Source of the DNA: Myroides sp. JBRI-B21084
GTDB lineage: Bacteria > Bacteroidota > Bacteroidia > Flavobacteriales > Flavobacteriaceae
Assembly (NCBI RefSeq): GCF_030545015.1
Contig: NZ_CP120653.1
Span: forward strand, 1,550,001-1,614,000
Direction: 5' to 3'
DNA length: 64,000 nt
The position numbers and the translations under genes were made by a program. Below the pieces are notes generated by a model. It made no database searches. It was not told the DNA's origin and was given only the letters and a program-made list of their open reading frames with translations. Positions 1 through 64,000 of this stretch are shown piece after piece. The stretch's first letter is position 1, and each line of letters starts with the position of its first letter.

Positions 1-1455
1 GTCTTCAAGTAATTCAAAAAGCATTAAACCTTCTTTATATTCTTTTAAGGTTTGAGCAAATTCAGGAAAATTTGTTGTTAAATTAATATTATACGTTTCT
101 TTAAGCTTTTGTAATGCAAACACATTAAAGGCTTTTTTAATAAGCAATTCATTGGTTTTTATTTCGGCATATTGTACAGGATGCGAATAAATATGCTCTA
201 ACAAATTTTTAATAGTTATTTTTTGATTTGAAAAAGTTGCTATAGTTTTTAATGTATGTGTGTTTTCTTGAACTTTTGGTTCACTAAACATATCTATTCG
301 GTTCAAAAGTTTTGCTGTGTATAAAAGATTTTCATCATTTGTTTTAAAATGATACATTTCTTTTAAATGATTTATTAAATCTTTTTCTAAAACTTTAGAA
401 CGTTCATCTGATTTAATTTTACGTAAAAAATTGGCGTTTAAATCATCTAATTTAGCTTCGTTTTTAATATCTGTTACAGCAACAATATGCCATCCATACT
501 GACTTAAAAATGGGCGAGAATAGGCACCAGCAAAGTTTAAATCGTATACTATATCAGAAATTCCTTCAATATTTAAAGCACCTTCGTTATAAAAACCTAA
601 ATCGCCTCCCTTTTCACGGCTATTTTCATCTTCAGAAAAATGAAAAGCTGTATCTGTAAAGGAATCACCAACTTGTAATCGTTTATAAATACGGTCTATT
701 TTTTGTTTGGCTTCGTTTGTATTTTTATCTTTAGAATACACTAAAATATGAGCAATTTTTTTTGTTTTAGGTGTTGCTCGTTTTTTATTGATTTTAATTA
801 AATGATACCCAAAATTAGTGCGAATTGGTAAAGAAATTTCGCCAACATTTGTATTATAAGCTCCGCTTTCAAAAGGATATACCATTTTAAAAACACCAAA
901 ATATCCTAAATTTCCTTTGTTTGTTTTGGTACTTAAATCATCGGAAAAATTAACCGCAGCATTTTCAAAAGGCATGCCTTGTAATATTTCATTTCTAATT
1001 TCAATAGCTTTAGTATATGCTTTTAAAGTATCGTTAGCATTTGAAAATTCATCAACAGCAATTAATATATGTGATGCATTTAATTCGGTTTTGTTGCGTT
1101 CTAATGCTTCATTAAGCAACCTTTTTAACTCGGTATCGTTAGTAAAATATTTTTCGGCAAGTTCTTTTCTATACAAATTGTATTCTTCTTGCACCTTTGG
1201 TAATTTATCCAAAGTTAAATCGTAAGCGTGTTGCAAACGTAATTTATAAGTCTTGTACAAATCAAAATAGGTATTTATATCTTTTTGCGATTCATCTGCA
1301 ATAATATCTAAATTTTTATTGTACAAATGTTCAAAATCAGCAACAGTGTAAATACTATCGTTAATAGTAACTAATACATTATTAGGTTGTTGCGCAAATA
1401 AAAATAAAGGTGTTTTAAAAAGTATAAAAAGTAAACTGTTTTTTATTAGTTTCAT
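1..1455 (-). CDS. SurA-like peptidylprolyl isomerase, partial (C-terminus beyond left edge)
   Basis: The frame is open from the ATG at 1455 to base 1 (485 codons), so the 3' part lies outside the window. Residues 1-21 form a signal peptide ending in LFAQ. Two parvulin-type rotamase domains follow, at roughly residues 127-228 and 232-330; each carries the glycine-rich KGxLGxF / KGGDLGFY signature and a downstream GYH or GWH. This is the SurA/PpiC-type layout of periplasmic chaperones that assist outer-membrane protein folding. The family identity is clear. The client proteins and exact orthology to SurA are inference. It diverges from prfC and has its own TAACTTTG promoter box at 1478-1485. 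Confidence 0.88.
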   Translation of the reverse strand, partial: MKLIKNSLLFILFKTPLFLFAQQPNNVLVTINDSIYTVADFEHLYNKNLDIIADESQKDINTYFDLYKTYKLRLQHAYDLTLDKLPKVQEEYNLYRKELAEKYFTNDTELKRLLNEALERNKTELNASHILIAVDEFSNANDTLKAYTKAIEIRNEILQGMPFENAAVNFSDDLSTKTNKGNLGYFGVFKMVYPFESGAYNTNVGEISLPIRTNFGYHLIKINKKRATPKTKKIAHILVYSKDKNTNEAKQKIDRIYKRLQVGDSFTDTAFHFSEDENSREKGGDLGFYNEGALNIEGISDIVYDLNFAGAYSRPFLSQYGWHIVAVTDIKNEAKLDDLNANFLRKIKSDERSKVLEKDLINHLKEMYHFKTNDENLLYTAKLLNRIDMFSEPKVQENTHTLKTIATFSNQKITIKNLLEHIYSHPVQYAEIKTNELLIKKAFNVFALQKLKETYNINLTTNFPEFAQTLKEYKEGLMLFELLED

Positions 1456-1477
1456 TACAATTTTTAGTTGTTTTTTA

Positions 1478-1485
1478 CAAAGTTA
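1478..1485 (-). promoter_or_regulatory. Bacteroidota -7 promoter box for the prolyl isomerase gene
   Basis: Read on the minus strand this is TAACTTTG, matching TAnnTTTG. It lies 22 bases upstream of the ATG at 1455. A TTG about 25 bases further upstream is slightly too far for the usual 17-23 base spacing. Confidence 0.5.
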
Positions 1486-1530
1486 GTCATTTTTGCGTAA
1501 GTTGTAAAACCAACTTAATCACTAAACCAA

Positions 1531-1565
1531 TTGTTTTAAAATAACATAAATAAATACTATTTTTG
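1531..1565 (+). promoter_or_regulatory. prfC promoter
   Basis: TTG at 1531-1533 and TATTTTTG at 1558-1565, spacer 24 bases (slightly long). The box ends 19 bases before the prfC ATG. Confidence 0.5.
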
Positions 1566-1584
1566 CACCTTTAAAGAAATAAAA

Positions 1585-3177
1585 ATGAGTTTTAAAGACG
1601 AAATTTTACGCAGAAGAACATTTGGGGTTATTGCACACCCCGATGCAGGTAAAACCACATTAACCGAAAAATTGCTTTTATTTGGTGGAGCTATTCAAGA
1701 AGCTGGAGCAGTAAAAAGCAATAAAATTAAAAAAGGGGCAACTTCCGATTTTATGGAAATTGAACGCCAAAGAGGTATTTCGGTAGCTACATCGGTTCTT
1801 GCGTTTAATTATAAAGATAAAAAAATTAACATTTTAGATACACCTGGTCACAAGGATTTTGCCGAAGATACTTTTAGAACTTTAACCGCTGTTGATTCTG
1901 TTATTGTTGTAATTGACGTTGCAAAAGGGGTAGAGGAACAAACCGAAAAATTGGTTGAAGTTTGTAGAATGCGCAACATTCCTATGATTGTGTTTATTAA
2001 CAAATTAGACCGTGAAGGTAAAGATGCCTTTGATTTGCTTGATGAAGTTGAACAAAAATTAGGTTTAAAAGTTACGCCTTTATCGTTCCCTATTGGTATG
2101 GGATACGATTTTCAGGGTATTTACAATATTTGGGAGAAAAACGTTAACTTATTTTCTGAAGATAGTCGTAAAAATATCGACGATGTTATTACAATTGATG
2201 ATTTACAAGACGAAGCTTTAGATAAATTAGTAGGTGCAAAAGCGGCCGATAAGTTGCGCGAAGAATTAGAATTGGTTTCAGAAGTATATCCTGAATTTAA
2301 TCGTGAAGCTTATATAAAAGGTGATTTACAACCTGTTTTCTTTGGTTCGGCCTTAAATAACTTTGGTGTACGCGAATTATTAGATTGTTTTATAGAGATC
2401 GCTCCGTCACCACGCGCAAAAGATTCTGATACCAGAACCGTTCAGCCCGACGAAAATAAATTTGCTGGTTTTGTATTTAAAATACATGCCAATATGGATC
2501 CAAAACACCGCGATCGTTTAGCGTTTATTAAGATTGTTTCGGGTACTTTTGAACGTAACAAACCATATACACATGTACGTTTAGGTAAAAACTTAAAGTT
2601 TTCTAGTCCGAATGCTTTTTTTGCAGAAAAGAAAGAAATTGTTGATATTTCGTACGCAGGTGATATTGTTGGTTTACACGATACCGGAAACTTTAAAATT
2701 GGCGACACCCTTACAGAAGGTGAATTGATGAATTTCCGAGGGATTCCATCGTTCTCACCAGAACATTTCCGTTACATTAACAACGCTGATCCAATGAAAT
2801 CGAAACAATTAGAAAAAGGAATCGATCAATTAATGGATGAAGGTGTGGCTCAGTTGTTTACCTTAGAATTAAACGGACGAAAAGTTATTGGAACTGTTGG
2901 TGCTTTACAGTACGAAGTTATTCAATACCGTTTAGAACACGAATACGGTGCTAAATGTACCTACGAAAATTTCCCTGCTTTTAAAGCTTGTTGGGTACGA
3001 CCAGAAGATGTTAAAAATGAAGAGTTTGCAGAATTTAAACGAGTAAAACAAAAATTCTTGGCAAAAGATAAATCAGGACAATTGGTTTTCTTGGCCGATT
3101 CTGAATTTTCTATTCAAATGACCCAAAGTAAATATCCAACCGTAAAATTAGACTACGTTTCCGAACGAATTTTATAA
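1585..3177 (+). CDS. prfC: peptide chain release factor 3 (RF-3)
   Basis: A 530-residue translational GTPase, the normal RF-3 length. G1 is AHPDAGKTT at residues 17-25; DTPGHKDF (G3) and NKLD (G4) follow in order, then a domain-2 beta-barrel and the RF-3-specific C-terminal domain. RF-3 stimulates release of class I release factors RF1/RF2 from the ribosome after termination; it is cytoplasmic. The long match over the whole length and the RF-3-type P-loop (HPDAGKTT, unlike EF-G) separate it from EF-G and LepA. It is transcribed alone: own promoter upstream and an intrinsic terminator at 3183-3212. Confidence 0.97.
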   Translation: MSFKDEILRRRTFGVIAHPDAGKTTLTEKLLLFGGAIQEAGAVKSNKIKKGATSDFMEIERQRGISVATSVLAFNYKDKKINILDTPGHKDFAEDTFRTLTAVDSVIVVIDVAKGVEEQTEKLVEVCRMRNIPMIVFINKLDREGKDAFDLLDEVEQKLGLKVTPLSFPIGMGYDFQGIYNIWEKNVNLFSEDSRKNIDDVITIDDLQDEALDKLVGAKAADKLREELELVSEVYPEFNREAYIKGDLQPVFFGSALNNFGVRELLDCFIEIAPSPRAKDSDTRTVQPDENKFAGFVFKIHANMDPKHRDRLAFIKIVSGTFERNKPYTHVRLGKNLKFSSPNAFFAEKKEIVDISYAGDIVGLHDTGNFKIGDTLTEGELMNFRGIPSFSPEHFRYINNADPMKSKQLEKGIDQLMDEGVAQLFTLELNGRKVIGTVGALQYEVIQYRLEHEYGAKCTYENFPAFKACWVRPEDVKNEEFAEFKRVKQKFLAKDKSGQLVFLADSEFSIQMTQSKYPTVKLDYVSERIL

Positions 3178-3182
3178 CTCAA

Positions 3183-3212
3183 AAATCAACCTTTTTTAGG
3201 GTTGATTTTTTT
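3183..3212 (+). terminator. prfC intrinsic terminator
   Basis: Perfect 9-bp stem AAATCAACC (3183-3191) / GGTTGATTT (3200-3208) with a T tract to 3212. It overlaps an in-frame TTG at 3202, which therefore cannot be the start of the next gene. Confidence 0.85.
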
Positions 3213-3225
3213 ATATGTACATAAT

Positions 3226-3633
3226 ATGCTAAAAAATATAATTATTTTTATTACTCTTCTGTTTTTTATGGGTTGTAATAAAATCGATAAAAAAACAGAT
3301 ACATCTACAAATAAAGAAATTAAAGTTTACGGACAAACAGTTGATAATGAAACACGCTGTGTACATTACCACACGCAATTAGATATTATTGCAATAAAAT
3401 TTAAATGCTGTAGAAAATATTATCCTTGTTATAAATGCCATCAAGAAGCTGAATTGCACAAACCACAAGTTTGGGGTGCAACAGAACATAACCAAAAAGC
3501 AATTTTGTGCGGAGTTTGCAAACACGAATTAACTATTGCTGAATATATTAATAGTGGCAATAAGTGTATTAAATGTAAAGCTAACTTTAACCCAGGTTGC
3601 AGCAAACATTATCATTTATATTTTGAAAAATAG
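3226..3633 (+). CDS. CHY zinc-finger protein with lipoprotein signal
   Basis: Start chosen at ATG 3226. The frame is open back to a TTG at 3202, but that lies inside the prfC terminator. The 135-residue product starts with a hydrophobic segment ending in a lipobox (LLFFMGC, lipidated Cys at residue 17). The rest is a CHY-type zinc finger: ETRCVHYHTQLDIIAIKF, KCCRKYYPCYKCH, CGVCKHEL, CIKCKANFNPGC. These Cys/His clusters match the CHY domain seen in yeast Hot13 and many bacterial proteins. Bacterial members are usually small and without an export signal, so a membrane-anchored periplasmic form is odd. Function is not known; metal binding follows from the family. Confidence 0.82.
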   Translation: MLKNIIIFITLLFFMGCNKIDKKTDTSTNKEIKVYGQTVDNETRCVHYHTQLDIIAIKFKCCRKYYPCYKCHQEAELHKPQVWGATEHNQKAILCGVCKHELTIAEYINSGNKCIKCKANFNPGCSKHYHLYFEK

Positions 3634-3677
3634 TAAATTATATTTATAATTGGTTAATTTTTATATTTAACTAATCA

Positions 3678-4193
3678 ATGAAAACACTTTTACTGTTAAA
3701 TTTATTTTTTTTGAGTAATTTTATTTATTCTCAGACAGATTCAGTTTCATATATAGAATCAATCGAAAAATATATTTATTTCCATGAACAAGATAGTTTA
3801 GAGTCAGATTTGACATTTGTTGAATCCAGTGGGTTTATAACCAAAAAGAAATTTAAATTATTTAGAAAAACTATTGGCGGTTTTAGCGAATATCCTGCTT
3901 GGAATAAAAATAACAATCAATATTTTAATTATTGGTATGGAGATAATTACTTAAATAAAAGAAAATACGAAAATTTGTATTTTAGTTTGTATTTCAAGGA
4001 TAATAAACTTGTAAAATATATTAAGGAGCTTGAGAACAAGAAATATAATTATAAAACAACAGCTTATTTTAAAGATAAAGAATTATTTTCCGTTGAAACA
4101 AACGATCCTAATTTTAGTTTGGAAGAAGTAAAAGAGCATGAAATAAAAGCTATTGAAATATTGGATATGTATATTAAACAAGTAAAATATTGA
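3678..4193 (+). CDS. secreted hypothetical protein
   Basis: 171 residues with a signal peptide (hydrophobic residues 3-16, likely cut after IYSQ at about residue 19). The mature part is rich in Lys, Tyr, Asn and aromatic residues, with no recognised domain. The SQ/AQ cleavage context is common in this lineage. It lies between the CHY lipoprotein and recR (convergent, 5 bases apart). No function is proposed. Confidence 0.7.
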   Translation: MKTLLLLNLFFLSNFIYSQTDSVSYIESIEKYIYFHEQDSLESDLTFVESSGFITKKKFKLFRKTIGGFSEYPAWNKNNNQYFNYWYGDNYLNKRKYENLYFSLYFKDNKLVKYIKELENKKYNYKTTAYFKDKELFSVETNDPNFSLEEVKEHEIKAIEILDMYIKQVKY

Positions 4194-4198
4194 TGAAA

Positions 4199-4816
4199 TT
4201 AAACCTTCAAACTATTTTCAAACGGAACACGGTGCATTAAACTACGTCCTAAAGTAACCTCGTCGGCATATTGCAGTTCATCGCCAACTGCAATTCCACG
4301 CGCTATGGTCGATGTGGTAATATTGTAATCTTTAATTTGTTTGTAAATATAAAAATTGGTTGTATCGCCTTCCATGGTAGAACTCAAAGCAAAAATTATT
4401 TCGGTAACATTGCCGTTTTTAACTTTATCAACCAACGTTTTAATATTCAGTTGACTTGGTCCAACACCATCAATCGGTGAAATCTTTCCACCCAAAACAT
4501 GGTAAATTCCTTTGTAAAGCTGTGTGTTTTCTAAAGCCATAACATCGCGAACATCTTCTACTACACAAATGGTTGAATGATCACGAGAAGTTTTTTCACA
4601 AATTTCACATAAATGAGTATCCGAAATAGCATGGCAGCTTTTACAATACTTAATTTCGTTTCGCAGTAAGTCTAAAGCAGTAGTTAAAGCAGTAGTACGT
4701 TCAACTGGTTGGCGTAACAAATGTAAAACCAAACGCAACGCTGTACGCTTACCAATACCGGGTAGCATAGCCATTTCGTTAACTGCGTTTTCTAATAATT
4801 TTGAAGGAAAATCCAT
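4199..4816 (-). CDS. recR: recombination mediator RecR
   Basis: A 205-residue protein of standard RecR length. It has the N-terminal helix-hairpin-helix ([12 protein letters not shown], residues 18-29), the four-Cys zinc finger (C58, C61, C70, C73) and a Toprim domain starting at [14 protein letters not shown] (about residue 83), with the family's ALSSTMEGD segment. RecR works with RecF/RecO in loading RecA on gapped DNA. The promoter box TAATTTTG ends only 4 bases before the ATG, suggesting a leaderless transcript. Confidence 0.96.
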
Positions 4817-4820
4817 AACG

Positions 4821-4828
4821 CAAAATTA
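4821..4828 (-). promoter_or_regulatory. recR promoter box (leaderless context)
   Basis: Minus-strand TAATTTTG separated from the recR ATG (4816) by exactly four bases. No TTG at -33 spacing was seen. Confidence 0.55.
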
Positions 4829-4861
4829 ATACTTTTTTTCGTTTAAAATTCGTAACCAATT

Positions 4862-4893
4862 TTGTTTAAGCAGGAATAAATTGGTTATTTTTG
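4862..4893 (+). promoter_or_regulatory. promoter of sodium:solute symporter gene
   Basis: TTG 4862-4864, 21-base spacer, TATTTTTG 4886-4893; ATG follows at 4909. Both elements and spacing fit the Flavobacterium consensus. Confidence 0.7.
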
Positions 4894-4908
4894 ATAAAAT
4901 TTTAAGAA

Positions 4909-6429
4909 ATGACTCCCATTGTAATTTTATCTATTTTAATCATTTATTTTGGCGTTTTAATTGCAATTTCACGTTTTGTAAGTAAAAAAGACAGTAGTAA
5001 TGCCGCTTTTTTCTCTGCAAATAAAAATTCTAAATGGTATTTAGTAGCATTTGGTATGATAGGAACCGCACTTTCGGGAGTAACTTTTATATCGGTACCC
5101 GGTGAAGTTGGTGCACCAGGTGGCGAACAATTCAAATATTTTCAGTTTGTTTTAGGTAACGCAGTTGGTTTTATAATTACCGCAACTGTATTGTTACCTT
5201 TATATTATCGTTTAAATTTAGTATCGATTTATGAATATTTTGAAAACCGATTAGGGTTTTTCAGTTATAAAACCGCAGCTGCTATTTTTTTAATTAGTAG
5301 AACAATAGGTTCAGCATTTAGGTTGTATTTAGTGGTAATTGTTTTTCAGCGTTTTGTGTTTGATGCTTTTAATATTCCTTTTGCAGTAACAGGTTTAATT
5401 TCACTAGCTTTAATTTATGCATATACTTATAAATCAGGATTAAAGGCTATTATAATTACCGATACACTTCAAACTTTTTTCTTAGTAAGTTCGGTAATTT
5501 TAACAATTATTTTTATATGTAACAGTTTAAATTTAAATGCCATTGAAGCGTTTGAAACGGTTAAAAATAGCAGTTACAGCAAAATTTTCTTTTGGGAAGA
5601 TTTTGTAGGAAGTAAATTTCATTTTATTAAACAATTCTTAGGAGGAATGTTTGTAACCATTGCCATGACGGGGTTAGACCAAGATTTAATGCAAAAAAAC
5701 TTAAGTTGTGCAAATATTAAAGATGCACAAAAGAACATGTTTACTTTTACAGGAATTTTTGTTTTAATAAATATCTTTTTTTTAGGAGTAGGCGCTTTGC
5801 TTTATATTTATGCCGAAGCTAATGGTATTTCGGTTCCAACTGATATTATTTCAGGTAAACCAAGAACCGATTTGTTGTTTCCTGAAATTGCTTTTCATCA
5901 TTTGGCATTAGTACCGGCAATTGTATTTTTATTAGGCTTAATTGCTGCAACTTTTGCTACAACCGATTCGGCTTTAACTGCTTTAACTACATCGTTTTGC
6001 ATTGATTTTTTAGCAATGGATAAACCCCAAAATGTTCAAAAAATAAGCAATGTAAAAATTAGAAAATTAGTACATTTAGTGTTTTGCTTTATAATGTTTG
6101 CAGTTATTGTGTTGTTTAATGCAATTAACGATGCTTCTGTTGTAAGTATGATTTTTAAAATTGCGTCTTACACCTACGGACCTTTACTAGGTTTGTTTAC
6201 ATTTGGAATTTTCTTTAAAAATAGAAAAGTACACGATAAATTAGTACCCTTTATTTGTTTAGCTGCACCTTTTATCACTTTATTTATAAGTAATAATTCG
6301 GCTGCATTTTTAAATGGATATGTTTTTGATAATGAACTGATAATTGTAAATGGATTTATAACAGTACTTTTACTATTTGCAATTAGTTATAAAGAAAAGA
6401 TGACTGAAAATCAACAATTTAAAAATTAA
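4909..6429 (+). CDS. sodium:solute symporter (SSS family)
   Basis: A 506-residue polytopic membrane protein with about 13 hydrophobic segments, the usual size and shape of the SSS family (SLC5-like). The GTALSGVTFISVPGE segment near residue 52 is the characteristic family region in TM2 with the unwound glycine/serine motif. Family members couple Na+ entry to uptake of sugars, proline, pantothenate, sialic acid or iodide; the substrate cannot be told from the sequence. It has a well-formed promoter of its own and lies 22 bases before a DUF1398 gene. Confidence 0.9.
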   Translation: MTPIVILSILIIYFGVLIAISRFVSKKDSSNAAFFSANKNSKWYLVAFGMIGTALSGVTFISVPGEVGAPGGEQFKYFQFVLGNAVGFIITATVLLPLYYRLNLVSIYEYFENRLGFFSYKTAAAIFLISRTIGSAFRLYLVVIVFQRFVFDAFNIPFAVTGLISLALIYAYTYKSGLKAIIITDTLQTFFLVSSVILTIIFICNSLNLNAIEAFETVKNSSYSKIFFWEDFVGSKFHFIKQFLGGMFVTIAMTGLDQDLMQKNLSCANIKDAQKNMFTFTGIFVLINIFFLGVGALLYIYAEANGISVPTDIISGKPRTDLLFPEIAFHHLALVPAIVFLLGLIAATFATTDSALTALTTSFCIDFLAMDKPQNVQKISNVKIRKLVHLVFCFIMFAVIVLFNAINDASVVSMIFKIASYTYGPLLGLFTFGIFFKNRKVHDKLVPFICLAAPFITLFISNNSAAFLNGYVFDNELIIVNGFITVLLLFAISYKEKMTENQQFKN

Positions 6430-6451
6430 AATCAATAATAAATAGAAAAAA

Positions 6452-6841
6452 ATGTTTACAGTAGAACAAATTCAGGCAGCTCATAGTAAAGTAAAATCTG
6501 GGGCCGATTTTCCTGCTTATATTAAAGAAATTAAAGAACATGGTGTAACACATTACGATGCTTTTGTAAACGATGGTCATGTTGATTATCATGGAATAAA
6601 TGAGTTTACAATTACAGTGCCCGCAAAGTATGAAAAAATAACTATTGCAAGGGAATTAAATTTAAATGAATTTAAAGCGCAACTTTTAGCACATCAACAA
6701 GGAAAGACAGATTACTTAACGTTTATTAAAATGTGTGCAGAAACAGGTATTAAAGGGTGGAAAATTTGTTTGGATAAAATGACATGTACATATTTAGATT
6801 CTAATAACAACGAAGTTTTAGTTGAACAAATACCTCAATAA
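6452..6841 (+). CDS. DUF1398 family protein
   Basis: 129 residues, cytoplasmic, full length for the DUF1398 family (E. coli YbcV-like). The family is recognised from the N-terminal pattern FTVEQIQAAHSKVKSGADFP, the YDAFVNDGHVDYHG segment, and a C-terminal half repeating a similar helix-rich unit (YLTFIKMCAETGIKGWKI). Molecular function is unknown. It follows the symporter by 22 bases and is probably co-transcribed; a bidirectional terminator follows. Confidence 0.8.
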   Translation: MFTVEQIQAAHSKVKSGADFPAYIKEIKEHGVTHYDAFVNDGHVDYHGINEFTITVPAKYEKITIARELNLNEFKAQLLAHQQGKTDYLTFIKMCAETGIKGWKICLDKMTCTYLDSNNNEVLVEQIPQ

Positions 6842-6844
6842 AGC

Positions 6845-6880
6845 AAAAAAATAACCGAGCAAAAACTCGGTTATTTTTTT
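6845..6880. terminator. bidirectional intrinsic terminator
   Basis: 10-bp stem AATAACCGAG (6850-6859) / CTCGGTTATT (6866-6875) with a T run on the right and an A run on the left. It serves both the DUF1398 gene and the convergent CoA-binding gene. Confidence 0.88.
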
Positions 6881-7241
6881 AATATTGATTGGTACTTAAC
6901 AAAACCAATGTGCAGGCTTCTTCAAAAGCAATACCAGCTTCATTTAATTTATGTTGTAACTCATCGTTTTCAGTACCCGGATTAAAAATTACTCTACGGG
7001 GTTTTAAACTTAAAATATAATCGTAATAAGGTTTTTGATTTGTTGGGTTTAAGTACAACGTAACTGTATCTATATCGTTAAAAGCCACTAAACCTTTATT
7101 AATAGTTACACCGTTAACTTCGCCAATTTTATTACCAATTGCTTTCACATTATGGTTGTGGTTTAGTAACTTTTTAATTGCCTTATTAGAATAGCGTTCC
7201 GTATTTTCGGAAGCACCTAAAACTAATGTAATATTTTTCAT
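6879..7241 (-). CDS. CoA-binding domain protein (YccU-like)
   Basis: A 120-residue single-domain Rossmann protein of the CoA_binding_2 family. It begins with the nucleotide loop VLGASENTERYSNKA and continues with KAIGNKIGEVNGV, DTVTLYLNP and the family's RRVIFNPGTEN motif. Relatives of this size (E. coli YccU) bind CoA or an adenine nucleotide, but their role is not established. It sits 30 bases downstream of glmM on the same strand, so it may be read through from the glmM promoter. Confidence 0.82.
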   Translation of the reverse strand: MKNITLVLGASENTERYSNKAIKKLLNHNHNVKAIGNKIGEVNGVTINKGLVAFNDIDTVTLYLNPTNQKPYYDYILSLKPRRVIFNPGTENDELQHKLNEAGIAFEEACTLVLLSTNQY

Positions 7242-7271
7242 AACCTTATATTTTATAACAAGTTAGTTAAA

Positions 7272-8657
7272 TTAACCTACAACTTCTTGAATTTCGTTTA
7301 AAATTTTTTCTGCTAACTCATCTGCTGCTTTTTGCGTGGGAGCTTCGGTATAAATACGAATAATAGGTTCAGTATTCGATTTTCTTAAATGTACCCATGA
7401 ATTTGCTAAATCAATTTTAACTCCATCAATTGTACTTATTTTTTCGTTAGCATAACGCTTTTGTATTTCTTCTAAAATAGCATCAACATTAATTTCTGGT
7501 GTTAATTCAATTTTATTTTTACTCATAAAATAAGCAGGATATGTAGCTCTTAGCGCAGCTACATCTAAATTTTGTTGAGCCAAATGCGTTAAAAACAAAG
7601 CCACACCAACCAAAGCATCGCGCCCGTAATGAATTTCAGGATAGATAATTCCTCCATTGCCTTCACCGCCAATAATTGCATTGTTTTTTTTCATTAATTC
7701 AACAACATTTACCTCACCAACCGCCGATGCTTCGTACATACCTGCGTGTTTTTCGGTAATATCTTTTAATGCACGTGATGACGACATGTTTGAAACCGTA
7801 TTACCAGGTGTTTTACTTAAAACATAATCAGCTACAGCAACCAAAGTGTATTCTTCGCCAAACATTTCTCCATTGTTGCTAATAAAAGCCAAACGATCTA
7901 CATCTGGATCAACTACAATACCAAAATCGGCATTTTCTTTAACAACAAGCGCACAAATATCCATTAAATGCTCTTTTAATGGTTCAGGGTTGTGAGGAAA
8001 ATGTCCGTTAGGTTCACAGTATAATTCAACAACTTCAACACCCATTTTTTTAAGTAAAGCAGGTATAACAATTCCACCAGATGAATTTACCCCATCAACA
8101 ACTACTTTAAATTTTTTAGCTTTTACAGCTTCTGCATCAACCAATTTTAAATTTAAAACTTGGTCAATGTGTTTATCCATATAATCGTTAATTTCGGTAA
8201 TAGTACCTAAGGTATCAACATCAGCAAAAACAAAAGCTTCTTTTTCAGCAATTTCTAAAATTTCTGCACCGTTAGCACCACTTAAAAATTCACCTTTACT
8301 ATTTAATAATTTTAAAGCATTCCATTGCTTTGGATTGTGTGATGCTGTTAAAATAATACCTCCATCGGCATTTTCTAAAGGTACTGCAACCTCTACAGTT
8401 GGAGTGGTTGAAAGTCCTAAATCAATTACATCAATACCTAAACCAATTAAAGTTTGCATTACTAATTGGTGAATCATAGGCCCCGAAATTCTGGCATCAC
8501 GACCAATAACTACTTTTAAATTAGTTTTTTGTAAGCTGTTTTTTAAAAATGTACCATAAGCCGATGCAAATTTAACAGCATCAACCGGAGTTAAGTTTTC
8601 GCCTACAGTTCCGCCTATAGTTCCGCGAATACCCGAAATAGATTTTATTAAGGTCAT
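7272..8657 (-). CDS. glmM: phosphoglucosamine mutase
   Basis: A 461-residue alpha-D-phosphohexomutase. The phosphoserine loop TASHNPKQWNALK puts the catalytic serine at residue 106; the Mg-binding loop DPDVDRLAF gives D250, D252, D254; the C-terminal phosphate-binding motif is RKSNTEPIIR. GlmM converts glucosamine-6-P to glucosamine-1-P for UDP-GlcNAc, peptidoglycan and LPS. Family members can also be phosphomannomutases; GlmM is favoured because this is the usual single Bacteroidota assignment. A promoter box (TATATTTG) lies at 8680-8687. Confidence 0.88.
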   Translation of the reverse strand: MTLIKSISGIRGTIGGTVGENLTPVDAVKFASAYGTFLKNSLQKTNLKVVIGRDARISGPMIHQLVMQTLIGLGIDVIDLGLSTTPTVEVAVPLENADGGIILTASHNPKQWNALKLLNSKGEFLSGANGAEILEIAEKEAFVFADVDTLGTITEINDYMDKHIDQVLNLKLVDAEAVKAKKFKVVVDGVNSSGGIVIPALLKKMGVEVVELYCEPNGHFPHNPEPLKEHLMDICALVVKENADFGIVVDPDVDRLAFISNNGEMFGEEYTLVAVADYVLSKTPGNTVSNMSSSRALKDITEKHAGMYEASAVGEVNVVELMKKNNAIIGGEGNGGIIYPEIHYGRDALVGVALFLTHLAQQNLDVAALRATYPAYFMSKNKIELTPEINVDAILEEIQKRYANEKISTIDGVKIDLANSWVHLRKSNTEPIIRIYTEAPTQKAADELAEKILNEIQEVVG

Positions 8658-8679
8658 TTATTTACTGTTTTATAAAAAA

Positions 8680-8687
8680 CAAATATA
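8680..8687 (-). promoter_or_regulatory. glmM promoter box
   Basis: Minus-strand TATATTTG, 22 bases before the glmM ATG at 8657; no clear -33 TTG. Confidence 0.5.
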
Positions 8688-8732
8688 AAGAATGATTATA
8701 TTAGAAGCATAATCTTAAGGCTATTTTTAAAT

Positions 8733-9335
8733 ATGAATTTTTTAGCACATATTTTTTTATCGGGAACTAATCAACGTATTCAAATAGGCAATTTTATGGG
8801 CGATGGTATACGTGGCAGCGATTACAAAAATTATCATACCGATATACAAATAGGAGTGCTTTTGCATAGGTCTATTGATAGTTTTACAGATTTTCACCCT
8901 GTCTTTAGAAAATCAAAACATAGATTAGTACCTAAATACAACCATTTTTCAGGTATTATTATAGATATGTTTTACGATCATTTTTTAGCTAAAGAATGGG
9001 AAATGTATCACCACGAAGATTTAAAAACGTACACTCAAAATTTTTACAATGCATTATTGCATTATAAATCAGAATTAAATTTAAAAACGCAGCAATTATT
9101 ACCCTATTTAACAAATCAAAATTGGTTAGAACGTTATGCTTTTTTAACCGATTTACAACAAATTTTAAAGCAAATGGACAATAGATTTGCGCTAAAATCA
9201 AACATGAGTGATTCGGTAGAAGATTTACATGAACATTACCAAGATTTTCAGCGTGAATTTCATTTATTTTTTAAAGATTTAATGGTACATGCTGCTTTAG
9301 AATTACAAAGAATATCAAACGAATTACAAAAATGA
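8733..9335 (+). CDS. acyl carrier protein phosphodiesterase-like protein
   Basis: A 200-residue protein of the ACP phosphodiesterase (AcpH) family. Landmarks are the start MNFLAHIFLSG, GNFMGDGIRGSDY, the His/Asp-rich stretch HRSIDSFTDFHPVF, and IIIDMFYDHFLAKEW. These conserved His and Asp residues are those expected to bind metal in an HD-like fold. AcpH removes the 4'-phosphopantetheine arm from ACP. Bacteroidota homologues are numerous and mostly untested, so activity is inferred. It diverges from glmM. Confidence 0.8.
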   Translation: MNFLAHIFLSGTNQRIQIGNFMGDGIRGSDYKNYHTDIQIGVLLHRSIDSFTDFHPVFRKSKHRLVPKYNHFSGIIIDMFYDHFLAKEWEMYHHEDLKTYTQNFYNALLHYKSELNLKTQQLLPYLTNQNWLERYAFLTDLQQILKQMDNRFALKSNMSDSVEDLHEHYQDFQREFHLFFKDLMVHAALELQRISNELQK

Positions 9336-9366
9336 TTGTCTTTTAAATTTAAGAGCGCTAATTTTG
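9336..9366 (+). promoter_or_regulatory. promoter of ClC channel gene (leaderless context)
   Basis: TTG 9336-9338, 20-base spacer, TAATTTTG 9359-9366, then exactly four bases to the ATG at 9371. This is one of the best promoters in the window. Confidence 0.7.
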
Positions 9367-9370
9367 TACT

Positions 9371-11179
9371 ATGAATATAGCAAAAAACGGAAATAAACAG
9401 CTAAGACGATATTTTAGATATATTGAAGGAATTATTTATTTATTAAAAACCTTTATTTCTGACAGGCAATTTTTGTATTTATCTTGCGTTTTAGTTGGTA
9501 TTTCATCTGCTTTGGCGGTTATTTTATTAAAATCGTTTGCCCATGGGGTTTTTAGATTAGCAACTTATCTGGATACTTTATACAAATTACCTTTTTCAAA
9601 CAGTATATTACCCGTAGTAGGTATTTTGTTAACTGTTTTAGTTATTCGTAAATTTTTAGACGGGTCTTTAGAAAAAGGAACCAGCCAAATAATGATTGCT
9701 GTTGCAAAACGTTCAGGTTTTATGCCCAGAAAACAAATGTATGCGCAAATTATTACAAGTTCATTAACTGTTGGCTTGGGTGGATCGGCAGGTTTAGAAT
9801 CGCCAATTACAATTACTGGGGCTGCATTTGGATCTAATTATGCACAAAATTTTCGTTTTAATTATAAAGACCGAACGTTGTTACTGGCTTGTGGTGTAGC
9901 TGCAGGTATTGCTGCTGCTTTTAACGCGCCTATTGCTGGTGTTTTATTTGCTATTGAAGTTATTTTGGCAGATATGAGTGTTACTGCTTTTATTCCTTTA
10001 ATGATATCATCGGCAACCGGAGCTATTGTATCAGGTGTGGTTTTAAAGGAAAGTATTTTATTACATTTTAAAGAACAAATTTCTTACGATTATTCTAACA
10101 CGTTTTACTACGTACTATTGGGTATTATTTCTGGTATTTTTGCATTGTACCATGCGCGTACTTTTCGAAAAATTGAACACTTAACAACACATTTACCTTA
10201 TAAACCATACCGTAAAGCATTAATTGGTGCTTTAATGTTAGCTGTGTTAATTTTTTTGTTTCCAACTTTATTTGGCGAAGGTTACGAAAGCATAAAATCA
10301 CTAGCTAATAACAACGCTAGCAGTGTTTTAGACAATTCTTTAATTGAACGTTTTAATAATAACAAATGGATAGTTTTTGGCTTTGTTTTACTTACTTTAT
10401 TTTTTAAATGTATAGCAACTGGTTTAACACTTGGTGCGGGTGGAAACGGTGGTAATTTTGCCCCTTCGCTTTTTGCTGGTTCGTACTTAGGTTTTTGTTT
10501 TGCAAAGTTTTTTGAACTAATTGGTTTTAAAGAACTTCCAATAACCAATTTTACCGTTGTTGGTATGGCAGGCCTTTTAAGTGGTTTGTTTCATTCACCT
10601 TTAACCGCTATTTTTTTAATTGCCGAAATTACAGGCGGTTATGGTCTTATGGTTCCTTTATTAATTGTTTCGTCCATTAGCTTTGCAATTTCTAAACATT
10701 ATGATAAACATTCTATGGATATTTTTACTTTAGCCGATAAAGGGTTAGTTTTTACATCGGATAAAGACAAAAATATTTTAAATAAGATTGAATTACATAC
10801 TATTTACACCAAATCGGTTGAAACATTAAATGTTACAGACACTATGTACACAGCTAAAACCATTTTTTTAGCAACTAATCAAACTTTTATTCCTGTCGTA
10901 AACGATGATAATTCAATTGAGGGTATTTTATATTTAAATGATGTTCGTAACATTTTATACAACCAATATCAATTAGGTGCTGCAAGTTTATCTAAAGAAA
11001 TGAAAACAGCACATTCGGTATCAATTTCTGAAAATACAGGTAATGCAATAAAGATAATTGATGACAATCATTTGTCTGAATTATTAATTACTCAAAACAA
11101 TAAACTAATTGGTTATGTAACCAAAGTTAAAATTTTAGAAGTATATCGCGAAAATTTAAAAAACTTAAGGATTGAATAG
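9371..11179 (+). CDS. ClC-type chloride channel/transporter with C-terminal CBS domains
   Basis: 602 residues: a ClC membrane domain (about residues 30-450) followed by a cytoplasmic CBS pair (about 470-600). The GLGGSAGLESP segment corresponds to the GxExP selectivity region and keeps the gating glutamate; AAAFNAPIAGVLFAIE and GAGGNGGNFAPSLF are the other two family hallmarks. ClC proteins carry chloride, or exchange it for protons; the retained glutamate fits either. CBS domains usually sense adenine nucleotides. The neighbouring genes give no further clue. Confidence 0.93.
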   Translation: MNIAKNGNKQLRRYFRYIEGIIYLLKTFISDRQFLYLSCVLVGISSALAVILLKSFAHGVFRLATYLDTLYKLPFSNSILPVVGILLTVLVIRKFLDGSLEKGTSQIMIAVAKRSGFMPRKQMYAQIITSSLTVGLGGSAGLESPITITGAAFGSNYAQNFRFNYKDRTLLLACGVAAGIAAAFNAPIAGVLFAIEVILADMSVTAFIPLMISSATGAIVSGVVLKESILLHFKEQISYDYSNTFYYVLLGIISGIFALYHARTFRKIEHLTTHLPYKPYRKALIGALMLAVLIFLFPTLFGEGYESIKSLANNNASSVLDNSLIERFNNNKWIVFGFVLLTLFFKCIATGLTLGAGGNGGNFAPSLFAGSYLGFCFAKFFELIGFKELPITNFTVVGMAGLLSGLFHSPLTAIFLIAEITGGYGLMVPLLIVSSISFAISKHYDKHSMDIFTLADKGLVFTSDKDKNILNKIELHTIYTKSVETLNVTDTMYTAKTIFLATNQTFIPVVNDDNSIEGILYLNDVRNILYNQYQLGAASLSKEMKTAHSVSISENTGNAIKIIDDNHLSELLITQNNKLIGYVTKVKILEVYRENLKNLRIE

Positions 11180-11251
11180 TTTAAAAATGCTATTTGCACT
11201 TTAGTTTATAAACAATTACCAAACATTCATATTTAAAAGTAAAGCAAATTG

Positions 11252-11259
11252 TATATTTG
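11252..11259 (+). promoter_or_regulatory. uvrA promoter box
   Basis: TATATTTG ending 16 bases before the ATG at 11276. It shows that the upstream in-frame TTG at 11249 lies outside the transcript. No -33 TTG seen. Confidence 0.55.
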
Positions 11260-11275
11260 CACTTTGATTTTTTAT

Positions 11276-14110
11276 ATGCAAAATTCCGATGAAAATATAG
11301 AAGTTCTGGGCGCACGCGTTCATAACTTAAAAAATATAGATGTTACCATTCCACGCGAAAAATTAGTTGTTATAACGGGTTTATCGGGTTCAGGAAAATC
11401 GTCTTTGGCTTTTGATACTATTTATGCCGAAGGCCAACGCCGTTATATTGAAACTTTTGCATCGTATGCACGGCAATTTTTAGGAGGATTGGAACGCCCT
11501 GATGTTGATAAAATTGATGGACTTTCGCCTGTTATTGCTATTGAACAAAAAACGGTTAACAAAAATCCACGTTCAACTGTTGGAACCATTACCGAAATTT
11601 ACGACTTTATTCGTTTGCTTTTTGCACGGGCTTCTGATGCCTATTCTTATGAAACTGGCGAAAAAATGGTAAGTTATTCCGATGAACAAATTTTAGATTT
11701 AATTATTGAAAATTATAGCGGACAACGAATTAATATTTTATCTCCTGTAATTCGTTCACGTAAAGGACATTATCGTGAGTTATTTGAACAAATAGCTAAA
11801 CAAGGTTTTGTAAAAGTACGTGTCGATGGTGAAATTAAAGATTTGGTTCCAATGATGCGTTTAGATCGTTACAAAACGCATGATATTGAAATTGTAATTG
11901 ATCGTTTAGCGATTGATGATACCGATGATACCAAAAAACGCTTAGCCGAAAGTATTAAAACAGCCATGTATCACGGCGATGATATTTTAATGGTTATTCC
12001 ACATGAAAGTGCAACTACACGTTTTTTTAGCCGTCATTTAATGTGTCCAAGTTCAGGTATTTCATATCCAATACCTGAACCTAACAGCTTTTCGTTTAAT
12101 TCACCCAAAGGAGCTTGTACTGTTTGTAATGGTTTGGGATCAATTAATGAAATCAACTTAAAAAAAATAATCCCTAACAACGAAATATCTATAAAAGCAG
12201 GTGGTTTATTACCAATTGGCGAACAAAAAAGTACATGGATTTTTAAGCAGTTAGAAATTATTGCACAACGATATAATTTTAAACTTTCTGATGCCATTAA
12301 AGATATTCCGCAAGATGCTTTAGACATGATTTTAAATGGTGGAAAAGAAAGTTTTTCAGTTGAATCAAAAGTTTTAGGCATTACTAAAGATTATAAAATA
12401 GATTTTGAAGGAATTTCTAATTTTATAAAAAACCAGTTTAACGATGCGCCAACGTCGGCAATTAAACGTTGGGCTGCTGACTTTATGGACGAAATTGTTT
12501 GTCCTGAATGCAACGGAGCTCGTTTGCGAAAAGAATCGTTGTATTTTAAAATAAACAACCAAAATATAGCCGATTTGGCTTTAATGGATTTAGATCAACT
12601 TAACGAATGGTTTGCAACTTTAAACAAGTATTTGTCTAATAAGCAACTAGCTATTGCTGGCGAAGTGGTAAAAGAAATTACTACGCGTTTATCATTTTTA
12701 CTTGATGTAGGTTTAAATTATTTAACGTTAAATCGTTCGTCAAAAACACTTTCGGGTGGCGAAGCACAACGTATCCGTTTGGCAACGCAAATTGGTTCGC
12801 AACTTGTTGGTGTTTTATATATTTTAGATGAGCCTAGTATTGGTTTGCATCAGCGCGATAACGAAAAACTTATAACTTCGTTAAAACAATTGCGCGATGT
12901 AGGCAATTCGGTTTTAGTGGTTGAACACGATAAGGATATGATTGAAGAAGCTGATTATGTAATAGATATCGGTCCAAAAGCTGGTGCAAACGGCGGACAA
13001 ATAATTAGTGCTTCAACACCAAAACAACTGTTAAAAGAAAATACAATTACCGCACAATATTTAAATGGAAAGTTAGAAATTCCTGTGCCCGAAAAGCGTC
13101 GTGAAGGCAATTTACACAAATTAAAACTAACTGGTGCAACGGGAAATAATTTAAAAAATGTTACGGTTGAATTTCCATTAGGAACTTTAATATGTGTTTC
13201 TGGAGTTTCTGGTTCTGGTAAATCTACTTTGATAAATGAAACGCTTTATCCTATTTTAAACGAACACTTTTTTAATGCTGTAAAAGTGCCCCAACCATTT
13301 AAAAAAATTGAAGGTTTAGAGCATATTGATAAAGTAATAGGTATCGACCAAAGTCCAATTGGAAGAACCCCTCGTTCAAATCCAGCAACTTATACTGAAG
13401 TTTTTACCGAAATTAGAAATTTATTCACTAAAACTCCCGAAGCCAGTATTCGCGGTTACAAACCAGGCCGATTTAGTTTTAATGTAAAGGGAGGAAGATG
13501 TGAAACTTGTGAAGGATCGGGGTTACGAACTATTGAAATGGGCTTTTTACCCGATGTTTATGTAGAATGTGAAACCTGCCAAGGTAAACGCTTTAATCGT
13601 GAAACTTTAGAAATTAGATATAAAAGCAAATCAATTGCCGATGTGTTAGATATGACTATTGATGAAAGTGTTCACTTTTTTGAAAACATACCAAAAATTT
13701 ATCGTAAAGTAAAAACAATTCAAGATGTAGGTTTAGGCTATTTAACATTAGGTCAGCAAAGTACCACACTTTCTGGCGGCGAAGCACAACGCATTAAATT
13801 AGCTACAGAATTGTCTAAAAAAGATACAGGAAATACGTTTTATATTTTAGATGAGCCTACAACCGGCTTACATTTTGAAGACATTCGTGTACTTATGGAA
13901 GTTTTGCAACAATTAGTTAACAAGGGCAATACCGTATTAGTAATTGAACACAATTTAGATGTTATTAAAATGGCCGATTATATTATTGATATAGGACCTG
14001 AAGGTGGTAAAAATGGAGGAGAAGTAGTTGCAAAGGGCACACCTGAACAAGTTGCTAAAAGTAAAAAAAGCCATACCGCACGTTTTTTAAAGAAAGAGTT
14101 AAAATTATAG
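11276..14110 (+). CDS. uvrA: excinuclease ABC subunit A
   Basis: Start set at ATG 11276 (944 residues) because the TTG at 11249 precedes the promoter box. UvrA is a double ABC ATPase for nucleotide excision repair that finds lesions and loads UvrB. First Walker A is GLSGSGKSS at residues 35-43; second is GVSGSGKST. There are two LSGGEAQRI signatures and paired zinc modules (CPSSG...CTVC, and CETCEGSG...CETCQGKRF). Length and order are those of UvrA1. The window also holds uvrB (58858-60852), far away, as is usual in this phylum; no SOS-type operator was recognised. Confidence 0.97.
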
Positions 14111-14209
14111 CTAATCTGTTTTAGGTTTTAAGTTATATTTAATAGGGGTAAAACATTTTTAATGTATATTTATCTTAAAACTTTAAACAAATTAACATTC
14201 AAAAAAATT

Positions 14210-14932
14210 ATGGAAGAAAATTTATCAGAAGAAGATATCAGAATAAAAGAAAAATTAGCTCAAAAATCATGGAATGAAATAAAAACCAATGATTCATGGG
14301 CTATTTTTAAAATCATGTCTGAATTTGTTAATGGATATGAAAAAATGAGTCGTATTGGTCCGTGTGTATCAATTTTTGGATCGGCACGTACAAAAAGTGA
14401 TAATCCATATTATAAATTAGCCGAAGAAATTGCTTTTAAAATTAGTAAAGCAGGTTACGGTGTTATTTCAGGTGGCGGCCCAGGTATCATGGAAGCAGCT
14501 AATAAAGGGGCTCATTTAGGTGGAGGATCATCGGTAGGATTAAACATAGATTTGCCTTTTGAACAGCACTTTAACCCGTATATTGATCACGATAAAAACC
14601 TACAATTCGATTATTTCTTTGTGCGTAAAGTAATGTTTGTAAAATATTCGCAAGGTTTTGTTGTAATGCCAGGCGGCTTTGGTACTTTAGATGAAATGTT
14701 TGAAGCTGTGACATTAATTCAAACAAAAAAAATAGGAAAATTTCCAATTATTTTAGTTGGTACCGAATTTTGGTCGGGGTTAATTGATTGGATTCGAACG
14801 GTTATGTTAGAAAAATATTCAAATGCATCGCCTGAAGACATGAATCTAATTAAAATTGTTGATACAGCTGATGAAGTAGTTACGATTATAGATACTTTCT
14901 ATAAAAAATACAATTTAAGTCCTAATTTTTAA
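14210..14932 (+). CDS. LOG-family Rossmann protein (TIGR00730 type)
   Basis: Start chosen at ATG 14210 (240 residues), where the family homology begins (MEENLSEEDIRIKEKLAQ); another ATG lies 48 bases upstream at 14162. Motifs are GGGPGIMEAANKGA (from residue 88) and PGGFGTLDE (154-162), the two signatures of the LOG / lysine-decarboxylase-like fold. Some family members release cytokinin bases from their ribotides, and bacterial ones are generally nucleotide-5'-monophosphate phosphoribohydrolases. The precise substrate here is unknown. An intrinsic terminator follows. Confidence 0.85.
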   Translation: MEENLSEEDIRIKEKLAQKSWNEIKTNDSWAIFKIMSEFVNGYEKMSRIGPCVSIFGSARTKSDNPYYKLAEEIAFKISKAGYGVISGGGPGIMEAANKGAHLGGGSSVGLNIDLPFEQHFNPYIDHDKNLQFDYFFVRKVMFVKYSQGFVVMPGGFGTLDEMFEAVTLIQTKKIGKFPIILVGTEFWSGLIDWIRTVMLEKYSNASPEDMNLIKIVDTADEVVTIIDTFYKKYNLSPNF

Positions 14933-14941
14933 TAATACATT

Positions 14942-14970
14942 AATCCGTTTTCAAAAAAACGGATTTTTTT
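14942..14970 (+). terminator. intrinsic terminator after LOG-family gene
   Basis: 10-bp stem AATCCGTTTT (14942-14951) / AAAACGGATT (14956-14965) with 4-base loop and a run of T. Confidence 0.85.
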
Positions 14971-14992
14971 ATGCCAATTTGTAAGAACTATC

Positions 14993-15000
14993 TATCTTTG
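14993..15000 (+). promoter_or_regulatory. hutI promoter box
   Basis: TATCTTTG, 20 bases before the hutI ATG. The only nearby TTG (14979-14981) is too close to be a standard -33 element. Confidence 0.5.
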
Positions 15001-15020
15001 AAAAGAATCAAAACAATAAA

Positions 15021-16253
15021 ATGAAAACCTTATTTTATAATATAAAAGAGCTTTTTCAAGTTCGCGAAAACAACAATGCAATATTGATAGGAAGTGAAAT
15101 GAAAGAACTTCCTTCAATTAAAAATGCCTTTTTGCTTATTGAAAATGATACCATTATAGCTTATGGATCAATGGAAAATGCACCGACTGATTTTGACCAG
15201 TCTGTTGATGTATCGGGTAAAATGATAATGCCAAGTTATATTGATAGTCATACGCATATTGTTTACGCTGGAAACCGTGAACAAGAATTTGTTGATCGTA
15301 TAAACGGTTTAAGTTACGATGAAATTTACCAACGTGGCGGTGGTATTTTAAATTCGGTTGAAAAATTACGCAACGCTTCCGAAGAGGAGTTGTATAATAA
15401 TGCTGCCCAGCGTTTAGAAGAATTGATTGCTTTAGGAACAGGCGTTATAGAAATAAAATCGGGTTATGGTTTAAGTTTAAAAGCCGAATTAAAAATGTTA
15501 CGCGTAATTAAAAAATTACAAGAAAATTATCCCGTAAAGATAAAATCTACATTTTTGGGTGCGCATGCTATTCCACCTGAATTTAAAGGGAATCAGTCAG
15601 GTTTTGTTGAAGCCATTTGTAATGAAATGATTCCTGAAATAGCAAAGTCAGGTTTAGCAGATTATGTTGATGCCTTTTTAGAAACGGGCTATTTTACAGT
15701 AGATGAAACTCGAAAAATTGTACAAACTGCTACAAAATATGGTTTAAAATCAAAAATACACGTAAATCAATTTACTGCAATCAATGGTATTGAAATGTGT
15801 GTAGAAGAAAACGTACTTTCGGTAGATCATTTAGAAATTGTAACCGATGAAGATATTAAAGCATTGCAAAAAGGAAACACCATTCCTGTTGCATTACCAA
15901 CTTGTTCTTATTTTATTTCGATTCCTTATACACCTGCACGAAAAATTTTAGAGGCGAATTTACCATTAGTAATCGCATCAGACTATAATCCGGGTACCAC
16001 ACCAAGTGGTAATATGAATTTTGTAGTAGCAACAGCATGTATAAAAATGAAAATGACCCCCGAAGAAGCTTTTAATGCCGCAACGCTTAACGCTGCTTAC
16101 GCTTTAGAGGTAGATAAAGATTATGGAAGCATTACAGTTGGTAAAAAAGCATCGTTTTTTATAACAAATTCTATACATTCCATTTATGCAATACCTTATA
16201 ATTTTGGTAGTAATTTAATTGAATCGGTATATTTAAACGGTAAAAAGCAATAA
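15021..16253 (+). CDS. hutI: imidazolonepropionase
   Basis: A 410-residue amidohydrolase of normal HutI length. Metal-binding DSHTH gives H77 and H79; further family marks are HIVYAGNREQEFVDRI, EIKSGYGL, the GAHAIP and HVNQF histidines, VDHLE, and the catalytic Asp in ASDYNPGT. HutI hydrolyses 4-imidazolone-5-propionate to N-formimidoyl-L-glutamate, the third step of histidine degradation. hutG follows 213 bases later and would take the product; hutH and hutU are not in the window. Confidence 0.95.
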   Translation: MKTLFYNIKELFQVRENNNAILIGSEMKELPSIKNAFLLIENDTIIAYGSMENAPTDFDQSVDVSGKMIMPSYIDSHTHIVYAGNREQEFVDRINGLSYDEIYQRGGGILNSVEKLRNASEEELYNNAAQRLEELIALGTGVIEIKSGYGLSLKAELKMLRVIKKLQENYPVKIKSTFLGAHAIPPEFKGNQSGFVEAICNEMIPEIAKSGLADYVDAFLETGYFTVDETRKIVQTATKYGLKSKIHVNQFTAINGIEMCVEENVLSVDHLEIVTDEDIKALQKGNTIPVALPTCSYFISIPYTPARKILEANLPLVIASDYNPGTTPSGNMNFVVATACIKMKMTPEEAFNAATLNAAYALEVDKDYGSITVGKKASFFITNSIHSIYAIPYNFGSNLIESVYLNGKKQ

Positions 16254-16350
16254 ATAAACACACCGCACAATTACTTGCACGGTGTGAAAAAAAATAGTTA
16301 TGAAAAAGATTTTATAAATCGAAAACTAACTTATCGATATATATTTACCT
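16251..16350 (-). ncRNA. possible small RNA, weak member of the CATAA family
   Basis: Minus-strand unit in the 213-base hutI-hutG gap. A TAAATTTG box at 16355-16362 is followed by about 100 bases. It carries the CATAA pentamer (plus-strand TTATG 16298-16302), then a T-rich stretch, then a hairpin CACACCG/CGGTGTG (16259-16286) and a broken T tract (16251-16258). There is no -33 TTG and the terminator is weak, so support is lower than for the two units at 44.4 and 46.3 kb. An alternative is an unrelated promoter plus the hutI 3' hairpin. Confidence 0.35.
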
Positions 16351-16354
16351 AATA

Positions 16355-16362
16355 CAAATTTA
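16355..16362 (-). promoter_or_regulatory. promoter box of possible small RNA
   Basis: Minus-strand TAAATTTG inside the hutI-hutG gap, pointing toward the hutI 3' end, where there is no gene on that strand. Confidence 0.4.
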
Positions 16363-16466
16363 GTAATAAATACTTAAATTTTAATAAGATATCGTATGTT
16401 AAATTTTAAATTTATATAAATAATACTTATAGTTACTTATTTTACTAAGATTTTAGAAAACAAAAA

Positions 16467-17507
16467 ATGGAAAATTTTGAATACTTTAACATAACAACTT
16501 TAAACGAACATTTGGTTTTAAGAAAAGGTGAAACCAAATTTGGCGAAAAAATTGATTTTCCGAATGATAAAAACACTCAATTAGTTGATTTTCTTAACAA
16601 TACAAATGCAAAATTTATAGTATATGGTATTAAAGAATTTGCAGGAATAAAAGCAAATTTTGGCAGAATAGGCACTAAACATGCTTGGGATGTATTTTTA
16701 CCTGTTTTTTTAAATATACAACATAATAAGTTTTTAAAAGGTCAAAATATTGCAGTATTAGGTTGTTTAGATTTTGAAGTATATGCTACTGAAATTGAAC
16801 AATTAAACCCTACAGAACCTAAACAATTAAATCGTTTACATGAAATTGTAAATGAAATTGATAAAGAGGTAACATATATAAATCAATTAATACATCGTTC
16901 AGGTAAAAAAGCTATTGTAATTGGTGGTGGTCACAACAATGCGTATGGCAACATTAAAGGTTTGGCTTTGGCTAATGGTAACGCAGTTAATGTAATAAAT
17001 TTTGATGCCCATACCGATTTTAGAGCATTAGAAGGTAGACATAGCGGAAATGGTTTTTCGTATGCATTTCACGAAGGTTTTTTAAATGCCTATTGTGCTT
17101 TTGGTGTACACGAAAACTATCTAAATAAATACATGTTACAGCAATTTAAAGAACACAGCGAACGCCTAAAAATGGTTACTTTTGAAGATTTAAAAGTACG
17201 TTTTGAAAAAGATTTTATAACGAGTTTAAATACCATACATCGTACTTTAAAATCAATACCTTATGGAATTGAAATTGATGTAGATGCAATTGAAAATGTT
17301 GCAAGTAGTGCTATGTCGCCATGTGGATTTTCAGTTTCAGAAGCGCGACAATTTGTAAATCAAACCGCTGCAAGTGTAAATGCAGCTTATATGCATTTGT
17401 GCGAAGGATCGCCAAGTTTAAGTAACACTTCAGAAAATATGTTAGGCAAATTACTTACCTATTTAACAACCGATTTTATTAAAGCGCAATTAATTGAAAG
17501 TAAATAA
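16467..17507 (+). CDS. hutG: formimidoylglutamase (arginase/agmatinase family)
   Basis: A 346-residue ureohydrolase. The dimanganese ligands sit in GGGHNN, NFDAHTDF (around residues 178-186) and EIDVDAI, the three family metal motifs, all intact. Together with the hutI neighbour this points to formimidoylglutamase, which hydrolyses N-formimidoyl-L-glutamate to glutamate and formamide, rather than arginase or agmatinase. No promoter box was found directly upstream, so hutI readthrough is possible. Its stop abuts the ATG of the next gene, so translation of the two may be coupled. Confidence 0.85.
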   Translation: MENFEYFNITTLNEHLVLRKGETKFGEKIDFPNDKNTQLVDFLNNTNAKFIVYGIKEFAGIKANFGRIGTKHAWDVFLPVFLNIQHNKFLKGQNIAVLGCLDFEVYATEIEQLNPTEPKQLNRLHEIVNEIDKEVTYINQLIHRSGKKAIVIGGGHNNAYGNIKGLALANGNAVNVINFDAHTDFRALEGRHSGNGFSYAFHEGFLNAYCAFGVHENYLNKYMLQQFKEHSERLKMVTFEDLKVRFEKDFITSLNTIHRTLKSIPYGIEIDVDAIENVASSAMSPCGFSVSEARQFVNQTAASVNAAYMHLCEGSPSLSNTSENMLGKLLTYLTTDFIKAQLIESK

Positions 17508-18080
17508 ATGAAAGTTATTACGTTTAATGAAAAGCAATTAAAGGAAAAAGCATTTGAATTGGTTAATAAAATTGATTTTCAACCCCATTTAATAGTTGGT
17601 GTTTTAAACGGAGCTCAATTTTTTATTGATGAATTTAAATCATCTCAAAAATTTAAAGATTGTCATTTTTCTGAAATTAAATTGCAACGAAATTCCGAAA
17701 ACATTAAAAAAAAGCCTTTTACTGCTTTCTTACTTAAACATTTACCTTACTTTATTTTAAATTTTTTACGAAATATTGAATCTTATAAAGTTAAAACTAC
17801 AATTAAAAAAAGTAGTGGTACAATAAGTAAGCCTATAAATTTTAATTATTCTAGCGAATTACCTGAAAACATTACTAAAATTTTAATTATTGACGATGCT
17901 ATAGATTCTGGAAAAACCATTCAGCAGGTAAAAAATACGTTACAAAACAAATTTCCAAATGCACAAATTAAAACAGCCGTTTTTGTTTGCACATTAAAAA
18001 ACGCATTAATTAAACCAAATTATTATTTATACCAAAACGTATTAATACGTTTTCCATGGTCAAAAGATTTTAAAAAATGA
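17508..18080 (+). CDS. phosphoribosyltransferase-domain protein
   Basis: 190 residues. The PRPP loop ILIIDDAIDSGKTIQ (D129, D130) and an upstream HLIVGVLNGAQFF strand-turn identify a type I PRTase fold. Between them lies a lysine-rich insert with a hydrophobic patch (about residues 70-90) not typical of purine salvage PRTases. It starts immediately after the hutG stop and overlaps the next (HAD-like) gene by 4 bases (ATGA), so PRTase and HAD probably act together. The base or acceptor is unknown. Confidence 0.65.
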   Translation: MKVITFNEKQLKEKAFELVNKIDFQPHLIVGVLNGAQFFIDEFKSSQKFKDCHFSEIKLQRNSENIKKKPFTAFLLKHLPYFILNFLRNIESYKVKTTIKKSSGTISKPINFNYSSELPENITKILIIDDAIDSGKTIQQVKNTLQNKFPNAQIKTAVFVCTLKNALIKPNYYLYQNVLIRFPWSKDFKK

Positions 18081-18697
18081 ATATAATTGTTGTTGATTTA
18101 GATGGAACGTTATACAAAGGAAACACGTTTCATGTATTTGTAATTTATATTTTTAAACAAGCTATTTATAACTTTAATCTTTTTTGGTTTGTTTATTTAG
18201 TTTTTTGGACCAAACTGAGATTTTTTAAATTGATTTCTCATAAAAAATGGAAATACCAACTACTAAAATCATGTAATAATAAAGAAATTAATACAAAGTA
18301 TTTTGTAACATGTTTAGATAAAAACATTGAGCAATATATTTTAAATGAAACAAACAACTACAAAATCAGTATTTTAGCAACTGCTGCACCTAGTTTGTAT
18401 GCAATTGAAATTGCAAAAAAATATAATTTTAGTTATTGTGTAGCAACAGAATTTACAGAATCCTACCAAAACTTTAAAGAAAATATTCAAGAACAAAAGT
18501 TTATAAATGTTCAAAAATTATTGCAAACTTTAAATAATGAAGGTATTGATTTAATGATTACCGATCATTTAGATGATGCTTTACTCATAAAACATGCAAA
18601 AAAAAGTTGGTTGATTAATGCAAATGAAAAGCTAAAAAAATATATAAATGAAAATAATTTAACAAATTATACAACTTATATAAACAAATATAAATAA
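18077..18697 (+). CDS. HAD-superfamily hydrolase-like protein
   Basis: 206 residues. The N-terminus VVDLDGTLYKGN has the HAD motif I nucleophile (D7) and general acid (D9). An aromatic and hydrophobic helical cap follows (residues 20-60). Motif II is plausibly ILATAAPS, and the motif IV acidic pair is in ITDHLDDALL. The layout resembles phosphoserine-phosphatase-like HADs that act on small phosphoesters. It overlaps the PRTase gene by 4 bases. A matched PRTase/phosphatase pair suggests making and then dephosphorylating a phosphoribosyl compound, but this is inference. Confidence 0.65.
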   Translation: MNIIVVDLDGTLYKGNTFHVFVIYIFKQAIYNFNLFWFVYLVFWTKLRFFKLISHKKWKYQLLKSCNNKEINTKYFVTCLDKNIEQYILNETNNYKISILATAAPSLYAIEIAKKYNFSYCVATEFTESYQNFKENIQEQKFINVQKLLQTLNNEGIDLMITDHLDDALLIKHAKKSWLINANEKLKKYINENNLTNYTTYINKYK

Positions 18698-18776
18698 TGT
18701 TTTTTACAGTTATTTAATTATAGTTGAAAACCATGTAAAAAAACAAATTAAACAGTAAAAAAAAATTAAAAATTAT

Positions 18777-18784
18777 TACTTTTG
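18777..18784 (+). promoter_or_regulatory. promoter box of E2 acyltransferase gene
   Basis: TACTTTTG, 37 bases before the ATG at 18822; no -33 TTG at standard spacing. Confidence 0.5.
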
Positions 18785-18821
18785 TAATAGTTTAATCTAA
18801 ACACAACTCTTTATTATAAAT

Positions 18822-20132
18822 ATGGCAAAGTTTGAATTAAAATTACCTAAAATGGGTGAAAGTGTTGCCGAAGCAACCATTACAAACTGGGTAAAAAACG
18901 TTGGTGATACAGTAGAACAAGATGAAACAATTGTTGAAGTAGCTACTGATAAAGTAGATAGCGAAGTACCTACAGAAGTTAGCGGAAAAATTGTTGAAAT
19001 TTTGTTTCAAAAAGATGATGTAGTACAAGTAGGTCAAACCATCGCCATTATAGAAACAGATGCTGCAAATGCTACTGAAACAGCATCAGCACCAATACAA
19101 GAAACTACGGTTGTACCAACTGAAAAAGTAGAACAAACTGTTGCACATGCAAAAGAAATAGTTGCTCCTGCAGATTTTGGTTCATCGGATAAATTCTTTT
19201 CACCTTTAGTTAAAAACATTGCTAAAGAAGAAGGTATATCTGTAAACGAATTAGAAGCTATTAACGGTACAGGAAAAGATGGTAGAATTACCAAAACAGA
19301 TATTTTAGATTACGTTAAAAACCGTGGTTCACAACCTACCGCAACTGCACAAAAAGCTGTTACACCAGTAGCTGCTCCAGTTCAAAATGTTACAAGTAAA
19401 GCTGCACCGGTTTCAGTTAACGGACAAGATGAAATTATTGAAATGGATCGTATGCGTAAAATGATTGCACACCACATGGTTCAATCAATTCAAACGTCAG
19501 CTCACGTTCAATCTTTTATTGAAGTTGATGTTACTAATATTGTAAACTGGAGAAACAAACATAAAAATACGTTTGAAAAACGTGAAGGTGAAAAACTAAC
19601 TTTTACTCCAATTTTCATGGAAGCTGTTGCAAAGGCTTTGAAAGATTTCCCTATGATGAATATTTCAGTTGATGGTGATTATATCATTAAACGTAAAAAT
19701 ATTAATTTAGGTATGGCTGCTGCATTACCAAATGGTAACTTAATTGTGCCTGTAATTAAAAATGCCGATCAATTGAATTTAGTTGGTATGGCAAAAGCAG
19801 TTAACGATTTAGCTGACCGTGCACGTAAAGGAAAATTAAAACCAGACGACACACAAGGTGGTACATATACTGTAACTAATGTAGGTACTTTTGGATCGGT
19901 ATTTGGTACACCAATTATTAACCAGCCACAAGTAGGTATTTTAGCTTTAGGTGCAATTAGAAAAGTTGCTGCTGTAATTGAAACACCCGAAGGTGATTTT
20001 ATAGGAATTCGTCAAAAAATGTTCTTATCACATTCATACGATCACCGTGTAGTTGATGGTTCATTAGGTGGACAATTTGTACAACGCGTTGCACAATATT
20101 TAGAAGCTTTTGATATTAATAGAACGGTATAA
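18822..20132 (+). CDS. dihydrolipoyllysine-residue acyltransferase (2-oxoacid dehydrogenase E2)
   Basis: 436 residues in the classic E2 order. A single lipoyl domain (1-75, lipoylated K44 in VATDKVDSEVP) is followed by an Ala/Thr/Val-rich linker, a peripheral-subunit-binding domain (about 127-167, FFSPLVKNIAKEEGISVNELE...GRITKTDIL) and the catalytic acyltransferase domain ending in HSYDHRVVDGS (H408, D412). It transfers acyl groups from E1 to CoA. The fused branched-chain-type E1 at 46.4-48.4 kb is a plausible partner; a pyruvate complex cannot be excluded. It has its own promoter and a bidirectional terminator after it. Confidence 0.9.
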   Translation: MAKFELKLPKMGESVAEATITNWVKNVGDTVEQDETIVEVATDKVDSEVPTEVSGKIVEILFQKDDVVQVGQTIAIIETDAANATETASAPIQETTVVPTEKVEQTVAHAKEIVAPADFGSSDKFFSPLVKNIAKEEGISVNELEAINGTGKDGRITKTDILDYVKNRGSQPTATAQKAVTPVAAPVQNVTSKAAPVSVNGQDEIIEMDRMRKMIAHHMVQSIQTSAHVQSFIEVDVTNIVNWRNKHKNTFEKREGEKLTFTPIFMEAVAKALKDFPMMNISVDGDYIIKRKNINLGMAAALPNGNLIVPVIKNADQLNLVGMAKAVNDLADRARKGKLKPDDTQGGTYTVTNVGTFGSVFGTPIINQPQVGILALGAIRKVAAVIETPEGDFIGIRQKMFLSHSYDHRVVDGSLGGQFVQRVAQYLEAFDINRTV

Positions 20133-20135
20133 ATA

Positions 20136-20172
20136 CAAAAAAACCCAAAGATTTAAACTTTGGGTTTTTTTT
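20136..20172. terminator. bidirectional intrinsic terminator
   Basis: 10-bp stem AAACCCAAAG (20141-20150) / CTTTGGGTTT (20158-20167) flanked by A and T runs; shared by the E2 gene and the convergent endonuclease gene. Confidence 0.87.
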
Positions 20173-20173
20173 G

Positions 20174-21238
20174 TTACTTTTTTACAAACTTTATAGTTTT
20201 TACGTGTTGATTAAAACTTAATTTTAAAAAATAAACTCCATTTGAAAAATTAGAAACATTTATTTTAGGTTGAGTAGCATCTTTTAAAATTATTTTTCCT
20301 GTACAATCGTATATAACAAAATTACAATTGTTTAAACCGTTTGTTTCTATATTAATAAAATCAGAAGTACATGTAGGATAAACTGCTACTTTATCTAAAG
20401 TTTCAATATTTGTATCTAAATTTTTCCATTTATTTTCGGCCGCAGGTCCATTCCAAATACTTGTTGCTAAATATGGGTTATCAATAAATGGATTTCTGTT
20501 ACCTTGTGCGGCAAAAATGGTTTCGTTTCTATTTATTTCGTGAGCAGAAACAGGATCTTCTGCATTCCATTGTAAAAAAATATTTGGCATATCTCCATTA
20601 GTAGAAAACGATGTGGAACCGTGTCCTACATTTATTGGTTGGCATCGGTTACCGTAGCGCACATACATATACATAATCATACGTGCAATATCTCCTTTCC
20701 ATTGATCGCCAGGATAAAAATAATCCGTTCCATTTTGTTGTATCACTCTTGAATATGAAATGTAAAAAGTTGGATTTGCAATAAATTTAAAATTACTTCT
20801 TAAGTTATTACGATCATAATCAGCCGCTCGTAAATGGTGAGCATCAGAACCTGGACCTTCAAATTCTAAATTGGGAGTACCTTTTGATCTAGGATAAACA
20901 TGCTCACGAACCCATTTGTTTTCACAGTTTGATGTATGGCAGCTTGCATTTTTATCTCGTGATAAATCATTATTTTTATTTAAATCGGTGTCGTTCCAAC
21001 CATAAATCAACAAAACTTTTTGATTATTATTTGGATCTATATCAGCATCTTTTAAAACATTCCAAACATCTGGGGTGTAAATTAATTCATAATTATGCGT
21101 ATTTGTTATTAAAGTTGCAAGTTCATTTTTTAAAGCATCGCCTTTTAAATTCAAATTTATAGTTTGATAATAAGCAGGAATTTGTGCGTTTATACTGCTA
21201 AAAACTATAAAAAAAAGAATGTAATATATTGATTTCAT
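20174..21238 (-). CDS. secreted endonuclease I with type IX secretion sorting domain
   Basis: 354 residues. Signal peptide 1-18 (SSINAQ). An endonuclease I / EndA-like nuclease domain spans about 55-265: the WVREHVYPRSKG block has catalytic H113, and SDAHHLRAADYDRNNLRSN gives H134/H135 and N/R metal ligands. The last about 75 residues form a T9SS type A sorting domain (VAVYPTC..., SNGVYFLKL, C-terminal KFVKK), with TC where YPNP would normally give NP, and extra cysteines. This predicts an extracellular or surface nuclease used for DNA degradation and nutrient gain. Confidence 0.9.
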   Translation of the reverse strand: MKSIYYILFFIVFSSINAQIPAYYQTINLNLKGDALKNELATLITNTHNYELIYTPDVWNVLKDADIDPNNNQKVLLIYGWNDTDLNKNNDLSRDKNASCHTSNCENKWVREHVYPRSKGTPNLEFEGPGSDAHHLRAADYDRNNLRSNFKFIANPTFYISYSRVIQQNGTDYFYPGDQWKGDIARMIMYMYVRYGNRCQPINVGHGSTSFSTNGDMPNIFLQWNAEDPVSAHEINRNETIFAAQGNRNPFIDNPYLATSIWNGPAAENKWKNLDTNIETLDKVAVYPTCTSDFINIETNGLNNCNFVIYDCTGKIILKDATQPKINVSNFSNGVYFLKLSFNQHVKTIKFVKK

Positions 21239-21324
21239 TGTGAATAGATAATGTGCGAATTTACTTAATTTCGTTTAATTAAAATGTTTTTTTAAAACAT
21301 TTACTTAGTTCGTTTTAGTTTTTA

Positions 21325-21332
21325 TATTTTTG
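21325..21332 (+). promoter_or_regulatory. promoter box of class D beta-lactamase-like gene
   Basis: TATTTTTG ending 14 bases before the ATG at 21347; no good -33 element. Confidence 0.5.
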
Positions 21333-21346
21333 AAAAAAATTAGTAT

Positions 21347-22132
21347 ATGAAATACGTATTAACTTCATTTTTTGTTTTTATAATTACAATTAATTTACAA
21401 GCACAAAGTTATTTAGATTATTATTTTAAGTCAAATAATATTAATGGTGCTATTGTAATTTATGACGAGAATAAAGATGAGTGGCTTTTTAATACCGAAA
21501 CAGAACCATTTTATAATACACCCGCAGCTACACACTTTCATTTATGGCAGGCTTTAGTTGGCCTTGAAGAAAGGGTTTATAAAATTGATGTTAAAGATAA
21601 AATGAAATGGGATGGAGTTAAACGTTATTTTTTTGATGAAAGATGTACCCAATGGAACCAAGATACTAATTTAATTGATGCCATTAAATATAAAAACGAT
21701 TGGTATTTTGATGTTTTAAAAGAGAAACTTTCGCCAGAAAATTATAATCTAAACATTAAAAACGCTCCACTTTTAAAAGAAATTAAAAATAACGATTTAA
21801 GTTATTTTTGGAATTATGCTGCTAATACCAACCCAAATACAATGATTTTATTTTTGAAAGATTTGTACGATAATAACTTGCCATTTAGTAAAAAAAGTCA
21901 ACAATTTATTTATAATCAATTATTAATTGATCAAAAACTTGCAGTACATACTAGTACAACAAGCTTTGAAGGGAAAAAAATTGATTGGACAATTGGTATT
22001 TATCTTAAACATAAAAAACCCATTTATTTTTCGTTACGAACTTATACACCGCTTGATAGCGAAAAATTAGACGATTACGAAAAACGAAAAAACTTAATTT
22101 TAGCTGAAATTTTTAATGTTTTAGGATATTAA
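21347..22132 (+). CDS. class D beta-lactamase-like protein with altered active site
   Basis: 261 residues with a signal peptide (cut after LQAQ, residue 20). The fold pattern is OXA-like: GAIVIYD, a central PA..THFHLWQALVGLE helix, KMKWDGV, WNQDTNLIDAI, the NNDLSYFWNYA segment, FLKDLYDNNLPFS, and a final WTIGIYLKHKKPIYFSL strand pair. However, the catalytic S-T-F-K motif reads T62-H63-F64-H65, and the K-T-G motif near VHTSTTS is not standard. Serine and the carbamylated lysine are therefore both missing. It is probably not a working beta-lactamase; a sensor, binding or other transpeptidase-fold role is possible. Family assignment is by pattern only. Confidence 0.65.
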   Translation: MKYVLTSFFVFIITINLQAQSYLDYYFKSNNINGAIVIYDENKDEWLFNTETEPFYNTPAATHFHLWQALVGLEERVYKIDVKDKMKWDGVKRYFFDERCTQWNQDTNLIDAIKYKNDWYFDVLKEKLSPENYNLNIKNAPLLKEIKNNDLSYFWNYAANTNPNTMILFLKDLYDNNLPFSKKSQQFIYNQLLIDQKLAVHTSTTSFEGKKIDWTIGIYLKHKKPIYFSLRTYTPLDSEKLDDYEKRKNLILAEIFNVLGY

Positions 22133-22139
22133 ACATTCA

Positions 22140-22826
22140 TTAATCTTGGTTAGCAAATTTTTGCAAATCTTCGTTAGCACCGTAAATTACAATAATATCA
22201 TTAGGAAAAAGCACTGTTGATGGTGAAGGAATGCCTTGTACACTTGAAACAATTTTAGTTTTACCTAAAAAAGTACTTTCATTAACATCGCGAATTATTG
22301 TAAGAATAACTACATTGTGAAGTTCTCTAAATTTTATTGTTTCAATACTTTTACCTATATATTGTTCAGGTACTACAATTTCTACAATACTGTAATTTTT
22401 ATTTAATTCAAACGAATCAATTACACCTTTTAAGCATAATTTTTTAGACCAACGTTCTGCCGATTCTTCTTCTGGACGAACAATTTCGTTTACACCAATT
22501 GCCTTTAAAACACTTTCGTGTAATGGGTTAATTGCACGACTGATTAATCGTTTTACTCCTAAATTTTTAAAGTGAGCTGTAACCATTATATTTGCACCTT
22601 CGTCTTCGCCGATACAAACCATTACAATATCGGTATTTCTTAAAGGCAAATGTTCAATAGCAGATTGGTCTGTAGCATTCATACAAATTGTATGTGATAA
22701 TTTATCTTTTAACGACGAAACGCGTTCAGATTTATTGTCAACACCAATAACTTCGTTACCTTGTTGTGTAAGCTTTTCTGCCAATGATCCTCCAAAATTT
22801 CCTAATCCTATAATAATAAATTTCAT
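22140..22826 (-). CDS. TrkA/KtrA-type potassium uptake regulatory subunit
   Basis: 228 residues: an RCK_N NAD-binding domain starting FIIIGLGNFGGSLAEKL (GxGxxG at residues 7-12), with the acidic end of strand 2 in VIGVDNKS, then a TrkA_C domain (about 140-225). Such RCK subunits gate a TrkH/KtrB pore in response to nucleotides. It is the last gene of the nhaA-DUF389-trkH-trkA run, 11 bases after trkH, so a complex with that TrkH protein is likely. Length matches KtrA rather than the duplicated TrkA. Confidence 0.9.
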   Translation of the reverse strand: MKFIIIGLGNFGGSLAEKLTQQGNEVIGVDNKSERVSSLKDKLSHTICMNATDQSAIEHLPLRNTDIVMVCIGEDEGANIMVTAHFKNLGVKRLISRAINPLHESVLKAIGVNEIVRPEEESAERWSKKLCLKGVIDSFELNKNYSIVEIVVPEQYIGKSIETIKFRELHNVVILTIIRDVNESTFLGKTKIVSSVQGIPSPSTVLFPNDIIVIYGANEDLQKFANQD

Positions 22827-22837
22827 CTTGTTATTTT

Positions 22838-24577
22838 TTAATTAATTAAAATTTCATCGGCAGGGTAGTGGTAATTAGGCTGTTTCATTCTTTTAAAAAA
22901 TGCAATTAAAATTGTTAACATACTAACCCTGCCAATAAACATTGTAGCAATTAAAACCAATTTACTTTGATTTGTTAAACTACCTGTAATACCTAAACTT
23001 AAACCTGAAGTACTGTACGCCGAAAACGTTTCAAAAGCTATATCTAACAATGGAACGTTGTCATTAAAATGTGCAATTAACATAATGCTAATACCAATTA
23101 TTACTAATGATAAACTCATTACTGCAAAAGCACGTCTTACAGAAATATCAGCAATTTCTCTTCTAAAAATTTCAATTTTAGTTTTTCCTTTTGCTAAACT
23201 TAAATAATTAAGTGTTGCAATTGCAAAGGTACTTGTTTTTATACCACCACCTGTAGATGCAGGCGATGCACCAATCCACATTAATAAAATAATAATAATG
23301 ATAGATGAAAAATGTAGTTGACTAAAATCTATTGAATTAAAACCAGCTGTACGTGGTGTAGTTGCTGTAAACAAGGCTGTTATAAATTTACCTATTGTTG
23401 AATGACCTTGTAAAACATTATAATATTCTTTAATATAAATAATACTTGTACCTAAAATAATTAATATTAGGGTGGTATTTAAATTAATTTTATTACTAAG
23501 TGTTAAAATCCAGGGTCTATAATTATATGTTCTTTTTGCAAATTTTAAAATGTGCCTTATTAAAATATGTTTTAAATATTTTAAAGAATTAATAACAATT
23601 GGAAATCCTAAACCACCAAAAACAAAAATTAAAATAATGATAAATTGCAACGGATAATTATATACGTATCCTTCTTGCATTAAATTATTAGGTAAAGTTG
23701 AAAAACCTGCATTACAAAATGCTGAAATAGAATGAAATACAGAGAAATAAATTCGATCAGAAATAGAAGGTAATATAGCTTTATCTAAATTTAGATATAT
23801 TAACAATGCACCTATAGTCTCTATAAAAAAAGTAATTACTAAAATTCGTTTAACAGTTGTAAAAACCTCACCAATTTTATCAGAGTTGGTCATATCGCTC
23901 AACGCTAATTGATTTTCGTATGACGACCCTCCTTTAAAAAAATAACTAAAATAACTTGCAAAAGTTAGTATACCTAAACCACCAGCTTGTATAAGAATCA
24001 TTATTATGGTTTTACCAAAAAAAGTAAAATAACTACTTGTATCAACAACAATAAGACCTGTTACACAAACTGCGCTGGTAGATGTAAAAAGCGCATCGAT
24101 AAAAGTGATCCCATGCGTAGTAGCTTTTGGTAACATTAAAAGTAAAGCACCCGATAGAATTAAAAGCATAAAGCTTAAAATAAAAAGTTGGGCTGGATTT
24201 AACAACGATCGTTTATAGCTTATTCGAGCTCGGGTAAATTCTGTTATTAATTTTAAGATAATTGCAAGGCGTAACCAATGCGAAATATCGGTTAAGCTAT
24301 GCAATGAAATTTGTTTAAATACACAAAAAGCGACAAAACCAAAGCTTAGCAAATCAAAAATAAATACACCAAGAATAAATTCTTTTTTATGATAAATATA
24401 TTTTAAAACCGTAAACGATACACCTAAGAAAAGAACAGTAAAATATAAAGTTACAATACTTTTTATTGCAAATGGATATAAACTAAAGCCATAATCAAAA
24501 ATTAAACTAATTAATGCTAAGAAGTGCAATAACACAATTAGTTTTTGAGGCCATTTTGCAGTTAATATTTTTTTCAT
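22838..24577 (-). CDS. TrkH/KtrB family potassium uptake protein
   Basis: 579-residue integral membrane protein with a roughly 120-residue extra N-terminal membrane region before the TrkH core. Selectivity-filter-like glycine segments are seen at TSTSAVCVTGLIVVDT, HSISAFCNAGFST, TATTPRTAGFNS and FSAYSTSGLSLG, giving the four pore loops expected of the SKT (TrkH/TrkG/KtrB) family. It imports potassium. It is paired with the RCK subunit directly downstream and preceded by a DUF389 gene, all in one operon with nhaA. Confidence 0.92.
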   Translation of the reverse strand: MKKILTAKWPQKLIVLLHFLALISLIFDYGFSLYPFAIKSIVTLYFTVLFLGVSFTVLKYIYHKKEFILGVFIFDLLSFGFVAFCVFKQISLHSLTDISHWLRLAIILKLITEFTRARISYKRSLLNPAQLFILSFMLLILSGALLLMLPKATTHGITFIDALFTSTSAVCVTGLIVVDTSSYFTFFGKTIIMILIQAGGLGILTFASYFSYFFKGGSSYENQLALSDMTNSDKIGEVFTTVKRILVITFFIETIGALLIYLNLDKAILPSISDRIYFSVFHSISAFCNAGFSTLPNNLMQEGYVYNYPLQFIIILIFVFGGLGFPIVINSLKYLKHILIRHILKFAKRTYNYRPWILTLSNKINLNTTLILIILGTSIIYIKEYYNVLQGHSTIGKFITALFTATTPRTAGFNSIDFSQLHFSSIIIIILLMWIGASPASTGGGIKTSTFAIATLNYLSLAKGKTKIEIFRREIADISVRRAFAVMSLSLVIIGISIMLIAHFNDNVPLLDIAFETFSAYSTSGLSLGITGSLTNQSKLVLIATMFIGRVSMLTILIAFFKRMKQPNYHYPADEILIN

Positions 24578-24594
24578 TTCAATTTTAAAATGAT

Positions 24595-25899
24595 TTATTC
24601 TTCATTGTTTTGAACCAAAATAGTATTCTTAACATTAAGACGCTTATTTAACCAATTTTTAATTCTAGCAACATCTGGTTTAATTAATGGGTTGTTTAAT
24701 TTATAAATAATAATCCATTCTATATGTGCACTATCTGTAGCAATATTTTTTTCAATTTTTCCTAAAGAAACATCATTTAATTCTGGGAAAAGAATGTTTA
24801 TTTCTTTAACCAAACCTGGTTCATTGGTTTTATATTTATTAAGCTCTTTTCGTAAATTACTAATTGTAATGTCTTTTTCGGTAACAGAAGAATTTTGTTT
24901 GTTTACTTCTTTTAAAATCTCATCTTTTAAATTAGCATCGTCTTGTCTAATAATTAAATCGGTGTTCGTAATGCCTTTTTCATTTAGCATTTTTTTGTAC
25001 GAATAAATATCATTTTTGTTTAAAATTTTATTTAAAAAAGCTAATTCTATAGTTTTGGGACTGCTGTTATAATTAATTTTTTTAAAGATTACAGTAAAAC
25101 CTCTATCATTAAATTCATTATCAATAAATGCTTCAACAGTTTTTGTATATTTTTTTTCTTGATATAAATTAAACGCTAAATAAAAACTTGGAATTATTAA
25201 AATGAATAATAAAGATGTAATTCCGTAACGAATTCTTTTTTCGTTTTTTTGATCAATTGTAGCAGAAATTGGATATTTTAAATACTTAATAACCAAAAAA
25301 GTAGCTATACATATAAAAAAGCAGTTAATAGAATATAGATAAAAAGCTCCTATAAAATAGCTAAAATTAAATGTAGCAAGTCCATAACCTGCAGTACATA
25401 ATGGCGGCATTAATGCAGTTGCAATAGCAACACCAGGTATTGGATTTCCTTTTTCAACTCTTGTTATGGCTATAACGCCTACTAAACCACCAAAAAATGC
25501 AATTAAAACATCGTATATATTTGGTGAAGTTCTAGATAAAATCTCTGATTGCACATCTTTAAATGGACTTAAATAAAAATAAAAAGATGATACAGCTAAA
25601 CTTACTGCTGTAGCAATAAGCAAGTTTTTTATTGATTTACGCAATAAAACAAAATCATAAGTACCCAAAGCAAAACCTGCTCCTACTATAGGCCCCATTA
25701 AAGGCGAAATAAGCATGGCACCAATTATAACCGCTGTAGAATTAACGTTTAAACCAACCGATGCAATAATAATTGCACAGGCTAAAATCCATAAATTAGA
25801 ACCCCTAAATGAAATATTTGCTGCTACATTTTCAAGTACTTTTTGCTTGTCTTCTTCGCCAGTATGTAAGTTTATAAATTCTATTAACTTATTGCCCAT
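24595..25899 (-). CDS. DUF389 membrane protein
   Basis: Start placed at ATG 25899 (434 residues) rather than the TTG at 25902. The N-terminal half carries about six membrane segments with the DUF389 hallmark pattern SVGLNVNSTAVIIGAMLISPLMGPI and GNPIPGVAIATALMPPLCTAGYG. The C-terminal half (about 250-434) is soluble and mixed alpha/beta. The family has no agreed function. Placement between nhaA (11 bases away) and trkH suggests a role in ion or osmotic homeostasis, which is inference from neighbours. Confidence 0.88.
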   Translation of the reverse strand: MGNKLIEFINLHTGEEDKQKVLENVAANISFRGSNLWILACAIIIASVGLNVNSTAVIIGAMLISPLMGPIVGAGFALGTYDFVLLRKSIKNLLIATAVSLAVSSFYFYLSPFKDVQSEILSRTSPNIYDVLIAFFGGLVGVIAITRVEKGNPIPGVAIATALMPPLCTAGYGLATFNFSYFIGAFYLYSINCFFICIATFLVIKYLKYPISATIDQKNEKRIRYGITSLLFILIIPSFYLAFNLYQEKKYTKTVEAFIDNEFNDRGFTVIFKKINYNSSPKTIELAFLNKILNKNDIYSYKKMLNEKGITNTDLIIRQDDANLKDEILKEVNKQNSSVTEKDITISNLRKELNKYKTNEPGLVKEINILFPELNDVSLGKIEKNIATDSAHIEWIIIYKLNNPLIKPDVARIKNWLNKRLNVKNTILVQNNEE

Positions 25900-25910
25900 C
25901 AATTTTATTT

Positions 25911-27239
25911 TTAATTTTTCTTTGTTTGTCTATTTAAAACAATATATCCTAAAACACCACCAATTATAGATGCAACAAAAATACCTATTTTCGCTTGCGT
26001 CATATAAACTTCATGTTTAAATGCTAACGATGTAACAAATAACGACATAGTAAACCCAATAGATGCTAACAAACCTAAACCAATTAAATTACGCACATTC
26101 ATACCCGTTGGGAAAGGAGCAATTTTAAATTTAACTAATAATAAGGTAAATCCTACAACCCCAACTACTTTACCAACTAATAAACCCAAAGCAACACCAA
26201 TTGCTATATTTGTGCTAAATAATTGATCTACATCAATAGCTAATGATACCCCCGCATTTGCTAAAGCAAAAATTGGAATTATAATAAAGGTTACTAACGG
26301 ATGCATTGCATGTTCTAAAATTTGTAAAGGGGGAGTTGCTGCAACTGTATTGTTCTGAACTTTTTCTAAAATATGTAACTGCTCATTAGTTAATGTTGGT
26401 TTAGAATTATCAGGATCAATACTTTTAAATTTCTCTAATAAAATTTGAATGCTATTACTAAAAACTTTTTCATTAATTTTTACATTAGCAGGTATTGTAA
26501 AAGCAGCTAAAACAGCAGCAATTGTAGCATGCACACCTGAAAGTAAAAAGGTTGACCATACACCACCAATTCCTAATATGGCATAAAACAAAATACTGCG
26601 CACTCCCATTTTATTACCAATATACATAGTAAGTAATACCAAACCTCCAATTATTAAATAATACATTGAAATTTCAGAAGTGTAAAAAAAAGCAATCACC
26701 AATACGGCACCCAAATCATCAACAATGGCAAGTGCTGTTAAAAAAACTTTTAACGCAAATGGTATCTTATTCCCTAATAAATATAAAACGCCTAATGCAA
26801 AGGCTATGTCGGTTGCCATTGGAATACCCCATCCACTGTGAACTTCGCCCGTTGGGTTTAAAACTAAATAAATAGCTGCAGGAACAATCATGCCTCCTAA
26901 AGCTGCTGCTATTGGCAGTAAAGCTTTTCGTGGATTTGATAATTCACCACCAACAATTTCGCGTTTTAATTCTAATCCAACAACAAAGAAAAAAACAGCC
27001 ATTAAACCATCGTTTATCCAATGGTGTAGGTTGTATTCAAAATAAGTAGAACCATCAACATGAAAGCCAAAAGTATGTTCTAAAAAATGATGGTATTCAT
27101 TTGAAAAAGAAGAATTTGCTAAAATTAAAGCAATTATTACACTTATACCTAATACAATTCCGCCCGATTTTTCTTGCTTTATAAAACTTTGAATAGGTGA
27201 TACAATTTTTTCAATCGGTGTTCTTTTTAAATGCTCCAT
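25911..27239 (-). CDS. nhaA: Na+/H+ antiporter NhaA
   Basis: Start at ATG 27239 (442 residues); a TTG at 27242 is less likely. The NhaA signature residues are intact: the aspartate pair in LAIVDDLGAVLVIA (equivalent to D163/D164 of E. coli), PMATDIAFALGVL, and the N-terminal SFIKQEKSGGIVLG. About 12 membrane segments are present, with a hydrophilic insert near residues 255-300. NhaA exports Na+ in exchange for H+. It heads the ion-homeostasis operon with DUF389, trkH and trkA, with a promoter box at 27265-27272. Confidence 0.95.
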   Translation of the reverse strand: MEHLKRTPIEKIVSPIQSFIKQEKSGGIVLGISVIIALILANSSFSNEYHHFLEHTFGFHVDGSTYFEYNLHHWINDGLMAVFFFVVGLELKREIVGGELSNPRKALLPIAAALGGMIVPAAIYLVLNPTGEVHSGWGIPMATDIAFALGVLYLLGNKIPFALKVFLTALAIVDDLGAVLVIAFFYTSEISMYYLIIGGLVLLTMYIGNKMGVRSILFYAILGIGGVWSTFLLSGVHATIAAVLAAFTIPANVKINEKVFSNSIQILLEKFKSIDPDNSKPTLTNEQLHILEKVQNNTVAATPPLQILEHAMHPLVTFIIIPIFALANAGVSLAIDVDQLFSTNIAIGVALGLLVGKVVGVVGFTLLLVKFKIAPFPTGMNVRNLIGLGLLASIGFTMSLFVTSLAFKHEVYMTQAKIGIFVASIIGGVLGYIVLNRQTKKN

Positions 27240-27264
27240 CAATATTTTTTATTATTTATAAAAA

Positions 27265-27272
27265 CAAAAATA
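27265..27272 (-). promoter_or_regulatory. promoter box of nhaA operon
   Basis: Minus-strand TATTTTTG, 25 bases before the ATG at 27239; no -33 TTG. Confidence 0.5.
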
Positions 27273-27375
27273 GCAAATTAAAAATTATTTTTCTCTATAA
27301 AAAAGGTATTTCGAAAGGAATAAGATTAAAAAGAATTGTCTTAAAAAATGATTATTATTGTAATTAAAAATCAAT

Positions 27376-28083
27376 TTATTCGTTTTGGTTGATTTTCGAT
27401 TTTTTTGTGATAGGAAATAAATAACTTATAGAATATCCAAAACCAACACCTATGTTGCCGCTATACTTTTGTTCGAAACCTGGATAATATAAATTTTCAA
27501 ATCCATTTGGTTGTTTTTGATAAAGTAAGCTTTTTAAACGCACATTCATACCAATAAAAGTATTTTTTGCTACTTCGGTTTTAATTCCAACTACTAATTC
27601 TAACCAATGAGCTGTTAATCCAGTTGATTTTAAATTTGGATATTGCATTTCTTCGTTAAAATAGGCATTACCGGTATTTATTCTATAACTATGTAACGTT
27701 TGATTGTGAATACTTAAACCATAACGTGCACCAACAATAATTAAATTATTCATATCCAACCAATTGTGATGGAAATTTTTATCAGCGCCTAGTTTTAAAA
27801 AGGTACCTTTTGTGGTGTACGTTAATTGATCGTCTGCTTTGTAACGATCTTCATATCCAGCTTCAGCAGCCAAGTACCAATTTTTATTGTAACGGTAATC
27901 GGCAACAATTTCAAAACCTTTATAATTTTTATCCCAAATATTACGCGAAGCCTTAACCAAATCGGTACCTATGCGTAAACCATAAACATCGGGGTAAACT
28001 ATTGGTTTTTGTTGTTGCGTTTGCGCTGTTAGTTTTGTACCAACTAAAAAAAGTAAACTAATAATATATTTGTATGTGTGCAT
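27376..28083 (-). CDS. DUF6048 family outer-membrane-like protein
   Basis: Start at ATG 28083 (235 residues: MHTYKYIISLL...); an alternative ATG at 28104 would lengthen the signal peptide by 7 residues. The signal peptide ends KLTAQ. The mature chain has alternating short beta-strand patterns (YRYNKNWYLAAEAGYED, LELVVGIKTEVAKNTFIGMNVRLKS, GVGFGYSISYLF), consistent with a small beta-barrel. It overlaps the end of the DUF6452 gene in another frame, and this pair is conserved in Flavobacteriaceae. Function unknown. Confidence 0.72.
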   Translation of the reverse strand: MHTYKYIISLLFLVGTKLTAQTQQQKPIVYPDVYGLRIGTDLVKASRNIWDKNYKGFEIVADYRYNKNWYLAAEAGYEDRYKADDQLTYTTKGTFLKLGADKNFHHNWLDMNNLIIVGARYGLSIHNQTLHSYRINTGNAYFNEEMQYPNLKSTGLTAHWLELVVGIKTEVAKNTFIGMNVRLKSLLYQKQPNGFENLYYPGFEQKYSGNIGVGFGYSISYLFPITKKSKINQNE

Positions 28084-28552
28084 TTTCGGTATTAGAAATT
28101 TCATTAGTTACTTTATAAATATTTTGAATCCAAGTATCGTTTGTAGTATTTGGCAATTTAGTTGCGTTAAAATTGTGAAAAATTGTTTTGTAACCACAAG
28201 CTTTTGAAACGTAAAGAGCCTCAGGAGTATAAATAAAACGCATTTTATCGTTTTTAATAATGGTATCGTTTGATGCGTTTAATTCATACAAACGAATATT
28301 CCAAACGGTTTCAGTTGTATTTATTTGTAAAGGCAATTCAATTTTTGATGTGTTTTTAAAAAAGATGGTATCGCTAAAACCTTCTACAAAAATGCCAATT
28401 TTGGGTGCGCTTTTTAAAATTTCAGAATCAATTTTATCGTATAAATTAATTATAACATTTGGAGTAACCGATTCGCCACCCACACAAATATCATCTTTTT
28501 CGCAAGCTGTTAGTGCAAATAAACATAAAACGGCAATTGCTATTTTTTTCAT
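28058..28552 (-). CDS. DUF6452 family lipoprotein
   Basis: 164 residues with a lipoprotein signal: ALCLFALTACEKDD, lipidated Cys17. The next residues (DDICVGGESVTPNVIINLYD) are the conserved start of DUF6452 proteins. The remainder looks like a beta-sandwich (FSDTIFFKNTSKIELPL, ETVWNIRLYELN). It lies directly upstream of, and overlaps, the DUF6048 gene, so the two are probably translated together and may form an envelope pair. No biochemical role is known. Confidence 0.75.
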   Translation of the reverse strand: MKKIAIAVLCLFALTACEKDDICVGGESVTPNVIINLYDKIDSEILKSAPKIGIFVEGFSDTIFFKNTSKIELPLQINTTETVWNIRLYELNASNDTIIKNDKMRFIYTPEALYVSKACGYKTIFHNFNATKLPNTTNDTWIQNIYKVTNEISNTENAHIQIYY

Positions 28553-28591
28553 ATGGTTTATAATATTGCGTAAAAATACAAAATCATTTTG

Positions 28592-28622
28592 TAAAAAAAA
28601 CCGCCTCGATAAATGAGACGGA
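28592..28622 (-). terminator. kdsA intrinsic terminator
   Basis: On the minus strand CCGTCTC pairs with GAGGCGG (one G-U) over 28601-28621, followed by eight T (28593-28600). It separates kdsA from the DUF6452 gene. Confidence 0.75.
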
Positions 28623-28627
28623 AGTTT

Positions 28628-29446
28628 TTAAAATTTATTAACGGTTTGGCGTATGGCAACTAATTTTTCCATTAGCGATTCAAAATAATCTAAATGCAAC
28701 ATATTAGCACCATCACTTTTTGCGTTTGCTGGGTCAAAATGTGTTTCTATAAAAATACCATCAACTCCAACAGCAATTCCTGCTTTAGCAACAGTTTCAA
28801 TTAAATCGGGACGACCACCTGTTACACCGCTTGCTTGGTTAGGTTGTTGTAAAGAGTGGGTAATATCTAAAACCGTTGTAGCATATTGCTGCATGGTTGG
28901 TATGCCGCGGTAATCAACAATCATGTCTTGGTAACCAAACATAGTACCTCTGTCTGTAACCATAATATTTTCGTTAGAGCAGTCTAATACTTTTTGTACG
29001 GCATGCTTCATACTTTCCGGACTCATAAATTGTCCTTTTTTTAAATTCACGGTTTTACCCGTATTAGCCGCTGCCACCACTAAATCGGTTTGGCGTACTA
29101 AAAAAGCTGGAATTTGTAATACATCAACATATTCTGCAGCTAAAGCAGCATCGCTACTTTCATGAATATCTGTAACGGTTGGTACATTAAAATGTTTAGA
29201 TACTTTTTCTAATATTTTAAGTGCTTTTTCATCGCCAATACCAGTAAATGAATCAATCCTAGAACGATTTGCTTTTTTAAACGATCCTTTAAAAACCAAA
29301 GGAATTTGTAATTTATCTGTAATTGTAACTAATCGTTCGGCTATTTTAAAAGCCATTTCTTCGCCTTCAATAGCACACGGACCAGCTAAAACAAAAAAAT
29401 TACCGCTGTTTAAATGTTTAATATTTGGTATGTTTTGTAAGTTCAT
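28628..29446 (-). CDS. kdsA: 3-deoxy-8-phosphooctulonate synthase
   Basis: 272 residues, full-length KDO8P synthase. Family stretches include FFVLAGPCAIEGEEMA, PLVFKGSFKKANRSRIDSFTG, VPTVTDIHESSDA, the MVTDRG segment, GGRPDLIETVAKAG and IFIETHFDPANAKSDGAN. It condenses arabinose-5-phosphate with PEP to make KDO-8-phosphate for lipid A-core LPS. The start overlaps the DUF4199 stop by one base, so the two are one operon. Either the metal or non-metal class is possible; I did not resolve it. Confidence 0.95.
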   Translation of the reverse strand: MNLQNIPNIKHLNSGNFFVLAGPCAIEGEEMAFKIAERLVTITDKLQIPLVFKGSFKKANRSRIDSFTGIGDEKALKILEKVSKHFNVPTVTDIHESSDAALAAEYVDVLQIPAFLVRQTDLVVAAANTGKTVNLKKGQFMSPESMKHAVQKVLDCSNENIMVTDRGTMFGYQDMIVDYRGIPTMQQYATTVLDITHSLQQPNQASGVTGGRPDLIETVAKAGIAVGVDGIFIETHFDPANAKSDGANMLHLDYFESLMEKLVAIRQTVNKF

Positions 29447-29976
29447 TATTTTTTCTTTTTATTTTGTTTTGATTTTGTTGTATTTGCAACTTCTGCGGCA
29501 GGTTTTGTTTTAAAAACCCAAGCATACAAAGCAGAATAAATTACCCCTAACGATAAAGAATTCATTACACCTTGGCGTATTGAAAAGTTAATGTTATGAA
29601 TTAATTCTAAACTTTCGCGCGTTTGTTTGCCTTTTGACATTTGATACTTAATGATGTTTTCAAAATAATCAGGCGAAATTGATTCGTATATAATGTATTG
29701 CGCAATAGGGCTTAAAATGGTTAGCAAGCCTGTTAAAAGCAACCCAAATTTAAAAGCACTTTTAAATTCCCAAACGGCATGCGCACCTAATGCTTTTTTC
29801 TTATCAACAAAAGCACCAGCCCATAAAAATGTCAATAAAATATAGTAAATAAAAGCAGTTACAATTATGTTGCTAAAATCTTTATGATAGCCTAATGCGT
29901 TTTCTAAAGCTGCCCAACTGCAGGCAAAAGCGGTAATAACAGCCGACCATTTTAGCTCGATTCCTATTTTACTCAT
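29446..29976 (-). CDS. DUF4199 membrane protein
   Basis: 176 residues with four predicted membrane segments (about 12-30, 38-57, 75-95 and 137-160) and a lysine-rich C-terminal tail (KSKQNKKKK). The pattern matches the DUF4199 family, a Bacteroidota inner-membrane family of unknown role. It lies upstream of kdsA with a one-base overlap. A TATTTTTG promoter box is 19 bases upstream. Confidence 0.72.
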   Translation of the reverse strand: MSKIGIELKWSAVITAFACSWAALENALGYHKDFSNIIVTAFIYYILLTFLWAGAFVDKKKALGAHAVWEFKSAFKFGLLLTGLLTILSPIAQYIIYESISPDYFENIIKYQMSKGKQTRESLELIHNINFSIRQGVMNSLSLGVIYSALYAWVFKTKPAAEVANTTKSKQNKKKK

Positions 29977-29995
29977 TCTTATTTTAAAATTTTAA

Positions 29996-30003
29996 CAAAA
30001 ATA
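29996..30003 (-). promoter_or_regulatory. promoter box of DUF4199-kdsA operon
   Basis: Minus-strand TATTTTTG, 19 bases before the ATG at 29976; a TTG is present but only 15 bases upstream. Confidence 0.5.
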
Positions 30004-30108
30004 ATCAAACTTTTATCACAAAAAAAATGACTTATCTTAAAAATTACTTAATCCTTTTTTTTATATTTAATAAAAAATATACTATTGTACAAAATTAATG
30101 AAAAGGTT

Positions 30109-30603
30109 ATGAAAAAGTTGATATTGATAAGACACGGAAAATCGTCATGGGATATGCCTATTGAAGATCATGAACGCCCTTTAACAAACAAAGGCATTAA
30201 AAATTCAAATATTGTTTTTGATCAAATTCAAAATAAATTACCCGAACGTTTTTTAATATGGTCAAGCACTGCCAAAAGAACACACGATACAGCCAAAATT
30301 TTTAACGAAGTATTAAATATACCACAAGAATTAACCGTTTTAAAGCAAGAATTATACACTTTTGATGCTAATCATTTATCGAATACAATAAAAAATTGTA
30401 AAGAAAACGTACCAAGCCTTATAATTTTTGGACACAATAATGCTATTACCGATTTTGTTAATACATTTGGAGATAAATTTATAGATAATGTACCTACATC
30501 GGGTGTTGTAATTTTACAATTTGAAGACGAAAATTGGAACACTATTAAAAAAGGTACCGTTACAGAAACCTTATTTCCCAAAGATTTAATAAATGCAAAT
30601 TAA
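30109..30603 (+). CDS. SixA-like histidine phosphatase
   Basis: Start at ATG 30109 (164 residues). An in-frame TTG at 30085 belongs to a promoter-like TACTATTG and is rejected. LILIRHGKSSW carries the RHG motif with nucleophile H9; the second histidine is in IIFGHNNAITDF. Length and motif fit SixA, which in E. coli dephosphorylates phosphohistidine (ArcB, NPr); the target here is unknown. The last 11 bases overlap ppk1, so it probably belongs to the polyphosphate operon. Confidence 0.85.
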   Translation: MKKLILIRHGKSSWDMPIEDHERPLTNKGIKNSNIVFDQIQNKLPERFLIWSSTAKRTHDTAKIFNEVLNIPQELTVLKQELYTFDANHLSNTIKNCKENVPSLIIFGHNNAITDFVNTFGDKFIDNVPTSGVVILQFEDENWNTIKKGTVTETLFPKDLINAN

Positions 30604-32680
30604 CAAATCAAAGTATATAGATAGAGAAAAAAGTTGGTTAGCCTTTAACGAACGTGTTTTACAAGAAGCCGCAGACCACACCGTTCCACTTTTAGATCGT
30701 TTACGTTTTTTAGGGATTTTTTCTAACAATTTAGACGAATTTTTTAGGGTTCGATACGCTTCGGTTCGTAGAATATCTATTGCAAAAGATCAACAAAAAA
30801 AATTAATAAGCGGTATATCGGCAAAAGATTTACTACAAGATATTACTGATATTGTTATAAATCAACAAGCTAAAAGTTTAGCTATTTTAAAAGAAATTGA
30901 AAACGAACTTGAAAGCGAAGGCATTTTTATTGTTAACGAAAATGAAGTAAACAACGAACAAATACAATTTATTCGTGAGTTTTTTATTCATAAAGTAAGT
31001 CCCGTTTTAGTTACCATTATATTAAACGATTTAGCTCAATTTCCTTTAATACGTGATTCTTATGGCTATTTAGCTGTTAAATTGGTAAAAAAAACCAGTG
31101 AAGAATCTAGCAAATCTATTAAAAAACGCACACGTTATGCATTAATTGAAATTCCTGCACATATAAATAGGTTTGTTGAATTACCTAAAATTAACGGCAA
31201 GCAATACATAATTATGCTTGATGATGTAATACGTATAAATTTAGATTATATTTTTTCTATTTTCGATTACGAAAGCATATCGGCACACATGATAAAGATT
31301 ACGCGAGATGCCGAATTAGATTTTGATTCGGATTTACATAAATCATTTTTAGAAAAAATTTCTAATTCTGTTCGTGAACGTAGGCTGGGTGAGGTGGTTC
31401 GATTTGTTTACGACAGTACCATTGATAAAGATACCCTTGATTTCTTTTTAAATAAAATGGATATTGAAGCGGTTGACAGCATTATACCTGGTGGGCGCTA
31501 CCATAACCGTCGCGATTATATGAATTTCCCTAACTTAGGTCGTAATGATTTAACAATTGGTAAAGTTCAACCGTTGCCTGTAAGCGGATTAAGTTTACAG
31601 GGAATGATTCAACAAATTAAGAATCAAGATTTTTTGGTGCATACTCCGTTTCAATCTTTTAATTATGTTGTTAAATTTTTACGTGAGGCGGCCTTAGATC
31701 CCAAAGTAACTAGTATTAAAATTACGTTGTATCGTTTAGCAAAAAATTCGCAAATCATATCATCACTTATTAATGCTGCTAAAAATGGCAAACAAGTTAC
31801 TGTACAAATTGAATTACAAGCAAGGTTTGATGAAACCAGTAATATAAATTATGCCGAAATTATGCAAGCCGAAGGCATCCGCTTAATTTTTGGTGTAAAA
31901 GGCTTAAAAGTACATAGTAAAATTTGCGTAATTGAACGTTTAGAAGGTAAAAAAGTTAAAAGATACGGTTTTGTATCTACAGGAAATTTTAACGAAAGTA
32001 CTTCTAACATTTATACCGATGTTACCTTACTAACTGCAAATACGCGTGTTATGAAAGAAGTAAATAAGGTTTTTGAATTTTTTGATGTAAATTATAAAAT
32101 TTACAGATATAAAGATTTAATTGTATCGCCACATTATACACGCACCAAGTTTATGAAGCTTATTGATGAAGAAATTCAAAAAGCCCTAAACGATGAACCT
32201 GCAATGATTCGCCTAAAAATGAACAGTTTATCTGATTATAAAATGATTGATAAATTGTACGATGCAAGCAGAGCTGGTGTAAAAATTCAACTTATTGTAC
32301 GTGGTATTTGTTGCTTAATTCCTGGTGTTCCCGGCTTAAGTGATAATATAGAAGCAATTAGTATTGTTGATAATTTATTAGAACATTCGCGCATTTACAT
32401 TTTTGGAACAAACGATAATGCAAAAGTATACATTTCTTCGGCCGATTTTATGACCAGAAATATTGATGAAAGGGTAGAGGTTACTTGCCCAATTTATAAC
32501 CAAGATATTAAAAATGAACTTATAGACACCTTTAATATCTATTGGAAAGGAAATGTAAAAGTACGCATACATTCTGAAAATTTAGAAAACAAGTACCGTA
32601 CAATTGAAACAACACGCTTTAAAGCACAAGAAGAGTTGTATAATTATTACCGCAATAAAATTGAAGTTATTTTAGATTAA
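30593..32680 (+). CDS. ppk1: polyphosphate kinase 1
   Basis: 695 residues, full length. It starts with the PPK N-domain (REKSWLAFNERVLQEA). The catalytic phosphohistidine is H441 in LKVHSKICVIE, a PLD-like HxK motif, and the second PLD-like region lies near STGNFNEST and RGICCLIPG. It makes polyphosphate from ATP, reversibly. It overlaps sixA upstream (11 bases) and ppx downstream (TAATG), so synthesis and breakdown enzymes are made from one message. Confidence 0.96.
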   Translation: MQINKSKYIDREKSWLAFNERVLQEAADHTVPLLDRLRFLGIFSNNLDEFFRVRYASVRRISIAKDQQKKLISGISAKDLLQDITDIVINQQAKSLAILKEIENELESEGIFIVNENEVNNEQIQFIREFFIHKVSPVLVTIILNDLAQFPLIRDSYGYLAVKLVKKTSEESSKSIKKRTRYALIEIPAHINRFVELPKINGKQYIIMLDDVIRINLDYIFSIFDYESISAHMIKITRDAELDFDSDLHKSFLEKISNSVRERRLGEVVRFVYDSTIDKDTLDFFLNKMDIEAVDSIIPGGRYHNRRDYMNFPNLGRNDLTIGKVQPLPVSGLSLQGMIQQIKNQDFLVHTPFQSFNYVVKFLREAALDPKVTSIKITLYRLAKNSQIISSLINAAKNGKQVTVQIELQARFDETSNINYAEIMQAEGIRLIFGVKGLKVHSKICVIERLEGKKVKRYGFVSTGNFNESTSNIYTDVTLLTANTRVMKEVNKVFEFFDVNYKIYRYKDLIVSPHYTRTKFMKLIDEEIQKALNDEPAMIRLKMNSLSDYKMIDKLYDASRAGVKIQLIVRGICCLIPGVPGLSDNIEAISIVDNLLEHSRIYIFGTNDNAKVYISSADFMTRNIDERVEVTCPIYNQDIKNELIDTFNIYWKGNVKVRIHSENLENKYRTIETTRFKAQEELYNYYRNKIEVILD

Positions 32681-33594
32681 TGATAAAAATTAAAAAATAC
32701 GCCGCAATTGATATTGGTTCTAATGCCATGCGCTTGCTAATTACAAACGTGGTAGAAGAAGCCAATAAACCAACCCAATTTAATAAAAGTCATTTAATTA
32801 GGGTTCCAATTCGTTTGGGGCAAGATGCCTTCACTGTAGGCGAAATTTCTGAAGAAAGTGCCAACAGAATGATTAAAGCAATGAAAGCTTTTAAATTGTT
32901 AATGCAAGTTTATAAGGTTGAAAAGTATGCAGCTTGTGCAACTTCGGCTATGCGAGAAGCTTATAATGGAAAAGAATTAGCCGAAGAAATAGCAAAAAAA
33001 GCCGGTGTAAATATTGATATTATTGAAGGTAAAACAGAAGCAGCTATTATTGCAAATTCCGATCTAGAAACTTTTATAAAAAGTAACGGTCATTACTTAT
33101 ATGTTGATGTTGGTGGTGGTAGTACCGAATTTACTTTATTTTCAAACGGAAAACAAATTGTTTCTAAATCTTTTAAAAATGGTACCGTACGCTTATTAAA
33201 CAATATGGTTACCGAAAGTGTTTGGACCGAAATTGAAAAATGGATTAAAACACACACCGAACATTTACCAAGTTTAGACTTGATCGGTTCGGGCGGAAAC
33301 ATTAATAAAATTTTTAAAATGTCGGGTAAAACAACCGATAAACCTTTAACGCAGAATTATTTAATGCAACAATTTAAATACTTAAATTCGTTAACTTACG
33401 AAGAACGTATTTATACTTTGGGTTTAAATACCGACCGTGCCGACGTTATTATTCCTGCCATAAAAATATATGCAAATGCAATGAAGTGGAGCAACGCCAA
33501 ACACATTTATGTACCAAAAATTGGACTTTCAGACGGAATTATTAAGGCGATGTATTACGAAAACACTAAAATTAAAACGCACACAATCCTTTAG
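32680..33594 (+). CDS. ppx: exopolyphosphatase / Ppx-GppA family phosphatase
   Basis: 304 residues: a short, two-lobed Ppx/GppA protein without the C-terminal HD extension of E. coli Ppx. The actin-like phosphate loops are AAIDIGSNAMRLLI (residues 8-21) and YVDVGGGSTEF. It degrades polyphosphate from its end, or may act on pppGpp; the neighbouring ppk1 favours polyphosphate. Its start overlaps the ppk1 stop by one base, and the stop codon lies in the stem of an intrinsic terminator. Confidence 0.9.
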   Translation: MIKIKKYAAIDIGSNAMRLLITNVVEEANKPTQFNKSHLIRVPIRLGQDAFTVGEISEESANRMIKAMKAFKLLMQVYKVEKYAACATSAMREAYNGKELAEEIAKKAGVNIDIIEGKTEAAIIANSDLETFIKSNGHYLYVDVGGGSTEFTLFSNGKQIVSKSFKNGTVRLLNNMVTESVWTEIEKWIKTHTEHLPSLDLIGSGGNINKIFKMSGKTTDKPLTQNYLMQQFKYLNSLTYEERIYTLGLNTDRADVIIPAIKIYANAMKWSNAKHIYVPKIGLSDGIIKAMYYENTKIKTHTIL

Positions 33595-33611
33595 CAATAA
33601 AGGATTTTTTT
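33585..33611 (+). terminator. terminator of sixA-ppk1-ppx operon
   Basis: Stem AATCCTTTA (33585-33593) / TAAAGGATT (33598-33606), 4-base loop, then T run. It includes the ppx stop codon. Confidence 0.85.
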
Positions 33612-33627
33612 GTTTTAAAAAGTATTC

Positions 33628-33635
33628 TAATTTTG
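33628..33635 (+). promoter_or_regulatory. promoter box of TIGR02757 gene (leaderless context)
   Basis: TAATTTTG followed by exactly four bases and the ATG at 33640. A TTG at 33610-33612 is 15 bases upstream, slightly short. Confidence 0.55.
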
Positions 33636-33639
33636 TATA

Positions 33640-34404
33640 ATGAATTTTTACGAATTAAAAGAGTATTTAGATTTTAAAGCCAATCAGTACAATAATCCTA
33701 ATTTTATTGAGGCCGATCCAATTCAAATTCCACATAATTATAGTTTAAAAGAAGATATTGAAATTAGTGGCTTTTTAGCAGCAACTATTGCTTGGGGAAA
33801 TAGAAAAATGATCATAAATAGTGCAAAAAAAATGATGCAAGCTATGGGTAACAATCCATTTGATTTTGTATTGAATGCTTCTACTCACCAAATTGAAAGT
33901 ATAGATAATGTAGTGCACAGAACCTTTAACTCTATTGATTTTCAATATTTTATAAAATCACTTAAAAACATTTATAATAATCACGGTGGCTTAGAAAATG
34001 TTTTTTCAAACAATTCAGAACAGAATTTACAAAACAGGATTTCGCATTTTAAAAAACTATTTTTTGAATTAGAACATCAACCTAGAACCACAAAACACAT
34101 TTCAGATCCACAAAAAGGTTCTTCATCAAAGCGAATAAATATGTATTTGCGTTGGCTTGTAAGAAAAGATGCTAATGGTGTTGATTTTGGTATTTGGAAC
34201 AACATTTCACCTGCCGAATTATCTTGTCCGTTAGATGTGCATTCTGGTAATGTTGCACGTGCTTTGGGTATTTTGAACCGAAAACAAAACGATGCAAAAG
34301 CACTTGTTGAATTAGATAATGCTTTACGCAAATTTGATAAAACAGATCCTGTTAAATATGATTTTGCTTTATTTGGCCTAGGAGTATTTGAAAACGTAAA
34401 ATAA
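33640..34404 (+). CDS. TIGR02757 (DUF2400) family protein
   Basis: 254 residues, full length for this family. It is recognised from YELKEYLDFKANQYNNPNFIEADPIQIPH, GFLAATIAWGNRKMI, FVHRTFNSIDFQYF-like spacing, RWLVRKDANGVDFGIW and LDVHSGNVARALG. The last resembles the end of helix-hairpin-helix DNA glycosylases, and a nucleic-acid role has been guessed, but no activity is established. The end abuts the convergent glycosyltransferase gene (no gap). Promoter box four bases upstream of ATG. Confidence 0.82.
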   Translation: MNFYELKEYLDFKANQYNNPNFIEADPIQIPHNYSLKEDIEISGFLAATIAWGNRKMIINSAKKMMQAMGNNPFDFVLNASTHQIESIDNVVHRTFNSIDFQYFIKSLKNIYNNHGGLENVFSNNSEQNLQNRISHFKKLFFELEHQPRTTKHISDPQKGSSSKRINMYLRWLVRKDANGVDFGIWNNISPAELSCPLDVHSGNVARALGILNRKQNDAKALVELDNALRKFDKTDPVKYDFALFGLGVFENVK

Positions 34405-35394
34405 TTACAATTTGGTAAATACTTTTTTAGCTTGTAAAAAATACGCAGTAACTATATTATTAATATAAAAATAGTTTTGTTTTGTCTGCTTTGCTTGTTT
34501 ATTTCGGACGTTTTTTAATTGAGCATAGAAAGCAAAATGAGCCTTTACAATTGCAAAAGTATGTAAAGGTTGTAGCTTAACAAAAAGTTGAATACCTGCC
34601 AAACCATCTAAACACAATCTTTTAAAAATTATAGAAAAGCGTTCCTTTTTTGGAAGGTTTTTATAAAGCATAAACAACGAATTTCTAAAATTTAAATAGG
34701 TTTTTTGTGGATTTGATTTATTTAAAGTAGCACCGCCAATGTGATAAACGGTACTTTCGTTGCAATAAAACGTTTTAATATTGCTATTAAACGCACGCCA
34801 ACATAAATCAATTTCTTCTTGATGTGCAAAAAAAGCATCGTCAAATCCATTTAATTGCTTAAATACACTGTTTCTAATAAAAAAACATGCACCCGATGCC
34901 CAAAAAACTTCTTGTGAAGGGTATTGATTTGTGTCCTTTTCTATGGTATTAAATATACGTCCACGACAAAATGGAAATCCGTATTTATCAATAAACCCAC
35001 CTGCAGCACCGGCGTATTCAAAAAAACTTTTGTTTTTAAAATCTAATATTTTAGGTTGAATTATACCAACAGACCAATCACCACCAAAAACTTCGAGTAT
35101 TGGATTTAGCCAATTTTCTGTAACTTCAACATCGGTATTTAATAAACAAACTAATTCTTCGTTAACAAATTTTAAAGCCTTATTGTAACCTTTTGCATAA
35201 CCGTAATTTTGGTCAAGCTGAATCCATTTTACAGATTTAAAATAGGTTTCTACATAATTTTTAGAATCATCAGTAGAACAATTATCTGCAATATATATTT
35301 GAGCTTCAGCTGAATATTTTTCAATTAAGGGTAAAAAATTTTTTAATAATTCAACCCCGTTCCAATTTAAAAGTACAACGGCAACTTGCTTCAT
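34405..35394 (-). CDS. glycosyltransferase family 2 protein
   Basis: 329 residues. The GT-A start VVLLNWNGVELLKNFLP and IADNCSTDDS give the nucleotide-sugar-binding pattern; CLLNTDVEVT holds the DxD-like metal site; FWASGACFFIRNSVF...GFDDAFFAHQEEIDLCWR is the rhamnosyltransferase-type catalytic block. Probably a cytoplasmic-face transferase acting on LPS or another surface glycan. It is the third gene of an operon after an HsdR_N-like gene and a lipoprotein. Donor and acceptor unknown. Confidence 0.88.
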   Translation of the reverse strand: MKQVAVVLLNWNGVELLKNFLPLIEKYSAEAQIYIADNCSTDDSKNYVETYFKSVKWIQLDQNYGYAKGYNKALKFVNEELVCLLNTDVEVTENWLNPILEVFGGDWSVGIIQPKILDFKNKSFFEYAGAAGGFIDKYGFPFCRGRIFNTIEKDTNQYPSQEVFWASGACFFIRNSVFKQLNGFDDAFFAHQEEIDLCWRAFNSNIKTFYCNESTVYHIGGATLNKSNPQKTYLNFRNSLFMLYKNLPKKERFSIIFKRLCLDGLAGIQLFVKLQPLHTFAIVKAHFAFYAQLKNVRNKQAKQTKQNYFYINNIVTAYFLQAKKVFTKL

Positions 35395-36299
35395 TATTTT
35401 ATTTTTTCGGAAATTTCGTTTTTAGTAAATTCCTTTAAATCCAAATAAAACTCTTCTGCTGTAAAGTTTTTATCGTTTACATAAAAATGCTTTAAAAAAG
35501 TTTTGGTAATTTCAGCAGAAATTAATTTAGGATTTTTCTTAACAAATGAAATATATTCTTGCTCGTTTTCAACAAATAATTTTTTGGTAGTAATTTCAAA
35601 GGTAGGGTTTTCTACTGTTCCAAAAAGATACATTGTTAAATTATCAGCATACGATTTTTTAGCGTAGTCTATAAATTTAAAATCTTTATGTTGTATAATA
35701 AATTTTTCCCAACTTACAATAAGTTCACGTAAGTTTTCTAAGCTAATTTTATCATTTTTAAACTGTAAATCGTATAAAAATTTATGTTCCTTGTATCTTA
35801 ACTTAAGATATTGTTCAAATTCAGATGAAATTTTATTGTGGAATAAATTATAAAAATATCCTGGTTTTATTTTAAAATCATATTTGGTTGAATCTACTTT
35901 TCTAAAATACAAGCCTAATTTATCATAAACTAATTCTTTTCTTAAAATAGTATCGTGTTTTACTTTACCAAATTTATGATAATTTGCAAGTGTATTTGTT
36001 TCGGCTGTGCTTATAGAATCAACAATAACAGATAATTTTTTATAATAATCAATAAACAAAGCCTCAGCTTCTTTTTTATTGGCTGTTTTAAGCTTTTGTT
36101 TTAAATCTTTTTGTTCTTTTTCTAAATGAATAACCAATTCTTGCGCATTTTTATTTGCAAGCGCATAATCAGGATCAGTTGAATAATAAATTTCTGTAAT
36201 GGTATCGTTGGTTTGCGTAGTTGGAATCGTTTTTTCATTTTTACACGCAGCAAAAGCTAACGTTAAAAATAAACTTAGATAAATACAGTTTTTAGTCAT
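35394..36299 (-). CDS. hypothetical lipoprotein
   Basis: 301 residues with a lipoprotein signal (LTLAFAACKN, Cys19). The mature part is helical and Lys/Glu rich: an early coiled-coil-like stretch (about 50-95) with repeated heptad patterns, then Tyr/Phe-rich helices. No domain is recognised. It sits between the HsdR_N-like gene (10 bases upstream) and GT2 (one-base overlap downstream). Confidence 0.7.
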   Translation of the reverse strand: MTKNCIYLSLFLTLAFAACKNEKTIPTTQTNDTITEIYYSTDPDYALANKNAQELVIHLEKEQKDLKQKLKTANKKEAEALFIDYYKKLSVIVDSISTAETNTLANYHKFGKVKHDTILRKELVYDKLGLYFRKVDSTKYDFKIKPGYFYNLFHNKISSEFEQYLKLRYKEHKFLYDLQFKNDKISLENLRELIVSWEKFIIQHKDFKFIDYAKKSYADNLTMYLFGTVENPTFEITTKKLFVENEQEYISFVKKNPKLISAEITKTFLKHFYVNDKNFTAEEFYLDLKEFTKNEISEKIK

Positions 36300-36308
36300 A
36301 GTATATTT

Positions 36309-36743
36309 TTAAGGTAAATCAGTTAAAAACTGATACTTTTTTTGTTCATAATCTAATTTACAATAATAATGATTTAAACCATTAGTTATCATTAAAAATT
36401 GTGCGTTTAAACTTAAATTATATCGGGCAATTTGATCAAATACAGATTGATTTATTGTTACTCCAGGTTCTTTACATTCAACCAATAAAAAAATATTTCC
36501 TTTTTCGTTAAAAACAACAATATCATATCTTTTATTCATATTGTTAATTTTAACTATTTTTTCAACATTTATGTACGATTTTGGGTATCCCTTAATATGT
36601 ATTAAAAAGCGAATAACATGCTGCCGTACCCATTCCTCAGGGGTTAATAAAACATATTTTTTCCTTATCTCATCAAAAATGAACCGTTTATTTTCATTAA
36701 TTTTGAAACGGAATTCAAACCTGGGAAAATTTAAATCACGCAT
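36309..36743 (-). CDS. HsdR_N-type (PD-(D/E)XK) nuclease-fold protein
   Basis: 144 residues. The core MNKRYDIVVFNEKGNIFLLVECKEPG supplies the D...ExK triad of the type I restriction enzyme R-subunit N-terminal domain (HSDR_N family), with N-terminal helices containing LLTPEEWVRQHVIRFL. There is no helicase or methylase gene nearby, so it is a stand-alone protein rather than a restriction system. Such small forms next to holA are common in Bacteroidota. Promoter box TAAATTTG ends four bases before the ATG. Confidence 0.8.
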   Translation of the reverse strand: MRDLNFPRFEFRFKINENKRFIFDEIRKKYVLLTPEEWVRQHVIRFLIHIKGYPKSYINVEKIVKINNMNKRYDIVVFNEKGNIFLLVECKEPGVTINQSVFDQIARYNLSLNAQFLMITNGLNHYYCKLDYEQKKYQFLTDLP

Positions 36744-36747
36744 ATTG

Positions 36748-36755
36748 CAAATTTA
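36748..36755 (-). promoter_or_regulatory. promoter box of HsdR_N-like gene (leaderless context)
   Basis: Minus-strand TAAATTTG, then four bases, then ATG at 36743. No -33 TTG at standard spacing. Confidence 0.5.
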
Positions 36756-36796
36756 TTCATTCTCTTTAAAAAACCTTAAATAATCTGTGAAAGTTT

Positions 36797-37816
36797 ATGA
36801 ATGAACTAAAAAAAATAATTGCTGCTGTAAAAAATAAATCGCTTAAACCTATTTATTTTTTAATGGGCGATGAACCTTATTATATTGATTTACTTAGTGA
36901 TTATTTTATTAAAAATGTAATTTCGGAAGAAGAAAAATCGTTTAACGAAATTGTATTATACGGCAAAGATGTAACGCCAATGGATGTTATTTCGCAAGCA
37001 CGACAATTTCCGTTTATGGGCGATAAAATGTTGGTAGTAATTAAAGAAGCACAAGAAATGCATAAAACTATTGACCAATTTACAGATTATTTAAAGGCAA
37101 TACAAACATCTACCGTTTTAGTTATTTGTTTTAAATACAAAAGTTTAGACAAGCGAAAAGAACTTTACAAAGCTTTATCTAAAAACGAAAATGTTGAAAT
37201 TTTTGAAAGTTTAAAAGTTAAAGATTATCAATTAGATAATTGGATTAAAACGTATGTTAACGATATTGGTTTAGAGATTGAACCTAAAGCAAGCGCTATG
37301 TTAGCCGAATTTTTAGGAAACGATTTAAGTAAAATTGTTAACGAAATTGGTAAAATTCAAATTGTTTTAAAAGAAAATAAAAAGATAACGTCGCAATTAA
37401 TTGAACAAAATATTGGTATTAGTAAAGATTACAATAATTTTGAATTAATTAAGGCAATTGTAGAAAATAACGAAGCTAAAGCGTTTAAAATTGGGCAATA
37501 TTTTGCATTAAATTCAAAAAACAATCCGTTAGTTGTAACAATTGCAGTACTTTACAATTTTTTTTCAAAGCTGTTGCAATACCACGGCATTGTATATAAA
37601 AACAATGCACAAAACCCAAATGATATTGCCAAGCAAATGGGTGTAAACCCTTATGCATTAAAAGATTATCAAACAGCAAGCAAATTTTTTGCTATGAAAA
37701 AAGTAAGTCAAAATATTGCAGTTATCCGTGAAATTGATTTAAAAGGAAAAGGCGTAAATGCAAATTTAAATCACGACGATTTATTAAAAGAATTACTTAT
37801 AAAAATATTTAGATAA
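36797..37816 (+). CDS. holA: DNA polymerase III subunit delta
   Basis: 339 residues. N-terminal AAA+-like domain beginning PIYFLMGDEPYYIDLL, then FPFMGDKMLVVIKEA, LVICFKYKSLDKRKELYK, and the C-terminal collar domain with LEIEPKASAMLAEFLGNDLSKIVNEIGKI. This is the clamp-loader delta subunit, which opens the beta clamp. It shares a divergent intergenic region with the HsdR_N-like gene and is followed at once by a small membrane protein gene. Confidence 0.92.
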   Translation: MNELKKIIAAVKNKSLKPIYFLMGDEPYYIDLLSDYFIKNVISEEEKSFNEIVLYGKDVTPMDVISQARQFPFMGDKMLVVIKEAQEMHKTIDQFTDYLKAIQTSTVLVICFKYKSLDKRKELYKALSKNENVEIFESLKVKDYQLDNWIKTYVNDIGLEIEPKASAMLAEFLGNDLSKIVNEIGKIQIVLKENKKITSQLIEQNIGISKDYNNFELIKAIVENNEAKAFKIGQYFALNSKNNPLVVTIAVLYNFFSKLLQYHGIVYKNNAQNPNDIAKQMGVNPYALKDYQTASKFFAMKKVSQNIAVIREIDLKGKGVNANLNHDDLLKELLIKIFR

Positions 37817-37999
37817 ATGAGCTTAAATAAAAACAAAATATTAGGCTGGGCCACTTTAATTATGATTGTAATGGGTTGTGTTTTAATTGGTTTAGCCATT
37901 TATAGATATGCCGATGTTGCTGGTTGGGGATTTGCAGCAGTTGGTGTTGGCTTTTTTGCTAATGCTTGGGTTTTTAACGCTTTAAAAGGACGTGTTTAA
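37817..37999 (+). CDS. CAL67264 family small membrane protein
   Basis: 60 residues with two membrane segments (about 8-28 and 34-54). It matches the small CAL67264 family of Flavobacteriia in length and in the pattern NKNKILGWATLIMIV...AVGVGFFANAWVFNALKGRV. Role unknown. The ATG follows the holA stop directly and serC starts 5 bases after its stop, so all three are probably one transcript. Confidence 0.8.
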   Translation: MSLNKNKILGWATLIMIVMGCVLIGLAIYRYADVAGWGFAAVGVGFFANAWVFNALKGRV

Positions 38000-38004
38000 T
38001 AGTT

Positions 38005-39075
38005 ATGATAATGCATAACTTTAGTTCCGGACCAAGTATTTTACCTGAAACAGTAATTCAACAAGCTGCAAAAAATGTATTAAATTTTAATAATTCGGGA
38101 TTATCGCTTATTGAAATTTCTCATCGTGATTTGGCGTTTGTTGAAATTATAAATAGTGCACGTAATTTAGCTTTAGAACTTTTAAATTTAAAAGATAAAG
38201 GCTATTCAGCACTTTTTTTACAAGGTGGTGCAAGTTTAGAATTTGTTAGGGTTGCTAGTAATTTAATGTGCCTAAACAAGCGGGCTGGTTACATTAATAC
38301 TGGAACATGGGCTCAAAACGCTCAAAATGAAGCGAGTTATTTTGGCGAAATTTTAGAAATTGCTTCTTCAAAAGATAAAAATTACAGCTACATTCCTAAA
38401 AATATTAATGTGCCAAATAATATTGATTACGTACATTTAACAGCAAATAACACCATTTACGGCACACAATTTAAAAGTTTTCCTAAGGTTAATGTACCGT
38501 TGGTTTGTGATATGAGTTCTGATATTTTTTCTAGAGTTTTAGATTTTTCGCAGTTCGACCTAATTTATGCATGCGCACAAAAAAATGTAGGAACTTCAGG
38601 TGTAAATTTAGTGGTAATAAAAAATGAAATTCTAAATAATTTGGAACGAAAAATTCCAAACATTATGAGTTATCAAAAACATATTGAAAAAGAAAGTATG
38701 TATAACACACCATCTGTTTTTTCGGTTTATGTTAGTTATTTAACGCTAAATTGGATAAAAAATATGGGTGGTATTAAAGCACTTGAAAGTGAAAACAATA
38801 AAAAAGCACACTTAATTTATTCAGAAATTGATCGTAACAATTTGTTTTATGGCACTGCAAATACTGAAGACCGATCAACTATGAATGCAGTTTTTTATTT
38901 AAAAGATGATCGTTTAGAAACTAAATTCAATAATTTGTGTAAAAACGAAGGTATTTACGGAATTCAAGGACACAGAACGGTTGGTGGTTACCGGGCATCA
39001 ATGTATAATGCTTTGCCAATATCAAGTGTTGAACATTTAGTAAATGTGATGCAACACTTTGAAAAATCATTATAA
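38005..39075 (+). CDS. serC: phosphoserine aminotransferase
   Basis: 356 residues (ATG 38005; ATG 38011 gives the more usual MHNFSSGP start). It is recognised from HNFSSGPSILPETV, ISHRDLAF, LFLQGGASLEF, CDMSSDIFS, and YACAQKNVGTSGVNLVV with the PLP lysine, ending in GIYGIQGHRTVGGYRASMYNALP. SerC converts 3-phosphohydroxypyruvate to phosphoserine. The length and the C-terminal GHRxxGGxRAS motif separate it from other class V aminotransferases. A bidirectional terminator follows. Confidence 0.95.
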   Translation: MIMHNFSSGPSILPETVIQQAAKNVLNFNNSGLSLIEISHRDLAFVEIINSARNLALELLNLKDKGYSALFLQGGASLEFVRVASNLMCLNKRAGYINTGTWAQNAQNEASYFGEILEIASSKDKNYSYIPKNINVPNNIDYVHLTANNTIYGTQFKSFPKVNVPLVCDMSSDIFSRVLDFSQFDLIYACAQKNVGTSGVNLVVIKNEILNNLERKIPNIMSYQKHIEKESMYNTPSVFSVYVSYLTLNWIKNMGGIKALESENNKKAHLIYSEIDRNNLFYGTANTEDRSTMNAVFYLKDDRLETKFNNLCKNEGIYGIQGHRTVGGYRASMYNALPISSVEHLVNVMQHFEKSL

Positions 39076-39118
39076 AAAAATGCTGCAGTCTAAACTTGCA
39101 GCATTTTTTATTTTATTA
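39074..39118. terminator. bidirectional intrinsic terminator
   Basis: Stem AATGCTGCA (39079-39087) / TGCAGCATT (39097-39105), T run to the right and A run to the left; shared by serC and the ZIP gene. Confidence 0.85.
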
Positions 39119-39122
39119 AATT

Positions 39123-39968
39123 TTAGATAAAAAAACCTAGCGCAATACCTACTAAAATAGCCAAAAGTTTAGCTAAATTAAATTTATGTCCTTCGCTACT
39201 TTCAAAAATAATAGTTGATGAAATATGAAACAAAATTCCAATTACAAAAGCCGAAATTGGTACATAATAATCAACTAGAAAAGTTAAATTATCAGCTAAA
39301 AATGTTCCTAAAGGCGTCATAAAAGCAAAAACAATCATAAACAAAAATATAATTCTTTTGTTTAAATGTGCTTGTATAAAAAACAAGGTTAAAATAATTG
39401 CAATAGGGAAGTGGTGCACTGCAATTGCCCAAGCCAAATGGTTATGTTGACTTATAGGCATACCTTCGAACAATGCATGTAAACACAAGCTACCAAATAA
39501 TAACCAAGGCATAGAAGTTATTTTTTCATGAGAATGTACATGACCATGTTCTGCCCCTTTTGAAAAATATTCTAAAATTATCTGAAAAATAATTCCCAAC
39601 ATAATAAACAAACCAATTTGTTTCATTGCATCATGGTCGTGATTATGTTGCACTATTTGTGTTTTATTTTCATGCAAATTTTCAGTTTCATTAGCATGGT
39701 TGTGTTGATCATGTGAATGCTGGTGCGGTTCAATAGTATAATTTGTTGTTGCTTCTTTTTCTACAATGATTTCAATATTTTTTTTGTGTTTCCCCTCAAT
39801 AACATAAGCGTAAACTTCTGGCAATAAATGCGAAACGGTCATTGTTAATAAAAACGAGCCACTAAAAGCTAACAATAATTTAATAACTTTTTTCTTTTTA
39901 AGTTTTACTACGCTTGAAACCAAAAAACCTAAAAAAACAGCAATAAAAGGTAAAAAATAGGTTATCAT
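39123..39968 (-). CDS. ZIP family metal transporter
   Basis: 281 residues with about eight membrane segments. A histidine-rich loop lies between TM3 and TM4 (about residues 80-120; clusters HQHSHDQHNH and HNHDHD), and the metal-site helices ALFEGMPI and AVHHFPIAIILT hold the conserved His/Glu pairs. ZIP proteins move Zn2+ or Fe2+/Mn2+ into the cytoplasm; the His-rich loop favours zinc. The start overlaps the stop of the upstream methyltransferase by one base. Confidence 0.88.
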   Translation of the reverse strand: MITYFLPFIAVFLGFLVSSVVKLKKKKVIKLLLAFSGSFLLTMTVSHLLPEVYAYVIEGKHKKNIEIIVEKEATTNYTIEPHQHSHDQHNHANETENLHENKTQIVQHNHDHDAMKQIGLFIMLGIIFQIILEYFSKGAEHGHVHSHEKITSMPWLLFGSLCLHALFEGMPISQHNHLAWAIAVHHFPIAIILTLFFIQAHLNKRIIFLFMIVFAFMTPLGTFLADNLTFLVDYYVPISAFVIGILFHISSTIIFESSEGHKFNLAKLLAILVGIALGFFI

Positions 39969-40699
39969 TATTTAAATATCATTATTAAACGATCTGATTC
40001 TTTCTCGTTAAATTTATGTAATTTATAATCGCCAAATGTATCTAATAAAAAAATGCCTGCTTGCTCCATCATTTCTTCAAAATTGGCTAAAGTAAGTGCT
40101 TTTACTTTTTCTGTAAATTCATAATTTTCGTTATTATACTCAAATGAAATGTTTTTAAAGATAAAATTGTTTTCACTCCAACGTTTAATTGTAAAAACAA
40201 TACCATCAACCTCTTTAACTTCATTTTGCATCAAATTTTCTAGTACTTTATGTACATTCATAAAATCTAAAACGGCAAAACCATACTCACTTAAACTATT
40301 TTTTATAGCAGTTAATGCTATTAAATTATCATTTTCGTTTTCAAAATAACCAAAGCTTGTAAAAAAGTTAAATATAGCGTCAAACTTTTCAACAAAAGGT
40401 TCACGCATGTCTTTTACAACAAAATGTAAATTTTCATTTTCAAATTTTTTAGCAAAATCAATACTGTTTGCAGATAAATCTGCACCTAAAACATTGAATC
40501 CTAATTGATTTAAATAAACGGAATGTCGTCCTCGTCCACAAGCTAAATCCAATACCCTTGCATCATCGGGCAAATTTAAATAATTGGTAATGTTGTCAAT
40601 AAAAAGTTGCGCTTCGGCATAATCACGGTCTTTATATAAAATATGGTAAAAAGGGGTATCAAACCAATTCTTAAACCAATTTTTTTGAGATTCTTGCAT
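39968..40699 (-). CDS. class I SAM-dependent methyltransferase
   Basis: 243 residues. Motif I is ARVLDLACGRGRHSVYL, motif II VLGADLSANSI, and DAIFNFFTSFGYF is the motif IV region. The fold is Rossmann-like with an inserted C-terminal half. Substrate unknown; the family includes small-molecule and protein methylases. It is first of a two-gene unit with the ZIP transporter. The promoter TATTTTTG at 40719-40726 overlaps the divergent rlmL-like promoter. Confidence 0.82.
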   Translation of the reverse strand: MQESQKNWFKNWFDTPFYHILYKDRDYAEAQLFIDNITNYLNLPDDARVLDLACGRGRHSVYLNQLGFNVLGADLSANSIDFAKKFENENLHFVVKDMREPFVEKFDAIFNFFTSFGYFENENDNLIALTAIKNSLSEYGFAVLDFMNVHKVLENLMQNEVKEVDGIVFTIKRWSENNFIFKNISFEYNNENYEFTEKVKALTLANFEEMMEQAGIFLLDTFGDYKLHKFNEKESDRLIMIFK

Positions 40700-40709
40700 T
40701 TTATAAATT

Positions 40710-40737
40710 TTGGAAACGCAAAAATAAACTATTTTTG
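40710..40737 (+). promoter_or_regulatory. promoter of THUMP methyltransferase gene
   Basis: TTG 40710-40712, 17-base spacer, TATTTTTG 40730-40737. The minus-strand box TATTTTTG (40719-40726) lies inside its spacer, so the two promoters overlap. Confidence 0.65.
40719..40726 (-). promoter_or_regulatory. promoter box of SAM methyltransferase/ZIP operon
   Basis: Minus-strand TATTTTTG, 19 bases before the ATG at 40699, nested in the spacer of the plus-strand promoter. Confidence 0.5.
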
Positions 40738-40781
40738 TACAATTAAATAAATTAATCGTTCCCGAAGGAAAGGAATTGACT

Positions 40782-41951
40782 ATGGAAAATTTTAAAATGG
40801 TAGCTAAAACATTCTTTGGATTTGAAGAAATTTTAGCAAATGAATTAGTTAAATTAGGTGCACAGCGTGTAGAACAAGGTACACGTATGGTAAGTTTTTA
40901 TGGCGACAAAGGTTTTATGTACAAAGCAAATTTGGCATTGCGAACCGCTTTAAAAATTTTAAAACCTATTAAACAGTTTAAGGTTTTTAACGAAACCAGC
41001 TTGTATAATGGCATGCAAAGCATAGATTGGAGCGAATTTTTAAGTGTTCATCAGTCGTTTTTAATTGATTCTACAATTTTTTCTGATCAATTCAACCATT
41101 CGCAATTTGTTGCTTTAAAAAGTAAAGATGCAATTGTAGATCAATTTAAAAAGAAATTTGAAAGCAGACCAAATATTGATAAAGATCATCCCGATTTACG
41201 TATAAATGTTCATATACAAAAAGATATATGTACGGTTTCGTTAGACACTTCAGGGGCTTCATTACATCATCGTGGGTATAGAACAGCTACAAATATTGCA
41301 CCTATAAACGAAGTTTTAGCTGCAGGTATTTTAATTTTAAGTGGGTGGAATGGTCAATCAAACTTTTTAGATCCAATGTGTGGTTCGGGTACTTTTTTGG
41401 TTGAAGCAACTATGATTGCTTGTAATATTCCACCAAATATCAACCGAAAAGAATTTGCTTTTGAAAAATGGAAAGATTGGGACGCTGATTTATTTGAAAA
41501 AGTTGAAGAATCGTTATTAAAGAAAATAACCGATTTTCATTATGACATTTATGGATACGACAAAGCACCATCTGCTATTGCAAAAGCTAAAGATAACGCT
41601 AGAAATGCCAATTTAGAAGAATATATTAAACTTGAACAAAAAAACTTTTTTGAAACCGAAAAAGAAGTTCAAGGCCCTTTACATATGGTATTTAACCCAC
41701 CTTATGGTGAACGCTTAGATATTGATTTAGAACGTTTTTATCGCGAAATTGGCGATACTTTAAAACAAAGTTATCCTGGTACAAATGCTTGGTTTATTAC
41801 TGGAAATGTTGAAGCTTTAAAATTTGTAGGTTTAAAGCCATCGCGTAAAATAAAACTTTTTAATGGTAAATTAGAAGCACGTTTGGTAAAATACGAAATG
41901 TATGAAGGCAGTAAACGTACAAAATTTCAAATAAAAGATAACAATGAATAA
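40782..41951 (+). CDS. THUMP-domain class I RNA methyltransferase (RlmL/TrmN-like)
   Basis: Start at ATG 40782 (389 residues); the in-frame TTG at 40776 is less likely. N-terminal THUMP domain (about 1-165) begins FKMVAKTFFGFEEILANELVKLG. The methylase half has motif I DPMCGSGTFLVEA (from about 197) and the N6-adenine/guanine-type NPPYGERL motif IV. This family makes m2G or m6A in 23S rRNA or tRNA; the exact base is not decided. The 44-base leader contains GGAAAGGA, one of few Shine-Dalgarno-like stretches in the window. Confidence 0.88.
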   Translation: MENFKMVAKTFFGFEEILANELVKLGAQRVEQGTRMVSFYGDKGFMYKANLALRTALKILKPIKQFKVFNETSLYNGMQSIDWSEFLSVHQSFLIDSTIFSDQFNHSQFVALKSKDAIVDQFKKKFESRPNIDKDHPDLRINVHIQKDICTVSLDTSGASLHHRGYRTATNIAPINEVLAAGILILSGWNGQSNFLDPMCGSGTFLVEATMIACNIPPNINRKEFAFEKWKDWDADLFEKVEESLLKKITDFHYDIYGYDKAPSAIAKAKDNARNANLEEYIKLEQKNFFETEKEVQGPLHMVFNPPYGERLDIDLERFYREIGDTLKQSYPGTNAWFITGNVEALKFVGLKPSRKIKLFNGKLEARLVKYEMYEGSKRTKFQIKDNNE

Positions 41952-42183
41952 AGCTACCAAAATTTTAATCATACAATTTTTTTGCTTTGCTTTAATATTT
42001 TTAGCAACACGCACAATTATTGTGTATTTTAATATTCTTTCTGGTTTAATGATTCCTATTGTTAGTGGAGTTGCTGCTATTGTTTTGGCACCGCAATTTA
42101 AAGTTTTTAAAGTAGATGGAAAAGACACCGTTTTTGTTGCTTGGCTTTTTAGTAAAAAAGGCAAACCCGTAAATTGGCTTTAA
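41944..42183 (+). CDS. small membrane protein, hypothetical
   Basis: 79 residues with two membrane segments (about 6-25 and 31-50) and a short soluble tail ending KKGKPVNWL. It overlaps the RNA methyltransferase gene by 8 bases and precedes the GDPD gene by 10, so it belongs to that operon. No family recognised. Confidence 0.72.
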   Translation: MNKATKILIIQFFCFALIFLATRTIIVYFNILSGLMIPIVSGVAAIVLAPQFKVFKVDGKDTVFVAWLFSKKGKPVNWL

Positions 42184-42193
42184 GTATAATTAA

Positions 42194-42898
42194 ATGAAAA
42201 CCAGTGTAATAGCTCACAGAGGCGCTTGGAAAGAATTTAATTTTCCTCAAAATTCTTTAGCTGCTTTAAAAAAAGCAATTGCACTTAATTGTTATGCTTG
42301 TGAAATTGATGTTCACCTTACAAATGATGGTTTTGTTGTAGTAAATCATGATTACGATTTTTATGATTTACCTATAGAAACAACCAATTACAATGTTTTA
42401 AAGCAAAATAAACTAAGTAATGGTGAACATTTACCTTTATTAATTGATTTTTTTAGCGAAATAAATAAGCAATATAACACCAAATTATTGGTTGAAATAA
42501 AAACATCCATTCTTAACCCTAAAAATAGAACTCAACTTTTAATTGATACTATAGTAAATCAGCTACCAAAAGATACCTATTCAGAAAATACCGAGTTTAT
42601 TTTGTTTGATTTTGAATCGGCACTTTATTTAAAAAGGGTATTGCCCTTTTTTAAAGTACATTATTTAGAAGGGGATAAATCGGCACAAGAAATATTCCAA
42701 AATGGATTAAATGGTATGGATTATAATTTTGAATTGCTTTTACAAAATTCAGAAATTATTACTGAATTTAATCAATTAAACTTACAAACAAACAGTTGGA
42801 CAATAAATGACCTAAATGTTGCAAAAACACTAAAATCAAAAGGTTTATCTTATATTACTACCGATTTACCAAGTTTATTTATAAATGAAGGCTTATAG
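42194..42898 (+). CDS. glycerophosphodiester phosphodiesterase family protein
   Basis: 234 residues, cytoplasmic (no signal peptide). The GDPD TIM-barrel signatures are intact: IAHRGAWKEFNFPQNSLAA (catalytic His and the PEN-like Asn), CEIDVHLTNDGFVVVNHD (E, D and H metal/catalytic residues). It would hydrolyse glycerophosphodiesters to glycerol-3-phosphate and an alcohol. Last gene of the RNA methylase operon; it overlaps the convergent sirtuin gene by 6 bases at the 3' ends. Confidence 0.88.
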   Translation: MKTSVIAHRGAWKEFNFPQNSLAALKKAIALNCYACEIDVHLTNDGFVVVNHDYDFYDLPIETTNYNVLKQNKLSNGEHLPLLIDFFSEINKQYNTKLLVEIKTSILNPKNRTQLLIDTIVNQLPKDTYSENTEFILFDFESALYLKRVLPFFKVHYLEGDKSAQEIFQNGLNGMDYNFELLLQNSEIITEFNQLNLQTNSWTINDLNVAKTLKSKGLSYITTDLPSLFINEGL

Positions 42899-43579
42899 TT
42901 TTAATAATTTTTCTTCTAAAAGTACTAATCCTCTTGTAGCGTTTTCTTTTATAATTTCAATTTTTTTAGAATAAGAATGCACATTTGCAGGGTTTTTATC
43001 TATATAAAAAAACTTTTTAGCATTAAAAGCATAATCCATTAAACCTGCAGCAGGATATACTTGCAACGATGTTCCTACAACTACCAAAATATCTGCTTCT
43101 TGAACAATTTTAATAGCATTTTCCATTTCGGGTACAGCTTCACCAAACCAAACAATATGTGGCCGTAATTGGTGTTTTTCTTCATTTGTGGTTCCTACAT
43201 AAATAGGTTTGTTCCAATTATAAATTAAATTTTCATTTTCAATGCTACGCGCCTTTAAAAGTTCACCGTGCAAATGTATAATTTGCTTGCTACCAGCACG
43301 TTCATGTAAATCATCAACATTTTGGGTTATCACAGCTACGTTAAACACATTTTGTAAATTGGCAATTTTTTCATGGGCCAAATTAGGTTTCACAGTAAGT
43401 AATTGCTTTCTGCGTTGGTTGTAAAAATCTAAAACTAGTTCCGGATTTTTCTTAAAACCATCAATACTTGCTACTTCCATAATATCATGGCCTTCCCATA
43501 AACCGTTTGCATCTCTAAAAGTTTTTAACCCACTTTCTGCTGAAATACCAGCACCTGTTAAAAAAACTAAATTCTTCAT
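42893..43579 (-). CDS. Sir2-family NAD-dependent deacylase lacking zinc cysteines
   Basis: Start at ATG 43579 (228 residues); an upstream ATG at 43594 is possible. The NAD site is complete: GAGISAESGLKTFRDANGLW, TQNVDDLHERAG, the catalytic LHGE, RPHIVWFGEAVP, and VGTSLQVYP. The FYNQRR segment provides a class III-like YxxR, which in CobB/SIRT5 suits succinyl or other acidic acyl groups. There is no cysteine in the whole protein, so the four-Cys zinc site of most sirtuins is absent. Deacylase activity is expected but unproven. Confidence 0.88.
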   Translation of the reverse strand: MKNLVFLTGAGISAESGLKTFRDANGLWEGHDIMEVASIDGFKKNPELVLDFYNQRRKQLLTVKPNLAHEKIANLQNVFNVAVITQNVDDLHERAGSKQIIHLHGELLKARSIENENLIYNWNKPIYVGTTNEEKHQLRPHIVWFGEAVPEMENAIKIVQEADILVVVGTSLQVYPAAGLMDYAFNAKKFFYIDKNPANVHSYSKKIEIIKENATRGLVLLEEKLLKL

Positions 43580-43633
43580 AAATTCAAATTTCATTTATAA
43601 AAATACAAAATAGCCTTTATTAAAACGGAATAG

Positions 43634-43641
43634 TATCTTTG
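43634..43641 (+). promoter_or_regulatory. promoter box of trmH-like gene
   Basis: TATCTTTG ending 16 bases before the ATG at 43658; no standard -33 TTG. Confidence 0.45.
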
Positions 43642-43657
43642 CTTAAATTTAAAAAAA

Positions 43658-44335
43658 ATGCAATTAAACGATTTATATAAAAATACTGACTATTTATCCT
43701 ATTTAAGCGGCTTTATTACTCAGAACAGAATGTTGGGGTTTGAAAAAGTTTTAGAAAACCGTACCAATCATTTTTGTGTAGCTGTTGAAGATGTTTATCA
43801 ATTGCACAATACTAGTGCTGTGATGCGTAGTTGCGAAGTTTTTGGAGTTCAAAATTTACATGTTATTGAGCAAAAATTTAGTAAAACTATTGATAAACAA
43901 ATTGCTATGGGAGCCGAAAAATGGGTGGATATACAAATGCATAAATCTACACAAACGTGTATTAGCGAAATAAAAAGTAAAGGTTACCAAATTGTTGCTA
44001 CTACACCGCATAAAGATGCCTTTTTATTAGACGATTTTGACATCACCAAACCTTCGGCATTATTTTTTGGGACCGAAAAAATGGGACTTTCTTCAGAAAT
44101 TATGGATCAAGCAGATACTTATATTAAAATTCCGATGTATGGTTTTACCGAAAGTTTAAATATTTCAGTTTCGGCTGCCATTATTTTAAATAACATTACA
44201 ACGCGTTTAAGAAAATCTTCAATAGACTGGCAATTATCAGAAGAAGAATTGTTAACAAAAAAAATAGACTGGGCTAGAAAATCGATAAAAGATATTGATT
44301 TTATTACAGAGCGTTTTTTACAAAATCAGTTTTAA
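43658..44335 (+). CDS. SpoU/TrmH family RNA 2'-O-methyltransferase
   Basis: 225 residues. SPOUT-fold motifs in order: RTNHFCVAVEDVYQLHNTSAVMRSCE (motif 1, with the catalytic Arg/Asn region), ALFFGTEKMGLS (motif 2) and IPMYGFTESLNISVSAAIIL (motif 3), which together form the SAM knot. A short C-terminal extension follows. The size and N-terminus favour TrmH (Gm18 in tRNA) over rRNA enzymes, but this is not certain. Confidence 0.85.
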   Translation: MQLNDLYKNTDYLSYLSGFITQNRMLGFEKVLENRTNHFCVAVEDVYQLHNTSAVMRSCEVFGVQNLHVIEQKFSKTIDKQIAMGAEKWVDIQMHKSTQTCISEIKSKGYQIVATTPHKDAFLLDDFDITKPSALFFGTEKMGLSSEIMDQADTYIKIPMYGFTESLNISVSAAIILNNITTRLRKSSIDWQLSEEELLTKKIDWARKSIKDIDFITERFLQNQF

Positions 44336-44336
44336 C

Positions 44337-44371
44337 AAAAAAAAAAAGTGGGTTTACCAAGGTAAACCCAC
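44337..44371 (-). terminator. terminator of putative small RNA
   Basis: 11-bp perfect stem (44348-44358 / 44361-44371) and eleven T on the minus strand, the strongest terminator in the window. Confidence 0.85.
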
Positions 44372-44446
44372 TTTAATAACCAAAAAAAACACTTATGAAA
44401 AACTCAAAAATTCTAAAACATTCACTTGTCCTGTTGTAGATGAGTT
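44337..44446 (-). ncRNA. putative small RNA (CATAA family), strong member
   Basis: A minus-strand transcription unit with no reading frame. Its promoter is TTG-N21-TATATTTG (44482 to 44451), and the predicted start, four bases after the box, is an A at 44446. It ends in an 11-bp perfect hairpin GTGGGTTTACC/GGTAAACCCAC (44348-44371) followed by eleven T (44337-44347). It carries CATAA (plus-strand TTATG 44393-44397) and GTTATTAAAG (44371-44380) just before the stem. Total about 110 nt. The block is shared with the unit at 46.3 kb. No gene follows on this strand except trmH antisense. Confidence 0.62.
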
Positions 44447-44450
44447 GGTA

Positions 44451-44482
44451 CAAATATACGAACATTTATTTTAATCATGCAA
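44451..44482 (-). promoter_or_regulatory. promoter of putative small RNA
   Basis: Minus-strand TTG (44480-44482), 21-base spacer, TATATTTG (44451-44458): full Flavobacterium consensus. It drives the 110-nt unit and no protein gene. Confidence 0.7.
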
Positions 44483-44502
44483 ATGTTTTTTTAATTTTTT
44501 TA

Positions 44503-45453
44503 TTATTTTTTTATCAATCCTAATTCAATTAATCTTTCAGTTAAAAATTCGCCAGCTGTAATATCGTCAAATTGCTTTGGATTATCAGAATTGATACAAT
44601 TTTCTAAGCAGTTTAAAGGCATTTCGCTTATAGGGTGCATAAAAAATGGTATTGAAAAACGAGAGGTTCCCCATAATTCTCTAGGAGGATTTACAACTTG
44701 ATGAATGGTAGATTTTAATTTATTGTTTGTATGGCGCGATAACATATCGCCAACATTAATAACTAATTCATCGTTAGCTGCAATGGCATCTATCCATTCG
44801 CCATTATGGTTTTGCACTTGTAAACCTTTTCCTTGTGCCCCCATTAACAAGGTAATTAAATTTATATCACCATGTGCAGCTGCACGAACGGCATCTTTAG
44901 GTTCATTTAAAATAGGAGGGTAGTGAATGGGTCTTAAAATAGAATTTCCGTTTTTAATAAAATTGTCAAAGTAAAATTCATCTAAATTTAAATATAAAGC
45001 CAATGCTCTTAATACATAAACCCCAGTTTTTTCAAGCATTTTATAGGCTTCTTTACCTGTTGAATTAAATTCAGGTAGTTCTTCAACAACTACATTTTTA
45101 GGATATTCAGCATCTAATTTAGGATTGTTTTCAACATATTGCCCAAAATGCCAAAACTCTTTTAAGTCGCCTGTTGTGCGTCCTTTTGCAGATTCTTTTC
45201 CAAAGGAAACGTAACCACGTTGGCCACCAATTCCTTCAATTTCATACTTCTTTTTTACCTCTAAAGATAAATTAAAAAAAGAGCGTACTTGTTCATATAG
45301 TTTTTCAACTAATTGGTCATTTAAAAAATGGCCTTTTAATGCAACGAAGCCAATTTCTTCGTATGCTTTTCCGATTTCATTTACAAATTTTTGCTTGCGT
45401 ACCGGATCATCCGATAGGAAATCACGCAAATTTACACTAGGTATATTTTGCAT
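44503..45453 (-). CDS. isopenicillin N synthase-like 2OG-Fe(II) oxygenase
   Basis: Start at ATG 45453 (316 residues); the in-frame TTG at 45474 is part of the TATATTTG promoter box. N-terminal DIOX_N-like region (about 3-110), then the jelly-roll core. The iron triad is H194/D196 (AAHGDINLITLL) and H251 (STIHQVVNP), with the 2-oxoglutarate-binding RFS (R265, S267). It is related to IPNS/ACC-oxidase/hyoscyamine-type dioxygenases. Substrate unknown. It follows tetR in the same direction but has its own promoter. Confidence 0.86.
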   Translation of the reverse strand: MQNIPSVNLRDFLSDDPVRKQKFVNEIGKAYEEIGFVALKGHFLNDQLVEKLYEQVRSFFNLSLEVKKKYEIEGIGGQRGYVSFGKESAKGRTTGDLKEFWHFGQYVENNPKLDAEYPKNVVVEELPEFNSTGKEAYKMLEKTGVYVLRALALYLNLDEFYFDNFIKNGNSILRPIHYPPILNEPKDAVRAAAHGDINLITLLMGAQGKGLQVQNHNGEWIDAIAANDELVINVGDMLSRHTNNKLKSTIHQVVNPPRELWGTSRFSIPFFMHPISEMPLNCLENCINSDNPKQFDDITAGEFLTERLIELGLIKK

Positions 45454-45471
45454 ATTTAATTCTTTGAATTT

Positions 45472-45479
45472 CAAATATA
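45472..45479 (-). promoter_or_regulatory. promoter box of 2OG-Fe oxygenase gene
   Basis: Minus-strand TATATTTG, 18 bases before ATG 45453. The TTG of this box is in phase with the gene but is not a start codon. Confidence 0.55.
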
Positions 45480-45519
45480 AAAATACCTTTTTAAATAAAA
45501 AATAAGTACTTGAAAATTC

Positions 45520-46185
45520 TTAGGATGCGGTTGTTTTTTCGTGAGCCATAAGTATTATTGAAGTAATTGCGTCTTTAATACGTTGTTCACCTTCTGGTGT
45601 GTTAAGATCAATTCCACAAAATAAACTTCCATTTGTTTTTGCATGTAAAACCAAGTAATAAACGCCCGAAATTAATACAGCTAAAATACCTCTTAAATCT
45701 ATATTTGCTTTATCGTAAGTAGGTTCGGCAACTTTAAAAAAAGCTTCACCTAATTCTTCCCGTTTATCAGCAATATTTCGTAAATATGTTTTATTTTCGC
45801 CTAATTCCCAATGTATAATTTTTTGTAAAACCTTATCTTTCAACAAAGTATCTAATTGGTTGTGTAACAAACCGTAAATAGCTTCTTTAGGAACAGCTGT
45901 TGTGTTTTCTAACATAACAACTAAATCATCTTTTGCTACTGCATTTAAAAAATCGCGCTGTAAAATGTAGGTTTCTACTAAATTATCTAAACTACCAAAA
46001 TAACTGTAAACCAAACTTTTATCAACACCTGCTTCTTTTGATACAGCAGTAGCATTTAAACCTGTATACCCTTTTTTTAATAAAATTTTCCCTACAGATT
46101 GAATCATTTTTTGTTTAGTACGTTCTTTATCACGTAATAAGCCCGAAGTTCGTTTGCGTTTTTTTGGCTCATTTTCCATATCCAT
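45520..46185 (-). CDS. TetR/AcrR family transcriptional regulator
   Basis: 221 residues. The N-terminal helix-turn-helix is typical: IQSVGKILLKKGYTGLNATAVSKEAGVDKSLVYSYFGSLDNLV (about residues 30-72), preceded by a basic tail (KKRKRTSGLLRDKERTKQ). The ligand domain is unassigned. TetR proteins commonly regulate adjacent divergent genes; here the fused ketoacid dehydrogenase E1 diverges and a 2OG oxygenase follows downstream. Its own promoter box is TAAATTTG at 46200-46207, directly after the small-RNA terminator. Confidence 0.87.
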   Translation of the reverse strand: MDMENEPKKRKRTSGLLRDKERTKQKMIQSVGKILLKKGYTGLNATAVSKEAGVDKSLVYSYFGSLDNLVETYILQRDFLNAVAKDDLVVMLENTTAVPKEAIYGLLHNQLDTLLKDKVLQKIIHWELGENKTYLRNIADKREELGEAFFKVAEPTYDKANIDLRGILAVLISGVYYLVLHAKTNGSLFCGIDLNTPEGEQRIKDAITSIILMAHEKTTAS

Positions 46186-46199
46186 GACAATTTTAATTG

Positions 46200-46207
46200 C
46201 AAATTTA
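46200..46207 (-). promoter_or_regulatory. tetR promoter box
   Basis: Minus-strand TAAATTTG, 14 bases before the ATG at 46185; its first base abuts the T run of the small-RNA terminator. Confidence 0.5.
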
Positions 46208-46246
46208 AAAAAAAAGAACTGATTTATACCTCATACAAATCAGTTC
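46207..46246 (-). terminator. terminator of second putative small RNA
   Basis: 10-bp perfect stem 46216-46225 / 46237-46246, 11-base loop, nine T on the minus strand. Confidence 0.82.
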
Positions 46247-46311
46247 CTTAAATAACAAACACCATTATTATGGTAAATTAAAATATCAAAATGTGTTTTG
46301 GTTTTTTGATT
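46207..46311 (-). ncRNA. putative small RNA (CATAA family), second strong member
   Basis: Minus-strand unit in the tetR/E1 divergent gap. The promoter is TTG-N20-TAAATTTG (46346 to 46316); the predicted start, four bases on, is an A at 46311. It ends in a 10-bp perfect stem GAACTGATTT/AAATCAGTTC (46216-46246) with nine T (46207-46215). CATAA (plus-strand TTATG 46268-46272) and GTTATTTAAG (46247-46256) match the 44.4-kb unit in order, and the distance from CATAA to the stem is 21 bases in both. It lies upstream of tetR, so a tetR leader with attenuation is a second possibility. Confidence 0.6.
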
Positions 46312-46315
46312 GAAA

Positions 46316-46346
46316 CAAATTTAGAACTATTTTTTCTAATGTGCAA
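46316..46346 (-). promoter_or_regulatory. promoter of second putative small RNA
   Basis: Minus-strand TTG (46344-46346), 20-base spacer, TAAATTTG (46316-46323). Confidence 0.68.
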
Positions 46347-46409
46347 AAAAAAATCACGGTATAGTGAAAAAAAATATAAATATTTCAATTAATAATTTTA
46401 TTACATTTA

Positions 46410-48410
46410 ATGTCGCGAAATTTAAATATAAATATGGAAGATAATTCAGTTATTTTGGCTCCAGAACTTTTATTAGATCTTTATAAAAAATTGCTAAAAC
46501 CTAGATTAATAGAAGAAAAAATGTTAGTACTTATCAGACAAGGTAAAGTCACTAAATGGTTTTCAGGTATTGGGCAAGAAGCTATTGCTGTTGGTGTTAC
46601 AGCAATTTTAGAACCCACAGAATATATTTTACCCATGCACCGAAATTTAGGTGTTTTTACAAGTAGAGAAATTCCATTAAACAGACTTTTTTCTCAATGG
46701 CAAGGTAAAAAAAATGGTTTTACTAAAGGGCGTGATCGATCGTTTCATTTTGGTACACAAGAGTTTAAAATTATTGGAATGATTTCGCATCTTGGGCCAC
46801 AATTAGGAGTAGCTAACGGAATTGCTTTAGCGCATAAATTGCGTAACGAAAACAAAATTACTGCTGTTTTTACTGGTGAAGGAGCTACTTCGGAAGGAGA
46901 TTTTCACGAAGCGTTAAACGTTGCTGCTGTATGGAATTTACCCGTAATGTTTATTATAGAAAACAATGGCTACGGACTTTCAACTCCAACAAATGAACAA
47001 TATAAGTGTAACAATTTAGCCGATAAAGGCATAGGTTATGGCATGAAAAGTTATATTGTTGATGGGAACAATATTGTTGAAGTTTATACTAAATTAAATG
47101 CTATAGCCAAAGAAATGCGTTTAAATCCACATCCGGTTTTAATTGAAATGAAAACTTTTAGAATGCGTGGACATGAAGAAGCTAGTGGAACTAAATATGT
47201 ACCAGACGTGTTATTTGAAGAATGGAAAATTAAAGATCCTATTCATAGATTTAAAACATACTTGTTAGAAATGGGGTATTTAACCTATGAACTAGACAAT
47301 ACAATTAAAGCTGAAATTAAAGAAGAAATTGATTATAATTGGAAAGTAACACAAGAAGAACCTGAAATTGTAGTTGATTTAAGTATTGAATTAAATGATG
47401 TATACAAACCTTTTGATTATAAACATATTGAACAAATAAAAGAAAATAGAAAAATACGTTTTATTGATGCTATTTCAGAAAGTTTAAAACAATCACTTGA
47501 ACGCCACGATAATTTAGTAATTATGGGGCAGGATATTGCAGAATATGGTGGAGCTTTTAAAGTTACTGAAGGATTTGTAGATGTTTTTGGCAAAGAACGA
47601 ATCAGAAATACACCTATTTGTGAAAGCATTATAGTTTCTACAGCAGCTGGTTTATCAATTAACAAGTACAAGGCAATAGTTGAAATGCAATTTGCCGATT
47701 TTGTTTCAACAGGTTTTAATCCAATAGTAAATTTACTTGCAAAACAACACTATCGTTGGAATCAAGAAGCTGATGTTGTGGTACGTATGCCTTGTGGCGC
47801 GGGTTCAGGAGCAGGACCTTTTCACTCGCAAACTAACGAAGCTTGGTTTACTAAAACACCTGGTTTAAAAGTGGTTTATCCTGCTTTTCCTATTGATGCT
47901 AAAGGCTTGCTTAATACTGCAATTAACGATCCAAACCCAGTATTATTTTTTGAACATAAAAATTTATATCGTAGCAAATCGCAAGAAGTTCCAACAAACT
48001 ATTACACCATACCATTTGGCAAAGCTGCTTTAATTAAAGAAGGCAACAATGTAACTGTAATTTCGTATGGTTTTGGAGTTCATTGGGCGCTTGAAACTTT
48101 AGAAAATCATCCTGATATTTCGGCCGATTTAATAGATTTACGCACCCTACAACCTTTAGATTACGATGCAATTAAAAAATCGGTACAAAAAACAAATAGA
48201 GTTATAATTTTACAAGAAGATTCTATGTTTGGGGGTATTGCTAGTGACTTGTCGGCATGGATTATGGAAAACTGTTTTGAATTTTTAGACGCTCCTGTTA
48301 AACGAGTTGCAAGTATCGAAACTCCAATTCCATTTTTAGATAGTTTAGAGGCGCAATATTTACCTAAAGCACGTTTTGAACAAGAATTATTAGTACTTTT
48401 GCAATATTAA
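46410..48410 (+). CDS. branched-chain 2-oxoacid dehydrogenase E1, fused alpha and beta subunits
   Basis: 666 residues; ATG 46434 is an alternative start. The N-half (about 10-320) is the alpha subunit with the ThDP loop GEGATSEGDFHEALN...ENNGYG (about 155-186). The C-half (about 345-666) is the beta subunit (IMGQDIAEYGGAFKVTEGF, EMQFADFVSTGFNP, VRMPCGAGSGAGPFHSQ, HKNLYR). It decarboxylates branched-chain 2-oxoacids and passes acyl groups to E2; the E2 at 18.8-20.1 kb is a plausible partner. The fused form is usual in Bacteroidota. No clear promoter box; tetR diverges upstream. Confidence 0.9.
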   Translation: MSRNLNINMEDNSVILAPELLLDLYKKLLKPRLIEEKMLVLIRQGKVTKWFSGIGQEAIAVGVTAILEPTEYILPMHRNLGVFTSREIPLNRLFSQWQGKKNGFTKGRDRSFHFGTQEFKIIGMISHLGPQLGVANGIALAHKLRNENKITAVFTGEGATSEGDFHEALNVAAVWNLPVMFIIENNGYGLSTPTNEQYKCNNLADKGIGYGMKSYIVDGNNIVEVYTKLNAIAKEMRLNPHPVLIEMKTFRMRGHEEASGTKYVPDVLFEEWKIKDPIHRFKTYLLEMGYLTYELDNTIKAEIKEEIDYNWKVTQEEPEIVVDLSIELNDVYKPFDYKHIEQIKENRKIRFIDAISESLKQSLERHDNLVIMGQDIAEYGGAFKVTEGFVDVFGKERIRNTPICESIIVSTAAGLSINKYKAIVEMQFADFVSTGFNPIVNLLAKQHYRWNQEADVVVRMPCGAGSGAGPFHSQTNEAWFTKTPGLKVVYPAFPIDAKGLLNTAINDPNPVLFFEHKNLYRSKSQEVPTNYYTIPFGKAALIKEGNNVTVISYGFGVHWALETLENHPDISADLIDLRTLQPLDYDAIKKSVQKTNRVIILQEDSMFGGIASDLSAWIMENCFEFLDAPVKRVASIETPIPFLDSLEAQYLPKARFEQELLVLLQY

Positions 48411-48443
48411 AAAACAACATACATTAAACAAACACAACAATTA

Positions 48444-49400
48444 ATGAAAACCATCACATCTTCAAATTTTAATTTTCCAGGGCAACAAGCTGTTTATAAA
48501 GGAAAAGTACGCGAAGTATATACTATTAACAACGATTTATTGGTTATGATTGCAACCGATCGCTTATCGGCTTTTGATGTAATTATGCCAAAAGGAATTC
48601 CATATAAAGGACAAATTTTAAATCAAATTGCATCAAAATTTATGCAATTAACTCAAGATATTGTTCCCAATTGGTTAATTGCAAATCCAGATCCTAACGT
48701 AGCTGTTGGGCATTTATGTGAACCATTTAAAGTAGAAATGGTAATACGCGGTTATTTATCAGGACACGCTGCACGTGAATATGCTGCTGGTAAACGCGTT
48801 TTATGTGGTGTAGAAATGGCTGAAGGGATGAAAGAAAATGACAAATTTACTACGCCAATTATAACTCCTACAACAAAAGCAGCTGTTGGAACGCATGACG
48901 AAGATATTTCTAAAGAAGAAATTTTAGCGCAAGGTATTGTATCAAAAGAAGATTATGAAATTTTAGAAAAATACACACATGCTTTATATCAACGCGGAAC
49001 TGAAATTGCAGCATCACGTGGATTAATTTTGGTTGATACAAAATACGAATTTGGTAAAACAAAAGATGGTAAAATTGTTTTAATTGATGAAATTCACACA
49101 CCAGATTCATCTAGATATTTTTATGCAGAAGGATACCAAGAGCGTCAAAATAACAACGAAGCCCAAAAACAACTTTCAAAAGAGTTTGTGCGTCAATGGC
49201 TAATTGCAAACGGTTTTCAAGGTAAAGAAGGACAACAAATTCCTGAAATGACCGATGCATACATTGAAAGTGTTTCTGAACGTTATATTGAATTGTACGA
49301 AAATATTATTGGCGAAAAATTTGAAAAAGCAGATTTAACCGATATAAACGCGCGTATTGAAAAAAATGTAAATAGCTTTTTAGCTACATATAATAAATAG
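48444..49400 (+). CDS. purC: SAICAR synthase (phosphoribosylaminoimidazolesuccinocarboxamide synthase)
   Basis: 318 residues, the longer eukaryote-like PurC form also found in Bacteroidota. Typical segments: [102 protein letters not shown]. It joins CAIR and aspartate in purine synthesis. It follows E1 by 33 bases and precedes the nitroreductase gene by 3, suggesting a run of co-transcribed genes. Confidence 0.96.
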
Positions 49401-49403
49401 TTT

Positions 49404-50036
49404 ATGAGTATTATTCCGGCATTAAAGTGGCGATACGCTACCAAAAAAATGAACGGTGAAAAAGTTGCTCAACACTATGTTGAAAATATTTTAGAAGCAG
49501 CGCGTTTAGCACCCACATCGTCTGGTTTGCAACCGTTTGAAATTTTAGTTATTACAAACAACACGTTAAAAGAAAAATTAAAACCTTTTGCTTATAATCA
49601 ATCGCAAATTACTGATTGTTCGCACTTAATTGTTTTTGCAGCTTGGAGTACATATAATATTGATAAAATAAATTATTATTTTGATTTGTACGAAAAAGAA
49701 CGCGATTTACCTAAAGGTTTTTCAGATGGATATAAAAATTCTGTTATTAAACAATTGACATCTTTAACACCCGAAAGACAATTTGAACACGCTGCACGCC
49801 AAGTTTATATTGCTTTAGGATTGGCATTAACAGAAGCTGGTGCTTTAGAAGTTGATTCAATAGCTATGGAAGGATTCATAAATGCTGAAGTTGATAAATT
49901 ATTAAATCTTGAACAAAAAGGCTTACGAAGTGTTGTACTTTTACCAATTGGTTACCGGGATGCTGAAAACGATTGGCAATCTGAATTAAAAAAAGTACGA
50001 AAACCGTTTGATTATATGATTTCTTATATTGATTAA
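49404..50036 (+). CDS. nitroreductase family NAD(P)H-dependent oxidoreductase
   Basis: 210 residues. The FMN-binding start is ALKWRYATKKMNGEKV, followed by AARLAPTSSGLQPFEILVI, HLIVFAAWSTYN, the C-terminal QVYIALGLALTEAGALEVDSIAMEGF and VVLLPIGYRD. It resembles NfsB/dihydropteridine-reductase-type flavoproteins that reduce quinones or nitro compounds. Substrate unknown. Starts 3 bases after purC and is followed by a small secreted gene. Confidence 0.88.
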   Translation: MSIIPALKWRYATKKMNGEKVAQHYVENILEAARLAPTSSGLQPFEILVITNNTLKEKLKPFAYNQSQITDCSHLIVFAAWSTYNIDKINYYFDLYEKERDLPKGFSDGYKNSVIKQLTSLTPERQFEHAARQVYIALGLALTEAGALEVDSIAMEGFINAEVDKLLNLEQKGLRSVVLLPIGYRDAENDWQSELKKVRKPFDYMISYID

Positions 50037-50054
50037 AAATTTAAATAAATACAA

Positions 50055-50405
50055 ATGAAAACTGTAAAAACTTTAATTACCATTTTATTCATTGCTTTTT
50101 CTACAATTGTAAGTGCACAAAATAAAAAATCTGAAAAAGTTGTTATTAAAACACATATTATTTGCGATCACTGCAAAGCGTGTGAAACATGTGGTAAAAT
50201 GTTTCAAACAAAAATGCTTAAAATAAAAGGAGTAAAAATGTATGAGCTTGACGATGAAAAGGAAACCTTTACAATTTATTATAATCCTAAAAAAACAAAT
50301 GTTCAAAGCATTAAACAAGCTATTTCAAAATTAGGCTACGATGCCGACGAAATTAAAGCCGACCCAGTTGCTTATGAAAATTTAGATGGCTGTTGTAAAG
50401 CATAA
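50055..50405 (+). CDS. secreted heavy-metal-associated (HMA-like) protein
   Basis: 116 residues with a signal peptide (TIVSAQ, cut near residue 22). The mature part has the HMA betaalphabeta pattern: VVIKTHIICDHC...FTIYYNPKKTNVQSIKQAISKLGYDADEIKA. Unlike the usual CxxC, the metal loop holds four evenly spaced cysteines (C37, C40, C43, C46), and a Cys pair (C113, C114) lies at the C-terminus. It may bind copper or another soft metal in the periplasm. Follows the nitroreductase by 18 bases. Confidence 0.75.
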   Translation: MKTVKTLITILFIAFSTIVSAQNKKSEKVVIKTHIICDHCKACETCGKMFQTKMLKIKGVKMYELDDEKETFTIYYNPKKTNVQSIKQAISKLGYDADEIKADPVAYENLDGCCKA

Positions 50406-50445
50406 AAAAAAGGCTGATTGAAAATTACAATCAGCCTTTTTATAT
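50404..50445. terminator. bidirectional intrinsic terminator
   Basis: 13-bp stem 50408-50420 / 50428-50440 (arms AAAAGGCTGATTG and CAATCAGCCTTTT) with flanking A/T runs; shared by the HMA-like gene and the convergent lipoprotein gene. Confidence 0.88.
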
Positions 50446-50458
50446 TTTTCTTATGTAT

Positions 50459-50995
50459 CTAAAAAGTAATGGTACCTTCAACTAACATTTCTTCAGATGT
50501 TGAAGATCCGTTTTCTTTAACAAACATACCCTTAAAAGTAACTTTACCATTCATTAATTGCGCACCAGCATCTTGGTATTTTTGCAACATTTTTATATCT
50601 GTTATTTTTACCGTATTAGCTGAATTTTCAACAGATGTATAAACTTCTGTCATGCTTGAATGAAAATTAATAGCAACGTCACCAAAATTCTCTTCACCGT
50701 TTTCATTTAAAACCATGCAGCCAAATCCTATATTTTGAAATGTACCTACAATTTGATACCCCTTAAAAACATCATCTAAGGTCCTTTTTGTCCCCACTAC
50801 AGCGCCAACACCTGCACTTTTAAATACTTTGTTTTTTTCCGGACCTGATAATATTTTTATTTCAATTTTACCTAATGATTGATTCTGAGACAAATTATCT
50901 GGATCACCAGGAACATTTTCTGCGCAAGAATTAAAAATAAAACTAGAAAGCACAACAGTTAATAATAAAAATGATTTAGTAAATTGATTTTTCAT
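50459..50995 (-). CDS. hypothetical lipoprotein
   Basis: 178 residues with a lipoprotein signal (SSFIFNSCAENV, Cys25). The mature chain is short-stranded and soluble (KIEIKILSGPEKNKVFKS, GYQIVGTFQNIGFGCMVLNENGEENFGDVAINFHSS). No family recognised. The upstream region (50996-51241) holds AT-rich DNA and the MITE-like repeat; no standard promoter box is evident, so the repeat may influence its expression. Confidence 0.65.
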   Translation of the reverse strand: MKNQFTKSFLLLTVVLSSFIFNSCAENVPGDPDNLSQNQSLGKIEIKILSGPEKNKVFKSAGVGAVVGTKRTLDDVFKGYQIVGTFQNIGFGCMVLNENGEENFGDVAINFHSSMTEVYTSVENSANTVKITDIKMLQKYQDAGAQLMNGKVTFKGMFVKENGSSTSEEMLVEGTITF

Positions 50996-51080
50996 ATTAA
51001 AGTGTTAAAAAAATTAAGTTGCAAATAAATAAAAATATTTTTATTTAAAAAAATAATAGTCAATTATTAAAAAACAAAGA

Positions 51081-51233
51081 AGCTGTGTAAAAAGTCAGAT
51101 TCAAAGTCATTTCTTACTTGATGTTAATCTCATACTTTTGATTAAAAAAGTATCATAAGAAGATGACCCGAGCTTGCGAATTGAACGTAGTTAATCAAGT
51201 TCAACTTGAAAAGCAAATCCTTTTCAGACAGCC
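51081..51233. repeat. MITE-like element or insertion-sequence remnant, about 153 bp
   Basis: The left end AGCTGTGTAAAAAG and the reverse complement of the right end, GGCTGTCTGAAAAG, match at 11 of 14 positions. The interior has no reading frame but contains two small inverted repeats: ATACTTTT...AAAAAGTAT (51132-51153) and TTGAAC...GTTCAA (51181-51204). It is less AT-rich than the surrounding intergenic DNA. No target-site duplication was found, so this may be a decayed copy. It sits right after the nucleoid-associated protein gene and before a lipoprotein gene. Confidence 0.5.
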
Positions 51234-51241
51234 ACTTTCAG

Positions 51242-52300
51242 TTATTGTTTTTGTTCTTTATTAAAATAAACCAAGTAATAATACATTTGTTTTTCTTCGT
51301 CCCAACCTTTTTCAATGAATTTTTCGGCAGATTCAGGATTTATAAAATCTAACTTAATTTGCACGTTAGTGTCTAAATTAATTACGTTTTTAATTTTTTT
51401 ACGTACATCAGAAACCGCGTTGTTTGCAATTGGGAAGTTTGATACATCTTCTATGCTGTATTTTTCAGCGCGATCGGTTTTATAATTTTTAAATTCGGCT
51501 TGTAAATCAGGATTGTCAATAACATCGTTTATAAAATTTTGCTCTTCAAACTCATCATTCTTTGCAAAATAATTCACAGAACGGTTCATAAACATAACTT
51601 CTTCTTTTTTATCTTCGGCAGGTAAAACCACATCTTTCGCAAAATCTTGAACAAATTTCAAGTACTTTTTGGTCATGAAATTCTCATCCTGAAAAGCATC
51701 AACCGATAAAAAATGTTCCAACCAATAACGTGCATCGTAACGGTTGCTATCAATTGTTAAAATTTTGTAGCCTTCTTCTTTTTTGTAATTAAAAATAATA
51801 CAGCCTTTATCAAGTTTGTTTAAATTGATTCCTTGCTGAAGCACCATTTCTAAGTTGCTGTTACTTTCTTCAAATTGTAAAAAGTCCGATTTTAATTCGC
51901 TTTTAAATATTCCAATCGCATCAACAGGGTTGTTATCAATAGTAATATGTGTTAAATAAGTCACATAAACCTCTCCATTTTTAATATGCGGATGGTTTGA
52001 CTGCTCATATAAATGTTTAGTGATTTTTTTAGAAACTTCATGAACGGTATTAGGATTTGCAAAAATTTCGTTTGCAAAATTGAACATCTCGTTATAATCT
52101 AAATCTACATCGTGTGCAAATTGATAGTAATTTTCTTCTTTTTCGCGAAATGGTTTAAAAAAATACTCTTTTAATAATGGTGTTATTTCATCGTTTACAT
52201 TAAAAGTATTTTCAGACAAAAAAATAGCTTCAGCACGACTTTTGTTACCTACACGATGAATTGATAACGATTCGATATGTGTATTAAATAAATTAATCAT
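51242..52300 (-). CDS. nucleoid-associated protein (NdpA/YejK-like)
   Basis: 352 residues. The family pattern is seen in FNTHIESLSIHRVGNKSRAEAIFLSE, VTYLTHITIDNNPVDAIGIFKSELKSDFLQ, NLNKLDKGCIIFN, and ARYWLEHFLSVDAF. NdpA/YejK proteins associate with the nucleoid in Gram-negative bacteria; Bacteroidota members are widespread but little studied. Cytoplasmic, no signal. It is followed downstream by the MITE-like repeat 9 bases after its stop. Confidence 0.85.
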   Translation of the reverse strand: MINLFNTHIESLSIHRVGNKSRAEAIFLSENTFNVNDEITPLLKEYFFKPFREKEENYYQFAHDVDLDYNEMFNFANEIFANPNTVHEVSKKITKHLYEQSNHPHIKNGEVYVTYLTHITIDNNPVDAIGIFKSELKSDFLQFEESNSNLEMVLQQGINLNKLDKGCIIFNYKKEEGYKILTIDSNRYDARYWLEHFLSVDAFQDENFMTKKYLKFVQDFAKDVVLPAEDKKEEVMFMNRSVNYFAKNDEFEEQNFINDVIDNPDLQAEFKNYKTDRAEKYSIEDVSNFPIANNAVSDVRKKIKNVINLDTNVQIKLDFINPESAEKFIEKGWDEEKQMYYYLVYFNKEQKQ

Positions 52301-52401
52301 AATGTTAAATGTAGTTGTATAAGTTAAAAAAAGAAAACCTTTCAGTTTTCTTTAAAATATTGTTTGTTAAATACTTAAAATCTAATAAGTAAAGTATTTG
52401 T

Positions 52402-52947
52402 TTAAAACCTATCGTCGTAATCAAATTCATTAAAACCTTCATCGCCATCAAACATATCAAAATCTTCTTCATCGTAATCATCATCAAAATCTCCAAAAAT
52501 ATCATCTTTAGAAATTGGGTCATCAAAGTTCTTTACAGGTGCGTCGTCTGGTAAAACACCATGCGCAAACAACAAAGCAGGTAATTCTTTTTCCTCAGAA
52601 TCATCTTCACTTTCAATAGCTGCTAATTCAACAAAAAAGGTCCAATTTACAAATGGGTCGTATATGTAAAGAATTTTAGTTTGTTCTTCATACAACAAAT
52701 CATTCAATTTAAAATCGGCCATGGTTTTTTGTTCACCAGGTACATCGCCCATGTCAAACAAAGGAATTTCATCTTCTTGTTCCCAATTATCATCGCATAA
52801 AAAAAACGAACCACCTTCGGTACCATCAAAACCAAAAGCGTTGATAATGGTGTTGTGTAAATCTTCTAAAGTATCGGTATCTTTAATTGCAATGTCTCTT
52901 AAAACATCGTCTTCAGCATCTAAAATAACACGAAATTTGTAAACCAT
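52402..52947 (-). CDS. plasmid pRiA4b ORF-3-like protein with acidic tail
   Basis: 181 residues. The first about 125 residues match the PRiA4_ORF3 (IS1096 TnpR passenger) family: YKFRVILDAEDDVLRDIAI, TLEDLHNTIINAFGFDG, HSFF-like GGSFFLCDDNWE, KLNDLLYEEQTKILYIYDP, WTFFVELAAIE. The last about 45 residues are almost all Asp/Glu with Phe/Tyr, an unusual acidic tail. No transposase is nearby, so it is a chromosomal gene. Promoter box TAAATTTG at 52967-52974. Function unknown. Confidence 0.8.
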   Translation of the reverse strand: MVYKFRVILDAEDDVLRDIAIKDTDTLEDLHNTIINAFGFDGTEGGSFFLCDDNWEQEDEIPLFDMGDVPGEQKTMADFKLNDLLYEEQTKILYIYDPFVNWTFFVELAAIESEDDSEEKELPALLFAHGVLPDDAPVKNFDDPISKDDIFGDFDDDYDEEDFDMFDGDEGFNEFDYDDRF

Positions 52948-52966
52948 GATTTTTATTATTTAAAGG

Positions 52967-52974
52967 CAAATTTA
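52967..52974 (-). promoter_or_regulatory. promoter box of pRiA4b ORF-3-like gene
   Basis: Minus-strand TAAATTTG, 19 bases before the ATG at 52947. The rest of the 183-base gap (52948-53130) shows nothing else I can name. Confidence 0.45.
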
Positions 52975-53130
52975 GTATATAAATTAAGTAATTATAGTTT
53001 TTAATTTTTCTTTTTTTGTTTATGATGATGAAATATAGCTAATTTTAAGGTATCACAAAAATGTTTTTTTTTAAATAAGTGATATGCTGATTGAATTTAT
53101 TTTATAAAATTTGTATAAAAATATAGAATC

Positions 53131-53622
53131 ATGAAAAAATTAGGTTTCGCATTTATATTATCAATTTTGCTTGTTTCAACAAACTTAATGTTTGCACAAA
53201 CAAAAATTGCTACCGAACATAAAACATTAGAAAAACCTTATAATCCAGAGGAAAATGCACAACAAAAGATTGATTTATTACTAAAAAAAGCAAAAAAACA
53301 AAACAAGTTTATAATATTACAAGCTGGTGGTAATTGGTGTAGTTGGTGTTTACTTTTTAACGATTTTATAAAAACAAACAAATTAGTTAAAAACGAGTTA
53401 AACAAAAACTTTTTATACTATCACTTAAATTATTCAAAAGAAAATAAGAACGAAATAGTATTTGCAAAATACGCTCCCAATGGTTCTAAATTAGGATATC
53501 CATTTTTTATTGTTTTAGATAAACAAGGTAAAGTAGTAAAATTACAAGAAAGTGGTAGTTTAGAGCAGGGTAAAGGGTACAATGAAAATAAAGTTTTAGC
53601 ATTTTTAAAAAGTATAAAGTAA
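53131..53622 (+). CDS. secreted thioredoxin-fold protein
   Basis: 163 residues with a signal peptide (NLMFAQ, cut near residue 23). The thioredoxin-like domain contains QAGGNWCSWCLLFNDF; the C-x-x-C here (WCSWC) resembles DUF255/thioredoxin_7-type proteins such as DsbD C-domains. A cis-Pro-like GYPFFIVLD follows. It likely acts as a periplasmic thiol reductase or oxidase. No neighbouring partner gives the client. Confidence 0.8.
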   Translation: MKKLGFAFILSILLVSTNLMFAQTKIATEHKTLEKPYNPEENAQQKIDLLLKKAKKQNKFIILQAGGNWCSWCLLFNDFIKTNKLVKNELNKNFLYYHLNYSKENKNEIVFAKYAPNGSKLGYPFFIVLDKQGKVVKLQESGSLEQGKGYNENKVLAFLKSIK

Positions 53623-53711
53623 TTGTTTTTTGCATATTTTTAGGTAAAACTAATTTTTTGTTAAACATTAAATAATTTAATTAAAACATTTACCAATTTC
53701 ATTATTAATTT

Positions 53712-53719
53712 TAAATTTG
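53712..53719 (+). promoter_or_regulatory. lysA promoter box
   Basis: TAAATTTG ending 24 bases before ATG 53744. Its TTG (53717-53719) is in frame with lysA but is not a start codon. Confidence 0.5.
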
Positions 53720-53743
53720 CATCTTCAACAACAATTTAAAAAA

Positions 53744-54952
53744 ATGGATACAAATTTATTATTAAACATTGCACAGCAATACGGTTGCCCAGTTTATGTG
53801 TACGATGGCAACAAAATTGAATCACAGTTTCAACGTTTACAAGATGCGTTTAAACAGGTTAAAAAGTTAAAAATAAATTATGCTGCCAAGGCATTAACCA
53901 ATATTTCTGTTTTAAAGTTGTTGAAGAAGAAGGGCAGTGGGTTAGATACCGTATCTATTCAAGAAGTATTACTAGGTTTGGAAGCTGGTTTTTCGCCTAA
54001 CGATATTATGTTTACTCCAAACGGCGTTTCGTTAGAAGAAATTGAAGAAGCAGTAAAATTAGGTGTACATATTAATATAGATAATTTATCTATTTTAGAA
54101 CAATTTGGTGCAAAACATCCAAATATTCCAGTATGTATTCGTATTAATCCACACGTAATGGCTGGTGGTAATAGCAATATTTCTGTTGGTCATATCGATA
54201 GTAAATTTGGTATTTCGGTACATCAAACTCCTCATATCTTACGAATTATCGAAAACACAAAAATGAAAGTTAACGGAATTCATATGCACACGGGTTCTGA
54301 TATTTTAGATATTGAAGTGTTTTTATATGCATCTGAAATTTTGTTTGAAACGGCTAAGCAGTTTAAAAATTTAGAGTTTATTGATTTTGGAAGCGGCTTT
54401 AAAGTACCTTATAAAGAAGGCGATTTAGAAACAGATATTGAAGAATTAGGTGAAAAATTATCGGTTCGTTTTAATGATTTTTGTAAAGAATACGGTAAAA
54501 ATTTAACTTTAGTATTTGAACCAGGTAAATTTTTAGTTTCGCAAGCTGGTTACTTTTTAGCTAAAGTTAATGTAGTTAAACAAACTACATCTACTGTTTT
54601 TGCTGGTGTTGATTCTGGTTTTAACCACTTAATTCGTCCAATGTTATACAACGCGTACCACCATATCACCAATATTTCTAACAGCAACGGTAAAGAACGT
54701 TTTTACTCTGTAGTTGGTTATATATGTGAAACAGATACGTTTGCTAGCAATCGTAAAATTGCAGAAATTAGCGAAGGTGATGTTTTATGTTTCCATAACG
54801 CCGGAGCTTATTGTTTCTCAATGACTTCAAACTACAACTCACGTTTTAAACCTGCCGAAGTGTTAGTTTATAACGAACAAGTTCATTTAATTAGAAAACA
54901 TGAAACAATTGCCGATTTATTACAAAACCAAATTATTGTAAACTTCGATTAA
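53744..54952 (+). CDS. lysA: diaminopimelate decarboxylase
   Basis: Start at ATG 53744 (402 residues). A fold-type III PLP enzyme with the Schiff-base lysine K49 (KINYAAKALTN), GSGLDTVSIQEV, the glycine-rich phosphate loop IDFGSGFKVPY, EPGKFLV, the catalytic CETDTF and the NAGAYCFSMTSNYNSR end. It makes lysine from meso-diaminopimelate. Its length and the CETD motif favour LysA over ornithine or carboxynorspermidine decarboxylases, though these are close. The gene is followed by a divergent-sense gap and the alkaline phosphatase. Confidence 0.9.
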   Translation: MDTNLLLNIAQQYGCPVYVYDGNKIESQFQRLQDAFKQVKKLKINYAAKALTNISVLKLLKKKGSGLDTVSIQEVLLGLEAGFSPNDIMFTPNGVSLEEIEEAVKLGVHINIDNLSILEQFGAKHPNIPVCIRINPHVMAGGNSNISVGHIDSKFGISVHQTPHILRIIENTKMKVNGIHMHTGSDILDIEVFLYASEILFETAKQFKNLEFIDFGSGFKVPYKEGDLETDIEELGEKLSVRFNDFCKEYGKNLTLVFEPGKFLVSQAGYFLAKVNVVKQTTSTVFAGVDSGFNHLIRPMLYNAYHHITNISNSNGKERFYSVVGYICETDTFASNRKIAEISEGDVLCFHNAGAYCFSMTSNYNSRFKPAEVLVYNEQVHLIRKHETIADLLQNQIIVNFD

Positions 54953-55001
54953 TTTTTCTTTAAATAAAAACATTTTAATTTAGGCAAACGGTAAGTTTGC
55001 C

Positions 55002-55009
55002 TATTTTTG
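55002..55009 (+). promoter_or_regulatory. alkaline phosphatase promoter box
   Basis: TATTTTTG ending 15 bases before ATG 55025; the in-frame TTG at 55007 is part of the box. Confidence 0.5.
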
Positions 55010-55024
55010 TATAAAATAAATTCT

Positions 55025-56443
55025 ATGAAACGCAGAAGTTTTTTTAAGTTAGGTAGTTTGGCTGCATTAGGATCAACTTTTTTAAATCCTTTTGAAACAC
55101 TAGCTAACAATAATTCTAGTACCATAAAAAATGCAAATAAAAAAGCAAAAAACATAATTTTTATGGTGAGCGATGGAATGAGCGCAGGTACGTTAAACAT
55201 TGCTAACTTGTATGCTAATAGAATTTTAGGAAAAAACACTAATTGGATACAACTTTACACAGAAAATAAAGTAACCCGTGGATTAATGGATATGGCTTCG
55301 GCCTCATCTATTGTAACCGATTCTGCAGCTGCAAGTTCTTCATGGGGTGGTGGTTTTCGGGTGAATAATGGTTCGTTAAACATTAATTCAAATGGTGAAG
55401 AAAACTTACCTATTTGGCAAAAATTTAAATTAAAAGGTAAAAAAGCAGGTTGTGTAACAACGGTTCCAATTACACATGCAACTCCAGCTGGGTTTACTGT
55501 TGCACTAAAAAGCAGAAACAACCAAGATGCAATTGCTGAAGAATATTTACGTTTAGGTTTTGATGTTTTACTTGGCGGAGGACAAAAGTACTTTGATGCC
55601 AATTTTAGAACCGATAAAAAGGATTTATTTGCAAATTTTAAATCTAAAAATTACAACGTAGTTAAATCAAAAAGTGAATTACTTAATGTAAAAAGTTCAC
55701 AAAAATTATTAGGTGTTTTTGATGTTGATGCACTTCCGTATGAAATTGATAGAAAACAGTCAACCGAATTAACAAATACAATTCCAACATTGGCTGAAAT
55801 GACAAAAGTAGCTATTAACCAGATGAAAGATCATAAAGAAGGGTTTGTACTTCAAGTTGAATCTGGAAAGGTTGATTGGGCAGCTCATGCAAACGATATT
55901 TCTGCATTAATTCATGAACAATTACAATTTGACGAAGCTGTTGCTGAAGCTATAAAATTTGCAGAAAAAGACCAAAATACACTTGTTATTATAACTACAG
56001 ATCACGGAAATGCAAATCCTGGTATGATTTATGGAAAATTTGCAAACAATCACTTTGATAGTTTAGGAAATTATAAATTTACGAACGAATATATTTTAAA
56101 TCATATTAAAAATAACCAAACCGAAAGTGAAATTAAAGATTTTGTAAAAAGTACGATTGATTTAGAATTAAATACAGACGAACTAAAAACAATAGCTGGT
56201 TATTATAACGGTTTAAATAAAGGCGATGATGGATTATATAATTACCGTCATTTACCTTTTCAGGCATTTGCAGAAATACAAAAAAAATACAATTCTGTGG
56301 GTTGGATTTCAATGGATCATTCGGCAGATTATGTTGAAATTGCAATGTATGGCCCAGGAAATCATTTACACAAACCGTTTATGAAAAATACCGATTTGCA
56401 TTTTTTAATGCTAGAAGCTGCCGAAATTGAAAATAATTTTTAG
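55025..56443 (+). CDS. Tat-exported alkaline phosphatase
   Basis: Start at ATG 55025 (472 residues). The twin-arginine signal RRSFFKLG lies at residues 3-10. The PhoA-type active site is present: D50 in FMVSDGM, nucleophile S100 in TDSAA, VDWAAHANDI, ITTDHGNANPG and a later SMDHSADYVEIAMYGPG with metal His. It hydrolyses phosphomonoesters in the periplasm after export folded. Context gives no Pho-box recognised. Together with the secreted nuclease and polyphosphate genes it hints at phosphate scavenging. Confidence 0.9.
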   Translation: MKRRSFFKLGSLAALGSTFLNPFETLANNNSSTIKNANKKAKNIIFMVSDGMSAGTLNIANLYANRILGKNTNWIQLYTENKVTRGLMDMASASSIVTDSAAASSSWGGGFRVNNGSLNINSNGEENLPIWQKFKLKGKKAGCVTTVPITHATPAGFTVALKSRNNQDAIAEEYLRLGFDVLLGGGQKYFDANFRTDKKDLFANFKSKNYNVVKSKSELLNVKSSQKLLGVFDVDALPYEIDRKQSTELTNTIPTLAEMTKVAINQMKDHKEGFVLQVESGKVDWAAHANDISALIHEQLQFDEAVAEAIKFAEKDQNTLVIITTDHGNANPGMIYGKFANNHFDSLGNYKFTNEYILNHIKNNQTESEIKDFVKSTIDLELNTDELKTIAGYYNGLNKGDDGLYNYRHLPFQAFAEIQKKYNSVGWISMDHSADYVEIAMYGPGNHLHKPFMKNTDLHFLMLEAAEIENNF

Positions 56444-56455
56444 TATTTATACAAT

Positions 56456-57025
56456 ATGAAAATTGCTGTTATAAATAATTACGATTCTTTTGTACACAAC
56501 ATTGTTCACTATTTAGAAAGTATAAATGGAGTAGAAGTATCCATTTTTTTAAACAATGCTTTTTATATGGAAGAATTACAAAATTTTGATAAAATTGTTT
56601 TGTCACCAGGTCCTGGTATTCCTAAAGAAGCTGGACTACTATTAGATGTTATTGATTTTTATAAAGATAAAAAAAGCATATTAGGTGTTTGCTTAGGGCA
56701 CCAAGCTATTGCAGAATATTTTGGTTGCACTTTAAAAAATCTAGAAAAACCGTTACATGGCACTGCTACAAAATTACAAATTATACAGACCGATTATTTA
56801 TGGAATGGTTTAACAAATGAGGTTTTTGTGGGGCATTATCATTCTTGGGTTGTAAATACTGAAAATTTTTCAAAAGTAATTAGTGTCACTGCCGTTGATG
56901 ATGAAGGAAATATAATGGCTTTAAAACACAATTTTTTTGATATTCGTGGAGTTCAGTTTCATCCAGAATCGGTTTTAACTCCACAAGGTAAAAAAATAAT
57001 TGAAAATTGGGTTCTTAATAAATAA
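56456..57025 (+). CDS. glutamine amidotransferase (anthranilate / aminodeoxychorismate synthase component II)
   Basis: 189 residues, class I amidotransferase. Catalytic C79 in GVCLGHQAIAEYFG; His and Glu in VQFHPESVLTPQG; LSPGPGIPKEAG is the oxyanion loop. It supplies ammonia to chorismate for anthranilate (TrpG) or aminodeoxychorismate (PabA). No trpE/pabB lies in the window, so the partner and pathway are undecided. It follows the phosphatase by 12 bases and is probably co-transcribed. A bidirectional terminator follows. Confidence 0.88.
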   Translation: MKIAVINNYDSFVHNIVHYLESINGVEVSIFLNNAFYMEELQNFDKIVLSPGPGIPKEAGLLLDVIDFYKDKKSILGVCLGHQAIAEYFGCTLKNLEKPLHGTATKLQIIQTDYLWNGLTNEVFVGHYHSWVVNTENFSKVISVTAVDDEGNIMALKHNFFDIRGVQFHPESVLTPQGKKIIENWVLNK

Positions 57026-57030
57026 CAATA

Positions 57031-57058
57031 AAAAAAACGATCTATTGATCGTTTTTCT
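57031..57058. terminator. bidirectional intrinsic terminator
   Basis: Stem AAAAACGATC (57033-57042) / GATCGTTTTT (57047-57056) with a 4-base loop; the loop contains part of the DUF1456 stop codon. Shared by the amidotransferase and DUF1456 genes. Confidence 0.8.
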
Positions 57059-57503
57059 TATTAGGTTTTCCATTATTAAACTTCACATTTCCTAAAACAT
57101 CTTTTTTAGTTGGCGTATTGCTTTTTGGTGCAGTTTTTACGTTACTTTTAAAATTAGGTTTAGGAGTAGTTATTTTTTTAAATATATTTTCGTTTTTTGG
57201 CTTACTGTCAGTTTTCGTTTTTTCTATTAAAGGTTTTTTAGAGGCCGATATTCCTGCTAAAACGTCTTTAGGATTTTTAGGATTTTCTTTAGTTCCTCTT
57301 AAAAAAATAACCAATCCATTTAAAAAATTACGCAAAATTTGATCTTGGCATTCCACATATTTTGGATGATCTTCATTTCTAAAAAAATTTCCAATTTCAC
57401 CTTTAGAAACTCTAAAATCAACTAATTCCAAAATTTCTATAATTTGATCGTCGCGTAATTGTAAAGCAACACGTAATTTCTTTAATATATCGTTGTTGGT
57501 CAT
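57042..57503 (-). CDS. DUF1456 family protein (YehS-like)
   Basis: 153 residues. Two DUF1456 repeats fill the first about 90: TNNDILKKLRVALQLRDDQIIEILELVDFRVSKGEIGNFFR and KYVECQDQILRNFLNGLVIFLRG. The last 60 residues are a Lys/Pro/Thr/Asn-rich disordered tail. Relatives (E. coli YehS) have no settled function. Cytoplasmic. Adjacent to, and convergent with, the amidotransferase gene. Confidence 0.82.
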   Translation of the reverse strand: MTNNDILKKLRVALQLRDDQIIEILELVDFRVSKGEIGNFFRNEDHPKYVECQDQILRNFLNGLVIFLRGTKENPKNPKDVLAGISASKKPLIEKTKTDSKPKNENIFKKITTPKPNFKSNVKTAPKSNTPTKKDVLGNVKFNNGKPNKKNDQ

Positions 57504-57532
57504 TCTACTTTAAATTTTTGTAAAGATACAAT

Positions 57533-57558
57533 AAAAAAGCTTTCTAAAAAGAAAGCTT
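57533..57558 (-). terminator. terminator of LVIVD lipoprotein gene
   Basis: Minus-strand hairpin AAGCTTTC/GAAAGCTT (57537-57558) with a T run (57533-57538); it contains the stop of the LVIVD-like gene. Confidence 0.7.
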
Positions 57559-58306
57559 AATAAGTAATATCGCTGATAGGAGCAAGACTTAAAAAATCAT
57601 TATTGTTCCATTTAAACTGTGTAACTTTTTGTTCGCCAAAAGCATACATCACATCATTATAAATTAAAATATCTTTAAACTTATAATTAACCGATTTTAC
57701 TAAAATAGGTTCAACCGGATTGGTTATATCGAAAATTTTTAGCTCATCATCGCAAATAATCAAGTAGTTTTCATACAAAGTTAACCCTCGAGGATATGTT
57801 AAATTTCGTTGATGAATAAGTATAGGATTTTGAACATTGGCAATATCATAAACCATTAATTTATTTAAATTGTTTCCACAACCTGTATTGGAATGCAAGG
57901 TAACAAAAGCATGGCTTTCATTGGCAACAACTGGATCACAAGCTGTGAAATGCTCTGCTTGCGATAAATATTTAGGATTTTCAGGATTTGAAACATCATA
58001 AATAAACATTCCGTTTCTTGACCCCATAAACATCAAATTACCTAAAGAATAAATGGTTTCAATATTACTACCAATAAATACATCGTTAACTTTTACAGGA
58101 TTATCGGCGTTGCTAATTTGAAAAACATGTAAGGTTTGATAATCTACCGTATATAAATAATTGCCTTTAATAGCAAAAACTGCCATTGAACCACCTTTTC
58201 CAACATTTTCAGATGTTGATGACGCTGTATCAGAACCATCGCTGCTACAAAAAATAAATAGAAAACATGTAGCAATAACTGCACTAAATTTTAAAACTTT
58301 TTTCAT
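57557..58306 (-). CDS. LVIVD-repeat-like beta-propeller lipoprotein
   Basis: 249 residues with a lipoprotein signal (FLFIFCSSDG, Cys20). Repeats of the form NYLYTVDYQTLHVFQISNADNPVKV, GMFIYDVSNPENPKYLS, MVYDIANVQNPILIHQ, LKIFDITNPVEPILV mark a beta-propeller made of LVIVD-type blades. Outer-membrane or periplasmic; role unknown. It lies 6 bases after the shorter lipoprotein, and both likely form one unit. Confidence 0.75.
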   Translation of the reverse strand: MKKVLKFSAVIATCFLFIFCSSDGSDTASSTSENVGKGGSMAVFAIKGNYLYTVDYQTLHVFQISNADNPVKVNDVFIGSNIETIYSLGNLMFMGSRNGMFIYDVSNPENPKYLSQAEHFTACDPVVANESHAFVTLHSNTGCGNNLNKLMVYDIANVQNPILIHQRNLTYPRGLTLYENYLIICDDELKIFDITNPVEPILVKSVNYKFKDILIYNDVMYAFGEQKVTQFKWNNNDFLSLAPISDITY

Positions 58307-58312
58307 AGTCTA

Positions 58313-58816
58313 TTAATAATTCCAATCAACAATAATTTCATTTTCGCCAACTTGATGCTGCCAACCATCTGGACTCAACTTTTGAGGAAACGTATTGGGT
58401 ATACGTTTTTGAACAACCACATCATTATTAATTAAGTTAACAGCTACTAAATCAACTGCTTGATTAATGTAAATGGAATTGTCTTTTATAGCCATATCGG
58501 TAGCACCTGGAACTTCTAAAAACCCAATTAACTGCGGATTGTTTGGGTTGGAATTATCATAAATATGAAAACCTTTGTTTTCATCTGTAATAAAAATATA
58601 CGAGTCTTTCACATAAATTTTACCCGCTTTTATCATAGTTCTTGGCTCACTTATTTTAATTGAATTCTCTATTTGATCTCGCGATATAATAATAGGTTCG
58701 TAAGGCGATACATAAGGTTCATGAAAGTCATCGTCACTGCCCATATACCAACAACTTTGTAACATTAACAAAGCAAGTAATGAATATATAAATAAAAATT
58801 TTTTTGAGTGTATCAT
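58313..58816 (-). CDS. LVIVD-related short lipoprotein
   Basis: 167 residues with a lipoprotein signal (LLALLMLQSCWYMGSDDD, Cys22). The mature part shows two propeller-like stretches (GKIYVKDSYIFITDENKGFHIYDNSNPNNPQLIG and NSIYINQAVDLVAVNLINN) with the same NPxxPxxxG pattern as the following gene, but few blades. It is complete in itself and begins the pair. No frameshift joins it to the next gene, since that has its own signal peptide. Confidence 0.72.
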   Translation of the reverse strand: MIHSKKFLFIYSLLALLMLQSCWYMGSDDDFHEPYVSPYEPIIISRDQIENSIKISEPRTMIKAGKIYVKDSYIFITDENKGFHIYDNSNPNNPQLIGFLEVPGATDMAIKDNSIYINQAVDLVAVNLINNDVVVQKRIPNTFPQKLSPDGWQHQVGENEIIVDWNY

Positions 58817-58857
58817 TGTGCTTAAATTTACATTTTGGTTAAAAGTATAAATTTAAA

Positions 58858-60852
58858 CTATATATTCTGTTTTTTATTTGTTAAAAATTGAATTTCATCA
58901 CGTAATTTAGCTGCTTGTATAAAATCTAAATTTTTTGCAGCTTTTTCCATTTCTTTACGTTTATCTTTAATTAGTTTATCAATATCTTTAACCGTTTGAT
59001 ATTCTATTTTTTCTTCTGCAACTGCTTTAAAATCATCTTGTTGTTCGTATCCTTTAAATTGATCAGCTAACGATTTTTCAATTTTCTTATTTAAAGCTTT
59101 AGGTTTTAATCCATGTTTTTCATTAAAAGCCATTTGTTTACTTCTGCGATAACTAGTTTCATCAATAGTTCGTTTCATACTATCGGTCATTTTATCGGCG
59201 TACATAATTGCTTTACCATTAATATTTCTAGCTGCTCTACCAACAGTTTGGGTAAGAGAGCGTGTACTGCGAAGAAATCCTTCTTTATCGGCATCTAATA
59301 TTGCAACTAACGATACTTCGGGCAAATCTAACCCTTCACGTAAAAGATTAACACCAATCAACACATCAAACAATCCTTTTCTTAAATCCTGCATAATTTC
59401 AATACGTTCTAACGTATCCACATCAGAATGAATATATCTACAACGAATACCTATTTTAGTAAAGTGTTTAGCTAACTCTTCGGCCATACGTTTGGTTAAA
59501 GTAGTAACCAAAACACGTTCATCTAATTCAACACGCTGATGTATTTCTTCAACCAAATCATCAATTTGATTTTGACTTGGACGCACTTCAATAATAGGAT
59601 CTAAAAGTCCGGTTGGTCTTATAACTTGTTCAACGTAAACTCCTTCTGATTTTTGTAATTCATAATCGGCAGGAGTAGCGGAAACATATAAAACCTGATT
59701 TTGTAACGATTCAAACTCTTCAAATTTTAGTGGACGGTTGTCCATTGCAGCGGGCAATCTAAATCCGTATTCAACTAAGTTTTCTTTTCTGGAACGATCG
59801 CCACCATACATTGCATGCACTTGCGAAACCGTAACGTGGCTTTCATCAATTACCATTAGGTAATCTTTTGGAAAATAATCAATTAAACAAAAGGGACGAG
59901 AACCAGGCTCACGACCATCTAAATATCTTGAATAGTTTTCAATACCCGAACAATATCCTAATTCGCGTATCATTTCTAAATCAAAATTTGTACGCTCTTC
60001 TAACCTTTTAGCTTCTAAATGCTTGCCAATTTCTTTAAAATATTCAACCTGCTTAACCATGTCTTGTTGAATTTCCCAAATGGCATTTTGAAGTACATCG
60101 GGCGATGTAACAAACATATTAGCTGGATAAATGCTTAATAACTGATATTTTTCAATAACCTTAGATGTTTTGATATCAAAAGACTCAATAGCTTCAATTT
60201 CATCGCCAAAAAAATGTATTCTAAATGGATCGTCGGCATAACTTGGATAAATTTCAACAGTATCGCCTTTAATTCTAAAAGATCCATGTGTAAATTCAGC
60301 TTCGGTTCTAGCATATAAAGATTGAACCAATTGCTGTAAAAACTTTGTGCGGGATATTAATTGATCTTGTTCTACAGTTACTACATTTTTTTGAAATTCT
60401 GTAGGATTTCCAATACCGTATAAACACGAAACCGATGCAACAACTAATACATCTCTACGTCCAGATAAAAGGGAAGAAGTAGTGCTTAATCGCATTTTTT
60501 CTAGATCTTCGTTTATTGATAGATCCTTCTCAATATAAGTACCTGTAACAGGTAAATAAGCTTCGGGTTGGTAATAATCGTAGTAAGATACAAAATACTC
60601 AACCGCATTATTAGGAAAAAATTGTTTAAATTCTGAATATAATTGTGCAGCCAATGTTTTATTATGAGCAAGAACTAAAGTAGGTTTTTGAACTTCTTGA
60701 ATAACATTTGCTACTGTAAACGTTTTACCCGAGCCTGTTACACCAAGTAAAGTTTGAAAACGATCGTTGTTTTTAATACCCTGAGATAAACTTTTTATAG
60801 CTTTGGGTTGATCGCCCATAGGTTGATAATCAGAAACAACTTTAAATTTCAT
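58858..60852 (-). CDS. uvrB: excinuclease ABC subunit B
   Basis: 664 residues, full length. Walker A GVTGSGKT (residues 37-44), the beta-hairpin YYDYYQPEAYLP, helicase motifs including DESHVT, the IYRHSDVDTLERIEI-type and SLTQTVGRAARN region, and a C-terminal UVR domain (DKLIKDKRKEMEKAAKNLDFIQAAKLRDEI) that contacts UvrC. It scans DNA after loading by UvrA and recruits UvrC. Promoter box TATCTTTG at 60867-60874. Confidence 0.97.
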   Translation of the reverse strand: MKFKVVSDYQPMGDQPKAIKSLSQGIKNNDRFQTLLGVTGSGKTFTVANVIQEVQKPTLVLAHNKTLAAQLYSEFKQFFPNNAVEYFVSYYDYYQPEAYLPVTGTYIEKDLSINEDLEKMRLSTTSSLLSGRRDVLVVASVSCLYGIGNPTEFQKNVVTVEQDQLISRTKFLQQLVQSLYARTEAEFTHGSFRIKGDTVEIYPSYADDPFRIHFFGDEIEAIESFDIKTSKVIEKYQLLSIYPANMFVTSPDVLQNAIWEIQQDMVKQVEYFKEIGKHLEAKRLEERTNFDLEMIRELGYCSGIENYSRYLDGREPGSRPFCLIDYFPKDYLMVIDESHVTVSQVHAMYGGDRSRKENLVEYGFRLPAAMDNRPLKFEEFESLQNQVLYVSATPADYELQKSEGVYVEQVIRPTGLLDPIIEVRPSQNQIDDLVEEIHQRVELDERVLVTTLTKRMAEELAKHFTKIGIRCRYIHSDVDTLERIEIMQDLRKGLFDVLIGVNLLREGLDLPEVSLVAILDADKEGFLRSTRSLTQTVGRAARNINGKAIMYADKMTDSMKRTIDETSYRRSKQMAFNEKHGLKPKALNKKIEKSLADQFKGYEQQDDFKAVAEEKIEYQTVKDIDKLIKDKRKEMEKAAKNLDFIQAAKLRDEIQFLTNKKQNI

Positions 60853-60866
60853 TATATATTTTTTTA

Positions 60867-60874
60867 CAAAGATA
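60867..60874 (-). promoter_or_regulatory. uvrB promoter box
   Basis: Minus-strand TATCTTTG, 14 bases before the ATG at 60852; no -33 TTG. Confidence 0.5.
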
Positions 60875-60875
60875 A

Positions 60876-60908
60876 AATAAAAAAGAGAGGTAAAAAACCT
60901 CTCTTTAA
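60876..60908 (-). terminator. terminator of OmpA-like gene
   Basis: 10-bp stem AAAGAGAGGT (60882-60891) / ACCTCTCTTT (60897-60906) with a T run on the minus strand. It ends the OmpA-family gene just before the uvrB promoter. Confidence 0.82.
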
Positions 60909-60927
60909 ATGTATATAAACTGTTTAA

Positions 60928-62193
60928 TTAGTTTACTTTGAAAGTTACTCTTCTAGCAAATTTAGAAGCAGCTTTACTAGTACCATCGAATGAAGAATCT
61001 TCACCGTTTGCAGTAGTTTTAATTCTAGAGCTAGAAATACCAGCTTGTTCTAAAATTCTAGTAACGTTTTTAGCACGTTTTTCAGATAAACGTTGGTTAT
61101 AAGATGCATTACCTACAGTATCAGCAAAACCATTAACATTTACAGTTGCATTTGGATTAGAACGTAAATAAGTTACAATAAAGTTAGTAGCTTCTGCATT
61201 TTTAGGAGTTGATTTATCAAAATCAAAATAAACTGCTACATAACCTTGGTTGATTAAATCTTGAGCTGTGTTTGAATCAGATGGAGTGAAAGTATCATCA
61301 CCTTTACCATATTTAGAATCAAAATAATCTTCGTAAGAATCTGGAATACCGTTTTTGTTTAAGTCAATAGAACGACCTTTAGTATCAACCATATTTCCAG
61401 CTGGAGTGTTAGGCTCTAAATCTAAATAATCAGCAACACCGTCGTTATCAGAATCAATCATTTTATTTTCGATATCTGTTACACGGTTTTCTAAAGCTTC
61501 TACGCGGTTTGTTAAAGCATCATTAGAATACCAATCAGCATGACGATCGTTTCCACCTAAGTAGAAAGATAAACCTAAAGTAGCATTGTATAATGTACCG
61601 TTAAAAGATCTATCAGCTTCTTGATCAGCCATCATGTTACCATCAAAAGTATATGTTTGGCTAATGTTGTTGATCATGCTAAAGTCAGCATTTAAAGCAA
61701 CACGATTACCTAATCTGATTTGACCTGTTAAACCAATGATAAAATTAACCATTTCATCTTTACCAGTAAAAGTCATTGAATTGTCTTTACCAGCTTCCAT
61801 CCAAGAGTACCCCATACCTGTGTGTGCTAATACCCCTAAAGTATTTGTCCACTCTTCGAAATTCATGATACGACCTAAATTCGCTACACCTTGTAAATTA
61901 ACGCGGCTATATTTTGTTCTGAAATACATTGATTTATCACCGTTTTTCATATAGTCATAACCATAATCAGCTTTTAAACCAAATTTGTTATTGAACATGT
62001 AACGAACACCACCATCAGCATGAAAAAATTGAGAAGGGGTTTCAGAGTAATAACCTGGAGTCATTGGTTGTGAAGGTTTTGATAAACCACCATTTAATTC
62101 AATAGACCATTTGTTGTAAGGTAATCCTTCTTGTGCATTCATATTAGTTAAACCTAATAGGGTAGCAATTAAAGGTAAAGTTATTTTTTTCAT
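60928..62193 (-). CDS. OmpA family outer-membrane protein
   Basis: 421 residues with a signal peptide (LTNMNAQ). An 8-stranded-type beta-barrel (about 25-220, repeated Gly/aromatic strands) is followed by a coiled-coil heptad (NRVEALENRVTDIENKM), a calcium-binding thrombospondin-3-like stretch DSDNDGVADYLDLEPNTPAG, and the OmpA peptidoglycan-binding domain (DFDKSTPKNAEATNFIV, NGFADTVGNASYNQRLSEKRAKNV). It would tether the outer membrane to peptidoglycan. This is an abundant OmpA type in Flavobacteriaceae. No promoter box was recognised. Confidence 0.93.
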   Translation of the reverse strand: MKKITLPLIATLLGLTNMNAQEGLPYNKWSIELNGGLSKPSQPMTPGYYSETPSQFFHADGGVRYMFNNKFGLKADYGYDYMKNGDKSMYFRTKYSRVNLQGVANLGRIMNFEEWTNTLGVLAHTGMGYSWMEAGKDNSMTFTGKDEMVNFIIGLTGQIRLGNRVALNADFSMINNISQTYTFDGNMMADQEADRSFNGTLYNATLGLSFYLGGNDRHADWYSNDALTNRVEALENRVTDIENKMIDSDNDGVADYLDLEPNTPAGNMVDTKGRSIDLNKNGIPDSYEDYFDSKYGKGDDTFTPSDSNTAQDLINQGYVAVYFDFDKSTPKNAEATNFIVTYLRSNPNATVNVNGFADTVGNASYNQRLSEKRAKNVTRILEQAGISSSRIKTTANGEDSSFDGTSKAASKFARRVTFKVN

Positions 62194-62288
62194 AAAAACT
62201 TTTTTTTAAATTATTAGTAAAATCTGAATATTAGTATTTTAAATTTTCGGTAAAAATAATGTTTTTTAACTAATTACAAAATTTTTTT

Positions 62289-62570
62289 TTAACTTTTTAT
62301 CCATTTGTAATCCGAATAAAAAGTACCAAAAGGTAAGAGCGAGGCCAATAAAACTAAAAATGTTTTTTTGACTGACCAATTATACTCGAATTTAAGATAA
62401 ATAGCCAACACAACGTATAGAACAAAAAGTATGCCATGTGCCATGCCAATTGGGTATAATAATTTTTGATATAGTTCAAAATTATTTGATTTGTTATATA
62501 ACATATTGTAAAACAATGCTAAATAAGAAATTCCTTCAAGAGCAGCTATTAATCTAAAAAATCGTAGCAT
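62289..62570 (-). CDS. DUF3817 small membrane protein
   Basis: 93 residues with three membrane segments (about 5-20, 34-57 and 70-87). It matches DUF3817: FFRLIAALEGISYLALFYNMLYN, PIGMAHGILFVLYVVLAIYL, LLASLLPFGTFYSDYKW. Role unknown. Starts one base after the stop of the upstream hypothetical gene, so the two are co-translated. Confidence 0.8.
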   Translation of the reverse strand: MLRFFRLIAALEGISYLALFYNMLYNKSNNFELYQKLLYPIGMAHGILFVLYVVLAIYLKFEYNWSVKKTFLVLLASLLPFGTFYSDYKWIKS

Positions 62571-62571
62571 T

Positions 62572-62928
62572 TTAAAATTGTTGAAATTGAGAATTGTATT
62601 CTTTTAAATCTGCTAAATTGTGTTTATTGTTTAAATCTAGCATCAACGACATAAAATAAGTAAAACTTTCACTAGCTGTGTTTTCAGCTTGCACTTCAGT
62701 TTCGTCTTCAATAGGCTCGTCAGAAGGTATATTAATTAAAAAATCATTGTTTTCCTGAATATGCTCGTAAGCTAAACGTAAAGCTTTTACTAAAACAGGT
62801 TTTTCTTCAAGTAAAGCAAATTCTCTAAGTTTTTTTAATTCTGGAATTAAATTTTCTGCAATAATGCCATTAGAAATAACTTCGGCTTGTAATGCTTTAA
62901 TAATTTTTTGTGCGTTTAAATTTTCCAC
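62572..62928 (-). CDS. hypothetical cytoplasmic protein
   Basis: 118 residues starting with GTG (62928). Mostly helical with an acidic middle (SDEPIEDETEVQAENTAS). No recognised domain or signal peptide. It is paired with DUF3817 downstream (1-base gap). Promoter box TAATTTTG at 62952-62959. Confidence 0.6.
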   Translation of the reverse strand: MENLNAQKIIKALQAEVISNGIIAENLIPELKKLREFALLEEKPVLVKALRLAYEHIQENNDFLINIPSDEPIEDETEVQAENTASESFTYFMSLMLDLNNKHNLADLKEYNSQFQQF

Positions 62929-62951
62929 TTATTTTATTTTTTAAAACTATG

Positions 62952-62959
62952 CAAAATTA
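62952..62959 (-). promoter_or_regulatory. promoter box of hypothetical/DUF3817 operon
   Basis: Minus-strand TAATTTTG, 23 bases before the GTG at 62928; no -33 TTG. Confidence 0.45.
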
Positions 62960-63073
62960 GTGATATTTGTTGAAATTAAAAAAATGTGTTTTATTTAATT
63001 TTATATTATTATGAACTATAATATATATTATGTAAAATAGAGTACTTGACTTTAACAAAAATATTAACATTAT

Positions 63074-63931
63074 ATGCATACCTTAATCATAAGTTTAGTT
63101 TGTTCTTTAATTGTGGGATTTTACATAAAATGGCTTAAAATCAATAATTTAAAAGATTTTTGTATTTTTATTTTAAGTAATTATGTAATTGCTGTTAGCT
63201 TAAGCTTTTATTTTTTTAATGATAAAATCACTTTTAATACATTAAAAAATTCATTTTCAATTCAAGTTCTTGCTCTAGGGTTTTTATTACCAACTATATT
63301 TTTATTATTAAATAAATCACTAAAAAAATCAGGTTTAGCCAAAACAGATATTTTTCAACGTTTATCTTTAATTATTCCTGTTGTTTTAAGCTTTTATTTA
63401 TTTAACGAAATTTTTACCTTCCCTAAATTAATTGCAATAATGCTTGCGTTTATTAGTATTGTGTTGCTTTTGTATAAAAAATCCACAAATCATGGAAATT
63501 CAAACATATTCTACCTATTATCTGTTTTTATTGGTTATGGTGTGGTTGATACTTTGTTCAAAATTTTAGCAACTAATAAAAACATACCTTATGTTGTGGC
63601 ATTATTTTTAATTTTTGGAATTAGTGCTATCGTATGTTTCTTATTTTTATTTTTTGTTAAAGGAAAAATTAAATCAAAAACAATTTTTCAAGGATTTATT
63701 TTAGGTGCTTTAAACTTTTGCAACATTTTTTTTTACTTAAAAGCGCATAAAATTTTTATTGAAACCCCTACTCTAGTATTCATTACCATGAACTTAGGTG
63801 TAATCATTGGTGGAACCATAATTGGAACTACTTATTTTAAAGAAAAAATTTCAAATTCGGCTTTAATAGGTATCTTTACAGCAATATTAAGTGTACTATT
63901 ATTAGCACTTATTCAACTTAAACTATTATAG
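63074..63931 (+). CDS. EamA/DMT-superfamily transporter
   Basis: 285 residues with ten hydrophobic segments in two five-helix halves, the usual drug/metabolite transporter (EamA) topology. Repeated glycine-rich helices (LGFLLPTIFLLLN, GVIIGGTIIGTTYFKEKIS) and a positive-inside pattern fit. The substrate cannot be inferred. It has no strong promoter box. The next gene starts right after the stop. Confidence 0.8.
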   Translation: MHTLIISLVCSLIVGFYIKWLKINNLKDFCIFILSNYVIAVSLSFYFFNDKITFNTLKNSFSIQVLALGFLLPTIFLLLNKSLKKSGLAKTDIFQRLSLIIPVVLSFYLFNEIFTFPKLIAIMLAFISIVLLLYKKSTNHGNSNIFYLLSVFIGYGVVDTLFKILATNKNIPYVVALFLIFGISAIVCFLFLFFVKGKIKSKTIFQGFILGALNFCNIFFYLKAHKIFIETPTLVFITMNLGVIIGGTIIGTTYFKEKISNSALIGIFTAILSVLLLALIQLKLL

Positions 63932-64000
63932 ATGATTTATACCCCAAAAATTTTTGTTACTGTAGATATTGTTTTAATAAGAAAAAATCAAAATATTATT
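63932..64000 (+). CDS. probable NUDIX hydrolase, partial (N-terminus only)
   Basis: ATG immediately after the EamA stop; the frame is open for 23 codons to the right edge. The start MIYTPKIFVTVDIVLIRKN resembles the beginning of Bacteroidota NUDIX hydrolases (VTVDxVLxR), but the NUDIX box itself lies outside the window, so the assignment is tentative. Confidence 0.45.
   Translation, partial: MIYTPKIFVTVDIVLIRKNQNII

Follow-up and report, generated by a model that had tools for sequence, protein, structure and literature searches.

Two promoter-to-terminator units on the minus strand

The stretch of DNA analyzed here, called the window below, covers bases 1,550,001-1,614,000 (64,000 nucleotides) of a single-contig Myroides genome of 2,509,405 bases. 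A first-pass annotation had pointed at two places on its minus strand where a full promoter is followed by a short segment with no reading frame and by a perfect terminator, and had proposed that the two units belong to one small-RNA family with variable terminators. The questions raised by this locus are whether the two units are related, whether either of them has relatives elsewhere, and what the conserved part of such an RNA might do. Both units are present as described, with promoters, start A's, hairpins and T runs located. The features are as follows, in window coordinates.

43658-44335, plus strand: trmH-like gene (SpoU methylase PF00588, under the NCBI TrmH cut-off), converging with unit 1
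44337-44446, minus strand: unit 1, predicted small RNA of about 110 nt in the trmH-convergent long-leader class, start A at 44446
44337-44374, minus strand: predicted intrinsic terminator of unit 1, hairpin 44374-44345, then 11 T to 44337; part of the covarying stem described below
44377-44398, minus strand: family core of unit 1, TCATAAGTGTTTTTTTTGGTTA, predicted unpaired
44451-44482, minus strand: unit 1 promoter of the Bacteroidota type, TTG-N21-TATATTTG, TTG 44482-44480, box 44458-44451
44503-45474, minus strand: 2OG-Fe(II) oxygenase gene, behind which unit 1 is transcribed
45520-46185, minus strand: tetR, flanking unit 2
46207-46311, minus strand: unit 2, predicted RNA unit, start A at 46311, hairpin, then 9 T to 46207
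46316-46346, minus strand: unit 2 promoter, TTG-N20-TAAATTTG, TTG 46346-46344, box 46323-46316
46410-48410, plus strand: E1 dehydrogenase gene, flanking unit 2

The terminator stem of unit 1 is perfect, with 13 bp (A/T ends counted) and a loop of 4, and a script scan for a promoter, a perfect stem (loop 3-8) and T6 recovered unit 1 only, the stem of unit 2 lying outside these settings. When folded, the RNA of unit 1 had a z of -2.0 (9 of 200 shuffles equally good) and that of unit 2 a z of -3.1 (1 of 200). The sequence link that had been drawn between the units, a CATAA motif at a similar distance from the stem in both, did not hold up: the pattern CATAA-N9..14-GTTATTNAAG has three sites in the genome (unit 1, unit 2 and window positions 21088-21114) compared with two for the reversed pattern. 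Since this is not above chance, the link is no evidence in itself.

A very probable family around a fixed core

Unit 1 has relatives. The 22-nt core TCATAAGTG-T8-GGTTA occurs at three sites in the 2.51 Mb genome, all of them exact although up to three mismatches were allowed, while the reversed control gave none. The three copies are identical 22-mers, at these positions of contig C1:

1594377-1594398, minus strand: core of unit 1
467259-467280, minus strand: second copy
520340-520361, minus strand: third copy

In a collection of 84,980 species, scanned by exact match and thus selecting exact cores, the 22-mer was found at 30 loci in 10 genomes, including five named Paenimyroides species. The tally per genome, made from record titles, is:

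P. ummariense: 8
P. baculatum: 5
uncultured Myroides MAG: 5
P. viscosum: 3
P. aquimaris: 2
Flavobacterium sp. xlx-214: 2
MAG Lapin bin33: 2
MAG Lapin bin50: 1
P. tangerinum: 1
Myroides MB2.029: 1

We assume that the core-bearing genomes labelled Flavobacterium or Myroides are near relatives of Paenimyroides. A nucleotide search with unit 1 through 61 genomes of the GTDB genus gave matches in 11, eight of them weak (24-58 bases) and five of these eight at places resembling gene starts. It recovered the trmH-side element in genomes G022 (91%) and G027 (86%), and the core with its terminator at further places in these two and in our own genome (G000).

A covariance model of the family was built from 15 members, and unit 1, which was not among them, scored 58.7 bits against it (E 1.3e-9). 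Over 121 genomes of the genus, 53 matched the model at E<=0.05, with a recognisable core in five of them, where the clear copies number 3 (G000), 6 (G022), 3 (G027), 12 (G107) and 1 (G084). Among the 48 others, the matches from 25 (one each, L129-L153) are bare terminators from which the core is absent, and those in the remaining 23 are all below 34 bits. In a sample of 299 genomes of the bacterial family seven matched at E<=0.001, and the six besides our own are again terminators without the core. Altogether 42 distinct loci were collected, 37 with the exact core and five with a variant: U7 in three, U8AA in one and U5 with a G to A change in one. One further place in G107 (L156, UCAUAAGUAUUUUUGGUUA) may be a decayed copy of the family.

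Behind the core, a stem of 9-16 bp with a T-rich tail is found in all 33 complete distinct exact copies, free of mismatches in 30, and the stem sequences differ widely between copies. In the alignment of 42 matches (37 distinct), 12 of 13 base pairs are changed on both sides and 96.5% of the cells are paired, a figure to be read with the fact that the alignment was fitted by the model and hence leans toward the model's own structure. Not one of 500 shuffles reached any of the five covariation measures, and sliding the alignment by one column lowered the pairing to 45-60%. The first-pass annotation had named a lack of further copies and of covariation as grounds for dropping its proposal; for unit 1 we find multiple copies and a covarying stem. 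Collectively, these data make us confident that a family of short RNAs, unit 1 included, is real in Paenimyroides and its near relatives.

Promoters and neighbours of the family loci

The loci fall into classes according to what precedes the core. A TAnnTTTG box precedes the core by 12-14 bases in 24 of the 42 distinct loci, which would put the start of transcription at the core or just ahead of it. One of four palindromes, with its start 33-50 bases ahead of the core, is present in eighteen of these 24 short-class loci:

TTAATCTAnATTAA-like: 7 loci
TTATATGCnTGCATATAA-like: 6 loci
TTTGTTnTAACAAA: 3 loci
TTTTGAACTTCAAAA: 2 loci

Orthologues are counted separately here, and the independent cases are fewer. 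To judge from their sequences, the four palindromes look like operators of different regulators. Two of the 24 loci (L073 and L081) have a second box at -44/-45 and may belong to the long class. A box with one change lies near the core in 12 further loci; we give it little weight because eight of the 12 are of the trmH class, where the box stems from the leader. The remaining 6 of the 42 have neither box.

Unit 1 is itself of the trmH class, in which the box stands 54-68 bases ahead of the core; across nine aligned loci this box reads TATATTTG or TACATTTG. The RNA converges with trmH in all eight loci where trmH is visible, the aligned distance from the end of trmH to the core being 65-80 bases. 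From start to terminator the RNA is strongly conserved in the nine loci, apart from an indel of 5-7 bases in the leader, while the DNA upstream of the promoter diverges. The oxygenase gene is not a constant neighbour, as it was not found in the examined stretches of three loci (L065, L077 and L078).

In a glmS class the core lies in the 3'UTR of glmS (TIGR01135, over cut-off), about 85 bases behind the stop codon and in the same direction. Copies of this class are found in our own genome (the one near 467k), in G022 and in P. aquimaris, and none of the three has a TAnnTTTG box near the core. Finally, two IMG/VR contigs carry core copies that converge with an N-acetylmuramidase endolysin gene (PF11860; PHROG endolysin) with a holin gene adjacent. 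The two endolysins are 80% identical, and this endolysin was not found at any other family locus examined.

Unit 2 beside tetR

The tetR-E1 gap of three other genomes (G022, G027 and P. baculatum, L061) contains a TAnnTTTG box followed by a terminator stem some 75-90 bases on, and the promoter and terminator of unit 2 are thus kept in four species. A GTTGTTAT-like sequence before the stem is also kept, whereas none of the three gaps has retained CATAA at that place. The proposal that places both units in one family draws on their likeness in form and on CATAA and a GTTATT before the stem in both. Besides the chance level of the motif and the loss of CATAA among the orthologues of unit 2, it has to contend with the score of unit 2 against the family model, 17.7 bits (E 0.2), which places it fifth among the 42 window matches listed, below unit 1 and three other terminator-like places. 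A search of our own genome with unit 2 at E<=0.001 gave no match but unit 2 itself among the 13 of 75 candidates that were scored. We therefore disfavour common membership, which we regard as very unlikely. What survives of the proposed small-RNA family with variable terminators is the part concerning unit 1, with 3, 6, 3 and 12 copies in four genomes and covarying hairpins, while unit 2 drops out as a member.

Judged by sequence, unit 2 is a distinct conserved unit, either a single-copy small RNA or a terminated leader of tetR, and its membership in the family is unsupported by the tests made. That it is a tetR 5' leader with an internal terminator, an attenuator releasing no free small RNA, is possible, though we hold it to be doubtful. 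The terminator ends some 20-40 nt ahead of the tetR start in four species, and in each of the four, short ATG frames of 3 to 12 codons, identified by eye, reach or enter the stem. T-rich frames of this length are, however, expected by chance, and in three of the four species a TAnnTTTG box directly after the terminator could serve tetR itself.

A candidate pairing seed and its rivals

In the explanation that we favour as probable, unit 1 is a gene of a non-coding RNA family whose core may serve as a seed pairing in trans and blocking ribosome entry. Each RNA would end in one unpaired segment, UCAUAAGUG-U(7-8)-GGUUA, with an intrinsic terminator of freely drifting stem behind it. The build is that of a seed-pairing small RNA, because the sole constant part is an unpaired segment beside a bare terminator and is issued from several promoters. 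The complement of the core, UAACC-A8-CACUU-AUG-A, suggests A-rich start-codon regions of mRNAs as putative targets, and separate promoters would let several signals feed the same seed. Ribosome entry could then be blocked as by the FopS small RNAs of Bacteroides, which block translation by pairing around start codons and are also bound and counteracted by the RRM-1 protein RbpB (PMC11697453). FopS-like pairing at translation starts is thus the mechanism that we prefer, put forward tentatively; the calculations that follow lend it weak support or none.

The pairing of the core was computed with 265 start regions, each taken at the first ATG of an open frame of 120 codons or more in the sequence pieces examined, rather than genome-wide. 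The mean was -9.49 compared with -8.9 (sd 0.3) for shuffled cores, and 2 of 40 shuffles were as strong; in the controls 11 of 40 (upstream DNA) and 5 of 40 (coding DNA) were as strong. Pairings below -10 numbered 93 against 75.2 for the shuffles, a count that 7 of 40 shuffles reached, and strong pairings below -12 kcal/mol numbered 25 against 25.1. The core complement itself scores as a translation start like the best 15.5% of the 265 real starts and above all 175 background ATGs. Its start-like look is explained by A-richness, since reshuffling the upstream part of the complement gave as good a score in 45% of trials.

The 18-nt complement with up to three mismatches has 24 sites in our own genome beyond the three small-RNA loci compared with 30 for the control, and the 15-nt complement, with up to two mismatches allowed, is not clearly enriched in four genomes (55 vs 45, 49 vs 58, 55 vs 52 and 65 vs 55, the control second), the small-RNA loci being included in the first count of each pair. 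Among the matches listed, every exact 15-mer of G000 (3), G022 (6) and G107 (11) falls at a family locus. Neither these searches nor the pairing with start regions yielded an mRNA complementary to the core. The starts of glmS, trmH, tetR, E1, endolysin, holin and SusC showed no outstanding pairing, the oxygenase and E1 start windows being uninformative as they were placed at TTG or off the ATG. For the single SusC gene over cut-off in our own genome, a counterpart of the susC mRNAs at whose starts the FopS seed pairs, the value was -9.9 kcal/mol, about the mean of the start regions.

A different reading of the same family takes the core as a protein-binding site: the RNAs would act as decoys or carriers for some RNA-binding protein that is neither Hfq nor of the RRM_1 type, with the U-tract between the fixed blocks as the landing site. 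We consider it somewhat unlikely. The core is near-invariant over 22 nt and no complementary partner was seen in the genome, and in the five variants the changes are almost confined to the U-tract, UCAUAAGU and GGUUA being kept, as expected of a two-block protein site, although the pattern used to search for variants itself required these two blocks. No candidate protein is at hand, however: Hfq (PF17209, E<=0.1) was found in none of four genomes, with the control positive in 5 of 14, and no RRM_1 protein of the RbpB type was found in our own genome, with the control positive in Bacteroides ihuae. Moreover, FopS RNAs, which are built alike, work by pairing although they too are bound by RbpB.

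Could the repeats be mere terminators, or an extragenic palindrome repeat lacking regulatory function? In every class the core stands beside the terminator, and the glmS copies can double as the glmS terminator, but stem sequences drift where the core does not, the 25 weak matches from elsewhere in the genus have a terminator and no core, and the position of the short-class box would yield a transcript of little more than core and terminator. This reading is therefore highly improbable in our view. Disfavoured still more, to the point of being scarcely credible, is that a tiny gene on the other strand begins its translation at the element (TAACCAAAAAAAACACTT-ATG-A). The complement does resemble a flavobacterial start region, and similar sequences stand at apparently real gene starts in other Flavobacterium (L012-L014); yet the frames that follow the opposite-strand ATG are short and not the same from copy to copy or among orthologues, and promoters and terminators run the other way, for which reasons an opposite-strand peptide was rejected.

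If the pairing-seed explanation is extended to all loci, one anti-start-codon seed with many promoters, at least four operators, a place in the glmS 3'UTR and one in phage lysis regions would form a network that spans the clade, is common to host and phage and works without Hfq or an RRM protein; it would be a remote sister of the FopS circuit of Bacteroides or a separate invention of the same kind. This extension is speculative and we think it unlikely; if it were true, stress, amino-sugar supply and phage lysis would all feed one post-transcriptional switch. To our knowledge, few regulatory RNAs have been described in Flavobacteriaceae. The family offers a ready probe set: its core is fixed, a genome has 3 to 12 copies, species that carry it have names, and both ends of the RNAs are predicted. 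With copies also present on viral contigs and behind glmS, the function of a shared seed can be tested directly in a species that has three copies.

Comparison with known RNA families

No Rfam family matches the window at its gathering score. This includes 6S-Flavo and Flavo-1, flavobacterial RNA families in Rfam with which a comparison had been suggested. Matches to L20_leader on unit 1 and three other loci (L005, L006 and L015) are sub-threshold (20.9-29.4 bits, gathering score 58.7) and were taken for A/T-rich chance. Neither Rfam nor, as far as titles and the first parts of abstracts go, any paper listed in searches of an open-access library describes the family, which looks undescribed.

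The Rfp small RNAs of Flavobacterium psychrophilum (such as Rfp18), from the same bacterial family, are independent small RNAs treated as single in the available text (PMC9723704), and are set apart from the core family by this description. GibS of Bacteroides thetaiotaomicron has the R1 seed in common with FopS (PMC11697453), and by this description it is a further point of comparison.

The closest known kind is FopS itself (Rfam RF04319), by its build. FopS is a paralogous small-RNA family of B. thetaiotaomicron in which a shared unpaired segment near the 5' end is followed by an intrinsic terminator; the same source reports one member derived from a 3'UTR and FopS sequence in a Caudovirales phage (PMC11697453). 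The core family likewise has many paralogues per genome that share a putative seed near the 5' end with an intrinsic terminator behind it, and it likewise has copies in the glmS 3'UTR and on viral contigs. Unit 1 even aligns along the whole FopS model (UUUUUCAU...GGUUA.UAAA) with 27.8 bits, its best small-RNA match, but this falls short of the gathering score (56), and the core is another sequence. FopS as a name for the family was ruled out, since none of 10 other family loci matched the model at E<=10 (control loci 0 of 10). A FopS search of our own genome gave nothing over cut-off and 15 sub-threshold matches of at most 22.7 bits; this silence means little because the search missed unit 1 itself, and at E<=10 it also gave matches in 8 of the 14 control genomes.

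Judged from sequence, FopS membership thus breaks down over the model score and over the missing RbpB partner, and unit 1 looks like part of a new family with a known kind of build. If the parallel with FopS holds, paralogous seed RNAs placed before bare terminators would be a recurrent mode of regulation in Bacteroidota, operating here in four genomes where Hfq was not found.

Weak matches to the small-RNA family

Antisense between hutI and a hutG-like gene lies a third promoter-to-terminator unit, which scores only 13.8 bits with the covariance model of the small-RNA family.
Window 15021-16253: hutI (TIGR01224 over cut-off)
Window 16254-16370, minus strand: third unit, TAAATTTG ... UUUUUCAUAACUAU8-hairpin
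Window 16467-17507: hutG-like gene (profile score below cut-off)

The same model weakly matched a terminator with the well-conserved lead-in GAATTTAGATTTATGTTTTTGGT in 11 Flavobacterium genomes (loci L134-L137, L140, L142, L146 and L150-L153), and the core is absent from these 11 loci.

Copies in viral contigs

Two viral contigs each carry a family member, in both cases convergent with an endolysin gene.
L210, from 1074, plus strand: family member
L211, from 7814, plus strand: family member

Palindromes near the RNA units

The genes tetR and E1 are divergent, and the gap that separates them contains a palindrome whose TCAC-n6-GTGA is conserved across the four species compared, and which is probably a TetR operator.
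Window 46354-46367: palindrome TCACGGTATAGTGA

Four differing palindromes were found 33-50 bases upstream of short-class copies of one sRNA (e.g. L021, L017, L054 and L060), possibly as sites for different regulators.
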